From positions 1 through 41,878 of the forward strand of contig WREW01000010.1 in assembly GCA_009779135.1 (NCBI GenBank): a stretch of 41,878 bases of DNA. Reading direction: 5' to 3'. The notes under the pieces are model-generated. The model searched no databases. It worked only from the letters and a program-made list of their open reading frames with translations, and had not been told where the DNA came from. Every line of letters begins with the position of its first letter. Within the stretch, counting starts at the first letter, position 1. Shown here piece by piece: positions 1-41,878 of this stretch. This DNA comes from Alphaproteobacteria bacterium (lineage in GTDB: Bacteria > Pseudomonadota > Alphaproteobacteria > UBA9219). Both the position numbers and the translations under genes were made by a program.

Positions 1-411
1 AAAATCTTTGAGAAAAGGCTTTGCCTCTTCTTCAGTGGCAAAACAAAGCTCCTTTTTACCGCCATCCGTAAGAACTTCTTTGATCGCACGATTTTCCATA
101 CCATCGGAGTCCAGCCTGACATGATCTAATCCTTTCCAGACAGACGGCATCTCTGATATATTAACAATCGCGCGCACAGTATAAGCTTTTTGCCATGTGC
201 CGTCTTTACGCTCTACAGATGAATTGTAGTCGTAATCAATAAAGAAAAGCTTCCCATTAAATGAAGAGATGCCGCCATGCCAATATTGGTCATCGCAATT
301 GTCGGACGCGAAAGAACATATCTCTATGGGCTGACTGCTGGTCATGGGTGACTCAAGGTTCCAGACATTTATTGTTGGGTTGTACGCCAACGGATCAGTG
401 TTCAAAAACAT
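1..411 (-). CDS. Hypothetical protein, 3' end outside window
   Basis: The minus strand is open from an ATG at 411 to the window edge (137 codons, no stop), so the C-terminus is missing. The start is supported by a good Shine-Dalgarno sequence (AAGGAG) about seven bases upstream. There is no signal peptide or membrane segment. The visible part is polar and rich in aromatic residues, with short motifs such as YWHGG and FFIDYDYNSS, suggesting a soluble beta-rich fold. It is transcribed divergently from acpS across a 339-bp spacer containing two palindromes. I do not recognise the family. AT content looks higher than in the acpS operon. Confidence 0.6.
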   Translation of the reverse strand, partial: MFLNTDPLAYNPTINVWNLESPMTSSQPIEICSFASDNCDDQYWHGGISSFNGKLFFIDYDYNSSVERKDGTWQKAYTVRAIVNISEMPSVWKGLDHVRLDSDGMENRAIKEVLTDGGKKELCFATEEEAKPFLKDF

Positions 412-750
412 CTTAAACTCTCCTTTTTCGTTGTTCAAATGCTTTCATGCGAACCCTCAAGGGCGTCAAATCACTAAAGCAACACATGTCATGATTATAT
501 CACAAAATCCTGAAACTAATTCGATTTCAATGGTTTACAAATCGTTAACGATTTCCTCGCACCTACCAAAAAAAGGTCTATTCTTACCTATTATAGGTAG
601 AATCAGGGCGAAAACATATTAACGGCGTATTAGCCATAGTAAAATAAAGAGAAATTGAGAGGAGTGAAGGCGTTCTTGCTGGCCAGAAATCAAATCTTGA
701 GGTTTAATCGCGAGGTGTGTAATGAAAAAGCTCATTTGGGAAAAATCACC
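412..750. promoter_or_regulatory. Divergent spacer with two palindromes
   Basis: This 339-bp gap lies between the divergent unknown gene and acpS. It holds a perfect 16-bp palindrome, AAATCGTTAACGATTT, at 539-554, and a 7-1-7 inverted repeat, TACCTAT-T-ATAGGTA, at 585-599, flanked by ATTC and GAAT. Such paired symmetrical sites are typical of dimeric repressor operators, and both could serve either gene. The inner TTAACGAT resembles the CtrA half-site TTAACCAT with one mismatch, which is only suggestive. I see no convincing coding sequence: a plus-strand frame can be read upstream of acpS but adds residues foreign to the family. Confidence 0.45.
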
Positions 751-1152
751 ATGATACTTGGCATTGGAAGCGATCTTCTTGATATGCGCCGTATTGAAAA
801 GGCTTATGCGCGCTTTGGGGGGCGGTTTGTTCAGCGGCTTTTTACGGCTCAGGAACAGGCGCGAGCCGCAAGCCGTGTGGCACCGGCTTTAACTTATGCT
901 AAACGCTTCGCTGCCAAAGAAGCTTGTGCTAAGGCTTTGGGCACTGGTATCAGGCAAGGGGTTTATTTCCGCGACATGGGGGTTGTTAATCTTCCTTCGG
1001 GTCAGCCGACAATGGTTTTAACCGGCGGCGCCAAAGCGCGGTTTGAATCCATGGTTCCGATGGGATGGCGGGGACGTGTGCATTTGTCGATCTCGGATGA
1101 TTACCCCATGGCGCAGGCTTTTGTCATTCTTGAAGCTGTGAGAGAGGATTGA
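751..1152 (+). CDS. acpS: Holo-[acyl-carrier-protein] synthase
   Basis: Transfers 4'-phosphopantetheine from CoA to the serine of apo acyl carrier protein, in the cytosol, for fatty acid synthesis. The 133-residue product has the family's N-terminal motif [15 protein letters not shown], with the Mg-binding Asp, and the second conserved block [15 protein letters not shown], with the Mg-binding Glu. The reading frame extends 32 codons further upstream, but family members begin with this MILGIGSD motif, so the ATG at 751 is chosen although its ribosome site is weak. It is first in a tight operon with lepB (6-bp gap), rnc and era. pdxJ, often found just before acpS in alphaproteobacteria, is absent here. 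Confidence 0.93.
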
Positions 1153-1158
1153 ATATTT

Positions 1159-1956
1159 ATGAACGAGGATATGCGTGAAGAAGAAAACGCCGTTGAAGAA
1201 AAACCGGCGACCAGATCAATGACTCACAAGGTCAGTGATGGGCTTGATGAGTTGATCCATACTTTTATTATCGCGGCTATCATCGCCATAGGCGTGCGGA
1301 CATTTGCGTTTGAGCCTTTTAATATCCCTTCAAGCTCGATGGAGCCGGTGCTGCTTATCGGCGATTATCTTTTTGTTTCGAAGTTTTCTTACGGCTATAG
1401 CAGCCTTTCGACTGTTTACGGTCTTTTGCCCATGGAGGGGCGTCTTTTTGGCCGTTCGCCGGAGCGCGGCGATGTGGCGGTGTTCAAGCTTCCCGCAGAC
1501 AACCGCACGGATTATATCAAGCGCATTATAGGTCTTCCCGGCGATCGCATTCAAATGCGACAGGGGCGTTTGTACATTAATAATGTTCTGGTTCCCCGCA
1601 CGCCGCTTGACGAGCATGTGGCTGCGGCTTATTTGACGCCTCACCTTCATGCTGTGGATTATATTGAAACCCTTCCCAATGGGCGGAGCCACATTATTCG
1701 TGAGGAAGGCGATGACCGCGATCTTGACAACACGCCGGTCTTTGAAGTTCCCGCAGGGCATTATTTTGCCATGGGCGATAACCGCGACAACTCGCAGGAC
1801 AGCCGCACGCCTCATGTTTCTTATGTGCCGGCGGACAATCTTGTGGGCCGTGCCGAGATCATCTTCCTTTCCTTTAAAAAAGACGTGCATTTCTGGCAGG
1901 TGTGGAAGTGGCCTTTCGGCATAAGGTGGGGACGGCTGTTTAAATCCATCACATAA
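1159..1956 (+). CDS. lepB: Signal peptidase I
   Basis: Membrane serine protease that removes signal peptides from exported proteins on the periplasmic side of the inner membrane. The 265-residue product has one clear N-terminal membrane segment (about 34-50), followed by the S26 family boxes: NIPSSSMEP with catalytic Ser60, DYIKRIIGLPGDRI with general base Lys121, and the C-terminal GDNRDNSQDSR box. Length is normal for the short alphaproteobacterial form with one anchor. It sits between acpS and rnc, ten bases before rnc, in the classic lepB-rnc-era order. Confidence 0.95.
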   Translation: MNEDMREEENAVEEKPATRSMTHKVSDGLDELIHTFIIAAIIAIGVRTFAFEPFNIPSSSMEPVLLIGDYLFVSKFSYGYSSLSTVYGLLPMEGRLFGRSPERGDVAVFKLPADNRTDYIKRIIGLPGDRIQMRQGRLYINNVLVPRTPLDEHVAAAYLTPHLHAVDYIETLPNGRSHIIREEGDDRDLDNTPVFEVPAGHYFAMGDNRDNSQDSRTPHVSYVPADNLVGRAEIIFLSFKKDVHFWQVWKWPFGIRWGRLFKSIT

Positions 1957-1966
1957 ATAAGGCAGC

Positions 1967-2671
1967 ATGACCAAAAACGATCTTTCTTCTTCTTACGCCG
2001 ACACGCCGCAAAGTCTTGAAGATTTATGCGCGAAAACGGACTATCATTTTCGTGATCTGCGGTTGCTGCGCCGCGCGGTGACTCATCGCTCTTTTCGCGC
2101 GTCGGACTCTTATGAGCAGCTTGAGTTTCTGGGCGACCGCGTTTTGGCTTTGGTGATTGCGCAGTGGCTTTTGGAAAGCTATCCGGATGCTGCGGAGGGC
2201 GAGCTTGCCAAGCGTCATGTGGCCCTTGTCAACAGTGATGCGCTGCGCGATGTGGGGCAGGGGATTGACTTGCAGCCTCATCTTTTGTTTTCGCGGGCTG
2301 ACAAGGTGGCTTCATCAAATAAAAATCTTGCGGCGCTGCCGGATGCGATGGAAGCGCTGCTCGGCGCGCTTTATCTGGATGGCGGGCTGCCTGTGGCTGA
2401 GGCCTTTATCAAAAAGCACTGGGCTGATCTTCTGCATGTTGAAACCGCGCCGTCCGAGAGCAAAACGCGCCTTCAGGAGTTTGCGCAGAAAAGAGGCCTT
2501 CCTTTGCCTGTTTATGAAGTCATCAGTCAGGATGGGCCTTCGCATGCGCCTGCCTTTACGGTGCGCGTTTCTCTTCAGGGATTTGAATCCTGTGAAGGCA
2601 GCGCCAAATCCAAGCGCGAGGCCGAGAAAAAAGCTGCCGCCTGCCTGCTTGAGATTCTGGATCGCTTATGA
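1967..2671 (+). CDS. rnc: Ribonuclease III
   Basis: Double-strand-specific endoribonuclease that processes rRNA precursors and structured mRNAs. The 234-residue product has the RNase III signature EQLEFLGDRVLALV in the N-terminal catalytic domain (about 20-150), the second acidic site in DAMEALLGALYLDGG, and a C-terminal double-stranded RNA-binding domain (about 160-232) ending in the typical SKREAEKKAAACLLEIL helix. Its stop overlaps the era start by four bases (ATGA), so the two are translationally coupled. Confidence 0.96.
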   Translation: MTKNDLSSSYADTPQSLEDLCAKTDYHFRDLRLLRRAVTHRSFRASDSYEQLEFLGDRVLALVIAQWLLESYPDAAEGELAKRHVALVNSDALRDVGQGIDLQPHLLFSRADKVASSNKNLAALPDAMEALLGALYLDGGLPVAEAFIKKHWADLLHVETAPSESKTRLQEFAQKRGLPLPVYEVISQDGPSHAPAFTVRVSLQGFESCEGSAKSKREAEKKAAACLLEILDRL

Positions 2672-3564
2672 ATAGTTCTGCCGGTTTTGTTGCTCTTTTA
2701 GGCGCGCCGAATGCGGGGAAATCGACTTTGCTCAACCGGCTTTTGGGCGAAAAGCTTTCCATTGTGACGCCCAAGGCGCAGACCACGCGCATGCGCACGC
2801 TTGGGATTTTAACACAAGGGGATGTTCAGATGGGTATTCTGGACACGCCCGGGATTTTCCGTCCCAAAACGCGCTTTGAAAAAGCGATGGTGCGCGCGGC
2901 GTGGGAGTCTTTGGATCAGGCGGACAGTATTGTCGTGATTTTGGATGCTGCGGCCAAGGACGCGCACGAAAAAGCAAGCAATATTCTTGAAGTTCTTGCG
3001 CACAGAAAGCTCAAGGCCACGCTTGTTCTTAACAAAAGCGACAGGATCAAGGTTGAAAAGCTTTTGCCTTTAAGTGCAAAACTTCATGAAAGCGGGTTGT
3101 TTGATGATGTTTTTATGATCTCGGCTTTAAGCGGTGACGGGATGGATGCGCTTAAAACCCATCTTTTGGCATGCATGCCCAAGGGGCCTTGGCTTTTTCC
3201 CGCCGACCAGTTGACGGATCTCCCCGAAAGGCTTTGCGCTGCCGAGATCACGCGCGAGCAGCTTCTTTTGCAGCTGCATGAGGAGCTGCCCTACGGCGCG
3301 GCTGTGTTGCCGGAAAGCTGGGCGGCAGGCAAGGATGGTGCACTGCACATCCATCAACAGATTGTTGTCGCTAAAGATTCTCATCGTGCGATGGTGCTTG
3401 GCAAAAAAGGCGCAAAGATCCGTTCCATCGGCCAAGCCGCGCGGCAGGAGATGGAAACGCAGTTTGATTGTCGCGTACATTTGTTTTTAAATGTCAAGGC
3501 TGATCAGCGCTGGCAGGAACGTGCATCTTTTTATGATCTTTTCGGGTTAGAATCGAAAAAATAA
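2668..3564 (+). CDS. era: GTPase Era
   Basis: GTP-binding protein that binds the 3' end of 16S rRNA and acts in 30S subunit maturation. The 298-residue product shows G1 (GAPNAGKS, residues 12-19), G3 (DTPG), G4 (NKSD) and a C-terminal KH domain with the conserved VLGKKGAKIRSIG stretch. It overlaps rnc by four bases. recO, which commonly follows era in alphaproteobacteria, is replaced here by the hydrogenase operon 166 bp downstream. Confidence 0.96.
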   Translation: MNSSAGFVALLGAPNAGKSTLLNRLLGEKLSIVTPKAQTTRMRTLGILTQGDVQMGILDTPGIFRPKTRFEKAMVRAAWESLDQADSIVVILDAAAKDAHEKASNILEVLAHRKLKATLVLNKSDRIKVEKLLPLSAKLHESGLFDDVFMISALSGDGMDALKTHLLACMPKGPWLFPADQLTDLPERLCAAEITREQLLLQLHEELPYGAAVLPESWAAGKDGALHIHQQIVVAKDSHRAMVLGKKGAKIRSIGQAARQEMETQFDCRVHLFLNVKADQRWQERASFYDLFGLESKK

Positions 3565-3640
3565 GTTGGGTTCTTTAACGGTCTTTTAATCGTCATGGTT
3601 TTTGTTTAGGATGATCTCAAGTTCCAAGGCTGTCTGATTC

Positions 3641-3658
3641 GATCTGTCTGAGCAGATC
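3641..3658 (+). terminator. Small hairpin between era and hydrogenase operon
   Basis: GATCTG-TCTGAG-CAGATC forms a six-pair stem with a six-base loop, 77 bp after the era stop and 73 bp before the hydrogenase start. It is followed only by a broken T-rich stretch (TTCCTTTT), so it is a weak terminator at best. It could equally be a dimeric operator for the hydrogenase promoter. Confidence 0.3.
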
Positions 3659-3730
3659 TTCCTTTTCGCGGCGCTTTATGTTCTTTTTGCGCTATCTGGC
3701 TCTGATAGTTTTTTTTGCAGGAGGTGTGGT

Positions 3731-4918
3731 TTGACCCAATCACAAAAATCCGTTCAACAAGCGTTACCAGAGGGGACAGTTGTCCGCGTGGGACCTGATG
3801 GGCTGGAGGCTCTGGTCGCCTTGCTCAAGCAAGTCGGCTACACAACCATCGGCCCGACCGTCAAGGATGACGCTGTTGTTTATCAGGAAATCAATACAAC
3901 CAAAGATTTCCCCATAGGCTGGGCGGACGATCAGGATGGCGGTACTTACCGCCTTGTTCAGGGCACCAAAGGTGCCTTTTTCGATTATCTGGTCGGCCCG
4001 ACAAGTCCCAAGCGCTATTTCTTCCCGCCTCAGAACAAGCTGTGGGGCGCCAGCAAGGAACAGGGCCATTTTGAAGTGGAAAAACCGGCAGAAGAAGCGC
4101 CTTCTTATGCCTTTATCGGCGTGCGCTCCTGTGAGCTTCGCGCGATTATCGTGCAAGACCGCGTCTTCGGCTTCGCGCGGGAGGATCAGCATGACAAGGG
4201 CATCTTCTCTGATCCTTATTATGTTGAGCGGCGCAAGAAGTCCTTGATTATTGCCGTCAACTGCCGCCGCGCGGGCAAAACCTGTTTTTGCGTTTCCATG
4301 GGGGGCGATCCTCATGTGCGTCATGGCGAAGGGTTTGATCTTGCCTTGACGGAAATCATGGAAGGCTCGCAGCATCATTTCCTGATTGAGGTGGGCAGTG
4401 AGCGCGGCGGGTTGATCCTTGCTCTGCTGCCGTTCGAAGCGGCCAAGGATCAGGATCTTGTCGCACGCAAGACTCAGGCTGAAAAGGCAAGGGGGCAGAT
4501 GGGCCGCACGATGGTGGCGGATGTCAATCCTCTCCTCAAAAACAACCTGACGCATAGCCGGTGGGAGGATGTGGCCTCGCGCTGCTTGTCCTGCGCTAAC
4601 TGTACCATGGTCTGTCCGACCTGTTTTTGCAGCAATGTTGAGGAACGCACGGATCTTACCGGCGACCACACCGAGCGCTGGCGGACGTGGGATTCATGCT
4701 TTTCCATTGATTACAGCTACATCCATGGCGGCCCGATCCGTAAGGAAACCAAGTCGCGTTATCGCCAGTGGATGACGCACAAGCTTTCAAGCTGGTGGGA
4801 TCAGTTCGGCCTGTCGGGCTGTGTGGGATGCGGGCGCTGTATCACTTGGTGTCCGGTTGGCATTGATATCACGCAAGAGGCCGCAGCGATTAAGAAAAGC
4901 GAGGAGTGTCAGACATGA
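3731..4918 (+). CDS. hydB: [NiFe] hydrogenase group 3b, beta (Fe-S) subunit
   Basis: Electron-transfer subunit that passes electrons between the hydrogenase dimer and the flavin subunit in cytosolic NADP-linked hydrogenase (sulfhydrogenase type). The 395-residue product carries two C-terminal [4Fe-4S] motifs, [11 protein letters not shown] (285-295) followed by PTCFC, and [11 protein letters not shown] (364-374) followed by PVGID. Further cysteines lie in the N-terminal domain ([16 protein letters not shown]). The start is a TTG preceded by a near-perfect AGGAGGT ribosome site; no ATG lies nearby in frame. It is the first gene of a hydB-G-D-A operon, the order known from Pyrococcus furiosus. 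The 3' end overlaps the next gene by four bases. Confidence 0.9.
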
Positions 4919-5787
4919 CCAAACAGTCTTCATGCAAGGGAAACTGTCGGTGCTATACGGCGGAGACTGGCCCCATGGTGCCACGCCCCTTTAAGGTTGT
5001 CGAAATCTGGAAAGAGCTTGCCGATACGTTCAGCATGAGGCTTGAACCTCTGGATGGCTGTCCGGCCTTTTTTGCGCCCGGGCAGTTCAATATGCTTTAC
5101 GTCTTCGGCGTGGGTGAGGTTCCTATCAGCGTCAGCGGTGATGCGGCTCAGTCGGGCGAGATTTTGCACACGACCCGCATTGTCGGCAATGTCACCAAGG
5201 CGATGAGCGCGTTTAAGCCCGGCATGACTGTCGGGTTGCGCGGGCCTTTCGGCACGCGCTGGCCTTTGGATGTAGCGGACGGCAAGGATCTGGTTTTTGT
5301 CGCGGGCGGTATTGGCCTTGCGCCTTTGCGCCCTGCCATTTATCAGGCGTTTGCGGATCGGCATCGTTACGGCAATATTGTTATTCTTGTCGGCGCGCGC
5401 ACGCCTGAGGATATGCTTTACGCCAAGGAGCTTGCGCGGTGGAAATCGCGTTTTGATCTTGATGTTCAAGTCACAGTGGATCATGCCACGGGCAACTGGC
5501 AGGGGCGCGTCGGGTTTGTGACCAAGCTGATTGCTTCGGGCGGGTTTGATCCCAAAAACACCGTCGCCTACACTTGCGGGCCTGAGATCATGATGCGCAC
5601 CACGATCAAGGCTCTTAACGATCGTGGCGTGACCAACGATCACATCTATGTTTCCATGGAACGCAGCATGAAATGCGCTGTGGGCTTCTGCGGGCACTGC
5701 CAGTGGGGGCCGGAGTTTATCTGTCGGGACGGCCCCGTGTACCGTTTCGATCAAATCGCAAAAAGCTTTAATATTGAGGAGCTTTAG
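4915..5787 (+). CDS. hydG: [NiFe] hydrogenase group 3b, gamma (FAD/NAD(P)) subunit
   Basis: Diaphorase subunit that exchanges electrons with NAD(P)H through FAD. The 290-residue product has a ferredoxin-reductase fold: an FAD-binding barrel with PISVSGD (about 65-71), a nucleotide-binding domain with VAGGIGLAPLRPA and the CGPEIMM motif, and a C-terminal [2Fe-2S]-type cysteine cluster CAVGFCGHCQWGPEFIC. A GTG nine bases upstream is in frame, but the ATG at 4915 has a GAGGAG ribosome site eight bases before it and makes an ATGA overlap with hydB, so it is preferred. The symbol follows Pyrococcus hydBGDA usage; it is not the [FeFe]-hydrogenase maturase HydG. Confidence 0.9.
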   Translation: MTKQSSCKGNCRCYTAETGPMVPRPFKVVEIWKELADTFSMRLEPLDGCPAFFAPGQFNMLYVFGVGEVPISVSGDAAQSGEILHTTRIVGNVTKAMSAFKPGMTVGLRGPFGTRWPLDVADGKDLVFVAGGIGLAPLRPAIYQAFADRHRYGNIVILVGARTPEDMLYAKELARWKSRFDLDVQVTVDHATGNWQGRVGFVTKLIASGGFDPKNTVAYTCGPEIMMRTTIKALNDRGVTNDHIYVSMERSMKCAVGFCGHCQWGPEFICRDGPVYRFDQIAKSFNIEEL

Positions 5788-5790
5788 ACC

Positions 5791-6612
5791 ATGAACGCCA
5801 TGCTCAACAAAAAAGCAAAGCCCAAAACATCTGCCAAGCCCGGGCGCGCCAAGCCTAAAGTGGCAGTGTGGAAGTTTGCCTCTTGTGACGGCTGCCAGCT
5901 CAGCCTTTTGTCCTGTGAGGATGAGCTTTTGGACGTTGTGGGTGAGATCCAGATCGCCTACTTCCTTGAAGCCACAAGCGCGAAGATTGAAGGGCCTTAT
6001 GATATTTCGCTGGTGGAAGGTTCGATTACGACCGAACATGACGCCAAGCGCATCCGCAAAATCCGCGAGCAATCTAAAGCGCTGATTACCATCGGCGCCT
6101 GCGCCACGTCCGGCGGTATTCAGGCTTTGCGTAACTTTGCTGATGTTAATGCTTATACCCGCGCGGTTTATGCAAGGCCGGATTATATTCATACGCTGAA
6201 AACATCATCCCCCATTCAGGATCATGTGCCGGTGGATTATGAACTTCGCGGCTGCCCGATCAACAAGATGCAGCTTCTTGAGGTTATCAACGCAACGCTC
6301 AATGGCCGCACGCCCAACATATCGCATGTTTCGCAGTGTATTGAGTGCAAAAGGCGCGGGACGGTCTGTTTGATGGTGGTCAAGGGGATACCCTGTCTGG
6401 GGCCGGTGACGCATGCGGGATGCGGGAATATTTGTCCTACAACGGATCGCGGATGTTTCGGGTGCTTTGGGCCTTCCGAAGCTGCCAACGGCGCGTCTTT
6501 GGCGCGTCAGCTGGAACGGCTTGGTATGAGCAAGCGCGAGATCAGGGACTTTTTCCGCTCCTACAACGCCAATGCTGTTGCTTTCCGCGAAACGAGTGAA
6601 ATATACGACTGA
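5791..6612 (+). CDS. hydD: [NiFe] hydrogenase group 3b, delta (small) subunit
   Basis: Small hydrogenase subunit carrying the iron-sulfur relay next to the NiFe site. The 273-residue product has the proximal-cluster motif [14 protein letters not shown] near residues 30-43, GACATSGG further on, and a cysteine-rich C-terminal part ([26 protein letters not shown]) for the other clusters. There is no twin-arginine signal, as expected for a cytosolic group 3 enzyme. It begins three bases after hydG. A second ATG three codons in is possible. The lysine- and proline-rich N-terminal tail (about 25 residues) is unusual but has no signal-peptide character. Confidence 0.92.
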
Positions 6613-6633
6613 TCATGTCAAAGGAGTTCCTTC

Positions 6634-7974
6634 ATGGCAACAAAGGTTAAGCCTCAAGCCGCAAAGGCATCAAAGAAAAACCTCACCCGCGTTATTGAGG
6701 TGGATGAACTTTCCCGTGTCGAAGGTGAAGGCGCTTTGTATGTGCGCGTTCAGGACGGCATTGTCAAAGAGTGCAAGTTCCGCATTGTTGAGCCTCCCCG
6801 TTTTTTCGAGGCCTTTTTGCAGGGGCGCAGCTATCTTGAAGTGCCCGACATCACCGCGCGCATTTGCGGCATCTGCCCCATGGCCTATCTGATGGGTTCG
6901 CAGCATGCGATGGAAGATGCTCTTTCCGTCAAGATTCCGCAGGATATTCACGATCTCCGCCGTCTTATGTATTGCGGGGAATGGATTGAAAGCCATGTTC
7001 TGCACGCCGCCATGCTTCATGCGCCGGATTTTCTCGGGCTTGATGATGTCCTGCAGCTTGCGGCCACGAATAAAGATGTTGTAGCCAATGCGCTACGCAT
7101 GAAAAAGCTTGGCAACGACCTTTTGGAAGTGATCGGCGGCGGGCGCGCTATCCATCCTGTGAACACACGGGTGGGCGGCTTTTACAAGCTTCCGGAAGCT
7201 GATGATTTAAGGGCGCTGATACCGGAACTTAAATGGGGGATTGAGGCTTCGCTGGCCATCGGCAAGCTTTTTGCGACCTTCCATTTTCCGGATTTCGAAT
7301 ATGACTATACCTGCGTTTCCATGGCGCATCCGGAAGTTTATGCCATTATGGAAGGCGGCATTAAGACCAATCGTGGGCAGAGCTTTCCGGTTTCCGACTA
7401 TCACAAGGTCTTTAAAGAGGTTCATATCCAGCACAGCTCGGCCTTGACGGGCCGCACGGTGGATGGCAACCAGCCTTATTTAACGGGGCCTTTGGCGCGG
7501 TATAACAATAATTATGATTTCCTTACCGACCTGTCCAAAAAGGCGGCCAAGGCGATGGGGCTGGACAAGACCTGCTACAACCCCTTCAAAAGCATTCTTG
7601 TGCGCATGGTTGAGACGGTTTATTGCTGCGAGGAAGCCATCCGACTTATTGAAGCGTACAAGAAACCTAAAGCGCCCTTTGTTCCCAGCTCGCCGGCGGC
7701 CGCCACAGGCTATGGCGCGAGTGAGGCGCCACGGGGCGTGTGCTATCATTCCTACAAGCTTGACTCTGATGGACGGGTTTTGAACGCGGTGATTTCGTCA
7801 CCCACAGCGCAGAACCAGCCGCAGATCGAGCGTGATCTTGAAGGCGTCATTGCGCGAAATCTTGATAAGAATGACCGCGACCTAACCTTGCTGTGCGAGC
7901 AGGCTATCCGCAATTATGACCCGTGCATCTCCTGCTCGGCGCATTTCCTGCGGCTTACGATGGTGCGGGATTAG
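6634..7974 (+). CDS. hydA: [NiFe] hydrogenase group 3b, alpha (large, catalytic) subunit
   Basis: Catalytic subunit that holds the NiFe(CN)2CO centre and interconverts H2 with protons and electrons. The 446-residue product has RVEGEG, the L1 motif RICGICP (Cys78, Cys81) and the L2 motif DPCISCSAH (Cys431, Cys434, His437). Nine residues (FLRLTMVRD) follow the L2 histidine. They are the expected short C-terminal peptide cut off by a dedicated endopeptidase, a candidate for which lies at 21131-21604. A GGAG ribosome site precedes the ATG. Its stop overlaps by four bases the end of the convergent array gene. Physiologically it may produce H2 from NADPH or oxidise H2; the sequence does not decide. 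Confidence 0.94.
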   Translation: MATKVKPQAAKASKKNLTRVIEVDELSRVEGEGALYVRVQDGIVKECKFRIVEPPRFFEAFLQGRSYLEVPDITARICGICPMAYLMGSQHAMEDALSVKIPQDIHDLRRLMYCGEWIESHVLHAAMLHAPDFLGLDDVLQLAATNKDVVANALRMKKLGNDLLEVIGGGRAIHPVNTRVGGFYKLPEADDLRALIPELKWGIEASLAIGKLFATFHFPDFEYDYTCVSMAHPEVYAIMEGGIKTNRGQSFPVSDYHKVFKEVHIQHSSALTGRTVDGNQPYLTGPLARYNNNYDFLTDLSKKAAKAMGLDKTCYNPFKSILVRMVETVYCCEEAIRLIEAYKKPKAPFVPSSPAAATGYGASEAPRGVCYHSYKLDSDGRVLNAVISSPTAQNQPQIERDLEGVIARNLDKNDRDLTLLCEQAIRNYDPCISCSAHFLRLTMVRD

Positions 7975-8195
7975 GTAGAAAGCGCTTGTAGCCGTTTTTT
8001 CATCTTTTTGGGGCTTTCGAGGAAAGCGGCTATTGACATGGCGTTGAACGCTACTGTTTGGCTCTGCTTTTTAAGACGCGCTTTGGCCGAGGTATGAAAC
8101 GCCCATATATTAAGGGTATGCGAAGGAATCGGTGACGTGGTTTTGTAGCATGCCTTTGCTATGTTCAAGATTTCAGTTTCGGCGGGTTCGCTCAA
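7971..8195 (-). pseudogene. C-terminal fragment of split array protein
   Basis: This 74-residue frame begins at a TTG right at the stop of the preceding fragment (8192-8485) and has no convincing ribosome site of its own. It aligns with the C-terminal part of the intact neighbour (8497-9015): ILS at the join, then a block ending MSIAAFLESPKKMKKRLQ against ETIAALLLSPERMEKQLQ. In the intact copy the join reads GCT AAT ATT TTG AGT; here it reads GCT AAT ATT TGA GCG, one T fewer, which creates the stop. The two fragments together (171 residues) match the 172-residue paralogue. Function unknown. Confidence 0.7.
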
Positions 8196-8485
8196 ATATT
8201 AGCTTTATTCCTATCAAAGTCTTTTTGTGTGTTTATAGGCCAAATCCATTTGAAACCAAGAGAGGTTGAAAGCTCTATTTGCTTTTCAACATCAAGGGTT
8301 TTGTAAGCGTCCGTAATAGCTTCTATAAATGCTGGAGCCTGAATCTGATTATCGGTTGCTTTCTTTTGATATAAATCCTTGGCGCAATCCAAAAAAGCCT
8401 TCACAGTCTCTTTCGGGCCTTTTTTGATCCACAGGTTCCAACTTCTCATAACATTTTTGAGATTTATAATATGTGTATCTGTCAT
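8192..8485 (-). CDS. N-terminal fragment of split array protein
   Basis: Encodes 97 residues beginning MTDTHIINLKNVMRSW and ending NKANI at a premature TGA. It is clearly paralogous to residues 1-100 of the neighbour at 8497-9015, sharing MTD, TVK, ITDAY, VEKQ-ELSTS-G and KANI. The 5' leader (AAGAAAATCAAA before the ATG) is also shared between the two copies. One missing T in a T-run separates it from its C-terminal part at 7971-8195, so it is probably the 5' half of a broken gene, unless frameshifting or a sequencing error restores the full protein. There are no signal peptides or membrane segments. Family unknown. Confidence 0.6.
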   Translation of the reverse strand: MTDTHIINLKNVMRSWNLWIKKGPKETVKAFLDCAKDLYQKKATDNQIQAPAFIEAITDAYKTLDVEKQIELSTSLGFKWIWPINTQKDFDRNKANI

Positions 8486-8496
8486 TTTGATTTTCT

Positions 8497-9015
8497 TTAC
8501 GATGGTGTAGGCGTAAGTGTGTCAGAGCGCTTTAGCTGTAGCTGTTTTTCCATCCTTTCGGGGGAGAGGAGGAGCGCGGCTATGGTTTCGGCCTGACGCT
8601 TTGTGGCGTTGTTGTGGAGGTCGAGAAGGGTTTGGGCTTGGTGGTTATTGGACAATAGGGTGGCGATTTTCTTTTGTGGGCGGTCTTTTTGGGTATAGCG
8701 GTTTTCTACTAAACTTGAGAGTTTTGTCCTTTTGGATTTACTCAAAATATTAGCCTTATGGCCATCCCATTCTTTTTGTGTTTCTATGGGAGAAGCCCAT
8801 TCCAAGCCGAAAGATGTTGAAAGTTCGCGTTGTTTTTCAACCCTAAGATCCATGTAGGCGTCCGTGATGGTTTTTACGAAGGCTGAGGATTCAAGGGGGG
8901 ATGTTAAAGTTTCGGCAAGGCGGCTAAAAAGTTTCACGGTCTTTTCCGGCGTCACGCCAGCCCGTGTTTTCCAGCTTTCCGCAACCTTTTCAAGATCTAT
9001 AAAATTATCCGTCAT
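8497..9015 (-). CDS. Array protein, intact long form, unknown function
   Basis: A 172-residue soluble, charged protein of unknown family. Its N-terminal domain (about 1-90) contains the block ITDAYMDLRVEKQRELSTSFGLEW, also seen in the split paralogue and more distantly in the two genes upstream (LTxAFxxLxxExQNxLVDFFxLKPL). A basic linker (SKSKRTKL) leads to a C-terminal helical region ending AETIAALLLSPERMEKQLQ. No cysteines, signal peptide or membrane segments are seen. It lies 11 bp upstream of the split copy, so the array is probably one transcript. It is the reference copy for reading the frameshift in its neighbour. Confidence 0.7.
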   Translation of the reverse strand: MTDNFIDLEKVAESWKTRAGVTPEKTVKLFSRLAETLTSPLESSAFVKTITDAYMDLRVEKQRELSTSFGLEWASPIETQKEWDGHKANILSKSKRTKLSSLVENRYTQKDRPQKKIATLLSNNHQAQTLLDLHNNATKRQAETIAALLLSPERMEKQLQLKRSDTLTPTPS

Positions 9016-9050
9016 TTTGATTTTCTTATCTCTGTCATGTGATCCTTTTA

Positions 9051-9362
9051 TTAAGCGGGTTGATGCTTTCTATCTAACAGCAGCCGCGCTATTTCTCTGC
9101 CTTTTGCTTTGACTTCTTCAGGCGTTGCGGCATGAAGGGGCTTCAATTTAAAAAAATCAACCAATGTGTTTTGCTGTTCATCCGGCAGGCGTATAAAGGC
9201 CATTGTTAGATGAGATGTTGGGAATACAAGATATTTACCGTCGCCCCAACATAGCATTTCAGCGTTTTCTTTGAAGCGAATGAGAGCCGCTTTTGTCGCT
9301 TTGGGCGCGGCCTGTTCGCACAGGTCAAAAGAGTTTTGGAGGTCATTAAAGGTTTTTAACAT
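9051..9362 (-). CDS. Array protein, short form, unknown function
   Basis: A 103-residue protein closely paralogous to the next gene upstream (9398-9886): SFDLC, the FKxNAxxLCW block, LTxAFxxLxxExQNxLVDFFxLKPL, and a C-terminal EVKAKGREIARLLL. Relative to that copy it lacks a central stretch of roughly 55-60 residues after KPL, so the C-terminal helix is joined almost directly to the core. The 30 bases before its ATG are nearly identical to those before the upstream copy (GAAAGGCTTTTGAA leader), showing the leader was duplicated too. Function unknown. Confidence 0.7.
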   Translation of the reverse strand: MLKTFNDLQNSFDLCEQAAPKATKAALIRFKENAEMLCWGDGKYLVFPTSHLTMAFIRLPDEQQNTLVDFFKLKPLHAATPEEVKAKGREIARLLLDRKHQPA

Positions 9363-9397
9363 TTCAAAAGCCTTTCATGGTTAGAAAGTGTTTTGGG

Positions 9398-9886
9398 TTA
9401 TCCGTTAGTAAGGGTGACGGGGGGCTTTAGCATAATGGATGCTATCTCCTTGCCTCTTGCCTTGATTTCTTTGGCATGCGTTCTTTTCAAGTCCTTGGCC
9501 AGCAGGAATTGTTTTCTCATGGTTTCTGCCTTGCCACCCATCCAAGTGGCCGTGAGGTAGAACTCGATAGGCGAGATGTTATTCCCTTTCAAGTGACTTT
9601 CCGTTTTCTGAATACATTCATCGCATTTGATTAATTTTTGGGGGGTGACGGACAAAGGCTTCAACTGGAAAAAATCAACCAATGCGTTTTGATGCTCAGT
9701 GGAGAGGCTGACGAAAGCTTTTGTTAAAGAGGCGTTTGGAAATAGAAGATCTTTCTGATCCCAGCATAGATCTTTGGCGTTTGCCTTAAAACAGCGGAGC
9801 GCCATTTGTGTTTCCATCTTTTTGGTAGCCGCGTGGCAAAGGTCAAAAGAGTCTGCAATTTTAGACAAGGATTGTACGCCGAACAT
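9398..9886 (-). CDS. Array protein, long form, unknown function
   Basis: A 162-residue soluble protein, first in the minus-strand array. The core (about 1-80) has SFDLCHAATKK, FKANAKDLCW and LVDFFQLKPL; then a CDEC motif in an extra segment absent from the short paralogue; then a helical tail AKEIKARGKEIASIML. The lone CxxC is interesting but is not backed by a second pair in this protein. A ribosome site (GAAAGG) lies about nine bases before the ATG. A strong bidirectional terminator 57 bp upstream separates it from the ribosomal operon, so the array should have its own promoter in between. I do not recognise the family. Confidence 0.7.
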   Translation of the reverse strand: MFGVQSLSKIADSFDLCHAATKKMETQMALRCFKANAKDLCWDQKDLLFPNASLTKAFVSLSTEHQNALVDFFQLKPLSVTPQKLIKCDECIQKTESHLKGNNISPIEFYLTATWMGGKAETMRKQFLLAKDLKRTHAKEIKARGKEIASIMLKPPVTLTNG

Positions 9887-9942
9887 TTCAAAAGCCTTTC
9901 GTGATTAAAGTGGGAAAAACAAGTTTTTATAGCATATAAAAA

Positions 9943-9965
9943 CCTTGTGAAACACAAGGCTTTTT
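9943..9965. terminator. Bidirectional rho-independent terminator
   Basis: CCTTGTG-AAA-CACAAGG is a perfect seven-pair stem with a three-base loop. It is followed by CTTTTTA on the plus strand; read on the minus strand it is followed by TTTTTAT, so it can end transcripts from either side. It lies 24 bp after the lipoprotein stop and should close the rpsM-rpsK-rpoA-rplQ-lipoprotein transcript. Confidence 0.8.
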
Positions 9966-9988
9966 ACTTTCATAGTAGAATCAGAGGC

Positions 9989-10315
9989 TTATTCGGCGTC
10001 AGGGCCGTTTATGCTTAGAACCCTTTGGCAGCGGGCCAAGCATCGTCTTAGATCTGCGCGGCAGTCGCCTTTGGCGCCGAACATTTTGTTGAAGATCCTG
10101 TCTTCAAAGGTTTGGCGGGTGGCAGCGTTGGTCGAGGCGCAGCGGTCAAAGTCATTGTTGCAGGCGCGGGTACAGGATTCGTTGTCCGTTTCCAGAATCG
10201 TCACCTCGCCTTGGCCGTTGCGGTAGGTCTCGTTGGATCTTTGCGCCGGTGTGCAGGCGCTAAGCGCCAAAAAGGACAGGAAAAGGGCCTTTAGGCATGC
10301 ATGTTTTCCGGTCAT
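9989..10315 (-). CDS. Small cysteine-rich lipoprotein, unknown function
   Basis: A 108-residue product with an N-terminal lipoprotein signal (basic MTGKHACLK, hydrophobic stretch, lipobox LSAC), so it is probably membrane-anchored in the periplasm. The mature part has six further cysteines in a regular pattern (CTRACNNDFDRC and CRADLRRCLARC), which suggests disulfides or metal binding. The frame extends farther upstream, but the ATG at 10315 has a GAGAGGG ribosome site and starts the signal peptide. It follows rplQ by 37 bp and precedes the operon terminator, so it appears to be co-transcribed with ribosomal genes. Family not recognised. Confidence 0.65.
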   Translation of the reverse strand: MTGKHACLKALFLSFLALSACTPAQRSNETYRNGQGEVTILETDNESCTRACNNDFDRCASTNAATRQTFEDRIFNKMFGAKGDCRADLRRCLARCQRVLSINGPDAE

Positions 10316-10352
10316 AAAGGCCCTCTCTCTAAGCAGTGATTCCTGCGTCAGT

Positions 10353-10796
10353 TTAAGGGGCGGACGCCTCCGGCGCAAGCGCTTCATCGAGCGCTTCATC
10401 CTTCTGTATGGGGCCGCTGTCTTTGCCTTTGGCCTCAACATCGCGATCCATCAGCTCGATATAGGCCATGGGTGCGGCGTCACCATAGCGGAAGCCGGCC
10501 TTTAAAACGCGCGTATAACCGCCCGCGCGCGCCTTGTAGCGTTCGGCAATCACTGTGAAAAGCTTGGCCACGACAGCGTCATCCCGCAGAAAGGCAAAGG
10601 CGCGGCGGCGATCCGCCAGCGTGCCTTTTTTGCCGAGGGTAATCATGCGCTCGGCCACCGCGCGCAGGTCTTTGGCTTTGGGGAGTGTGGTTTTGATCTG
10701 CTCGTGCTTAATCAGTGCGCAGACCATATTGGCAAACATCGCCCGCCGGTGGCTTGTTGTGACGTTGAGTTTGCGGCCTCTTACTTTATGACGCAT
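10353..10796 (-). CDS. rplQ: 50S ribosomal protein L17
   Basis: Large-subunit ribosomal protein. The 147-residue product begins with the diagnostic [20 protein letters not shown] and continues with [18 protein letters not shown] and [26 protein letters not shown]-terminal acidic and alanine-rich tail of about 25 residues extends past the conserved core, common in alphaproteobacteria. The frame can be read 26 codons further upstream, but the family starts at this MRHK. It is downstream of rpoA, as usual. Confidence 0.96.
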
Positions 10797-10898
10797 GACG
10801 ATGTTTCCTTTCCTTTTCGTTGTCCCCTGTGATGTGCAGGAGAGGATTGATTGTCCTTTGGCGCTGACCTGCATTCAGTATCAGCGCGCTGTGTTATA

Positions 10899-11915
10899 TT
10901 AAAACGGCTCTTCAAGCTTTCTGGCCAGATCTTCGATATTTTCAGGCGGCCAGTTGGGGATTTGAAGGCCAAGACTCAGGCCCATTTGCTGGAGAACCTC
11001 TTTGATCTCGTTCAAGCTCTTGCGGCCAAAGTTCGGGGTGCGCAGCATCTCGCTCTCGGTCTTTTGAACAAGATCGCCTATATAAACGATGTTGTCGTTC
11101 TTCAGGCAGTTGGCTGAGCGGACTGAAAGCTCCAGCTCATCCACCTTACGCAGAAGATGGCGGTTGAAGGGCAGGTCGCTTGCCGTTTGCTCCTGCGCTT
11201 GTGCGGCGCGGGGTTCTTCGAAGTTGATAAGCAGCTGCAGCTGATCTTGCAGGATACGCGCGGCCACGGCCACGGCGTCCTCGGGCGTCACCGAGCCGTC
11301 TGTTTCCACTTCCAGCGTGAGCTTGTCATAGTCCGTCACCTGTCCCACGCGGCTGTTATCAACCTTGTAGGAGACTTTGCGCACCGGACTGAAAAGAGCA
11401 TCGACAGGAATCAAACCGATCGGCGTGTCTTCCTTGCGCAGCGTGGCGGCCGAGACATAGCCTTTGCCTGTTTCAACCATCATTTCCATATTCAGATGCG
11501 CCTGACGATCCAGATTACAGATCACGAGATCGGGATTCATGATCTCAATATCAGAGCCCGTTTCAATCTGGCTGGCCAGAACTTCACCCGGGCCTTGCAC
11601 GCGCAGGCGGATCTTGCGCGGCTGGTCTGTGTGCATGCGCAGCGCCAGACTTTTGATGTTCAGGATGATGTCGGTGACGTCTTCGCGCACGCCCGGGACG
11701 GACGAAAACTCATGCAGCACGCCTTCAATCTGAATGGACGTCACAGCCGCCCCTTGCAGCGAAGACAGCAAGATACGGCGCAGGGCATTGCCCAGCGTCG
11801 TGCCAAAACCACGCTCCAACGGCTCAACAACAAGCGTGCCGAAATGACCCGGATCATCAGAGGCCATGACTTGTTTATTTGCCTGAATGAGCGCTTTCCA
11901 ATTTTTCTGCAACAC
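10899..11915 (-). CDS. rpoA: DNA-directed RNA polymerase alpha subunit
   Basis: Scaffold of RNA polymerase assembly and contact point for promoter UP elements and activators. The 338-residue product has the N-terminal dimerisation domain ([29 protein letters not shown]) and the C-terminal domain ([32 protein letters not shown]). It starts at a GTG with a GAGG ribosome site nine bases upstream. The order rpsM-rpsK-rpoA-rplQ is canonical. Confidence 0.97.
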
Positions 11916-11973
11916 GGATCAACCTCATTGTGGTTCGAGAAAAAGAAAAATAAAACCTGTATCAATACATCCC

Positions 11974-12384
11974 TTAGACGCGGCGGCGTTTACGGGGACG
12001 CACGCCGTTGTGTGGAATGGGCGTGACATCCCGAATTGTTGTAACGGTAAAACCGACAGACTGCAGAGCGCGCAAGGCTGACTCGCGGCCTGAGCCCGGG
12101 CCTTTGACCTCAACCTCGACCGTGCGCATGCCGTGCTCCATCGCTTTCTTGCCGGCATCTTCGGCTGCCATCTGCGCCGCATAGGGCGTTGATTTGCGCG
12201 AGCCTTTGAATCCCATCAATCCCGAAGACGACCAAGAAATCGTATTGCCCTGCGAGTCAGAGATCGTGACGATTGTGTTGTTGAATGTCGCGTTAACATG
12301 AGCAACGCCGCTGACGATATTTTTCCTTTCGCGGCGGCGAAGACGGGAAGCTGCTGCTGCTTTTCCCTTTTTTTCCTTTGCCAT
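11974..12384 (-). CDS. rpsK: 30S ribosomal protein S11
   Basis: Small-subunit ribosomal protein of the platform. The 136-residue product has the conserved [39 protein letters not shown] and the C-terminal [17 protein letters not shown] short lysine/alanine-rich N-terminal extension is normal for the group. It lies 68 bp after rpsM and 58 bp before rpoA. Confidence 0.97.
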
Positions 12385-12452
12385 GGACTTCTCTACTTTC
12401 TTTGCTTTAAAACAATGTCAAACCGATAGCGCTTATCAAGCACTCTTTATGC

Positions 12453-12833
12453 CTAGCGGCGTGTGGCAATCTTCTTGCCGGCGATCGCCTTGGCGGGCCC
12501 TTTGCGCGTGCGCGCGTTGGTGTGCGTGCGCTGGCCGCGAACCGGCAGACCTTTGCGGTGACGCAGGCCGCGATAGCAACCAAGATCCATCAGGCGCTTG
12601 ATGTTCATCGAAACATCACGGCGAAGATCGCCTTCGACCTTATAGTTCTTGTCGATATCTTCGCGGACACGGAGGATTTCGGATTCTGTGAGTTGGTTGA
12701 CGCGCTTGACCGGATCGATACCCGTGCGCCCGCATATCAAAAGCGAACGTGCGGGGCCTATTCCATAGATGTAACGCAATGCAATGTGCAGGGGCTTGCC
12801 TGCCGGGATATTAACGCCTGCAATACGGGCCAC
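12453..12833 (-). CDS. rpsM: 30S ribosomal protein S13
   Basis: Small-subunit head protein contacting the large subunit. The 126-residue product starts [13 protein letters not shown] and contains the helix-two-turn-helix region and the conserved C-terminal block [24 protein letters not shown]. The start is a GTG with an AGGAGA ribosome site about eight bases before it. It is normally preceded closely by adk; here a three-gene signalling cassette and a 424-bp spacer with its own promoter intervene. Confidence 0.96.
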
Positions 12834-13257
12834 TTCGGCTTCTCCTGTTTTAAAACGACCGGTTCAAACGCTTCCTCACTTTCGCATGTGCGAACGAAGA
12901 AGCTCCCAGTCCTTAGGATGTTTTGTTTTTCAAACCATCCGCTCTTTTGTGTGGATTATTTTTTGTGCCATGCCGTCTTTTTTGCAAACACAAGAACGAC
13001 ATGGCATTTCCTCACACCGTGAGGCCATGGTCGTTTAGCGATTACAGGGTAAGACCTTCTCCTATGGCTCAAAGCCTCCCACACGAGGCTAAGGGGCGCA
13101 GTATAGGCCAAGCGCCACGGGAGTCAAGCGCTGTAAGAATGATTTCAAACAATTTTGTCAACCCCTTTTTTGTCCGGATCGGAGGGGGCAGGAGGGCTAA
13201 AGCGCGTTTGGGGCAAAAATCTACTTAACCCATTGAAAACACGATAAAATCTTCTTT
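12834..13257 (-). promoter_or_regulatory. Leader region upstream of rpsM
   Basis: A 424-bp gene-free stretch between the kinase stop and rpsM. Read on the minus strand it holds a good promoter at 13127-13100 and another TTGACA at 13161-13156 with a poor -10, then a long leader. The leader contains a six-pair hairpin, CCTCAC-ACC-GTGAGG (13010-13024), and a longer imperfect inverted repeat with TGCCATG at 12967-12973 and CATGGCA at 13001-13007. The structure could be a ribosomal-protein autoregulatory site, but I cannot match it to a known one. No credible gene lies here on either strand. Confidence 0.45.
13100..13127 (-). promoter_or_regulatory. Predicted sigma70-type promoter for rpsM operon
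   Basis: On the minus strand TTGACT (13127-13122), a 16-bp spacer and TATACT (13105-13100) match the housekeeping consensus at five of six positions in each box. Transcription would start near 13093 and run through rpsM, rpsK, rpoA, rplQ and the lipoprotein gene. Its position downstream of the kinase gene means the ribosomal genes need not rely on readthrough from the signalling cassette. Confidence 0.6.
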
Positions 13258-15033
13258 TTATGATGCTGCGGAGGCTTGGACATCCTGAATAAAGAAGTTT
13301 TCATAAACCCCGTAGGGAATGCGGATATCGAAGGATGTTCCTTTGTAGAGCTCTGCATGAACCCGCATGGTGCCGTTTAATTTCTTGACTTCCATCTGCA
13401 CGGCTTCAAGCCCTATGCCACGGCCAGAGATGTCGGTCACCGTATCCGATGTTGAGAAGTTCCAAGAAAAGACGTGCTGGATCACTTCCTCATCATTTTC
13501 AAACTGCCAGGGGCCATCCGGATCCGTGCTTGAGAGTTTGGCGCGTACCCGCGCGGGATCAATGCCGTTGCCGTCATCGGTAATCACAATCTGCAGCATG
13601 TCGCCCTTATCGCCCGCGCCTTTGAGGATATGCGTGGCGATGGTGACTTGTCCGGCGGCGTCTTTGCTGCGCGCAAGCCTTGTGACCGGCGATTCAATGC
13701 CGTGGTCAACAATATTGCGGCAGACATGGGTGAGGGAAAAGATAAACTCCTGCATAGGCCGCGTGAGAACATGAGGATTTTCGCCTTCGTACTGGATAGG
13801 CTTGATTTGCTTTTCCAGCATGGAGGCAAGCTCACGCATTTCCCGCTCAAACGTATGGAAGCAATCGCGGATGGGCACAGCGGCAATAGACCACAGATAG
13901 CTGTTCACAACTTTCGGGTCGGCTTTCATCTCGATCATTTGATTTGCAAACGCATAAATCTCATCCTCGCCGATTTCGCGGACATTGCCGCGCCATTCAT
14001 ATTCGGTGCCGATAAGGTTGCTTACCTCATCTTTAACGCGGCGCAGTGCGTCGCCGATGTTCTGGCGGACAGTGGAAAGTCTTCCCAGAAACTCTTCATC
14101 CGTTGTGACGGTCGGGTCGCGCAGATCATTCTCTGCCGCGTGCATCACTTCGCCGAAATCAATAAGGTTGAACTGCTTGACGGTGGCTTTGAGCGTGTGA
14201 ACCTGTCTTTGCAGGCGCGCCGCGTCTTTAAGGCCGACCCCTTGTTTTGCAGATGATTCAAGAAACTCACGGACATGGATGAGTGTGGTTTGGAACTGAT
14301 TGCGATCCTTAAAGATCCTGCAGATCATTTCAGCAAAGTTTTGCTGACGCTTAGCGGCTTCGCGCGCGGCGTATTCTTCGGTCTGGTCTGTGGCAATCAT
14401 CACGACCTGAACAAGCTCATCGTTCTTGCCGTAGATGGGGTTATAGACCAAAGCCACGCGCCGACCATGTGTATGCGGGAAATAGTCAGGGAAAAACCGG
14501 ATGACATCATCAAAGCTTAGCGCCTGATCGGGTTCGAAAAGAACATTGATCCATTCCTGAAAGCCGGCCTTTTCTTCTTCCGGTGTGCGCAGGACATCCA
14601 GAATATTTTTGCCCGAAGGAGTCGTTTCAAGAAGATCCAGACAGGCTTGCGAATAAATGGGCCCGACCTCGCCGCTTTTTGTGAAGAAAAGGAATCCCTG
14701 CCCGAGCGAGTTGACAAGCACTTCCGTCATCCGCGCCTGGTCCGTCATATGCTTATGCACGCGGAGGTTCACGATATAGAGCCCTGTGATCCCCGCAAAA
14801 GAGGCCATCGTCATAACCCAGAACGCCCAGAGCTGCGTCACCGGCGGACGGTCGAAAACAGGAAGGGAAACCGCCGCCAGTAGCATGAGGACAATCGCCG
14901 CCATGCCGGCAAGCGAGGTATGGATGACATCAACGTGACGGACGGCTTCCGTTAAAACGGCATCATTGCGCGCGCCGCGCGTGGCGGCTGGCGGGGTTTG
15001 TATAAAATCGTCTGCGCTAATATCTTCTGTCAT
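13258..15033 (-). CDS. Membrane-anchored CheA-like histidine kinase with PAS and Hpt-like domains
   Basis: A 591-residue sensor kinase. Two membrane segments (about 41-60 and 68-90) precede a PAS-like domain (about 105-220, ending in the VVMIATDQTEE linker). An Hpt-like helical domain follows with His279 in QVHTLKATVKQF, then a CheA-type ATPase domain: N box THVCRNIVDHGIES (about 435-448), G1 DDGNGID (486-492) and G2 SGRGIGLEAVQ. The phosphorylated histidine is inside the Hpt-like domain, before the ATPase domain, as in CheA, but there is no CheW-like coupling domain and the protein carries its own sensor. It is last in a minus-strand cassette after CheY-like and CheX-like genes, which are its likely partners. 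The signal sensed is unknown. Confidence 0.8.
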   Translation of the reverse strand: MTEDISADDFIQTPPAATRGARNDAVLTEAVRHVDVIHTSLAGMAAIVLMLLAAVSLPVFDRPPVTQLWAFWVMTMASFAGITGLYIVNLRVHKHMTDQARMTEVLVNSLGQGFLFFTKSGEVGPIYSQACLDLLETTPSGKNILDVLRTPEEEKAGFQEWINVLFEPDQALSFDDVIRFFPDYFPHTHGRRVALVYNPIYGKNDELVQVVMIATDQTEEYAAREAAKRQQNFAEMICRIFKDRNQFQTTLIHVREFLESSAKQGVGLKDAARLQRQVHTLKATVKQFNLIDFGEVMHAAENDLRDPTVTTDEEFLGRLSTVRQNIGDALRRVKDEVSNLIGTEYEWRGNVREIGEDEIYAFANQMIEMKADPKVVNSYLWSIAAVPIRDCFHTFEREMRELASMLEKQIKPIQYEGENPHVLTRPMQEFIFSLTHVCRNIVDHGIESPVTRLARSKDAAGQVTIATHILKGAGDKGDMLQIVITDDGNGIDPARVRAKLSSTDPDGPWQFENDEEVIQHVFSWNFSTSDTVTDISGRGIGLEAVQMEVKKLNGTMRVHAELYKGTSFDIRIPYGVYENFFIQDVQASAAS

Positions 15034-15062
15034 CGTTTCCTACTCGGGGATGGGAAGATTTA

Positions 15063-15581
15063 TCAGGAACTCTTTGCTATAGGACTGTCATCTTTGCTGT
15101 TACCGTAAAGGGCGACATGAACTTGGAAAAGCTGCCCGTCAAGGTAAAAGGGCACGATCATGTAAGGGCCGCGATGGAACTGGCTGACAAAATGGCCTTT
15201 GCCCGTCACAACGCTCGGAATGCCGAGCTTTAGGCCGTAGCCGCGTTTGTTCAGCTGTGTTTTGATCTGGCCGAAGATCATGTTGGTGATCTCGCCCACC
15301 GCATCGACCGTCATTTCGCGCGTGACGGATACAGCATTGCCCACAACGCGCGGCAGAAGATCGCGCACCGTTTCAAAAGTCATGCACAGGGTCATCGTAC
15401 CTTCAAGCCCTTCCTGCACAAGCGCGATCACGCCGGAAACATCGCCCACAAGCGAGACCATGCCGCGACCGATTTCAGGTTGCCCCGGGACAACTTCCAC
15501 GCCAAATGTCGTTGAAAGCGCGGCTTTGACGGCGGCAGCTATCTCATGTGACAAATGTTCATCAAGTTTCAGATTTTGCAT
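15063..15581 (-). CDS. cheX: CheX-like chemotaxis phosphatase
   Basis: A 172-residue cytosolic protein of the CheC/CheX/FliY phosphatase superfamily, which removes phosphate from CheY. The active motif is visible as DAVGEITNMIFGQIKTQL, with Glu97 and Asn100 as the catalytic pair; only one copy is present, as in CheX. An upstream in-frame ATG adds six residues, but the ATG at 15581 has an AGGAG ribosome site at good spacing. It lies between the CheY-like and kinase genes, so its substrate is most likely that receiver. No flagellar or MCP genes are near. Confidence 0.78.
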   Translation of the reverse strand: MQNLKLDEHLSHEIAAAVKAALSTTFGVEVVPGQPEIGRGMVSLVGDVSGVIALVQEGLEGTMTLCMTFETVRDLLPRVVGNAVSVTREMTVDAVGEITNMIFGQIKTQLNKRGYGLKLGIPSVVTGKGHFVSQFHRGPYMIVPFYLDGQLFQVHVALYGNSKDDSPIAKSS

Positions 15582-15611
15582 CAATCTCCTCACGCACATC
15601 TTTTTAAGAGC

Positions 15612-16046
15612 TTAGCGCAGGCTCGCGCTTTTCTGCCGACGCCTTTGAATCCACTGGTAAATCTCAACGAGTTTTTTGCTGAGATCGCCGGGGGATACGG
15701 GCTTTATGATGTATGAGGTTGCGCCGGCTTTAATGGCTTTCATGATGTTTTGTTGTTCTGATTCCGCCGTAAGCATGACGAAGGCTGTTTCCTCATATTC
15801 AGGAAGATTGCGGAAATAGCTCAGCACCTCAAGTCCCGAAACAGTAGGCATGTTCCAGTCAAGAAAAACGATGTCGTAAGGCTGGTTGACTTCTTTGGCT
15901 TTTTGCACCATGTCGATGGCTTCGTTGCCGTCGGCTGCTGTTTGGATGTTGGTGACTTTTGCTTCCTGAAGCGTGTTGCGCACAAATTGACGCACCAGAA
16001 AATGGTCATCCGCAATGAGAATCTTGAGTTGCGATAGTTGACTCAC
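15612..16046 (-). CDS. Single-domain response regulator, CheY-like
   Basis: A 144-residue stand-alone receiver. Acidic pair DD (13-14), phospho-acceptor Asp63 in VFLDWNMP, Thr93 in MLTAES and Lys115 in IIKPV are all present. There is no output domain, only a short basic tail (RRRQKSASLR). The frame extends 29 codons upstream, but the GTG at 16046 has a strong GGGGAG ribosome site and begins at the normal receiver boundary. It is the first gene of the cassette after adk. It probably takes phosphate from the CheA-like kinase and loses it through the CheX-like protein. Confidence 0.85.
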   Translation of the reverse strand: MSQLSQLKILIADDHFLVRQFVRNTLQEAKVTNIQTAADGNEAIDMVQKAKEVNQPYDIVFLDWNMPTVSGLEVLSYFRNLPEYEETAFVMLTAESEQQNIMKAIKAGATSYIIKPVSPGDLSKKLVEIYQWIQRRRQKSASLR

Positions 16047-16141
16047 ATTTTTTCTCCCCAGTTGACAGACCTGATTCCGAATCGACCCCGTGCAGTCTTT
16101 GGAAGAAGACAGCACCTCTTCGGTTTTTCGCACAAATATAT

Positions 16142-16164
16142 TGCCGTATGGTTAAAATACGGCA
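16142..16164 (-). terminator. Hairpin between adk and the cheY-like gene
   Basis: TGCCGTAT and ATACGGCA form a perfect eight-pair stem with a seven-base loop, 52 bp after the adk stop in the direction of transcription. It is followed on the minus strand by ATATATTTGTG rather than a clean T-run, so it may be a partial terminator or processing site separating secY-adk from the signalling cassette. Confidence 0.45.
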
Positions 16165-16215
16165 CACGCAGCGATCAAAAATCAGCTGGCGCCGGCTGCG
16201 GAAGGGAAGGAATTA

Positions 16216-16866
16216 TCATTTTAAACCAAGGAGTTGGACAAGCTTCGTCTGGACGTGATCCATGGGGGCCATACCATCGATAATTTTTAACGAACCCTTG
16301 GCCTTGTAATAAGGAAGGATGGGGGCTGTTTGCTCGTGATAGGCGCTGAGTCGGGTTTTGATCGTTTCGGCATTATCATCCGCGCGGCGGGTGAGATTCG
16401 TGCCGCCGCAGATGTCGCAGACGCTCGGGGCTTTTGTGGGCTTGAACATATCGTGGTAGCCTTCGCCGCAGTCGCCGCAGGTGAAGCGGCCGGAAATACG
16501 CTCAACCAGCCTGTCATCATCAACGGCAAGCTCAACCACATAATTAAGCTTTGTTTTTTTGGCCGACAGCATCCTGTCCAGCGCCTGTGCCTGCGCCACC
16601 GTGCGCGGGAAGCCGTCAAGGATAAAGCCCTTTGCGCAGTCAGGCTCCCCAATGCGGATGGCGATCATGCGGATCATCAAATCATCGGGAACCAAAAGAC
16701 CCTTGTCCATGTAGGATTTTGCTTCACGCCCCAGAGGCTCATTATTCTTGATGGAGGCCCGCAGCATGTCGCCGGTCGAGATCTGAACCATCCCGTATCT
16801 TTCCTCAAGAAGGCGCGCCTGGGTTCCTTTGCCGGCACCCGGGGGGCCAAGAAGGAGGATATTCAT
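16216..16866 (-). CDS. adk: Adenylate kinase
   Basis: Interconverts ATP + AMP and 2 ADP in the cytosol. The 216-residue product has the P-loop GPPGAGKGTQ (7-16), the NMP-binding ISTGDMLRA, the signature FILDGFPRT, and a zinc-type LID with CGDC and CDIC in place of the Zn-free form. It follows secY by three bases. The usual next gene, rpsM, is displaced by the signalling cassette. Confidence 0.96.
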   Translation of the reverse strand: MNILLLGPPGAGKGTQARLLEERYGMVQISTGDMLRASIKNNEPLGREAKSYMDKGLLVPDDLMIRMIAIRIGEPDCAKGFILDGFPRTVAQAQALDRMLSAKKTKLNYVVELAVDDDRLVERISGRFTCGDCGEGYHDMFKPTKAPSVCDICGGTNLTRRADDNAETIKTRLSAYHEQTAPILPYYKAKGSLKIIDGMAPMDHVQTKLVQLLGLK

Positions 16867-16869
16867 AAC

Positions 16870-18234
16870 TTACCTCTTTCTGCCTTTGAATCTTGCAGGT
16901 GCGGCGCCGGCGCGTGATTTTTTAATCAGGCCCTCATACTGGTGCGCAATCAAATGGGACTGGATACGCGAGATTGTGTCAATCGTCACGCTGACCACAA
17001 TCAAAAGCGATGTACCACCAAGATAGAAAGGAAGATTTTTTGCGGACATCAAAATCTCGGGCAAAAGGCAGATCGCTACCAGATAGAGCGCGCCAAGCAC
17101 TGTGAGTCTTGTCAGCACATAGTCAAAATAGTCAGCCGTGTTTTTCCCCGGGCGGATGCCAGGGACGAAGCCGCCATATTTGCGCAGATTCTCCGCCGTG
17201 TCCGAAGGATTAAAGACGACAGCCGTATAAAAGAAAGCAAAGAAGATAATCAGCAGCGCATAGAGTATCATAAACAGAGGTTGTCCGTGGCTCATGGCGG
17301 CGACAAGGTCGGCAAGCCAGCCGCCTTTTTGCTGCACATCCGTAAAGCTGGCCAGCGTCAAGGGGAACAGCAAAAGCGAGCTTGCAAAAATCGGAGGAAT
17401 AACGCCCGAGGTGTTAAGGCGCAAAGGCATATGCGAGGACTCGCCGCCATAGACGCGGTTGCCAACCTGACGTTTGGGGTAGTTGACCAAAATGCGCCGT
17501 TGCGCGCGCTCGAAAAACACGCAAATGGCAAGGACGGCCACGATCAAAACCAGCAGGAAAAGAATAAATACGGTGGAAAGCGCGGCGGTGCGGCCAAGCT
17601 CCAGCGTTGTGGCCATGGCGTGCGGAAGGTTCGCCACGATACCGGCATAGATAATCATGGAAACGCCGTTGCCGATGCCGCGCGCCGTGATTTGCTCACC
17701 CAGCCACATCAGAAAGACGGTACCGCCCGTCAGGGTGATGACGGTGCTGATGCGGAAAAAGAACCCGGGGTCTATCACGGCAGAGCCTACGCCGCCCATG
17801 GTTTCAAGCCCTACGGCCAAAGCGTAAGACTGCACGACCGCGAACATAACCGTAAGGTAACGCGAATATTGGTTCATGCGCAGCTGTCCGGCTTGGCCCT
17901 CTTTCTTCATGGCTTCAAAAGCCGGAACGATGGCTGAAAGAAGCTGGACGATAATCGAGGCCGTAATATAAGGCATAACACCAAGGGCAAAGACGGTCAT
18001 ACGCATCAAAGCGCCGCCGGCGAACATATCGAACATGCCGAGAATGCCGCCCGCATGCTGTGAGAAAATCTGGCTGAGCGCCACAGGATCAATCCCTGGG
18101 ACAGGGATATAAGTGCCGAGGCGATAAACAATCAGGGCAAGAAGCGTAAACCAGATGCGCTTTTTAAGCTCGGTCGCCTTGCTAAAGGTGGACATATTAA
18201 GGCTCGCGGCGAGCGTTTCAGCGGGAGAGGCCAT
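16870..18234 (-). CDS. secY: Preprotein translocase subunit SecY
   Basis: Pore-forming subunit of the general secretion channel in the inner membrane. The 454-residue product begins in the alphaproteobacterial style (MASPAETLAASLNMSTF) and continues KRIWFTLLALIVYRLGTYIPVPGI, with about ten membrane segments, a QRRILVNYPKRQVG loop, and a C-terminal loop with YEGLIKKSRA. Its usual upstream partner rplO is not present; a promoter and an unrelated gene lie there instead, so the secY-adk pair is detached from the spc cluster. Confidence 0.96.
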   Translation of the reverse strand: MASPAETLAASLNMSTFSKATELKKRIWFTLLALIVYRLGTYIPVPGIDPVALSQIFSQHAGGILGMFDMFAGGALMRMTVFALGVMPYITASIIVQLLSAIVPAFEAMKKEGQAGQLRMNQYSRYLTVMFAVVQSYALAVGLETMGGVGSAVIDPGFFFRISTVITLTGGTVFLMWLGEQITARGIGNGVSMIIYAGIVANLPHAMATTLELGRTAALSTVFILFLLVLIVAVLAICVFFERAQRRILVNYPKRQVGNRVYGGESSHMPLRLNTSGVIPPIFASSLLLFPLTLASFTDVQQKGGWLADLVAAMSHGQPLFMILYALLIIFFAFFYTAVVFNPSDTAENLRKYGGFVPGIRPGKNTADYFDYVLTRLTVLGALYLVAICLLPEILMSAKNLPFYLGGTSLLIVVSVTIDTISRIQSHLIAHQYEGLIKKSRAGAAPARFKGRKR

Positions 18235-18325
18235 GGGTCACAACATTCATTCAAAAGTGGCAGTTAGGGTAAAAGCTCAAATCCCGCACGCGCTGAAGAA
18301 TCGCCGCACAGTTCCAGCGTGGCGC

Positions 18326-18354
18326 AATTTAGCACCGTCTTTATATATGTGCAA
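18326..18354 (-). promoter_or_regulatory. Candidate promoter for secY-adk
   Basis: On the minus strand TTGCAC (18354-18349), a 17-bp spacer and TAAATT (18331-18326) form a moderate housekeeping-type promoter about 85 bp before the secY leader ends. It lies immediately after the stop of the 99-residue gene. Because secY is not preceded by rplO here, a local promoter is needed, which supports the call. Confidence 0.45.
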
Positions 18355-18387
18355 CTTTTCCTCTTTTGTCATCCTCGGGGGGAGGGG

Positions 18388-18687
18388 CTAAGCGTTTTTC
18401 GCTTCAAGCGGAACCTGATCTGCCATAAACCGGATGGCGTCGTCGTATTGGCTTTGCGTAAGGCATTTGGGGTTGGGAACGGAAAAGCGGTCGGAAAGAA
18501 TGCGCTCGATCCGGTATTCGCTCCGGCCCGTGAGGTGCGCGACATAAGAAATCATGGCCGTAAGCGAGACCATCTCCTCAAAACATAAAGGCGCACAAGT
18601 GTTATTGGCCAGAACAGGTTCCTGCATATAGGTCTTGTACTGGTCTTTTAAAGACGCAATTCTTGTTGCTAAAGCTGTTTTTGGCAT
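18388..18687 (-). CDS. Hypothetical protein, 99 residues
   Basis: A small soluble protein, largely helical, with a central SLTAMISYVAHLTGRSEYRIERILSD stretch and three cysteines (TCAPLC and PKC). No signal peptide or membrane segment is seen, although the middle helix is fairly hydrophobic. It is transcribed towards secY with a 153-bp gap containing the secY promoter, and divergently from the XRE regulator. Family not recognised. The frame has coding-like composition and no rival frame. Confidence 0.6.
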   Translation of the reverse strand: MPKTALATRIASLKDQYKTYMQEPVLANNTCAPLCFEEMVSLTAMISYVAHLTGRSEYRIERILSDRFSVPNPKCLTQSQYDDAIRFMADQVPLEAKNA

Positions 18688-18940
18688 GGTTGGAAAAATC
18701 CTAAAAAAGTTAATGATTCGGTTCCTCTCACATAAGGCGAAGGGCTGGCGCTGTTTATCGCCTATTTTTTAGGAGCAAATCAACAGGTTTTTAAATTGCT
18801 AAGGCCTCTTTTTTTTGGTTAATAAGGAAGGAAATGTCCCTTGCAAATAAAAGGGGAATGCATGAAAGTGAATCGCGGCTTGAAATAGGGGCTGAAAATA
18901 AGTTATCAACAAACGTCAATGTAATAAAGGTTGCCAAACC

Positions 18941-19612
18941 ATGATTATAACACCGGCACAACTCCGTGCGGCCCGTGGGCTGTTGAACTGGACGCGCTCT
19001 GAGCTTGCCAAAGCGTCCGGCTTGTCGGCTGAGACCATTAAGAATATTGAGCATGGCACTTACATGCCGCAGGACACGACCATAGGGGCGATTGTCAAGG
19101 CGTTTTCCAAAAACCACATAGAGTTCACGGATCATGATGGCGTTCGTCGCAACACAGAAACGGTCGTGATCTATCAAACCAAAGCAGGCTTTCGCCAGTT
19201 TATGGATGAAGTCTATGAAGCCGCTTCGGACCCCGATGCGCGCGTAGGCGGTGATAAGCCTATTTGCGTCAGCAATGTGGATGATAGATTGTTTGTTGAA
19301 AGCCTTGGTGATTATGCCTCTGTGCATGTGGCGCGTATGAATAAATTAAAAAATATTAAGATTCTTGTTCTTACGAGTGAAGAAAATTACTATAAAGCTG
19401 AGAGTAGTGATTACATTGAATATCGTTGGATTGGTCACGGCGGAACAGGTGCCGTCCCTTTCTATGTTTATGGTAACAAATTTGCAATTCTGACCTTTCG
19501 GGAAGGAAAAGATCCTCGTGTAATTGTTATTTCGTCGGAGCTTGTGGCAGACGCATTCAGAGCGCAATTCAATGTTTTGTGGAAAAAAACTTCTTATGCT
19601 AGGAAAAAATAA
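18941..19612 (+). CDS. XRE-family regulator with C-terminal effector-like domain
   Basis: A 223-residue protein. Residues about 5-60 form a lambda-repressor-type helix-turn-helix (QLRAARGLLNWTRSELAKASGLSAETIKNIEHG). The rest is an alpha/beta domain resembling the C-terminal region of TrmB-like and other regulators with phospholipase-D-like folds: DRLFVESLGDYASVHV, then NIKILVLTSEE and FRAQFNVLWKK near the end. The catalytic HxK pattern of true phospholipases is absent, so a sensing role is more likely. Its stop overlaps the ATG of the methyltransferase gene by one base (TAATG), so the two are coupled. Composition becomes AT-richer through its second half, hinting at transfer. Confidence 0.75.
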   Translation: MIITPAQLRAARGLLNWTRSELAKASGLSAETIKNIEHGTYMPQDTTIGAIVKAFSKNHIEFTDHDGVRRNTETVVIYQTKAGFRQFMDEVYEAASDPDARVGGDKPICVSNVDDRLFVESLGDYASVHVARMNKLKNIKILVLTSEENYYKAESSDYIEYRWIGHGGTGAVPFYVYGNKFAILTFREGKDPRVIVISSELVADAFRAQFNVLWKKTSYARKK

Positions 19613-20874
19613 TGAGCGGTGCTTTAAGTCCAATATTGTCGGCAAGAAAACCAAATTCAGGCCCTCATCAGATGGCTGATGAGGGCATTGCTTCTTCCGC
19701 AGAAGTGGTCGCTGATAAGGCGCATGTAGCTGAACAAGAGATAATGCGGCGTAAATGGGACAATACCGGCCGTATTTTGGAAGAGGCCCAAAAAAACAAA
19801 CTCGATCCTGAAATACCAATTATTGTGGATAGTATGGTCGATCATTTTTATAGTAATTATCTTCTTTTAAACAACACAGATATGAACCGTTATAAGGGGA
19901 TTTTTTCTTCTAAGGATTTTGATAAAATCTATAAAGACGCTAAGCGCGTAGTGAGTTGCAGTAACTGCATTGAAAGACTTTTTCTTGACTCTGCTTATCT
20001 CATTACACGGCGTGAATCAGAACTCTTTAATCAAAATCAGGGTCTTGTGGATCAGGTGCGAGATTTGGCTAACGGCCGCCGTATTGTATTTGTTAGTATA
20101 GGATGTGGCCCTTCTTATTCAGTTGAAAGTAAGGACTGCACTATTGTTAGAGGATTGGGTGCTGAAGTTTCTATCGGGATAGATTCAAACCCTTTCTATG
20201 CTGACATGTACCCATTGTTTATGAAAAAAAATAATTCAGGTGTAACATGTCATGGCGTTACACAAGACTTTTTTGAGGAAAAATTGAAGATAAAGAAATT
20301 TATTGAGAAAAACGACTTTCTTGTTTTTTCGTTTCTTGGCGATACAATAGCTCAATTTGAATGCACTAAGGAAAACATTAAAGATTCCGCTCTTTATAAA
20401 CTTGCCAAGAACTTCAATTTATCTGCGCGAGGGCATGATGCCGTTCTGTTTGCGACCACAGACACCTTGAAAGATGAAGCTGCTACGGAACAATATCGTG
20501 CAAAACCGTTTGTTGATCTTATCGATGCTTTTAATCTTCAAACACGCGCCATGGTTGATCCGAAATTTGATCATCGCCATTGGATTTACAAGCCTGTGTA
20601 CATAGATGACAGGGTTTATTTTACTCAAACATTGACTGGCACCAATCAAATTACGCCATATCCGGGAGGAAAGACATATCACTTTGACTGGCCATTGACG
20701 ATTGCTGTGGGTTACTCTCAGAAGATGTGTCCGGAAAAGCTTTTTCCAACATTATATGCTGCGGGGCTTCGCCCGATAAAGCCTAGCATCCATACTACTT
20801 CTGCGACCGGCGTTATATTGGCTGCAAATGATAAATTGGCAAGGAAAATGCCGAGTCTGCCCTATTGTCTTTAA
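19612..20874 (+). CDS. EgtD-like SAM-dependent methyltransferase (histidine-methyltransferase fold)
   Basis: A 420-residue protein with an N-terminal helical part, AYLITRRESELF (129-139; compare the YYLTRTE region of EgtD), the SAM site VFVSIGCGPS (159-168) with an acidic residue near 191, FLGDTIAQF (241-249; compare FLGSTIGNF in EgtD), and a C-terminal module with DAFNLQTRAMVDPKFDHRHW. These landmarks place it near the EgtD / Methyltransf_33 group, which methylates histidine in ergothioneine synthesis. Overall identity looks low, and no egtB-like gene is next to it, so the substrate is open. It is translationally coupled to an XRE-type regulator. AT content is visibly higher than in flanking genes. 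Confidence 0.65.
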   Translation: MSGALSPILSARKPNSGPHQMADEGIASSAEVVADKAHVAEQEIMRRKWDNTGRILEEAQKNKLDPEIPIIVDSMVDHFYSNYLLLNNTDMNRYKGIFSSKDFDKIYKDAKRVVSCSNCIERLFLDSAYLITRRESELFNQNQGLVDQVRDLANGRRIVFVSIGCGPSYSVESKDCTIVRGLGAEVSIGIDSNPFYADMYPLFMKKNNSGVTCHGVTQDFFEEKLKIKKFIEKNDFLVFSFLGDTIAQFECTKENIKDSALYKLAKNFNLSARGHDAVLFATTDTLKDEAATEQYRAKPFVDLIDAFNLQTRAMVDPKFDHRHWIYKPVYIDDRVYFTQTLTGTNQITPYPGGKTYHFDWPLTIAVGYSQKMCPEKLFPTLYAAGLRPIKPSIHTTSATGVILAANDKLARKMPSLPYCL

Positions 20875-20885
20875 GCTTCCCCATC

Positions 20886-21128
20886 CTACACCACTTCCAT
20901 ACTGCTAACCTTTAAGTCCCTACCCGGGGTTTCTTTTATGATGAGTTTGGCGTTTTCGGCGAGGGTGTTTTTGGCGACTAGGGGGAAGGCGAATAATAGG
21001 GATTCGGCGCTGGCGCCGCTTTGGTGGCCTACGGACAGAGTTAGGCTCAGGACTTTTTCGAAGTTTTCTTTTTCAGCTTGTTTTTCGATGATCCGGAGGA
21101 TGCTTTCGCATAGGGAAACTTCATGCAT
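20886..21128 (-). CDS. hypA: HypA-like nickel chaperone lacking the zinc domain
   Basis: Only 80 residues, against about 113 for HypA. The N-terminus is diagnostic (MHEVSLCESILRII; His2 is the Ni ligand in HypA). The alpha/beta core continues normally to LIIKETPG and then jumps straight to RDLKVSSMEVV, which matches the extreme C-terminus of HypA. The segment between these points in normal HypA holds two CxxC zinc motifs; here it is missing cleanly and in frame, leaving no CxxC. It starts two bases after the stop of the hydrogenase endopeptidase gene. Probably a maturation factor for the 3b hydrogenase in this window, with altered metal handling, or a degraded copy. Confidence 0.75.
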   Translation of the reverse strand: MHEVSLCESILRIIEKQAEKENFEKVLSLTLSVGHQSGASAESLLFAFPLVAKNTLAENAKLIIKETPGRDLKVSSMEVV

Positions 21129-21130
21129 GG

Positions 21131-21604
21131 CTATGGCACTTTCAAATCTTCGCGGACTTTCTTTTCCACGCGCGTCAGGGCTTTGGCGACTGCTGGCGTG
21201 AGCGGGGCGCCCATGGTGAAGTCTTTGCCTTCTATGCCGTAGATGATAAGCGTTTTGGGTAAAAGCCCGAGCGCGCGGGAGGTTTCGACCGCTTCGGCCA
21301 GACCGAAAAGGTGGCTTGAATAGCGGAAGACTCCGTAATGCAGTTTTTCATGATGTGCTTCAAAGCGGTGGATGGTTCCGGTGCGTTTGCTTGTTTTCAT
21401 GGCGTCCACGACAACCACTTTTTCCTTGCCCGTCCAAAGGTGGATCAGCGAGGCGCCTTCGCCGCTGTGGGGCAGGATGGCGAAGTCTGTGTCAAGGTCT
21501 TGCAGCTTTTCGGCCAGCATGGGGCCGACGGCGTCATCGCCGCGCTGGGCGTTGCCGATGCCGAGGAAAAGGTTTTTGGCCGTGTAGGGGTCTGTGTTTG
21601 TCAT
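21131..21604 (-). CDS. Hydrogenase maturation endopeptidase (HycI/HybD family)
   Basis: Removes the C-terminal peptide of the [NiFe] large subunit after Ni insertion. The 157-residue product shows the family landmarks: GIGNAQRGDDAVGP near the N-terminus (with the Ni-sensing acidic residue in RGDDAVG), VVVDAMKTSKRTG in the middle (second acidic ligand), and YGIEGKDFTMGAPLTPAV near the end. A His ligand is plausible in FRYSSHLFGL. It is followed after two bases by the HypA-like gene. The likely substrate is HydA, encoded 13 kb upstream, which has a nine-residue tail after DPCxxCxxH. Confidence 0.85.
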   Translation of the reverse strand: MTNTDPYTAKNLFLGIGNAQRGDDAVGPMLAEKLQDLDTDFAILPHSGEGASLIHLWTGKEKVVVVDAMKTSKRTGTIHRFEAHHEKLHYGVFRYSSHLFGLAEAVETSRALGLLPKTLIIYGIEGKDFTMGAPLTPAVAKALTRVEKKVREDLKVP

Positions 21605-21644
21605 CTTGTTATTCTAGGGTTTCAGTTGTAAAACGTAAAGCGTC

Positions 21645-22946
21645 ATGAAAGAAAACGAGACCCTTTTTTCCGGTCTGCATAAGCGTCCTTTGGCTGACCG
21701 TCTGAGGCCTGTGCGGTTGCAGGATGTTGTGGGGCAGGATCATCTTCTGGCCGCAGACGCGCCGCTTGGGCATATGCTGGCGGCTGGGCGTCTGGCTTCG
21801 ATCATTTTCTGGGGGCCGCCCGGGTGCGGCAAGACAACCATCGCAAGGCTTTTGTCGCAGGCGTTCGGTTTGAGTTTTGAATCTGTCTCGGCCGTCGCGG
21901 CAGGGGTTTCCGATTTGCGCAAGATTTTTGATCTTGCGCAAAACCGGCGCGCGCAGGGTGAGGGGACTCTTTTGTTTGTGGATGAGATCCACCGCTTTAA
22001 CCGCGCGCAACAGGATGTGCTTTTGCCTTTTGTCGAGGAAGGGCTTGTGACGCTTGTCGGCGCGACGACGGAAAATCCTTCGTTTGAACTGAACGGCGCG
22101 TTACTTTCGCGCTGTCAGGTTTTGGTTTTAAAGCGGCTGGATGAAGACGCTTTATCCTTGCTGCTTTCCCGCGCGGAAGAAACCGAGGGCAAAAAACTTT
22201 TACTGACGGATGAAGCGCGCGCGGCATTGTTTGCGATGGCGGATGGGGATGGGCGCTATCTTCTTGGCATGGCTGAGGCGCTTTTTTCCGTGAATCTGTC
22301 AAAGCCTTTGGATGAAGAGGCTTTGGCGAAGTTTCTTCAAAAAAGGCGGCCTCTTTACGACAAAGCTCAAGAAGGGCATTATAATCTTATCAGCGCCTTG
22401 CATAAATCTTTGCGCGGCTCGGATTGCGATGCGGCGCTTTATTGGTTTGCGCGCATGTTGGGCGGCGGGGAAGATCCGCGCTATATCGCGCGGCGGCTTG
22501 TGCGTTTTGCCGTGGAAGATGTCGGGCTTGCAGATCCTCAGGCTTTGCCTTTGACTTTGAGTGCGTGGGAAACTTATGAGCGTCTCGGCTCTCCCGAAGG
22601 GGAGCTTGCTTTGGCCGAGGCGGTGATCTTTCTTGCCACCGCGCCGAAATCCAACGCAACCTATATGGCTTATGGCGGCGCGGTGGCGTCTGCTGCGCGG
22701 TATGGTTCTTTGATGCCGCCCAAACATATTTTAAACGCGCCTACGCGCTTGATGAAAGATGAAGGTTGCGGCAAGGGCTATATGTACGATCATGATACGG
22801 AGGAAGGTTTTTCAGGACAAAATTACTTCCCCGACAACATGAAGCGCGAGCAATATTACAAACCTGTTGAACGCGGTTTTGAGCGCGAGGTTAAAAAGCG
22901 TCTGGCCTATTGGGATCAGTTGCGGGCGAAAAAGCAGGATTCTTAA
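21645..22946 (+). CDS. rarA: Replication-associated recombination protein A (RarA/MgsA)
   Basis: AAA+ ATPase acting at stalled replication forks. The 433-residue product has Walker A GPPGCGKTT (57-65), Walker B LLFVDEIHRFN, the ATTENPSFELNGALLSRC block with the arginine finger, and the C-terminal MgsA region including the conserved FLATAPKSNATYMAYGGA and YMYDHDTEEGFSGQNYFPD. Length is typical. It is divergent from the hydrogenase peptidase gene with only 40 bp between starts. Confidence 0.95.
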   Translation: MKENETLFSGLHKRPLADRLRPVRLQDVVGQDHLLAADAPLGHMLAAGRLASIIFWGPPGCGKTTIARLLSQAFGLSFESVSAVAAGVSDLRKIFDLAQNRRAQGEGTLLFVDEIHRFNRAQQDVLLPFVEEGLVTLVGATTENPSFELNGALLSRCQVLVLKRLDEDALSLLLSRAEETEGKKLLLTDEARAALFAMADGDGRYLLGMAEALFSVNLSKPLDEEALAKFLQKRRPLYDKAQEGHYNLISALHKSLRGSDCDAALYWFARMLGGGEDPRYIARRLVRFAVEDVGLADPQALPLTLSAWETYERLGSPEGELALAEAVIFLATAPKSNATYMAYGGAVASAARYGSLMPPKHILNAPTRLMKDEGCGKGYMYDHDTEEGFSGQNYFPDNMKREQYYKPVERGFEREVKKRLAYWDQLRAKKQDS

Positions 22947-22984
22947 AGACGCGCAGCTGTATGCGGGGCGCAATCAGCCGTTTA

Positions 22985-23002
22985 CACAGGCTGGTGCCTG
23001 TG
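22985..23002 (+). terminator. Hairpin after rarA
   Basis: CACAGGC-TGGT-GCCTGTG is a perfect seven-pair stem with a four-base loop, 39 bp after the rarA stop and 60 bp before dps. No T-run follows, so termination would be Rho-dependent or weak. Confidence 0.35.
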
Positions 23003-23062
23003 CTAGAGAAAGTAAAAGACCCAACGTCTTGAAAATAACCATCAAAAAAAGGATTCCAAGCT

Positions 23063-23542
23063 ATGGCAAAATCATCATCCGCTAAGTCTTCTGCAAACGC
23101 CAACAAGCGTGAAGTTGCGCGGATTCTCAATCAAGTTCTCAGCGACACTTATGTGATCCTTGTGAAAACGCATGGCTATCACTGGAATGTTGTGGGGCCT
23201 CATTTCCGCGATCTTCACAAGCTTTTGGAAAGCCAATATGAAGCTCTTTTTGAGGCTGTGGATGAGATTGCCGAACGTGTCCGCGCTTTGGATGAGCTTG
23301 CTCTTGGCAGCATGAAAAGCTTTCTTGCCAAAACATCCATCAAGGAATCGCCTGAAACGCCGCCTGATGCCAAGGGCATGGTGCGCGACCTTCTTGCAGC
23401 GCATGAAAATCTGCATGCGCGGCTTATGATGGCGGAGGAAGTTACAGGCAGGCTTAATGATCCCGCTTCCAATGACTTGATGGTTCAGCGCATACAGGAA
23501 TGCGACAAAATGGCGTGGATGCTGCGCAGCTTTTTGGCCTGA
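23063..23542 (+). CDS. dps: Dps-family DNA-binding ferritin-like protein
   Basis: Forms a dodecameric shell that oxidises and stores iron and shields DNA. The 159-residue product has the intersubunit ferroxidase residues in KTHGYHWNVVGPHFRDLHKLLESQYEALFEAVDEIAERVRAL. It has a lysine/serine-rich N-terminal tail (MAKSSSAKSSANANKR) that could bind DNA, and ends in MAWMLRSFLA, close to the usual family ending. An AAGGA ribosome site is present. It is followed after five bases by mnmA. Confidence 0.92.
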   Translation: MAKSSSAKSSANANKREVARILNQVLSDTYVILVKTHGYHWNVVGPHFRDLHKLLESQYEALFEAVDEIAERVRALDELALGSMKSFLAKTSIKESPETPPDAKGMVRDLLAAHENLHARLMMAEEVTGRLNDPASNDLMVQRIQECDKMAWMLRSFLA

Positions 23543-23547
23543 TTTTA

Positions 23548-24669
23548 ATGTCTGACGGTCTTCCTGAACAAAACTCTGCTCCGCCCCGCCGCGTGGCAGT
23601 TGCTTTGTCGGGAGGCGTGGACAGCGCTGTTGTCGCCGTCATGCTTTTGAAACAGGGGTTTGATGTTTTTGCCCTGACGCTTCATCTTTGTGACGGGGAC
23701 GATCTTGAAAGCGCCGCGCGGGTTGCGCAATTTCTGAAAATCGACCATCGCATTATTGACGCGCGCCAGCCGTTCAGGACTCTTGTGATGGAGCCGTTTG
23801 CCCAAAGCTATCGCCGTGGCGAGACGCCTGTGCCTTGCGCTTTGTGCAATCGTTTTATCAAGTTCGGCCTTTTGATGGAACAGGCGCAGGAGCTTGGCGC
23901 GCATGCGCTGGCTACCGGCCATTATGCGCGAAGCCTTGAAGGCGTTTACGGGGTTGAGCTTCATAAAGGCATTGATCCGCGCAAGGATCAAAGCTATTTC
24001 CTTTTCGGTCTTTCGCGCGATCAGCTTTCTTTTGCACGTTTTCCTTTGGGTTCTAAAACCAAGGAAGAAACACGGGCGCTGGCCGCGCGTTACGCTCTGC
24101 CTGTTGCCGAGAGAGCGGAAAGTCAGGATATATGCTTTGTCAAAGAGCAGGATTATGTGCAAGTTGTGCGGTCTTTGGATCCTTTACAGGTAGAACAATC
24201 GGGCGAGATTGTGGATCTTGCGGGCAAGGTTCTCGGCCAGCATCAGGGGATTTCTCATTTTACAATTGGCCAGCGCAGAGGGCTTAATCTCGGCCAGCGC
24301 GATGGTGATCGGAATGAGCCTTTGTTTGTCGTCGCTTTGGACCCCGCAGCCGCGCGCGTCATTGTCGGCCCTCATCAGGCGCTTGCGCAGAAAGAAGTTT
24401 TTTTGCGCGACGTTAACTGGCTTGGGGATAGTTTGCCGCCGCAGGCCGATCATCCGCTTGTGTTGCAGGCGCGGCTGCGTTCGACGCAGGAGCCTGCGGA
24501 TGCCTTCTTTTTTGCGGAAATGCAGGAAGGACGAGGCCACATTCTTTTGCAGGAGCCTGTCTATGGCGTAGCAGCGGGACAAGCCGGTGTTCTTTATGAC
24601 GGCTCGCGCGTGCTCGGCGGCGGATGGATTGACGGGGCGGTGTTGCAGGGATTGCCGCGTCAGGCCTGA
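23548..24669 (+). CDS. mnmA: tRNA-specific 2-thiouridylase MnmA
   Basis: Thiolates U34 of tRNA-Lys, -Glu and -Gln using ATP and sulfur from a relay. The 373-residue product has the ATP pyrophosphatase loop ALSGGVDSAV, the catalytic cysteine in VPCALCNRFIKFG, the second cysteine in SQDICFV, the KDQSYFLFGL tRNA-binding block and the C-terminal barrel. The frame extends into dps, but ATG 23548 gives the normal N-terminus. The last five codons (LPRQA) and the stop are supplied by a dispersed 39-bp repeat. Confidence 0.95.
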   Translation: MSDGLPEQNSAPPRRVAVALSGGVDSAVVAVMLLKQGFDVFALTLHLCDGDDLESAARVAQFLKIDHRIIDARQPFRTLVMEPFAQSYRRGETPVPCALCNRFIKFGLLMEQAQELGAHALATGHYARSLEGVYGVELHKGIDPRKDQSYFLFGLSRDQLSFARFPLGSKTKEETRALAARYALPVAERAESQDICFVKEQDYVQVVRSLDPLQVEQSGEIVDLAGKVLGQHQGISHFTIGQRRGLNLGQRDGDRNEPLFVVALDPAAARVIVGPHQALAQKEVFLRDVNWLGDSLPPQADHPLVLQARLRSTQEPADAFFFAEMQEGRGHILLQEPVYGVAAGQAGVLYDGSRVLGGGWIDGAVLQGLPRQA

Positions 24670-24689
24670 AGGCCTTCCTCGCAATGACA
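24651..24689. repeat. 39-bp dispersed palindromic repeat, copy 1
   Basis: Begins ATTGCCGCGTCAGGCCTGA and ends CTCGCAATGACA. It is identical to the copy at 28756-28794 except for one base (A or C after CCTGA). Outer arms ATTGC/GCAAT and an inner GTCAGGCCTGA segment give hairpin potential. This copy overlaps the end of mnmA, supplying its final codons and stop, and is followed by GGCTTTTTTT, so it may also act as a terminator. Confidence 0.75.
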
Positions 24690-24697
24690 GGCTTTTT

Positions 24698-25114
24698 TTA
24701 GACCGGTTCCGGTTTGCGTTTTCGCGTGGGCGAAAAAGCAAGCGCCAGTATCAGCAAAGCAAGCCCAAATGAAGACCTTCTACGCGGCGTGGGCTGATAA
24801 AGTGCGGGTTCTTCCTCTTCGTCTTTTTTCATGGCGCAGGCGCGGCGCAAGGATTTTTGGAGGCGCAAGTTCCGGTGCAGATTTTCAACCGCTTCGATTT
24901 CGTTGATGAGGCTTTGCTCTTTTTCCTGAAGCGCCACAAGCTTGAGCATCCATTGCGCAATCTTGTTCCGCAAACGCAGGGACGGGAAGAGTTTAAGGCC
25001 GGCAAAGCCAAGGCGGTTGCTTAAACGCCCGACTTTGAGGTTTGTCCGGTTCTGCCTTTTCAAAAGCAGATGAAGGGGACGAAATCCTAAACTTTTGGTT
25101 GCATGTAAAGTCAT
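24698..25114 (-). CDS. Hypothetical small basic protein with C-terminal membrane segment
   Basis: A 138-residue protein. The N-terminal half is strongly basic (LLLKRQNRTNLKVGRLSNR), followed by a predicted helical coiled segment (LVALQEKEQSLINEIEAVENLHRNLRLQKSLR), an acidic patch (KKDEEEEP), and a C-terminal hydrophobic stretch (FGLALLILALAF) with a basic tail, like a tail-anchored protein. An AGGAT ribosome site precedes the ATG. Neighbours give no functional hint. Not recognised. Confidence 0.55.
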   Translation of the reverse strand: MTLHATKSLGFRPLHLLLKRQNRTNLKVGRLSNRLGFAGLKLFPSLRLRNKIAQWMLKLVALQEKEQSLINEIEAVENLHRNLRLQKSLRRACAMKKDEEEEPALYQPTPRRRSSFGLALLILALAFSPTRKRKPEPV

Positions 25115-25240
25115 GGTTGATCCTAATGTTATAGACTATGGACAGATCAGAAATAGCATGGAGAGTGCTAAAATAACGTTAACAAGACGGAATAATTTTT
25201 CTGTCTTTATAGATATTCAAACATTTCAACTACTTGAGGA

Positions 25241-25918
25241 TCAGGGCATGGCCTTGATAAGCGCAATGGCCGCAAGGTTATTGGTGCGGACTGTGCGGTT
25301 AATCAGGATATCGCGCGGCTCGACACTGGCGCCGTAAAATTGCTGGTTCCAGCTGTGGCGCGGCGCGATCACCGAGCCTTCCAGAGAAATGCCCGCAAAC
25401 AGCCCTTCAGACCGCGCGAAAGCGTACATGTCGGCGTTCAACCCTATGGCTGTCGAGGCATTGAGGCCTTTGCCGATTTCCCCGATCGCAATGCCGGCAT
25501 CGCCGCCAAGCGTGACGCGGCGGTCCATGATGGCCTCAAGCCCTTTTTGGGTCATGACGGCAATCACGATCTCCGAAGCGCTGCCGCCGATTTGAAGGCC
25601 GAAGCTAAGCCCGCCGAGGGTGTAAAAAGCCGGTGGACTCCACTGGTTTTGCTGGTCGCGCACAAGCATCACGGCATTGCCGCCGCTGCCGCCTACAAAG
25701 AAAGCCGCGCGCAACTGCGAGGGCACAATAATGATGGCTTTGGCGCGTGAAGACAGATCGACAAGCCCGGGATATTGATTATCCTTCAGCATGCTTTGAA
25801 AGGTGATACGGGCGCGGTCAACCAGCTGCTCCGTTTCCGTTGTGTAGGCGCTGGGCGTGCTGCAGGCCATCAAGAGAGCCAAAACCAAAAGCGCGGTCAT
25901 TTTCCGAAGAGTAGGCAT
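25241..25918 (-). CDS. SYLF (YSC84-type) domain lipoprotein
   Basis: A 225-residue protein with a lipoprotein signal (hydrophobic stretch then LLMACS), so it is probably anchored in the cell envelope. The mature part matches the SYLF/Ysc84 lipid-binding domain: AKAIIIVPS, FFVGGSGGNAVMLVRD, WSPPAFYTLGGLSFGLQIGGSASEIVIAVMT, VTLGGDAGIAIG and a final SLEGSVIAP. Bacterial members are often called lipid-binding SYLF proteins; the physiological role is not settled. It is monocistronic by spacing. Confidence 0.85.
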   Translation of the reverse strand: MPTLRKMTALLVLALLMACSTPSAYTTETEQLVDRARITFQSMLKDNQYPGLVDLSSRAKAIIIVPSQLRAAFFVGGSGGNAVMLVRDQQNQWSPPAFYTLGGLSFGLQIGGSASEIVIAVMTQKGLEAIMDRRVTLGGDAGIAIGEIGKGLNASTAIGLNADMYAFARSEGLFAGISLEGSVIAPRHSWNQQFYGASVEPRDILINRTVRTNNLAAIALIKAMP

Positions 25919-25970
25919 CAGTCATCACTCCTTGCTTGTCGAATCACAGAGATTTTATATCACCCAATTT

Positions 25971-26807
25971 TTACTGTATAGCCAGAATAACGCCAAGAAC
26001 CGAAAGTTCGACAAGCTCCTGCGTGGTGCCGAGGAGGGAGCCGTTATACCCGCGTAGGTGGTTGGCGCCGAGCAAAGCGACAACAAGCCCGATTCCGCCG
26101 CTGATGGAAAGGATATAAAGCGCGTCCGTGCTAAAGGCCAGATTGGCAATGATAATGCCGATCATAAGCGCTATGATCGTGCGTATGGGCGAGGTTCGCT
26201 GGAAATACCGCGCAACAGGATCTTCCGCAATAGGACGCAGCCAAGAGCTCACGACGCTCATCATCGCGCGCGACCAGCTGCCTGCGGTGACAAGCGCGCA
26301 AAGGACGATAAGGCTATCGCTCAGGCTGGCGATGGCGCCGATTTTCATAATGATGATGATAATGACGGCCAGAGTGCCGTATTGAACCGAGCGTTCCTCC
26401 CGCAGCCACCCCACGCCTTGGGATTTTTCAAGCGTGCGGCTGTAGCGGTTGGCCATGCTGGCGAATTCTTCCTCATGCAAAGCGCGGGTAAGCCACAGGC
26501 TGCCGATGACCGCGAAAGAGGCGGTGATAATGCCCGGAAGGCCGGCCTGCGTGAAAATCCAGTCTATGCAGGCGGCAAAAAGGCCGATGCCGGCGCCCAC
26601 CAGCGGAAACCAGCTTACGGCGCGGCGAATGACGGAGGGTGTAGGTTCCTCAGAAAGTTTAAGGTTAAGGCGGGTGAGGTAGTTGATGGCGACGACGATT
26701 TCGGCCCACAGGGATTCGGCTTTCGGCGCTTTGACGATGATGCCGCCTTTTATGGCCCCAAGGGGCGTCCGGGCATGATTGGATGTCCGGTTTTCCGGCG
26801 ATTCCAT
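25971..26807 (-). CDS. CobS-like membrane protein with degenerate active-site motif
   Basis: A 278-residue polytopic membrane protein with the plan of adenosylcobinamide-GDP ribazoletransferase: NYLTRLNLKL near the start, the AVSWFPLVGAGIGLFAA segment, an ALHEEE motif, and HLRGYNGSLLGTTQELVEL near the C-terminus. In active CobS the central motif reads roughly GALHEDGLADTADG and the late one GGxTGDxLGA; here the acidic residues are changed (ALHEEEFASMANR; NGS), so normal cobalamin synthase activity is doubtful. The start chosen, ATG 26807, has a GGAG site at good spacing; upstream ATGs at 26858 and 26927 are in frame. No other cob genes are nearby. Confidence 0.65.
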   Translation of the reverse strand: MESPENRTSNHARTPLGAIKGGIIVKAPKAESLWAEIVVAINYLTRLNLKLSEEPTPSVIRRAVSWFPLVGAGIGLFAACIDWIFTQAGLPGIITASFAVIGSLWLTRALHEEEFASMANRYSRTLEKSQGVGWLREERSVQYGTLAVIIIIIMKIGAIASLSDSLIVLCALVTAGSWSRAMMSVVSSWLRPIAEDPVARYFQRTSPIRTIIALMIGIIIANLAFSTDALYILSISGGIGLVVALLGANHLRGYNGSLLGTTQELVELSVLGVILAIQ

Positions 26808-26985
26808 AAAAGGCTCCGTCCTAGCGGGAGGCGGAGATTCATTAGGATCTTCAATCATAAGATTCTTATAAAGTCTTACAAAAAAAATGCAATCAAGGAT
26901 TTCCCGCCAGATACAGTTTTTCCCCATACTGTGACTTTTCCTATTGTCACAAAAGGAACTTACGGCTATACAAAGCCCGTTATAA

Positions 26986-27061
<76 letters not shown>

Positions 27062-27101
27062 CCCTTCGTCTTTGTCTGGCGGTGGCGGGTATCTACAGAA
27101 C

Positions 27102-28169
27102 TCAGTGTCGGGATGGATTTTGAACCTGAGTAATTCCATCTTTTCCATCTCTTATCAGATCAAGTAGGCTTTTATCGTCAATTAAGGGTAGATCCATCAT
27201 AGGTGCAATCAAGCACCCACTAGCGTAATTTTCATCTTGCCAGCTACGGCTGACGACCCCTTTCGTTAAGAGGCCCCCGCCAACCAAAATAGGGCTGCCA
27301 CTCATTTTGCCTAGAATTTTTGCATTAAATTCGAAATTGGGGCCGGGTGTTGCGTTTTTCTTCTCAGTTACGTTATCTGGATGAATAGTTGTCACGGAGC
27401 CGATGGAAACGACCAATTCTGGTTGTTGATAACCATTTGTGCCAAATTTAAAATTCTGCATTTCTGGATAGCCGATAGCTACAGCAAGGGCGCCAAGTTT
27501 AAGATTATGCAAACCTATATTCAACGGTTGGTAAGGGCCAATCAAAGGGTGCTCTCTAACTTTGCAAATCGCAATATCTAGGTCGAACCTAAACTCGGAC
27601 TTTTTATACAAGAGAGGACTTTCAACTTCTTTTCCCCAATGGTATGTCCATTCAAAAGGACACATAAACGATTCTGCTTCCCGCGTTTCAGGATGCAGTT
27701 CGAAAGGTGCGTTTTTCGCAGCGAGGTTGTTGGGTAGAATAACACCGAAACGCAATTTATCGAACTTTTGTGCATTTTTGTCTATTTTAATAATGCTGGT
27801 ATAATTTTCATCAATGGGGTCACGAATGACGTGAGCTGCGGTTATCAATAAACCGGATGCGCTAATGAAAAATCCCGTGCCAATGAATCGTATTTCTTTG
27901 TCTCCATCATTCCAAGCCACAATAGGCACGATACTTTGCCTCACCAAGAATTCAGTGGTGCCAAATGTAGTGAAAAAATTATTTATGATGGGGCCCGGAC
28001 GTTGGGTCATGAGGATAACTTCGTTATCAATCTTGAAATAATCTTTGGTGAATCCTTTCCGTGGCTTCAATTTGATTTCTTGTAGATCATGAATAGTCCA
28101 AACACCGGCCTCGTTCTTCCTCCAGATAGTTTTTAGTATGCCAAAGGTTTCTGCTGGGTTTTGTGACAT
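27102..28169 (-). CDS. Trypsin-like (V8-type) serine protease
   Basis: A 355-residue protein with a chymotrypsin-fold core: GTGFFISASGLLITAAHVI carrying the catalytic His (about 113), FDLDIAIC carrying the catalytic Asp (about 198), and KMSGSPIL carrying the catalytic Ser (about 290). There is no signal peptide; an N-terminal domain of about 60 residues of unknown type precedes the core, and no PDZ domain is visible. It may therefore act in the cytosol, which is unusual. A GTG nine bases upstream of the chosen ATG is also possible. AT content is higher than the flanks and it abuts tRNA-Phe, which could mark acquired DNA, but no att duplication was seen. Confidence 0.75.
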   Translation of the reverse strand: MSQNPAETFGILKTIWRKNEAGVWTIHDLQEIKLKPRKGFTKDYFKIDNEVILMTQRPGPIINNFFTTFGTTEFLVRQSIVPIVAWNDGDKEIRFIGTGFFISASGLLITAAHVIRDPIDENYTSIIKIDKNAQKFDKLRFGVILPNNLAAKNAPFELHPETREAESFMCPFEWTYHWGKEVESPLLYKKSEFRFDLDIAICKVREHPLIGPYQPLNIGLHNLKLGALAVAIGYPEMQNFKFGTNGYQQPELVVSIGSVTTIHPDNVTEKKNATPGPNFEFNAKILGKMSGSPILVGGGLLTKGVVSRSWQDENYASGCLIAPMMDLPLIDDKSLLDLIRDGKDGITQVQNPSRH

Positions 28170-28346
28170 GCCGCTCACATAGAAAGCGTTTGTGGGGTAA
28201 TTTTAATGTTTTGTGTATTTATCATGGTATATCTTTTTTATGGCTTTATGCTAAGTTTTACAAGATCGTATGAGATAAGAGGAAAAATTCAAACAAAAAA
28301 AGAAATCTTTTGTCTTTGGGAGCGTAATGTGCGAAAGCTTTCATCC

Positions 28347-28742
28347 ATGAGTCAGGCTTTTTTATCTTCTGAGGTTACTCGACGGGCTTATTCTGGGGCG
28401 CAGGAGGCGCGGGGGTTTGTTTTTGTGTCTTGTCAGTGTCCGGTGGGTGAGGATGGGGCGTTGATTGGGGATACGCTTGAGGCGCGGTTTGAGAGGCTTA
28501 TGCAAAAAGTTATTTCTGTGTTGGATGTGGCGGGGCTTGCTTTGCAGGATGTGGTTAAGGTTCAACTTTTTTTGACGGATATGGCGGAGCTTCCGGCTCT
28601 CAACAAGTTTTATGAGCGTTATTTTGTTCATCCTTTTCCGGCGCGGACAACTTTAGGCGTGTCGGCGCTTCCTTTTGGGGCGAGCATGGCCATGGATGTT
28701 GTGGCGGCGCGCGGCAATAAGCTTGCTGAGGGCGGAATATAG
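28347..28742 (+). CDS. RidA/YjgF/Rid-family protein
   Basis: A 131-residue protein of the family that hydrolyses reactive enamine/imine intermediates from PLP enzymes. Landmarks are YSGAQEARGFVFVSCQCP, GDTLEARFERLMQKV, DVVKVQLFLTDM and the C-terminal PARTTLGVSALPFGASMAMDVVAARG, with the conserved Arg in the ARTT block. Upstream in-frame codons would add 47 residues unlike the family, so ATG 28347 is preferred despite a weak ribosome site. It is divergent from the protease gene. A copy of the 39-bp repeat follows 13 bp after the stop. Confidence 0.85.
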   Translation: MSQAFLSSEVTRRAYSGAQEARGFVFVSCQCPVGEDGALIGDTLEARFERLMQKVISVLDVAGLALQDVVKVQLFLTDMAELPALNKFYERYFVHPFPARTTLGVSALPFGASMAMDVVAARGNKLAEGGI

Positions 28743-28755
28743 AAATATTGCAGAG

Positions 28756-28794
28756 ATTGCCGCGTCAGGCCTGACGGCCTTCCTCGCAATGACA
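28756..28794. repeat. 39-bp dispersed palindromic repeat, copy 2
   Basis: Same element as at 24651-24689 with one base difference; it contains the perfect 12-bp palindrome GTCAGGCCTGAC. It sits in the 79-bp gap between the convergent RidA-family and NrdJ-like genes and is followed by a run of nine Gs (28798-28806). The placement right after a gene end, as in copy 1, suggests preference for 3' ends. Confidence 0.75.
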
Positions 28795-28821
28795 AGTGGG
28801 GGGGGGTGACAATTTTTAGAT

Positions 28822-30918
28822 TTATTTGCGGCGCGATGCTCCGGTGGGTTCAGCTCTCTCATCGGTGGGCGGAACTTGTGCGCGGATTTTGATTTTGGGT
28901 TGTTTGGAATCAGGGACAAGTCCGGCTTTAAGGCGCGGGGTTTTTCTTTTGATGAGAGGTGCGGACTCCTGAAAGGCCACAGACTGCTGCGGACGCGCAA
29001 GAGACTGTGGCGTGTAGAGCATCAGGCTGTGCAGGCCTTGCTGCCAAGCCTCTATAATAAGCTTGCCACGCAAAGAGGCAGTCAAGGTGCCCGGGACGGT
29101 GAGTTTGACTCCCACATCGCCCATCATGAAAGTTTGAACAGATGAGGCCATGCGCAAAAGCGCCTCGGGCGTGGTTTGTTCTTGCGTGACAAAAAGCGCG
29201 CGGTCTTTGGTGGCCAGTTCAAGCACTGTGCCGACATGCCTATGGCCGCAGCAGAAATGGTTGGCTGTTTCGATATCTTTGGTTGTGAAGCCGAGATGCC
29301 TTAATATATCAAGATGCGGGTCTTTCACGGCGCGCGCGCTTAGCCCGAGTTTCTGCATACAGAAATCCTCGCCCAAAGCCCAAGGCGTGAAGGCCAGACG
29401 TATATGGTCAACGAAAGGAAGCGTGGCTTCAATATGTTTTAACGTTTTTTCATCAAAGCCTTTGTCCTGCAGGATCGTGTGGTTGATAGCCGGCGCGGCG
29501 CGCAGCGTTTTATATCCTACAATGTGATCGACAATCGCGCGTATATCCGCAGCGTTGTAGCCGCGTTTTTCGAGCGCATACAGAACGGGTTTGCGCACGC
29601 AGCGTATAAAGCGCTCATTTCCGGCGTTGTAGCTGCAGGCGAGTACGGATTCAGCCTCGATGCCGTAAGAGGTGCTGTCGAGAAGGGCCGCCGGCGGCCT
29701 TATCGCACTCAGCGTTGTTAGCTGCATATGGCGCAGGCCGTGTTTTTGCACAAGGCGCAGGGCTTCTTCACTGGCGTAACGCGCGCGCGCGATCAGCGCA
29801 AGATCCGCGCCCGAGTCAATATCAAGCGTTTGCGGCAGGATTGATATATGATCGTAGTCGTTGCGCTCGCCGAAAGCGGCGCGCAGGCGGTTGCGCAGCG
29901 TGCGGATCATGCTTTCATGCGCGCGCGCAAAAGCTTTGCAGCTTCCCAAAAGCCCTGCAAGTTTCGCCGAGGTCGCAAGAGCCGTGCCCGTTATAATGGC
30001 GCTGATGCAGGCCGCCGTAATCCGCGCCTGAGAAGTGTCATAGGCCAGAGCCATGCTCATCAGCAAAGCCGCGAGGTTGGCAAAACAGATGGCCATGGGG
30101 CGCGTGGCGCTTTCTACGGTCAGATCTTCGTAAAAAATCTCAAGCAAAAGGACGGCGAGCTTTGTGGCCTGCGCTACACCTGCGGCGTCGAAACTTCCTT
30201 CTTCATCCAAAAACGCCATAAGGTTTAAAGCGGCGCTGGGCTGGTTTTGTGTTTCGGCGAAGCCATTCCATTCCGCCATGCTGTCGATAAAAGTGATATG
30301 CGTTTGCTTTTTGTCGAGGCTTCCCTGCAAATAGGTTTCCCATTTGTTTTGCGCCGTGGGATGCGCGCGGCGCAAAATGGAGTCCATTGTGTCGTTTTGT
30401 AAAATAAGCGATGAGGAAAGCTGCTGCGTGTTTGCCAGCGTGGCTGTTTTGTTTGCGCTTTTCTTTTCGATTCCGTAAGCCCATTCCAGACCGAGCGCGG
30501 CCATGGAGGCCGGTATCATCACAAGCCGCCGCGACAAAAGCGTCGCGCTCAATTCATCGTAGAAAGTGCGCGCCGCTTCCTCATCCTGCCACAGGCCCAT
30601 TTTCCAGCCTCGGCAGGTTGCGGCGCCGGCGATGCGTTCGAAAACATCCATGACGGAGGATTCCGGCTGAGGGGCCGCATCTTTTTGCGCCTTCCGCTGC
30701 CATAGCCATGAGGGGAGGGTATTTTCCTCGATAGAAACGCGCGCGGACGGGGCTTTGAGGAAAAGCGCTTGGGAAAAGGCTTGCGCGGCTTCGAGACTCC
30801 AGCTGTCCGGCACCAAAAGGGTTGGAATCATAGGCTCTTCAGGGCTTCCGGCGCGTACAAGGCCGGTTTTCAATGTATGCGACAGGGGGGCGGCTGTGAA
30901 GTGTCTCTCAAGAAGCAT
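28822..30918 (-). CDS. Pseudoenzyme derived from B12-dependent ribonucleotide reductase (NrdJ)
   Basis: A 698-residue intact reading frame. The N-terminus (LLERHFT, VPDSWS, TLPSWLWQ), a block at 91-150 (VFERIAGAATCRGWKMGLW, ARTFYDELSATLLSRR, LEWAYGI) and a long C-terminal part (about 230-580: ALNLMAFL, ATSAKLAGLLG, FTPWALGEDF, HLGFTTKDIE) follow alphaproteobacterial class II NrdJ closely in order. The stretch between AYGI and ALNL, about 300 residues in NrdJ, is only about 80 here, and the NPCSE catalytic motif is absent. The PTGTIG-type loop is replaced by AIRPPAALLD. The C-terminal cysteine tail is also missing, replaced by a basic tail. It cannot reduce ribonucleotides by the known mechanism; a regulatory or structural role is inferred from the intact frame. 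Confidence 0.75.
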   Translation of the reverse strand: MLLERHFTAAPLSHTLKTGLVRAGSPEEPMIPTLLVPDSWSLEAAQAFSQALFLKAPSARVSIEENTLPSWLWQRKAQKDAAPQPESSVMDVFERIAGAATCRGWKMGLWQDEEAARTFYDELSATLLSRRLVMIPASMAALGLEWAYGIEKKSANKTATLANTQQLSSSLILQNDTMDSILRRAHPTAQNKWETYLQGSLDKKQTHITFIDSMAEWNGFAETQNQPSAALNLMAFLDEEGSFDAAGVAQATKLAVLLLEIFYEDLTVESATRPMAICFANLAALLMSMALAYDTSQARITAACISAIITGTALATSAKLAGLLGSCKAFARAHESMIRTLRNRLRAAFGERNDYDHISILPQTLDIDSGADLALIARARYASEEALRLVQKHGLRHMQLTTLSAIRPPAALLDSTSYGIEAESVLACSYNAGNERFIRCVRKPVLYALEKRGYNAADIRAIVDHIVGYKTLRAAPAINHTILQDKGFDEKTLKHIEATLPFVDHIRLAFTPWALGEDFCMQKLGLSARAVKDPHLDILRHLGFTTKDIETANHFCCGHRHVGTVLELATKDRALFVTQEQTTPEALLRMASSVQTFMMGDVGVKLTVPGTLTASLRGKLIIEAWQQGLHSLMLYTPQSLARPQQSVAFQESAPLIKRKTPRLKAGLVPDSKQPKIKIRAQVPPTDERAEPTGASRRK

Positions 30919-31156
30919 CAGGAACCTTGGATGATCTATATGATGGGGTGCTGGAGTTTTTTCTCACAAAATCTTGGAGGTGCAAAGAAAAAGATACTCA
31001 CAGGGGATAATGTTAACCGGTGGAAAGGAAAAGAAAATCGCCGGTCGCGGGCGGCGTGTCTCTTTTTTTGTACACAGTTTTTTTCATGTCTTTGCAGGGG
31101 CGTTATGTTTTTTGAGGGCTTGTCTTGGAGCTTTGGACCGCGCTAGCATCTTTTTC

Positions 31157-31564
31157 ATGTTTGAATCTCTTTCTTTTGTGCGGCGGATTTCCCAAATTGG
31201 GACAAGGCTCCATATTGCGCTCTTCGGCGTCTTTGTGGGGGAAGATGCGATGGGCAACCGCTATTACAGGTCTTTGGGGCAGCCGGAAAGGCGCTGGGTG
31301 CTTTATCGCGGTGAGGCTGAGGCCTCGCTTGTCTCGCCTTTGTGGTTTGGCTGGCTTCACCACCAGTGCGATCAGCCCTTGCCTGAGGATGAGGAAGTCC
31401 GTTACCCTTGGCAGAAAGCGCCGGAGCCGAATCTGACAGGCACGCCTTATGCTTATGCCGCGCCCGCAAGCCGTGTGTGGCAAGCGCGGCCCACGCAGGA
31501 CGAGGCGCGTCAAAGCTGGCAGGGGATTTTTGAGGGAGACCACAATGGGACGCAATGCGATTGA
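31157..31564 (+). CDS. NADH:ubiquinone oxidoreductase subunit NDUFA12 family
   Basis: A 135-residue homologue of the accessory complex I subunit B17.2/NDUFA12, found in alphaproteobacteria and mitochondria. Landmarks are FGVFVGEDAMGNRYYRSL, RRWVLYRGEAEASLVSP, WFGWLHHQCDQPLP and PEPNLTGTPYAY. It probably docks on the peripheral arm of complex I at the inner membrane. In-frame upstream codons (about 61) are unlike the family and start in the spacer. The 238-bp spacer before it, shared with the divergent NrdJ-like gene, must hold both promoters; I could not fix them. Its end overlaps the mlaD start by 20 bases. Confidence 0.92.
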   Translation: MFESLSFVRRISQIGTRLHIALFGVFVGEDAMGNRYYRSLGQPERRWVLYRGEAEASLVSPLWFGWLHHQCDQPLPEDEEVRYPWQKAPEPNLTGTPYAYAAPASRVWQARPTQDEARQSWQGIFEGDHNGTQCD

Positions 31565-32015
31565 AACCGTTTTAGGGGCTGTTGTTCTGGCTGTCGCCGG
31601 TTTGTTTTTGGTTTTTGCCTTTAACAGCGCTGATTTGCGCAAGGTTCAAGGCTATCAGATTGTGGCCAATTTTCCCATGATTGATGGGATCAAGGAAGGC
31701 GGCGATCTTAAAGTAAACGGCGTCAAGGTCGGCTCGATTTCAAATATCCGTTTGATTACCGAGCCGGGTGCAACGCAGTATCTTGTGGCGGTGACGATGA
31801 CGGTTCTGCCTTCGGTCAGCATACCTATAGATTCCGTGGCCATGATCGCAAGTGAAGGGCTTATGGGGGGCAAGTATCTCTCGATCGAAATCGGCATTGA
31901 CGATATGATGCTGCCCAAGGACGGCACGGCGCGCCTGACGCGCACGCAGGCGCCTATGCGGCTTGATGATATGATCGGCAAGTTTATTTATGGCTCCGAC
32001 AGCAAAAAGGAATAA
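31545..32015 (+). CDS. mlaD: Outer-membrane lipid asymmetry protein MlaD (MCE domain)
   Basis: Inner-membrane-anchored periplasmic ring protein of the Mla phospholipid transporter. The 156-residue product has one N-terminal membrane helix (ETVLGAVVLAVAGLFLVFAF) and an MCE domain (YQIVANFPMIDGIKEGGDLKVNGVKVG through SEGLMGGKYLSIEIG). The start at 31545 has a GAGGGAG ribosome site. MlaE/MlaF are not in the window; mlaC lies at 36718-37455 on the other strand. The NDUFA12-mlaD-DUF2155 order is typical of alphaproteobacteria. Confidence 0.92.
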   Translation: MGRNAIETVLGAVVLAVAGLFLVFAFNSADLRKVQGYQIVANFPMIDGIKEGGDLKVNGVKVGSISNIRLITEPGATQYLVAVTMTVLPSVSIPIDSVAMIASEGLMGGKYLSIEIGIDDMMLPKDGTARLTRTQAPMRLDDMIGKFIYGSDSKKE

Positions 32016-32432
32016 GTGAGTATCGTGAAGTTTCTCTTTTCTCTTTTCCTTCTTTTCGCGCTTGTCGGAGATGTCTTTGCAGCTGTTCCCAGTGTGGATC
32101 GGCCTATTGCCATTTTGCGCGCTTTGGACAAAATCACCGCGCGTGTGGAGGAGATTGAGGTTCCTATCGGGGTTCCTTATCGCTTCGGCACTATTTTCAT
32201 CACTGTCCATAGCTGCCGCGTCACGACGCCCGAGGAGCAGCCGGAGTCGGCGGCCTTTATGGACGTCACCGCCCAGACGGAGGGCGAGGTACGAACCATT
32301 TTCACGGGCTGGATGTTTGCCTCCAGTCCGGCTTTGTCGGCTATGGAAGATCCCGTTTATGATCTGTGGCTTATGGGCTGCCGCCGCGACCCTAGGGATA
32401 AAGACCCTTCTGATGGGCAAACAACACCTTAA
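32016..32432 (+). CDS. DUF2155 domain protein, exported
   Basis: A 138-residue protein with a cleavable-looking signal peptide (VKFLFSLFLLFALVGDVFA). The mature part has the DUF2155 pattern: VPYRFGTIFITVHSCRVTTPEEQPESAAFMDV, then FTGWMFASSPALSAMEDPVYDLWLMGC. Two conserved cysteines may form a disulfide. The GTG start directly abuts the mlaD stop and has an AAGG site. The function of the family is unknown; in mitochondrial and bacterial genomes it travels with NDUFA12, which suggests an envelope or respiratory role. Confidence 0.88.
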   Translation: MSIVKFLFSLFLLFALVGDVFAAVPSVDRPIAILRALDKITARVEEIEVPIGVPYRFGTIFITVHSCRVTTPEEQPESAAFMDVTAQTEGEVRTIFTGWMFASSPALSAMEDPVYDLWLMGCRRDPRDKDPSDGQTTP

Positions 32433-32471
32433 AGGCTTAACTTTTGTACAATTCTGTGCTAAAGACAGGGC

Positions 32472-32672
32472 ATGAACGATCAGGAAAAATTACGCGAACG
32501 TCTTGAGCTTCTCAAGTCGGAGCACCGCGATTTGGACGACGCGATTCTGGCTTTGGCTCAGCGCGCGGTGCCGGATATGGTGCAGCTGGCGCGGCTTAAA
32601 AAACGCAAGCTTGTTTTGAAGGATGATATTACGCGCCTTGAGAGCGAGCTTTTGCCCGACATTATTGCTTAG
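32472..32672 (+). CDS. YdcH-family (DUF465) small protein
   Basis: A 66-residue helical, highly charged protein: LRERLELLKSEHRDLDDAILAL then QLARLKKRKLVLKDDITRLES. This heptad-like pattern and length match DUF465/YdcH. It is probably a cytosolic coiled-coil dimer; function unknown. It lies 39 bp after the DUF2155 gene and 11 bp before rmuC. Confidence 0.85.
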   Translation: MNDQEKLRERLELLKSEHRDLDDAILALAQRAVPDMVQLARLKKRKLVLKDDITRLESELLPDIIA

Positions 32673-32683
32673 GCGGGTGATGG

Positions 32684-33838
32684 ATGGAACATCTTATTTC
32701 TTTTTTGTTTTTTCTTTGCGGCCTTGGTCTTGGCTGCGCCATCGCGTTTTTTGTGATGCGTACGCGCTTGCGCATGACGGAAACTTTCAAGGCTTTGGCG
32801 GCGGATACGCTTTACCAGAACAGTCAGGCCTTTTTGCAAATGGCCGAGGGCAAGCTTGAAGCGCGCGCGCAGGAAAGCACAGCTATTTTAGACAAGAAGA
32901 CGACGGCGATTGATGCTTTGGTCAAGCCGGTTCAAGAAACTCTGCAAAAGATGAACGAGCAGATTCAATCCATTGAGCTCAAGCGTGAAGGCGCTTATCG
33001 TGAGCTGGCCCAGATGGTTTCAGACTCGCACCAGACGCAAACGCAGCTGCGCAGCGAAACAAGCCAGCTTTTGCAGGCTTTGCGTGCCCCGAGTGCGCGC
33101 GGACGGTGGGGGGAGCTTCAACTGCAACGTATTTTAGAGATGACGGGGATGTCCGCTCATGCGCAGGACTTCACTACGCAGATGACGGTGCGGCATGAAG
33201 ACGGCGCCATTCGTCCGGATGTTGTGGTGGCGATGCCCGGGGAGCGCTGCGTTGTGATTGACAGCAAGGTTCCTTTATCGGCTTATCTTGACTCGGTGCA
33301 GGCGCAGGATGACGCTGGCCGCCATCAAGCGCTGCAAAATCATGCGCAGCAGCTTAAAGATCATATCAAAATACTCGCCGGCAAAGCTTACTGGAACAGG
33401 ATTGAAGGCACGCCCGAGTTTGTGGTTTTGTTTTTGCCCGGCGAGCATTTTCTTTCAGCCGCTTTGGACATCGACCGCGATCTTTTGGAGTTCAGCGCAA
33501 ACCAGAAAGTCGTGCTGGCGACCCCGATGACTTTGATTGCGCTTTTGCGCACTGCCGCGTATGGCTGGCGGCAGGAAAAGATTCATGAGAATATGAAAGA
33601 GATGATTGAAAGCGCGCACAAGCTTCACAAGGCTTTGGGCCTGTTTGTGCGGCATATGGGCGAAGTGGGCGGAAAGCTTGGCGGCGCGGTTGATGTTTAT
33701 AACAAGATGATCGGCTCGTTTGAGCGCAATGTGCTCCCCAAAGCGCGCAAGTTTGAATCCTGCAGCGGCATGGATGAACAGGACAGTTTGGAAAACCCAA
33801 AGGCTATTGAAAGCCAGACGCCGCGCCTTGTCGGATAA
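32684..33838 (+). CDS. rmuC: DNA recombination protein RmuC
   Basis: A 384-residue protein with an N-terminal membrane anchor (ISFLFFLCGLGLGCAIAFFV), a coiled-coil region (about 40-130) and the RmuC nuclease-like core: GRWGELQLQRILEMTGM, RPDVVVAMPGERCVVIDSKVPL, FVVLFLPGEHFLSAAL and VVLATPMTLIALLRTAAYGWRQE. It is thought to limit DNA inversions at repeats and has recently been linked to anti-foreign-DNA activity in some bacteria. Thirteen bases separate it from def. Confidence 0.93.
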   Translation: MEHLISFLFFLCGLGLGCAIAFFVMRTRLRMTETFKALAADTLYQNSQAFLQMAEGKLEARAQESTAILDKKTTAIDALVKPVQETLQKMNEQIQSIELKREGAYRELAQMVSDSHQTQTQLRSETSQLLQALRAPSARGRWGELQLQRILEMTGMSAHAQDFTTQMTVRHEDGAIRPDVVVAMPGERCVVIDSKVPLSAYLDSVQAQDDAGRHQALQNHAQQLKDHIKILAGKAYWNRIEGTPEFVVLFLPGEHFLSAALDIDRDLLEFSANQKVVLATPMTLIALLRTAAYGWRQEKIHENMKEMIESAHKLHKALGLFVRHMGEVGGKLGGAVDVYNKMIGSFERNVLPKARKFESCSGMDEQDSLENPKAIESQTPRLVG

Positions 33839-33850
33839 GGAAAGATAAAA

Positions 33851-34399
33851 ATGGCTGTTTTAGAAGTTCGCACCGTCCCTGACCCTGTCCTTCGTCAAGA
33901 GGCCGCGCCTGTTGAAAAACCGGATGCGCAGCTGCGGCAGCTTTTAGATGACATGGTTGAAACGATGTATGCTCTGGACGGCGTGGGGCTTGCGGGCAAT
34001 CAGGTCGGCGTGCTCAAGCGTGTTCTGGTTGTCGATATATCCAAAACGCGCGATGGTTCCGAGGCGCTGAAGCTTATCAATCCCGTTATTCTTGAAGAGA
34101 GTGAAGAGGGTTTTGTTTATCGTGAAGGATGCCTGTCCGTGCGGCCTGAGGCTTCGGATTCAGAAACCGATCTTTTTGCGGATGTGACGCGGCCCAAGAC
34201 CATAAAAATCCAATATATGGATGTCGAGGGCGTCATGCAGGAGATAGAGGCGGACTCTCTTTTAAGCCAGTGCATCCAGCATGAAATGGATCATCTGGAC
34301 GGCGTTTTGTTCATCGATCATCTTTCTTCGCTGAAACGCGGAATCATTTTGCGCCGGATTGATAAAGTGCGCCGCCAAAAGCAAGTTGAACAATCATGA
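33851..34399 (+). CDS. def: Peptide deformylase
   Basis: Removes the N-formyl group from nascent proteins. The 182-residue product has motif 1 GVGLAGNQVG (usually GxGLAAxQ; the Gly-Asn variation is mild), motif 2 EGCLSV and motif 3 QHEMDHLDG with the metal-binding HExxH. It overlaps the start of fmt by four bases (ATGA), coupling removal and addition of formyl groups in one operon. Confidence 0.95.
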   Translation: MAVLEVRTVPDPVLRQEAAPVEKPDAQLRQLLDDMVETMYALDGVGLAGNQVGVLKRVLVVDISKTRDGSEALKLINPVILEESEEGFVYREGCLSVRPEASDSETDLFADVTRPKTIKIQYMDVEGVMQEIEADSLLSQCIQHEMDHLDGVLFIDHLSSLKRGIILRRIDKVRRQKQVEQS

Positions 34400-35319
34400 G
34401 CAGAATGATCTATATGGGAACGGCTTTGATGGCTGTGGCGCCTTTGAAGGCTCTGTTGGAAGATGGGCATGAGGTGGCGGCTGTTTATACGCAGCCGCCT
34501 CGCCCCAAAGGGCGCAGTTATGCTTTACAAAAATCTTCTGTGCATGAAGCGGCGGAAGCTTTGGGTCTCCCCGTTTATACGCCTTCTTCCCTGCGTGGCG
34601 CGGAAGCTCAGGAACAGCTTGCGCAGCTTAGGCCTGAGGTTATTGTTTTGATGGCTTATGGGCTTCTTTTGCCGTTGGCCGTGCTTCAAATACCGCCTTT
34701 GGGTTGCATCAATATTCATGTTTCGCTTTTGCCGCGCTGGCGCGGCGCATCGCCCTTGCAACGCGCTTTATGGGAGGGCGATGCAGAGACGGGCGTGACC
34801 ATTATGCGCATGGATGAAGGGTTGGACACAGGACCTATCTTATTGCAGGAATCTTTGCCGATTACGGAAGATATGACTCTTCCTTTGCTTGAGGCGGCAG
34901 AAAGTGCACTTGGTGCGAAGCTTATCGTCAAGGCGCTTGATCTTTTGCAAAAAGGGGAGCTTGAAGAAAAGACGCAGCCGCAGGAAGGCATTCTTTACGC
35001 CGAAAAACTTACGCGCGAAGACGGGCGTTTGGATTGGAGCCAGACGGCTGCGCGTCTTGCGCGGCAAGTGCGCGCACTGAACCCGTGGCCTTCCACTTTT
35101 TTCCAGTTGAATGATGAAGTGATAAAAGTTCTAGACGCGACAGCGGTTGAAGGCGCGCGCGAAGCGCCGGCGGGGACTTTGCTCGATCAAAATATGACGA
35201 TTGCGTGCGGGCAGGGCGCTTTGCGCCTTCTTCGTTTGCAGCGCGCGGGAAAAGCTGCGGCACCGGCTGCGGATGTTTTGCGCGGGTTAAGGCTGGCGGC
35301 AGGATTTAGATTTTCATGA
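34396..35319 (+). CDS. fmt: Methionyl-tRNA formyltransferase
   Basis: Formylates initiator Met-tRNA using 10-formyl-THF. The 307-residue product has INIHVSLLPRWRGASPLQRAL (with catalytic Asn and His) and ETGVTIMRMDEGLDTGPIL, then the C-terminal oligonucleotide-binding domain starting near GILYAEKLTREDGRLDWS. The N-terminal fold lacks nothing obvious. It overlaps both def and truA by four bases each. Confidence 0.96.
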   Translation: MSRMIYMGTALMAVAPLKALLEDGHEVAAVYTQPPRPKGRSYALQKSSVHEAAEALGLPVYTPSSLRGAEAQEQLAQLRPEVIVLMAYGLLLPLAVLQIPPLGCINIHVSLLPRWRGASPLQRALWEGDAETGVTIMRMDEGLDTGPILLQESLPITEDMTLPLLEAAESALGAKLIVKALDLLQKGELEEKTQPQEGILYAEKLTREDGRLDWSQTAARLARQVRALNPWPSTFFQLNDEVIKVLDATAVEGAREAPAGTLLDQNMTIACGQGALRLLRLQRAGKAAAPAADVLRGLRLAAGFRFS

Positions 35320-36065
35320 CAAAACGCTGGGCGATCACAGTCGAATATGATGGCGCCGGTTTTTCGGGATGGCAGCGCCAGAGAGAATCCTTAACCGTTC
35401 AGCAGGTTTTGGAGGAGGCGCTGACTTCTTTCTGCGGCGAAAGCGTGACTTTGCATGTTGCGGGGCGCACGGATGCGGGCGTTCATGCTCTGGCGCAGGT
35501 GGCGCATTTTGATCTTGAAAAAGATACGGATGAACAGACAATTTGCGGCGCTATGAATCATTATGTCCGGCCCCATGCCGTGACGGTTTTAAGCGCGCGG
35601 GAAGTTGCGCCGGATTTTCATGCGCGGTTCAGCGCGCAGGCGCGGCGGTATCGCTATATTGTTTGCAACAGAAAGCCGCCTCTTGCTTTGATGCGCGGGC
35701 GGGCTTGGCATGTTGTGGCGCCTCTTTCTTTGGATTCTATGCGCAAAGCGGCAAAGCTTTTACATGGCAAGCATGATTTTTCAACCTTCCGCGCAAGCGG
35801 GTGTCAGGCCAATTCGCCTTTGCGCACGCTTGACAGCATCACGGTCGATCAGCAGGAAGATCTTTTTGTGTTTGAGGCGCAGGCGCGGTCTTTTCTTTAT
35901 CATCAGGTGCGCAATATGGTCGGGTCTTTGACACTTGTCGGCGCGGGCCAGTGGAATGTTGATGATTTTGCGCAGGCTTTTGCAGCCGCAGATCGCACCA
36001 AAGGCGGCCTCACCGCGCCGGCGGATGGTCTTTATTTTATGCGCGTTTTTTATGACAGCCACTGA
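35316..36065 (+). CDS. truA: tRNA pseudouridine(38-40) synthase TruA
   Basis: Converts uridines 38-40 of the anticodon stem to pseudouridine. The 249-residue product has the catalytic Asp motif [43 protein letters not shown] and [17 protein letters not shown]. It begins at an ATGA overlap with fmt and its tail overlaps the convergent ung gene by 16 bases, with no room for a terminator between them. Confidence 0.96.
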
Positions 36066-36721
36066 ATGGGCGCCTCATCGCGCGCGATAAGGTCATCATT
36101 GGCTTTTTTGAAATGCCCGCAGCCGAAAAAGCCGCGATGGGCAGAGAGCGGCGAGGGATGCGGCGCTTGAAGGACAAGATGGCGCGAGCGGTCAATCATG
36201 GCGCCTTTCTTTTGCGCGTAAGATCCCCAGAGCATGAAAATCACGCGCTCCTGCTTTTCGCTGACGGCGCGGATGACGGCGTCTGTAAAAGTCTCCCACC
36301 CCTTATTTTGATGCGATCCTGCAAGGGCTTGTCGCACCGTGAGCGTGGCATTGAGCAAAAGAACGCCTTGTTCAGCCCAGAATGTCAGATCACCATGACG
36401 TGGCGCGGGGCGGTTGAAGTTGCTTTCAAGCTCTTTATAAATATTAATCAGGCTTGGGGGAAGCTCTACGCCTTGACGCACCGAAAAGCACAGGCCATGC
36501 GCCTGACCGTGGCCGTGATAAGGATCCTGCCCCAGAATAACAACGCGGACTTTGTCAAGCGGCGTAGTGTTTAGCGCGTTGAAAATAAGGTTTCCAGAAG
36601 GAAAAATAACATGCCCTGCCTTTTTTTCTTCGACCAGAAAATCGCGCAGTGTTTTCATATAAGGCTGGTCAAACTCCGCGCCTATCACCGCAAGCCAGCT
36701 GGAATCAAGCTTGGCGGTCAT
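36050..36721 (-). CDS. ung: Uracil-DNA glycosylase
   Basis: Excises uracil from DNA. The 223-residue product has the family 1 active-site motif [22 protein letters not shown] (Asp in GQDPYH), [10 protein letters not shown], and the DNA-intercalating loop [17 protein letters not shown]. It is preceded by mlaC with a four-base overlap, an unusual partner, and its end overlaps truA. Confidence 0.96.
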
Positions 36722-37455
36722 GGCTTTGCTTGCGGTTTTACGGCGGTTTGTTCTTTCCGCATAAGGGCTGTTTTTTCCTGAAGCGATCTGGTTACGCTAC
36801 GGATGCCGCTTTGCTTGGCAAGGGCTGTGAACTCAGCACGGCGCATGCCAAGTTCACTGATTGTGCCGTCAAGATAGATGTCCACAATGCGCCAAGTGCC
36901 GGAGCTATCTTTGCGCGTGAGGTAGTGGAGATTCACAGCTTCAACATCCTCCCCCGAAGGCTGGAGCGTTGTTTTAACAAGCACTATGTTGTCGTATTCT
37001 TCGTATTTTTCGGCCTTTTCTGATTCTTCGGATTCTTCCGCGTCATCGGGTTTTTCTTTCGGGATGTCGTGAACCGTGAAAACTTCATCATCAAAAGATG
37101 CAAAGCGGCTTGCGTAGGTGGCTATAGAAAAATCCTGAAAGGCTTTGACGGCGTCCTGTCTTTCAGCCGTGCTTGCCTCTTCCCATGCCGGCCCCATGGC
37201 GTAGCGCGTCATAAAAGGAATGTTGAAAGATCTTTGGATGGCTCGCTCCAGCACTTTGAAGCGCCCCTCAAAACCCAAGGCGGGGCCGTCTTTCATGGTT
37301 TGAAGCAGCGTGTTGTAAAAAGATTGAATCATTTGGTGCGGCTTTTCTTCGTAAACAACCTGCTGGCGCGTTGCGCTGGGCCTTTGCGCCTGCGCAGGTG
37401 TGCAAAGGAGCGTAAGAGCAAGAAGACAAGCTAAAGCGGGGATTTTAAGAAGCAT
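36718..37455 (-). CDS. mlaC: MlaC-family periplasmic phospholipid-binding protein
   Basis: Soluble shuttle of the Mla lipid transport system. The 245-residue product has a signal peptide ([23 protein letters not shown]) and the Ttg2D/MlaC pattern: [51 protein letters not shown], then [28 protein letters not shown]. An extra acidic segment (about 20 residues, rich in E and D) is inserted before the VLVKTTLQ strand. The long upstream frame is discarded because ATG 37455 begins the signal peptide. It overlaps ung by four bases; mlaD is on the other strand 5 kb away. Confidence 0.9.
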
Positions 37456-37528
37456 TGCGGAACCTTTTGGAAATGAAAAACAACAAAAGTTCTTATACAC
37501 TATTTTTTTCTTTTTGGCGAGGGGGTTT

Positions 37529-38185
37529 TTAGGGCTGGTTTTGAATGATTTTTGTAATCTCGCCGTTGCATTGGTTTTGGACTTGCGCGTATTCCCGTGG
37601 CGTGTCGAGGGTTTCCTGCCAAGAGTCACGCTGCGCGCGGAACGCTTCTAAAATGGGTTTAACTCTGTCCAGAAAGATTTGAATCATCTCCTCCCGTGGG
37701 GTTTGAATGACGCCTATTTCCTGCGAAATGGTTTTGATCTTTTGTCTCAGATAAGGGATTTGCGCGGCTATGAAACTCTCATCCATTTTAATATGCTTCA
37801 TTTCATGCTCAAGGATGGCTCTGTAGGCGCAGCTGCCGTAAGGAAACTCCCGCGCGATAAAAATATCCGCTTGTTCGATGCCGAACTCTACATCCACTCT
37901 TTCAATCGCGGCGCAGGTTATGGGGGGATTTTGCGAGGTCATCGTTTGGATTCTCAGCGTGGGCGTGAAGGTAAGCGGCGAGGTTATGGTATAACCGCCC
38001 GGCGTTTCGTTTGCGGCATGAGGCGCCAGATCACGCAGTTGCGTAAGAGTGATGTCTTGAGTGATGCGCGTGGCAGGCATAACAGGCCTGACATGAACAC
38101 TGACATAAGGGGCAGGGGGGCAATAGGCGTAAAGCGTTGCGGGCAGAAAGAAAAAGATCAGAAAAAAAGAAAGAAACTTTTTCAT
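37529..38185 (-). CDS. Exported protein with HExxH motif, putative metallopeptidase
   Basis: A 218-residue protein with a clear signal peptide (KKFLSFFLIFFFLPATLYA) and then CPPAP. The motif ILEHEMKHIK contains HExxH, typical of zinc metallopeptidases; a third ligand cannot be assigned with confidence. Four to five cysteines in the mature part could form disulfides. The C-terminal half is helical. Its ATG overlaps the mgtA stop by one base (TGATG), so it is coupled to the Mg transporter and may act near it in the periplasm. Not recognised beyond the motif, although small alphaproteobacterial exported proteins with this motif exist. Confidence 0.65.
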   Translation of the reverse strand: MKKFLSFFLIFFFLPATLYAYCPPAPYVSVHVRPVMPATRITQDITLTQLRDLAPHAANETPGGYTITSPLTFTPTLRIQTMTSQNPPITCAAIERVDVEFGIEQADIFIAREFPYGSCAYRAILEHEMKHIKMDESFIAAQIPYLRQKIKTISQEIGVIQTPREEMIQIFLDRVKPILEAFRAQRDSWQETLDTPREYAQVQNQCNGEITKIIQNQP

Positions 38186-40902
38186 CACAGAAGTTCACCA
38201 TATTTCTTGGCATATATTTTTTTCAGCAGCGTCACCAAAAGCATATAAGCCGCCAGAGTTGCGGCGAGCCATGCATAATACACCGCCGGCAACGGAGTCA
38301 TGCCGATATTGCTGCCGAAGCCCGTATAGGGAATAAGCGTTCCCAGTGCGATTCCTGCGCTGGTGAAGATCAGGACGGGGAAAGACGCGCGGCTTTGCAG
38401 GAAGGGGATTTTCGGCGTGCGTATCATATGGATCACAAGCGTTTGTGACCATAGAGATTCAACAAACCATCCGGTATGAAACAGGGCGGCAAAGGCCACA
38501 TTGTCCACACCGGTTGCGCCATAGACGCCACCCAAAACTGCAGGGCAGATCACGAAGAACATAAGAAGGTAGGTTGTAATGTCAAAAACAGAACTTGTGG
38601 GGCCGATCCAGAGCATGAAAGATCCTATGGATTTGGCGTCCCATTTTCGCGGCCTGCGCAGATAATCTTCATCCACATTGTCCCAAGGAACAGAAATGCA
38701 GGATATGTCATAGATAAGATTCAGGATCAGGATTTGCAGCGGCAGCATGGGCAAAAACGGCAGAAAGGCGCTGGCCGCAAGCACTGAGAACATGTTGCCG
38801 AAATTGGAACTGGCCGTCATTTTGATGTATTTGATGATGTTGGCGAAAGTCTTGCGGCCTTCAACAACGCCTTCTTCCAGCACCATCAGGCTTTTTTCAA
38901 GTAGAATAATGTCGGCTGATTCCTTGGCGACGTCTACGGCGGAATCTACGGAAATGCCGACATCGGATTCTCGCATGGCCGGCGCGTCATTGATCCCGTC
39001 GCCAAGAAAACCTACCACATGGCCGCCTGCGCGAAGGCTGGCGATAATGCGTCTTTTTTGATCCGGGGAAAGTTTGGCGAAGATGTTGCAACGTTCCACT
39101 ACCTCGCTAAGCGCGGCGTCATCCATGCTTTCGATGTCTGTTCCTAAAATCACTTCATCGGCGGGCAGGCCTACCATGCGGCAAACGCTGCGGGTGACGG
39201 CGTCATTGTCGCCTGTCAGCACTTTGACTTTTACGCCATGTTCGTTCAAAGCGCGGATTGCGGCGGCGGCGGTTTCTTTGGGCGGGTCTAAAAAGGCCAG
39301 ATAGCCCATTAGCACCATATCTTTTTCATCTTGGACGGAAAAAGCTCCCGCAGGCGCGGGGCTATTTTTATGCGCAACGGCTAAAACACGCAGGCCGTCA
39401 TCATTTAATCTTTGCACCATGTTCAGGATGTCTTGCCGGACTTTGGGGCTTAACACTTCCACTTGGCCTTGGTATTCCGTATAGGCGCATGCGTCGAGCA
39501 TTTCTTCCACTGCGCCTTTGGTGATAAGCTGCGTTTTGCCGTTTGTGTCCCGAATAACCACGCTCATGCGGCGGCGGTTGAAGTCGAAGGGAATCTCGTC
39601 CACTTTGACATATATGTCTTTTAAGCCTCGGATTCCCGTATCTTCCGCATGTTTTAAGATAGCTACGTCCATCAGATTCTTCAGGCCGGTTTGGAAATAG
39701 CTGTTGGCGAAGGCGTGGCGCAGCACTCTTATATCTTGATCGCCGTGGATGTTCAGGTAACGCTCCAGCACGATATTGTCTTGGGTGAGCGTGCCGGTTT
39801 TGTCGGTGCATAAAATATCCATCGCGCCGAAGTTCTGGATAGAATCCAGTTTCTTGATGACCGTTTTTTTTCTGGCCATACGCACGGCGCCTTTGGCAAG
39901 GTTTGTGGTGACGATCATGGGCAGCATTTCAGGCGTTAGGCCCACAGCTACGGAAAGCGCGAATAAAAAGGCCTGAAGCCAATCGCCCTTGGTATAGCCG
40001 TTTAAAAATAAAACCACCGGCACCATGACCATCATAAAGCGGATCAAAACCCAAGACACGGAATTGACGCCTTTTTCAAAACTGGTCACGACTTTGGCCG
40101 TGGTTCTGGCCAAAGAGCCGAAAATGGTGCTGTCACCCACGGCGATCACAAGACAAGTTGCCGTGCCGCTGATGACGTTGGTGCCGATAAAGGCAAGGTT
40201 GTCCAGATGCAGCGGTTCGTTATGGTCGAAGGTGCGGGTGGCGCTGAACTTTTCGACAGGCTCACTTTCGCCCGTTAGGGCGGATTGGCTGATGAACAAA
40301 TCTTTACAGGAAAGGATACGCACATCCGCCGGCACCATATCGCCCGCGGCCAGTGAGATGATGTCGCCGACCACGACATCTTCAAGGGGGATTTCGATTT
40401 TTCCTTGTTCGGCCCGCAGCACATTTGTGGTGGTTTTGACCATGGCTTTTAAGCGTTCTGCCGCTTTGTCGGAGCGGTATTCCTGCACAAAGCGCAAGGT
40501 GCCGCTGATAAAAACCATGGTTAAAATAATCACGACCGTTGTTAATTCGCGGTCTTCGGGGGATACAAACGCAAAATCCGTGAAAAAGGAAATACAGGCC
40601 AAAGCAAACAGCACAGCCGTAAAAGGATTGATAAAAGCGGAGATCAGACGTTTGAGAATGGATTCACCCTCATGCTGGGACATTTTATTCAAGCCGAATT
40701 TGTCCCGCATTTGTTCGACGGTTTCTTCCTTAAACCCGTGTTCTTCCGTATTGCCGTAATAATAAAGGAGATCCAGGCCCGGGGTTTTTGCGGCTTCAAG
40801 CAGGCGCTGGCGAGCGGGCGCGGAAAGTTCCGCCTCGGGCGAGGTCGTTTTGTTGTCGCTTGGCTGGACATCAGGCAGGGAGTCAGGGATGGCGTTTTCC
40901 AT
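38185..40902 (-). CDS. mgtA: Magnesium-translocating P-type ATPase
   Basis: Imports Mg2+ across the inner membrane at the cost of ATP (P3B type). The 905-residue product has the phosphorylation motif [31 protein letters not shown], the actuator region, [38 protein letters not shown], and [16 protein letters not shown], which is typical of MgtA/MgtB. About ten membrane helices are visible. An AGGAG ribosome site lies eight bases before the ATG. The 5' region has a six-pair hairpin, but no leader peptide or M-box that I can recognise, so Mg control is not shown by the sequence. Confidence 0.93.
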
Positions 40903-40951
40903 GACTTATCTCCTAGGGTGTTACGCAGGAGCGACAAGACCATATTTCCTT

Positions 40952-40967
40952 GGGCTTTGACAAGCCC
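40952..40967 (-). promoter_or_regulatory. Leader hairpin upstream of mgtA
   Basis: GGGCTT-TGAC-AAGCCC on the plus strand (and its complement in the mgtA transcript) is a perfect six-pair stem with a four-base loop, about 50 bases before the mgtA start. It may be part of a leader structure. No T-run follows in the mgtA direction, so it is not an obvious terminator. Confidence 0.35.
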
Positions 40968-41019
40968 TTATGTCGGCGTCATTTTTGGGGCTTGCTGCGT
41001 GGGAAGCCCCCCCACCCAA

Positions 41020-41042
41020 CCCTCCCCCCTTGTGGGGGAGGG
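41020..41042. repeat. GC-rich nine-pair hairpin
   Basis: CCCTCCCCC and GGGGGAGGG pair perfectly across a five-base loop, flanked by further CCCCCCAC and GTGGGGGG arms that extend the stem with mismatches (about 41005-41055). It sits between mgtA and the repeat-protein gene. Elements of this look are often dispersed in bacterial genomes; no second copy is in this window. Confidence 0.5.
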
Positions 41043-41058
41043 CCTGCGTGGGGGGTAA

Positions 41059-41074
41059 GGCTTGCTAGCAAGCC
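41059..41074. terminator. Perfect 16-bp palindrome after the repeat-protein gene
   Basis: GGCTTGCTAGCAAGCC is a perfect palindrome seven bases after the stop of the minus-strand repeat-protein gene. Its position suggests a transcript-end hairpin, but no T-run follows. A dimeric binding site for a regulator of mgtA is the alternative. Confidence 0.4.
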
Positions 41075-41080
41075 ATCATG

Positions 41081-41878
41081 TCATGGCGTGGGCTTTTGGA
41101 AAAAAGACTTATATTCTTCGTGTCCATATCGGCCGCGGGTGGCTTCTATAACGACAGCGGGCGTTATGAGATTTGGAATCTCAACGGATTCCATAAATCG
41201 TTTGACCCCGAACTCACATGCTCCTGTGATGGCGCGGTAGCTTAATTTTGCCTGATCGACCGTTATTTCTGTATTCAAGCGCCACTGCTCATAAAGTGAG
41301 GTGTCTTTGAGCGCGATTTTTTCAATAACCGCTTTCTTCGCTTCGGCATAAGTGTTTCCATGCGCAAAATATTTTTCTTTTTCAACGATGACGACGGGTT
41401 CCCCGTCTATTAACACCTTCATGTGAGTGTTGCGTTGTTCTACAACCTCACAGAAAATCCCGTCAATTATTCTGTATTTTCCGCTTGGACATGACGAATG
41501 TGTTGAAAGATAATAATTCAGTTCTTTTTGGAAATTTCTAGGAAGCGGGGTTGCTTTTAGGTCATCCGCCAAGGCGAGAGCGCAGTTTTGAAGATCGATG
41601 GATTCGCCGGCTGTGAGATTGCCCGCCGAGGTGAGATTGCGGCAGTTTTCAAGATCGATGTATCTGCCGGCTGTGAGATTTCCCACCGAGGTGAGATTGC
41701 GGCAGTTTTCAAGATTGATGTCTCTGCCGGCTGTGAGATTGCCCACCGAGGTGAGATTGCGGCAGTTTTCAAGATCGATGTATCCGCCGGCTGTGAGATT
41801 TCCCATCGAGGTGAGATTGCGGCAGTTTTCAAGATCGATGTATCCGCCGGCTGTGAGATTTCCCATCGAGGTGAGATT
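41081..41878 (-). CDS. Repeat protein with 20-residue tandem repeats, 5' end outside window
   Basis: The frame is open from the window edge to a TGA at 41081, so the N-terminus is missing; 265 residues are visible. The first about 100 are five tandem 20-residue repeats of the type GNLTAGxYIDLENCRNLTSV, with regularly spaced Leu, Ile, Cys and Asn resembling a right-handed solenoid or leucine-rich-repeat-like stack. The remaining 165 residues form a mixed domain (VVEQRNTHMKVLIDGEPVVI, YAEAKKAVIEKIALKD, ending YGHEEYKSFFQKPTP) that I do not recognise. The asparagine and cysteine rungs suggest stacked ladders. Its cell location cannot be judged without the N-terminus. Confidence 0.65.
   Translation of the reverse strand, partial: NLTSMGNLTAGGYIDLENCRNLTSMGNLTAGGYIDLENCRNLTSVGNLTAGRDINLENCRNLTSVGNLTAGRYIDLENCRNLTSAGNLTAGESIDLQNCALALADDLKATPLPRNFQKELNYYLSTHSSCPSGKYRIIDGIFCEVVEQRNTHMKVLIDGEPVVIVEKEKYFAHGNTYAEAKKAVIEKIALKDTSLYEQWRLNTEITVDQAKLSYRAITGACEFGVKRFMESVEIPNLITPAVVIEATRGRYGHEEYKSFFQKPTP
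41579..41878 (-). repeat. Five tandem 60-bp repeats
   Basis: Five consecutive 60-bp units, nearly identical at DNA level, run to the window edge and probably beyond. The last three units differ only at a handful of bases, mostly in the codons for G/R-x-Y/D-I. The unit is a multiple of three, so copy number can change without breaking the frame. Confidence 0.9.

Follow-up and report, generated by a model that had tools for sequence, protein, structure and literature searches.

The alphaproteobacterial ribonucleotide reductase (RNR) NrdJ, represented by the family PRK07562 and by the R. sphaeroides structures 7b9p and 7b9q, is a class II enzyme of about 1230 residues. To our knowledge, bacterial RNRs have been regarded as purely catalytic. 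Inactive RNR large subunits are known from betaherpesviruses, as in HCMV UL45 and MCMV M45 (PMC5469499); these viral class I homologues were retained after loss of activity, are used for protein contacts and target host signalling. A limited search of the open-access literature returned no inactive RNR large subunit from a bacterium, and nothing relevant on TSCPD, pseudoenzymes or inactive NrdJ. Incomplete NrdJ polypeptides do have a precedent in Pseudomonas aeruginosa, in which NrdJ is split into NrdJa and NrdJb and both halves exist (PMC4009431). With regard to transcription, the boxes of the regulator NrdR are 16 bp long and spaced 15-16 bp apart (PMC12176259), and DnaA activates the class Ia RNR of E. 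coli (PMC4009431).

Here we describe a 698-residue NrdJ homologue encoded in a window of 41,878 nucleotides, the whole stretch of alphaproteobacterial DNA that was analysed. The gene resembles functional alphaproteobacterial nrdJ in descent, locus and neighbours, and its product shares the N-terminal domain, the C-terminal barrel half and a similar fold (Z 34), but this product has lost every radical, redox, specificity and phosphate-loop motif, as well as its Cys tail and TSCPD domain. Like the betaherpesvirus R1 homologues it appears to be a large subunit kept without activity, whereas it is cellular, belongs to class II, has half of the barrel deleted and, in relatives, is preceded by a promoter of NrdR/DnaA type. 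Unlike in P. aeruginosa, the missing half is nowhere in the window genome. The relatives' promoters share with the NrdR regulon genes nrdAB and nrdDG the tandem 16-bp boxes 15 bp apart, and with many nrdA genes the DnaA boxes; the product, however, is no active reductase, and the window copy is without box 2. An NrdR-type pair together with a DnaA box at such a gene is a new observation of this work.

Results

The ORF contains no internal stops (Table 1). Pfam PF08471 (Ribonuc_red_2_N) matches residues 34-128 (E 3e-9), and the match to the barrel profile PF02867 (E 1e-21) begins at position 230 of 523. Against NCBIfam PRK07562 the protein scores 309 bits, where the cut-off is 1737, and therefore misses the full-family threshold. 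Alignment to R. sphaeroides NrdJ (7b9p) pairs residues 34-154 with 41-171 and residues 228-613 with 489-889, such that the two retained blocks are co-linear with the enzyme and have about 250 fewer residues between them. The linker replaces the first barrel half of active NrdJ, with its redox Cys, specificity loops and NPCSE motif, and the tail occupies the place of the TSCPD domain and Cys tail. From class I and class II structures, we take the deleted segment to have held the canonical dimer helices together with the loops of the allosteric specificity site. A DUF3540 match (E 0.16) was disregarded, and TALE-repeat matches in a PDB sequence search (E 1e-5 and worse, scattered over the repeats) were attributed to chance.

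Table 1. Features of the nrdJ-derived gene, its promoter and its conserved neighbours (window coordinates)
Feature	Position	Strand	Evidence
nrdJ-derived pseudoenzyme gene, 698 aa	28822..30918	-	ORF, profile matches, alignment
Retained N-terminal domain, residues 34-154, PF08471	30457..30819	-	Pfam, alignment to 7b9p
Motif EENTLPSWLW, residues 64-73	30700..30729	-	conservation in 19 family members
Short divergent linker, residues 155-227	30238..30456	-	alignment, motif search
Retained C-terminal half of catalytic barrel, residues 228-640	28999..30237	-	alignment, predicted structure
Degenerate PTGTIG-loop position, about residues 404-413	29680..29709	-	alignment, motif search
Low-confidence, probably disordered tail, residues 641-698	28825..28998	-	predicted structure
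NrdR box 1 remnant CTCCAAGATTTTGTGA	30964..30979	-	6 consensus mismatches, recognised via relatives' alignment
Decayed NrdR box 2 position CCCCATCATATAGATC	30933..30948	-	alignment with relatives
Conserved TGTGAGTAT element, upstream of box 1	30994..31002	-	alignment with relatives
NDUFA12 gene, divergent neighbour at ancestral nrdJ locus	31250..31564	+	locus comparison
mlaD, conserved neighbour	31449..32015	+	locus comparison
DUF2155 gene, conserved neighbour	32016..32432	+	locus comparison

The motifs ACFIQ, GSGTGxN, GGTTRR, NPCSE, ACNL and PTGTIG, as well as the C-terminal Cys tail, are all missing from the protein, and their loss is shared throughout the window's order. The six barrel motifs were found in 0 of 28 proteins of the order, as compared to 66-67 of 67 full-length alphaproteobacterial NrdJ proteins, a set selected in part by PTGTI, which makes the PTGTIG row of this comparison circular but not the other five. 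The radical Cys and Glu of the finger loop (NxCxE) are present in all 67 full-length proteins and in none of the 28, the redox Cys pair of the barrel (ACFIQ, ACNL) is wanting in the order's NrdJ copies, and the Cys tail that serves re-reduction is gone from 28/28. Chemistry by these proteins, here termed dead NrdJ, is excluded as far as sequence allows. These results uphold the initial annotation where it described an intact, stop-free frame that joins the N-terminal domain to the C-terminal half of NrdJ in co-linear order, with the NPCSE motif absent, the PTGTIG-type loop altered and the thiol tail lost; descent from NrdJ stands on the significant PF08471, PF02867 and PRK07562 matches. The large barrel deletion is likewise real, although the 7b9p alignment places its size nearer to 250 residues than to the 220 proposed.

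The TSCPD domain, which seems to correspond to the IscU-like domain of PMC9669993, is missing from the 698-residue protein, a loss that the initial annotation had passed over. It was lost in the window's family (f1), in which a stand-alone version was looked for and not found, whereas both sister families retain it, f2 in 5/5 and f3 in 2/3. In the f2 copies (L111, L112, L113, L114, L115) it remains very similar to that of active NrdJ despite erosion of the barrel, which may point to a function of its own for this domain.

An RNR fold without part of the barrel is expected for the protein, because its AlphaFold2 model, built with 19 orthologues (pLDDT 80.8, pTM 0.82), superposes best on R. sphaeroides NrdJ (588 aligned residues, Z 34, rmsd 3.1), the next structural matches being RNRs of class I and further ones of class II. 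Model confidence falls below pLDDT 50 solely at the N-terminus, at residues 156-167 and in the tail from residue 639. A sister-family model with pLDDT 57 was left out of the evidence.

The order's 33 genomes, from 3 families and 15 genera, include 30 with dead NrdJ and none with a complete NrdJ. From about 1230 residues in active NrdJ, lengths fall to 874-1085 in f3, about 810 in f2 and about 700 in f1 (676-747 for intact copies). None of the 30 gene-bearing genomes has an internal stop in the gene, of which G023 has no more than a fragment and which is split over two contigs in G018; open copies without an active site are spread over many genera. UBA8914, UBA9219 and Lab288P3bin233 are examples of the MAGs that make up the close relatives. 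In the window's family, G006 (99% complete) has kept the neighbourhood without the gene, and G003 lacks both the gene and mlaD, an absence that may be an assembly gap. The sister-family genome G027 has no NrdJ body at its NDUFA12 locus; it has kept a stand-alone TSCPD protein of 190 residues (L225:4268-4840, minus strand).

A branch with 100/100 support separates every dead form from functional NrdJ in a tree of 52 sequences. The split allows a single loss without proving one, and the catalytic motifs were probably lost once, in the order's ancestral nrdJ. In nearly all members the gene is divergent from NDUFA12-mlaD-DUF2155, and the same neighbours are found at 43 of the 69 compared loci, which carry full-length nrdJ or close relatives, in a set taken outside the order that nevertheless includes a few of its members. 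Because these neighbours match the functional nrdJ locus, the dead gene is the ancestral nrdJ and not a new arrival, and its position was rejected as a pointer to a new function. Farther along the window, a 905-residue P-type cation ATPase is encoded at 38185-40902 (minus strand).

Dead NrdJ is under purifying selection, as judged from codon comparisons of relatives' copies rather than of the window copy. The NG86 dN/dS ratio is 0.037 at dS 0.93 for the pair G024/G028 and 0.113 at dS 0.82 for G004/G005, and is low across all 100-codon blocks of both pairs. Among 19 f1 sequences, which share about 30-50% identity with the window protein, 58 columns are invariant, and EENTxPSWLW is invariant at 9 of its 10 residues, with E64, N66, T67 and S70 under tighter constraint than in active NrdJ. 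Ratios of 0.04-0.11 in close relatives indicate that this is no ordinary pseudogene, and the earlier argument against simple decay is borne out by orthologues that are open and under purifying selection where it is measurable. An RNR fold without catalytic residues thus coincides with purifying selection, the latter drawn from relatives, as expected of a pseudoenzyme.

A tandem pair of NrdR-type boxes with an exact 31-bp period, typically CCACCATATTTTGTGG-N15-CTACATCATCTTGTGG, lies in the promoter of dead nrdJ in 16 of 19 f1 genomes as well as in one f3 genome, G025. The consensus for this search was taken from general knowledge. The 16-bp boxes and 15-16 bp linker agree with the published arrangement (PMC12176259). 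In each of the 17 promoters, 0 of 100 dinucleotide shuffles equalled the observed pair, and leave-one-out scores of 30-52 compare with 6.3 for the best unrelated ORF upstream region among 492, in which the higher scorers were dead nrdJ itself or its own divergent promoter. The second box overlaps TTGTGGATAA, a perfect DnaA 9-mer, in 16 of the 19 f1 promoters, as opposed to 7 of 461 background windows and 3 of 66 promoters of full-length nrdJ; the bases around the boxes are poorly conserved. The tandem pair is missing from f2 promoters. Similar pairs precede many of the active nrdA and nrdD genes in these genomes, including the window genome's nrdD (32-bp period), and an NrdR gene was found in 30 of the 33 genomes.

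The window's own promoter lacks a complete pair: the box 2 site has suffered a 3-bp deletion, the relatives' DnaA box is lost with it, and 8 of 100 shuffles are equally good. The counterpart of TGTGAGTAT in relatives is a DnaA-box-like TGTKARTAA. From the boxes, we infer that NrdR and DnaA bind at the dead nrdJ promoters of most family members, in which case the gene would be transcribed in step with active RNR genes and with replication.

Active RNRs vary by genome, being class I only, class III only, or both. The window genome has one class III NrdD with the glycyl-radical motif RVMGY, adjoined by a radical-SAM ORF of NrdG type (assigned by sequence reading and position), and a search for NrdB in this genome found none. 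Class I NrdA/NrdB is present in most relatives, and the motif NLCxE in 21/21 NrdA ORFs read. Soluble NiFe hydrogenase-like genes (Fer4_22, NAD-binding/DHODB Fe-S, Oxidored_q6, NiFeSe_Hases) occupy 3731-7974 (plus strand) of the window, fitting an anaerobe dependent on class III NrdD.

Discussion

We consider that the dead NrdJ is an RNR pseudoenzyme within a dNTP/replication regulon, acting via protein contacts without chemistry, and assign this explanation a probability of roughly 60%. The ancestral nrdJ lost its catalytic motifs and stayed at its own locus under purifying selection, with dNTPs made by class I NrdAB and/or class III NrdD. Selection has preserved the N-terminal domain and the half barrel and, in most f1 relatives, an nrd-type promoter as well. 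Through the NrdR boxes and the DnaA box, the gene would be expressed together with the active RNRs and with replication, and the boxes at relatives' promoters favour a link of dead NrdJ to dNTP supply. Contact with a partner may be made by the conserved N-terminal domain, which carries EENTxPSWLW, and by the half barrel, and the protein could then play a scaffolding or modulating part in dNTP supply or in replication. Counting against this explanation are the differing classes of active RNR among the genomes, which make a regulator of any single class not obvious, the two family members that lack the gene, the decayed NrdR/DnaA element of the window genome and the f2 promoters without a tandem pair. 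A more specific proposal, that an order-wide pseudoenzyme under NrdR and DnaA control is a non-catalytic regulator coupling dNTP supply to replication, is put forward tentatively, with the odds somewhat against it.

The initial annotation had also suggested a partner of a real NrdJ, which is not borne out, as no genome of the order holds a complete NrdJ and the active RNRs are of class I or III. A related possibility is a nucleotide-sensing subunit that directly binds and tunes an active RNR of class I or III, and the NrdR/DnaA-type promoter elements that dead nrdJ shares with nrdA and nrdD would be in keeping with it. We regard this as doubtful, in that the deletion has taken away the stretch assigned to the specificity loops and dimer helices, and the active RNR class differs among genomes.

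That the gene is a relic in slow decay, an nrdJ pseudogene with a frame open by chance, is less probable still, and is most plausible for the window genome only. Catalysis has been lost, sizes shrink stepwise between families, the window promoter is without box 2 and the DnaA box, and the NrdJ body has gone from G006 and G027; such a history, however, is hard to reconcile with the low dN/dS of relatives, the 58 invariant columns and the absence of internal stops across all 30 genomes with the gene.

Since the ancestor was a B12 enzyme, the protein might have kept cobalamin binding without chemistry, as a sensor or store, and a gene for a divergent CobS-like protein is found at a distance of 2 kb. 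The product of that gene (25971-26927, minus strand) matches PF02654 with 76 bits and is far below the cut-offs of the NCBIfam CobS models. The PTGTIG loop and finger-loop region, which in class II structures border the B12 site, are lost, and the window genome yielded no B12-binding-domain protein and no QueG. Above-cut-off B12-binding matches occur in just 3 of the order's 33 genomes, and the window holds no Rfam cobalamin riboswitch. B12 sensing, as the initial annotation had proposed, is accordingly unlikely, and we give cobalamin binding of either kind very little weight. Lastly, one half of a split and still active class II RNR, a reading suggested by the missing half barrel and by the Pseudomonas precedent (PMC4009431), is rejected with near certainty, as the whole genome has no second PF02867 match to supply the other half, and the PTGTIG motif and Cys tail, in or after the retained half, have been lost as well.

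Genome annotation may wrongly credit these organisms with a B12-dependent RNR. The graded forms of the protein (1085, 1014, 874, about 810 and about 700 residues, plus one stand-alone TSCPD) dissect its role by domain in a manner that is testable. For the pseudoenzyme itself, retention throughout the order, together with nrd-type promoter elements in most members of one family, implies for the NrdJ scaffold a second, non-catalytic role, which may also lie hidden in active NrdJ proteins.
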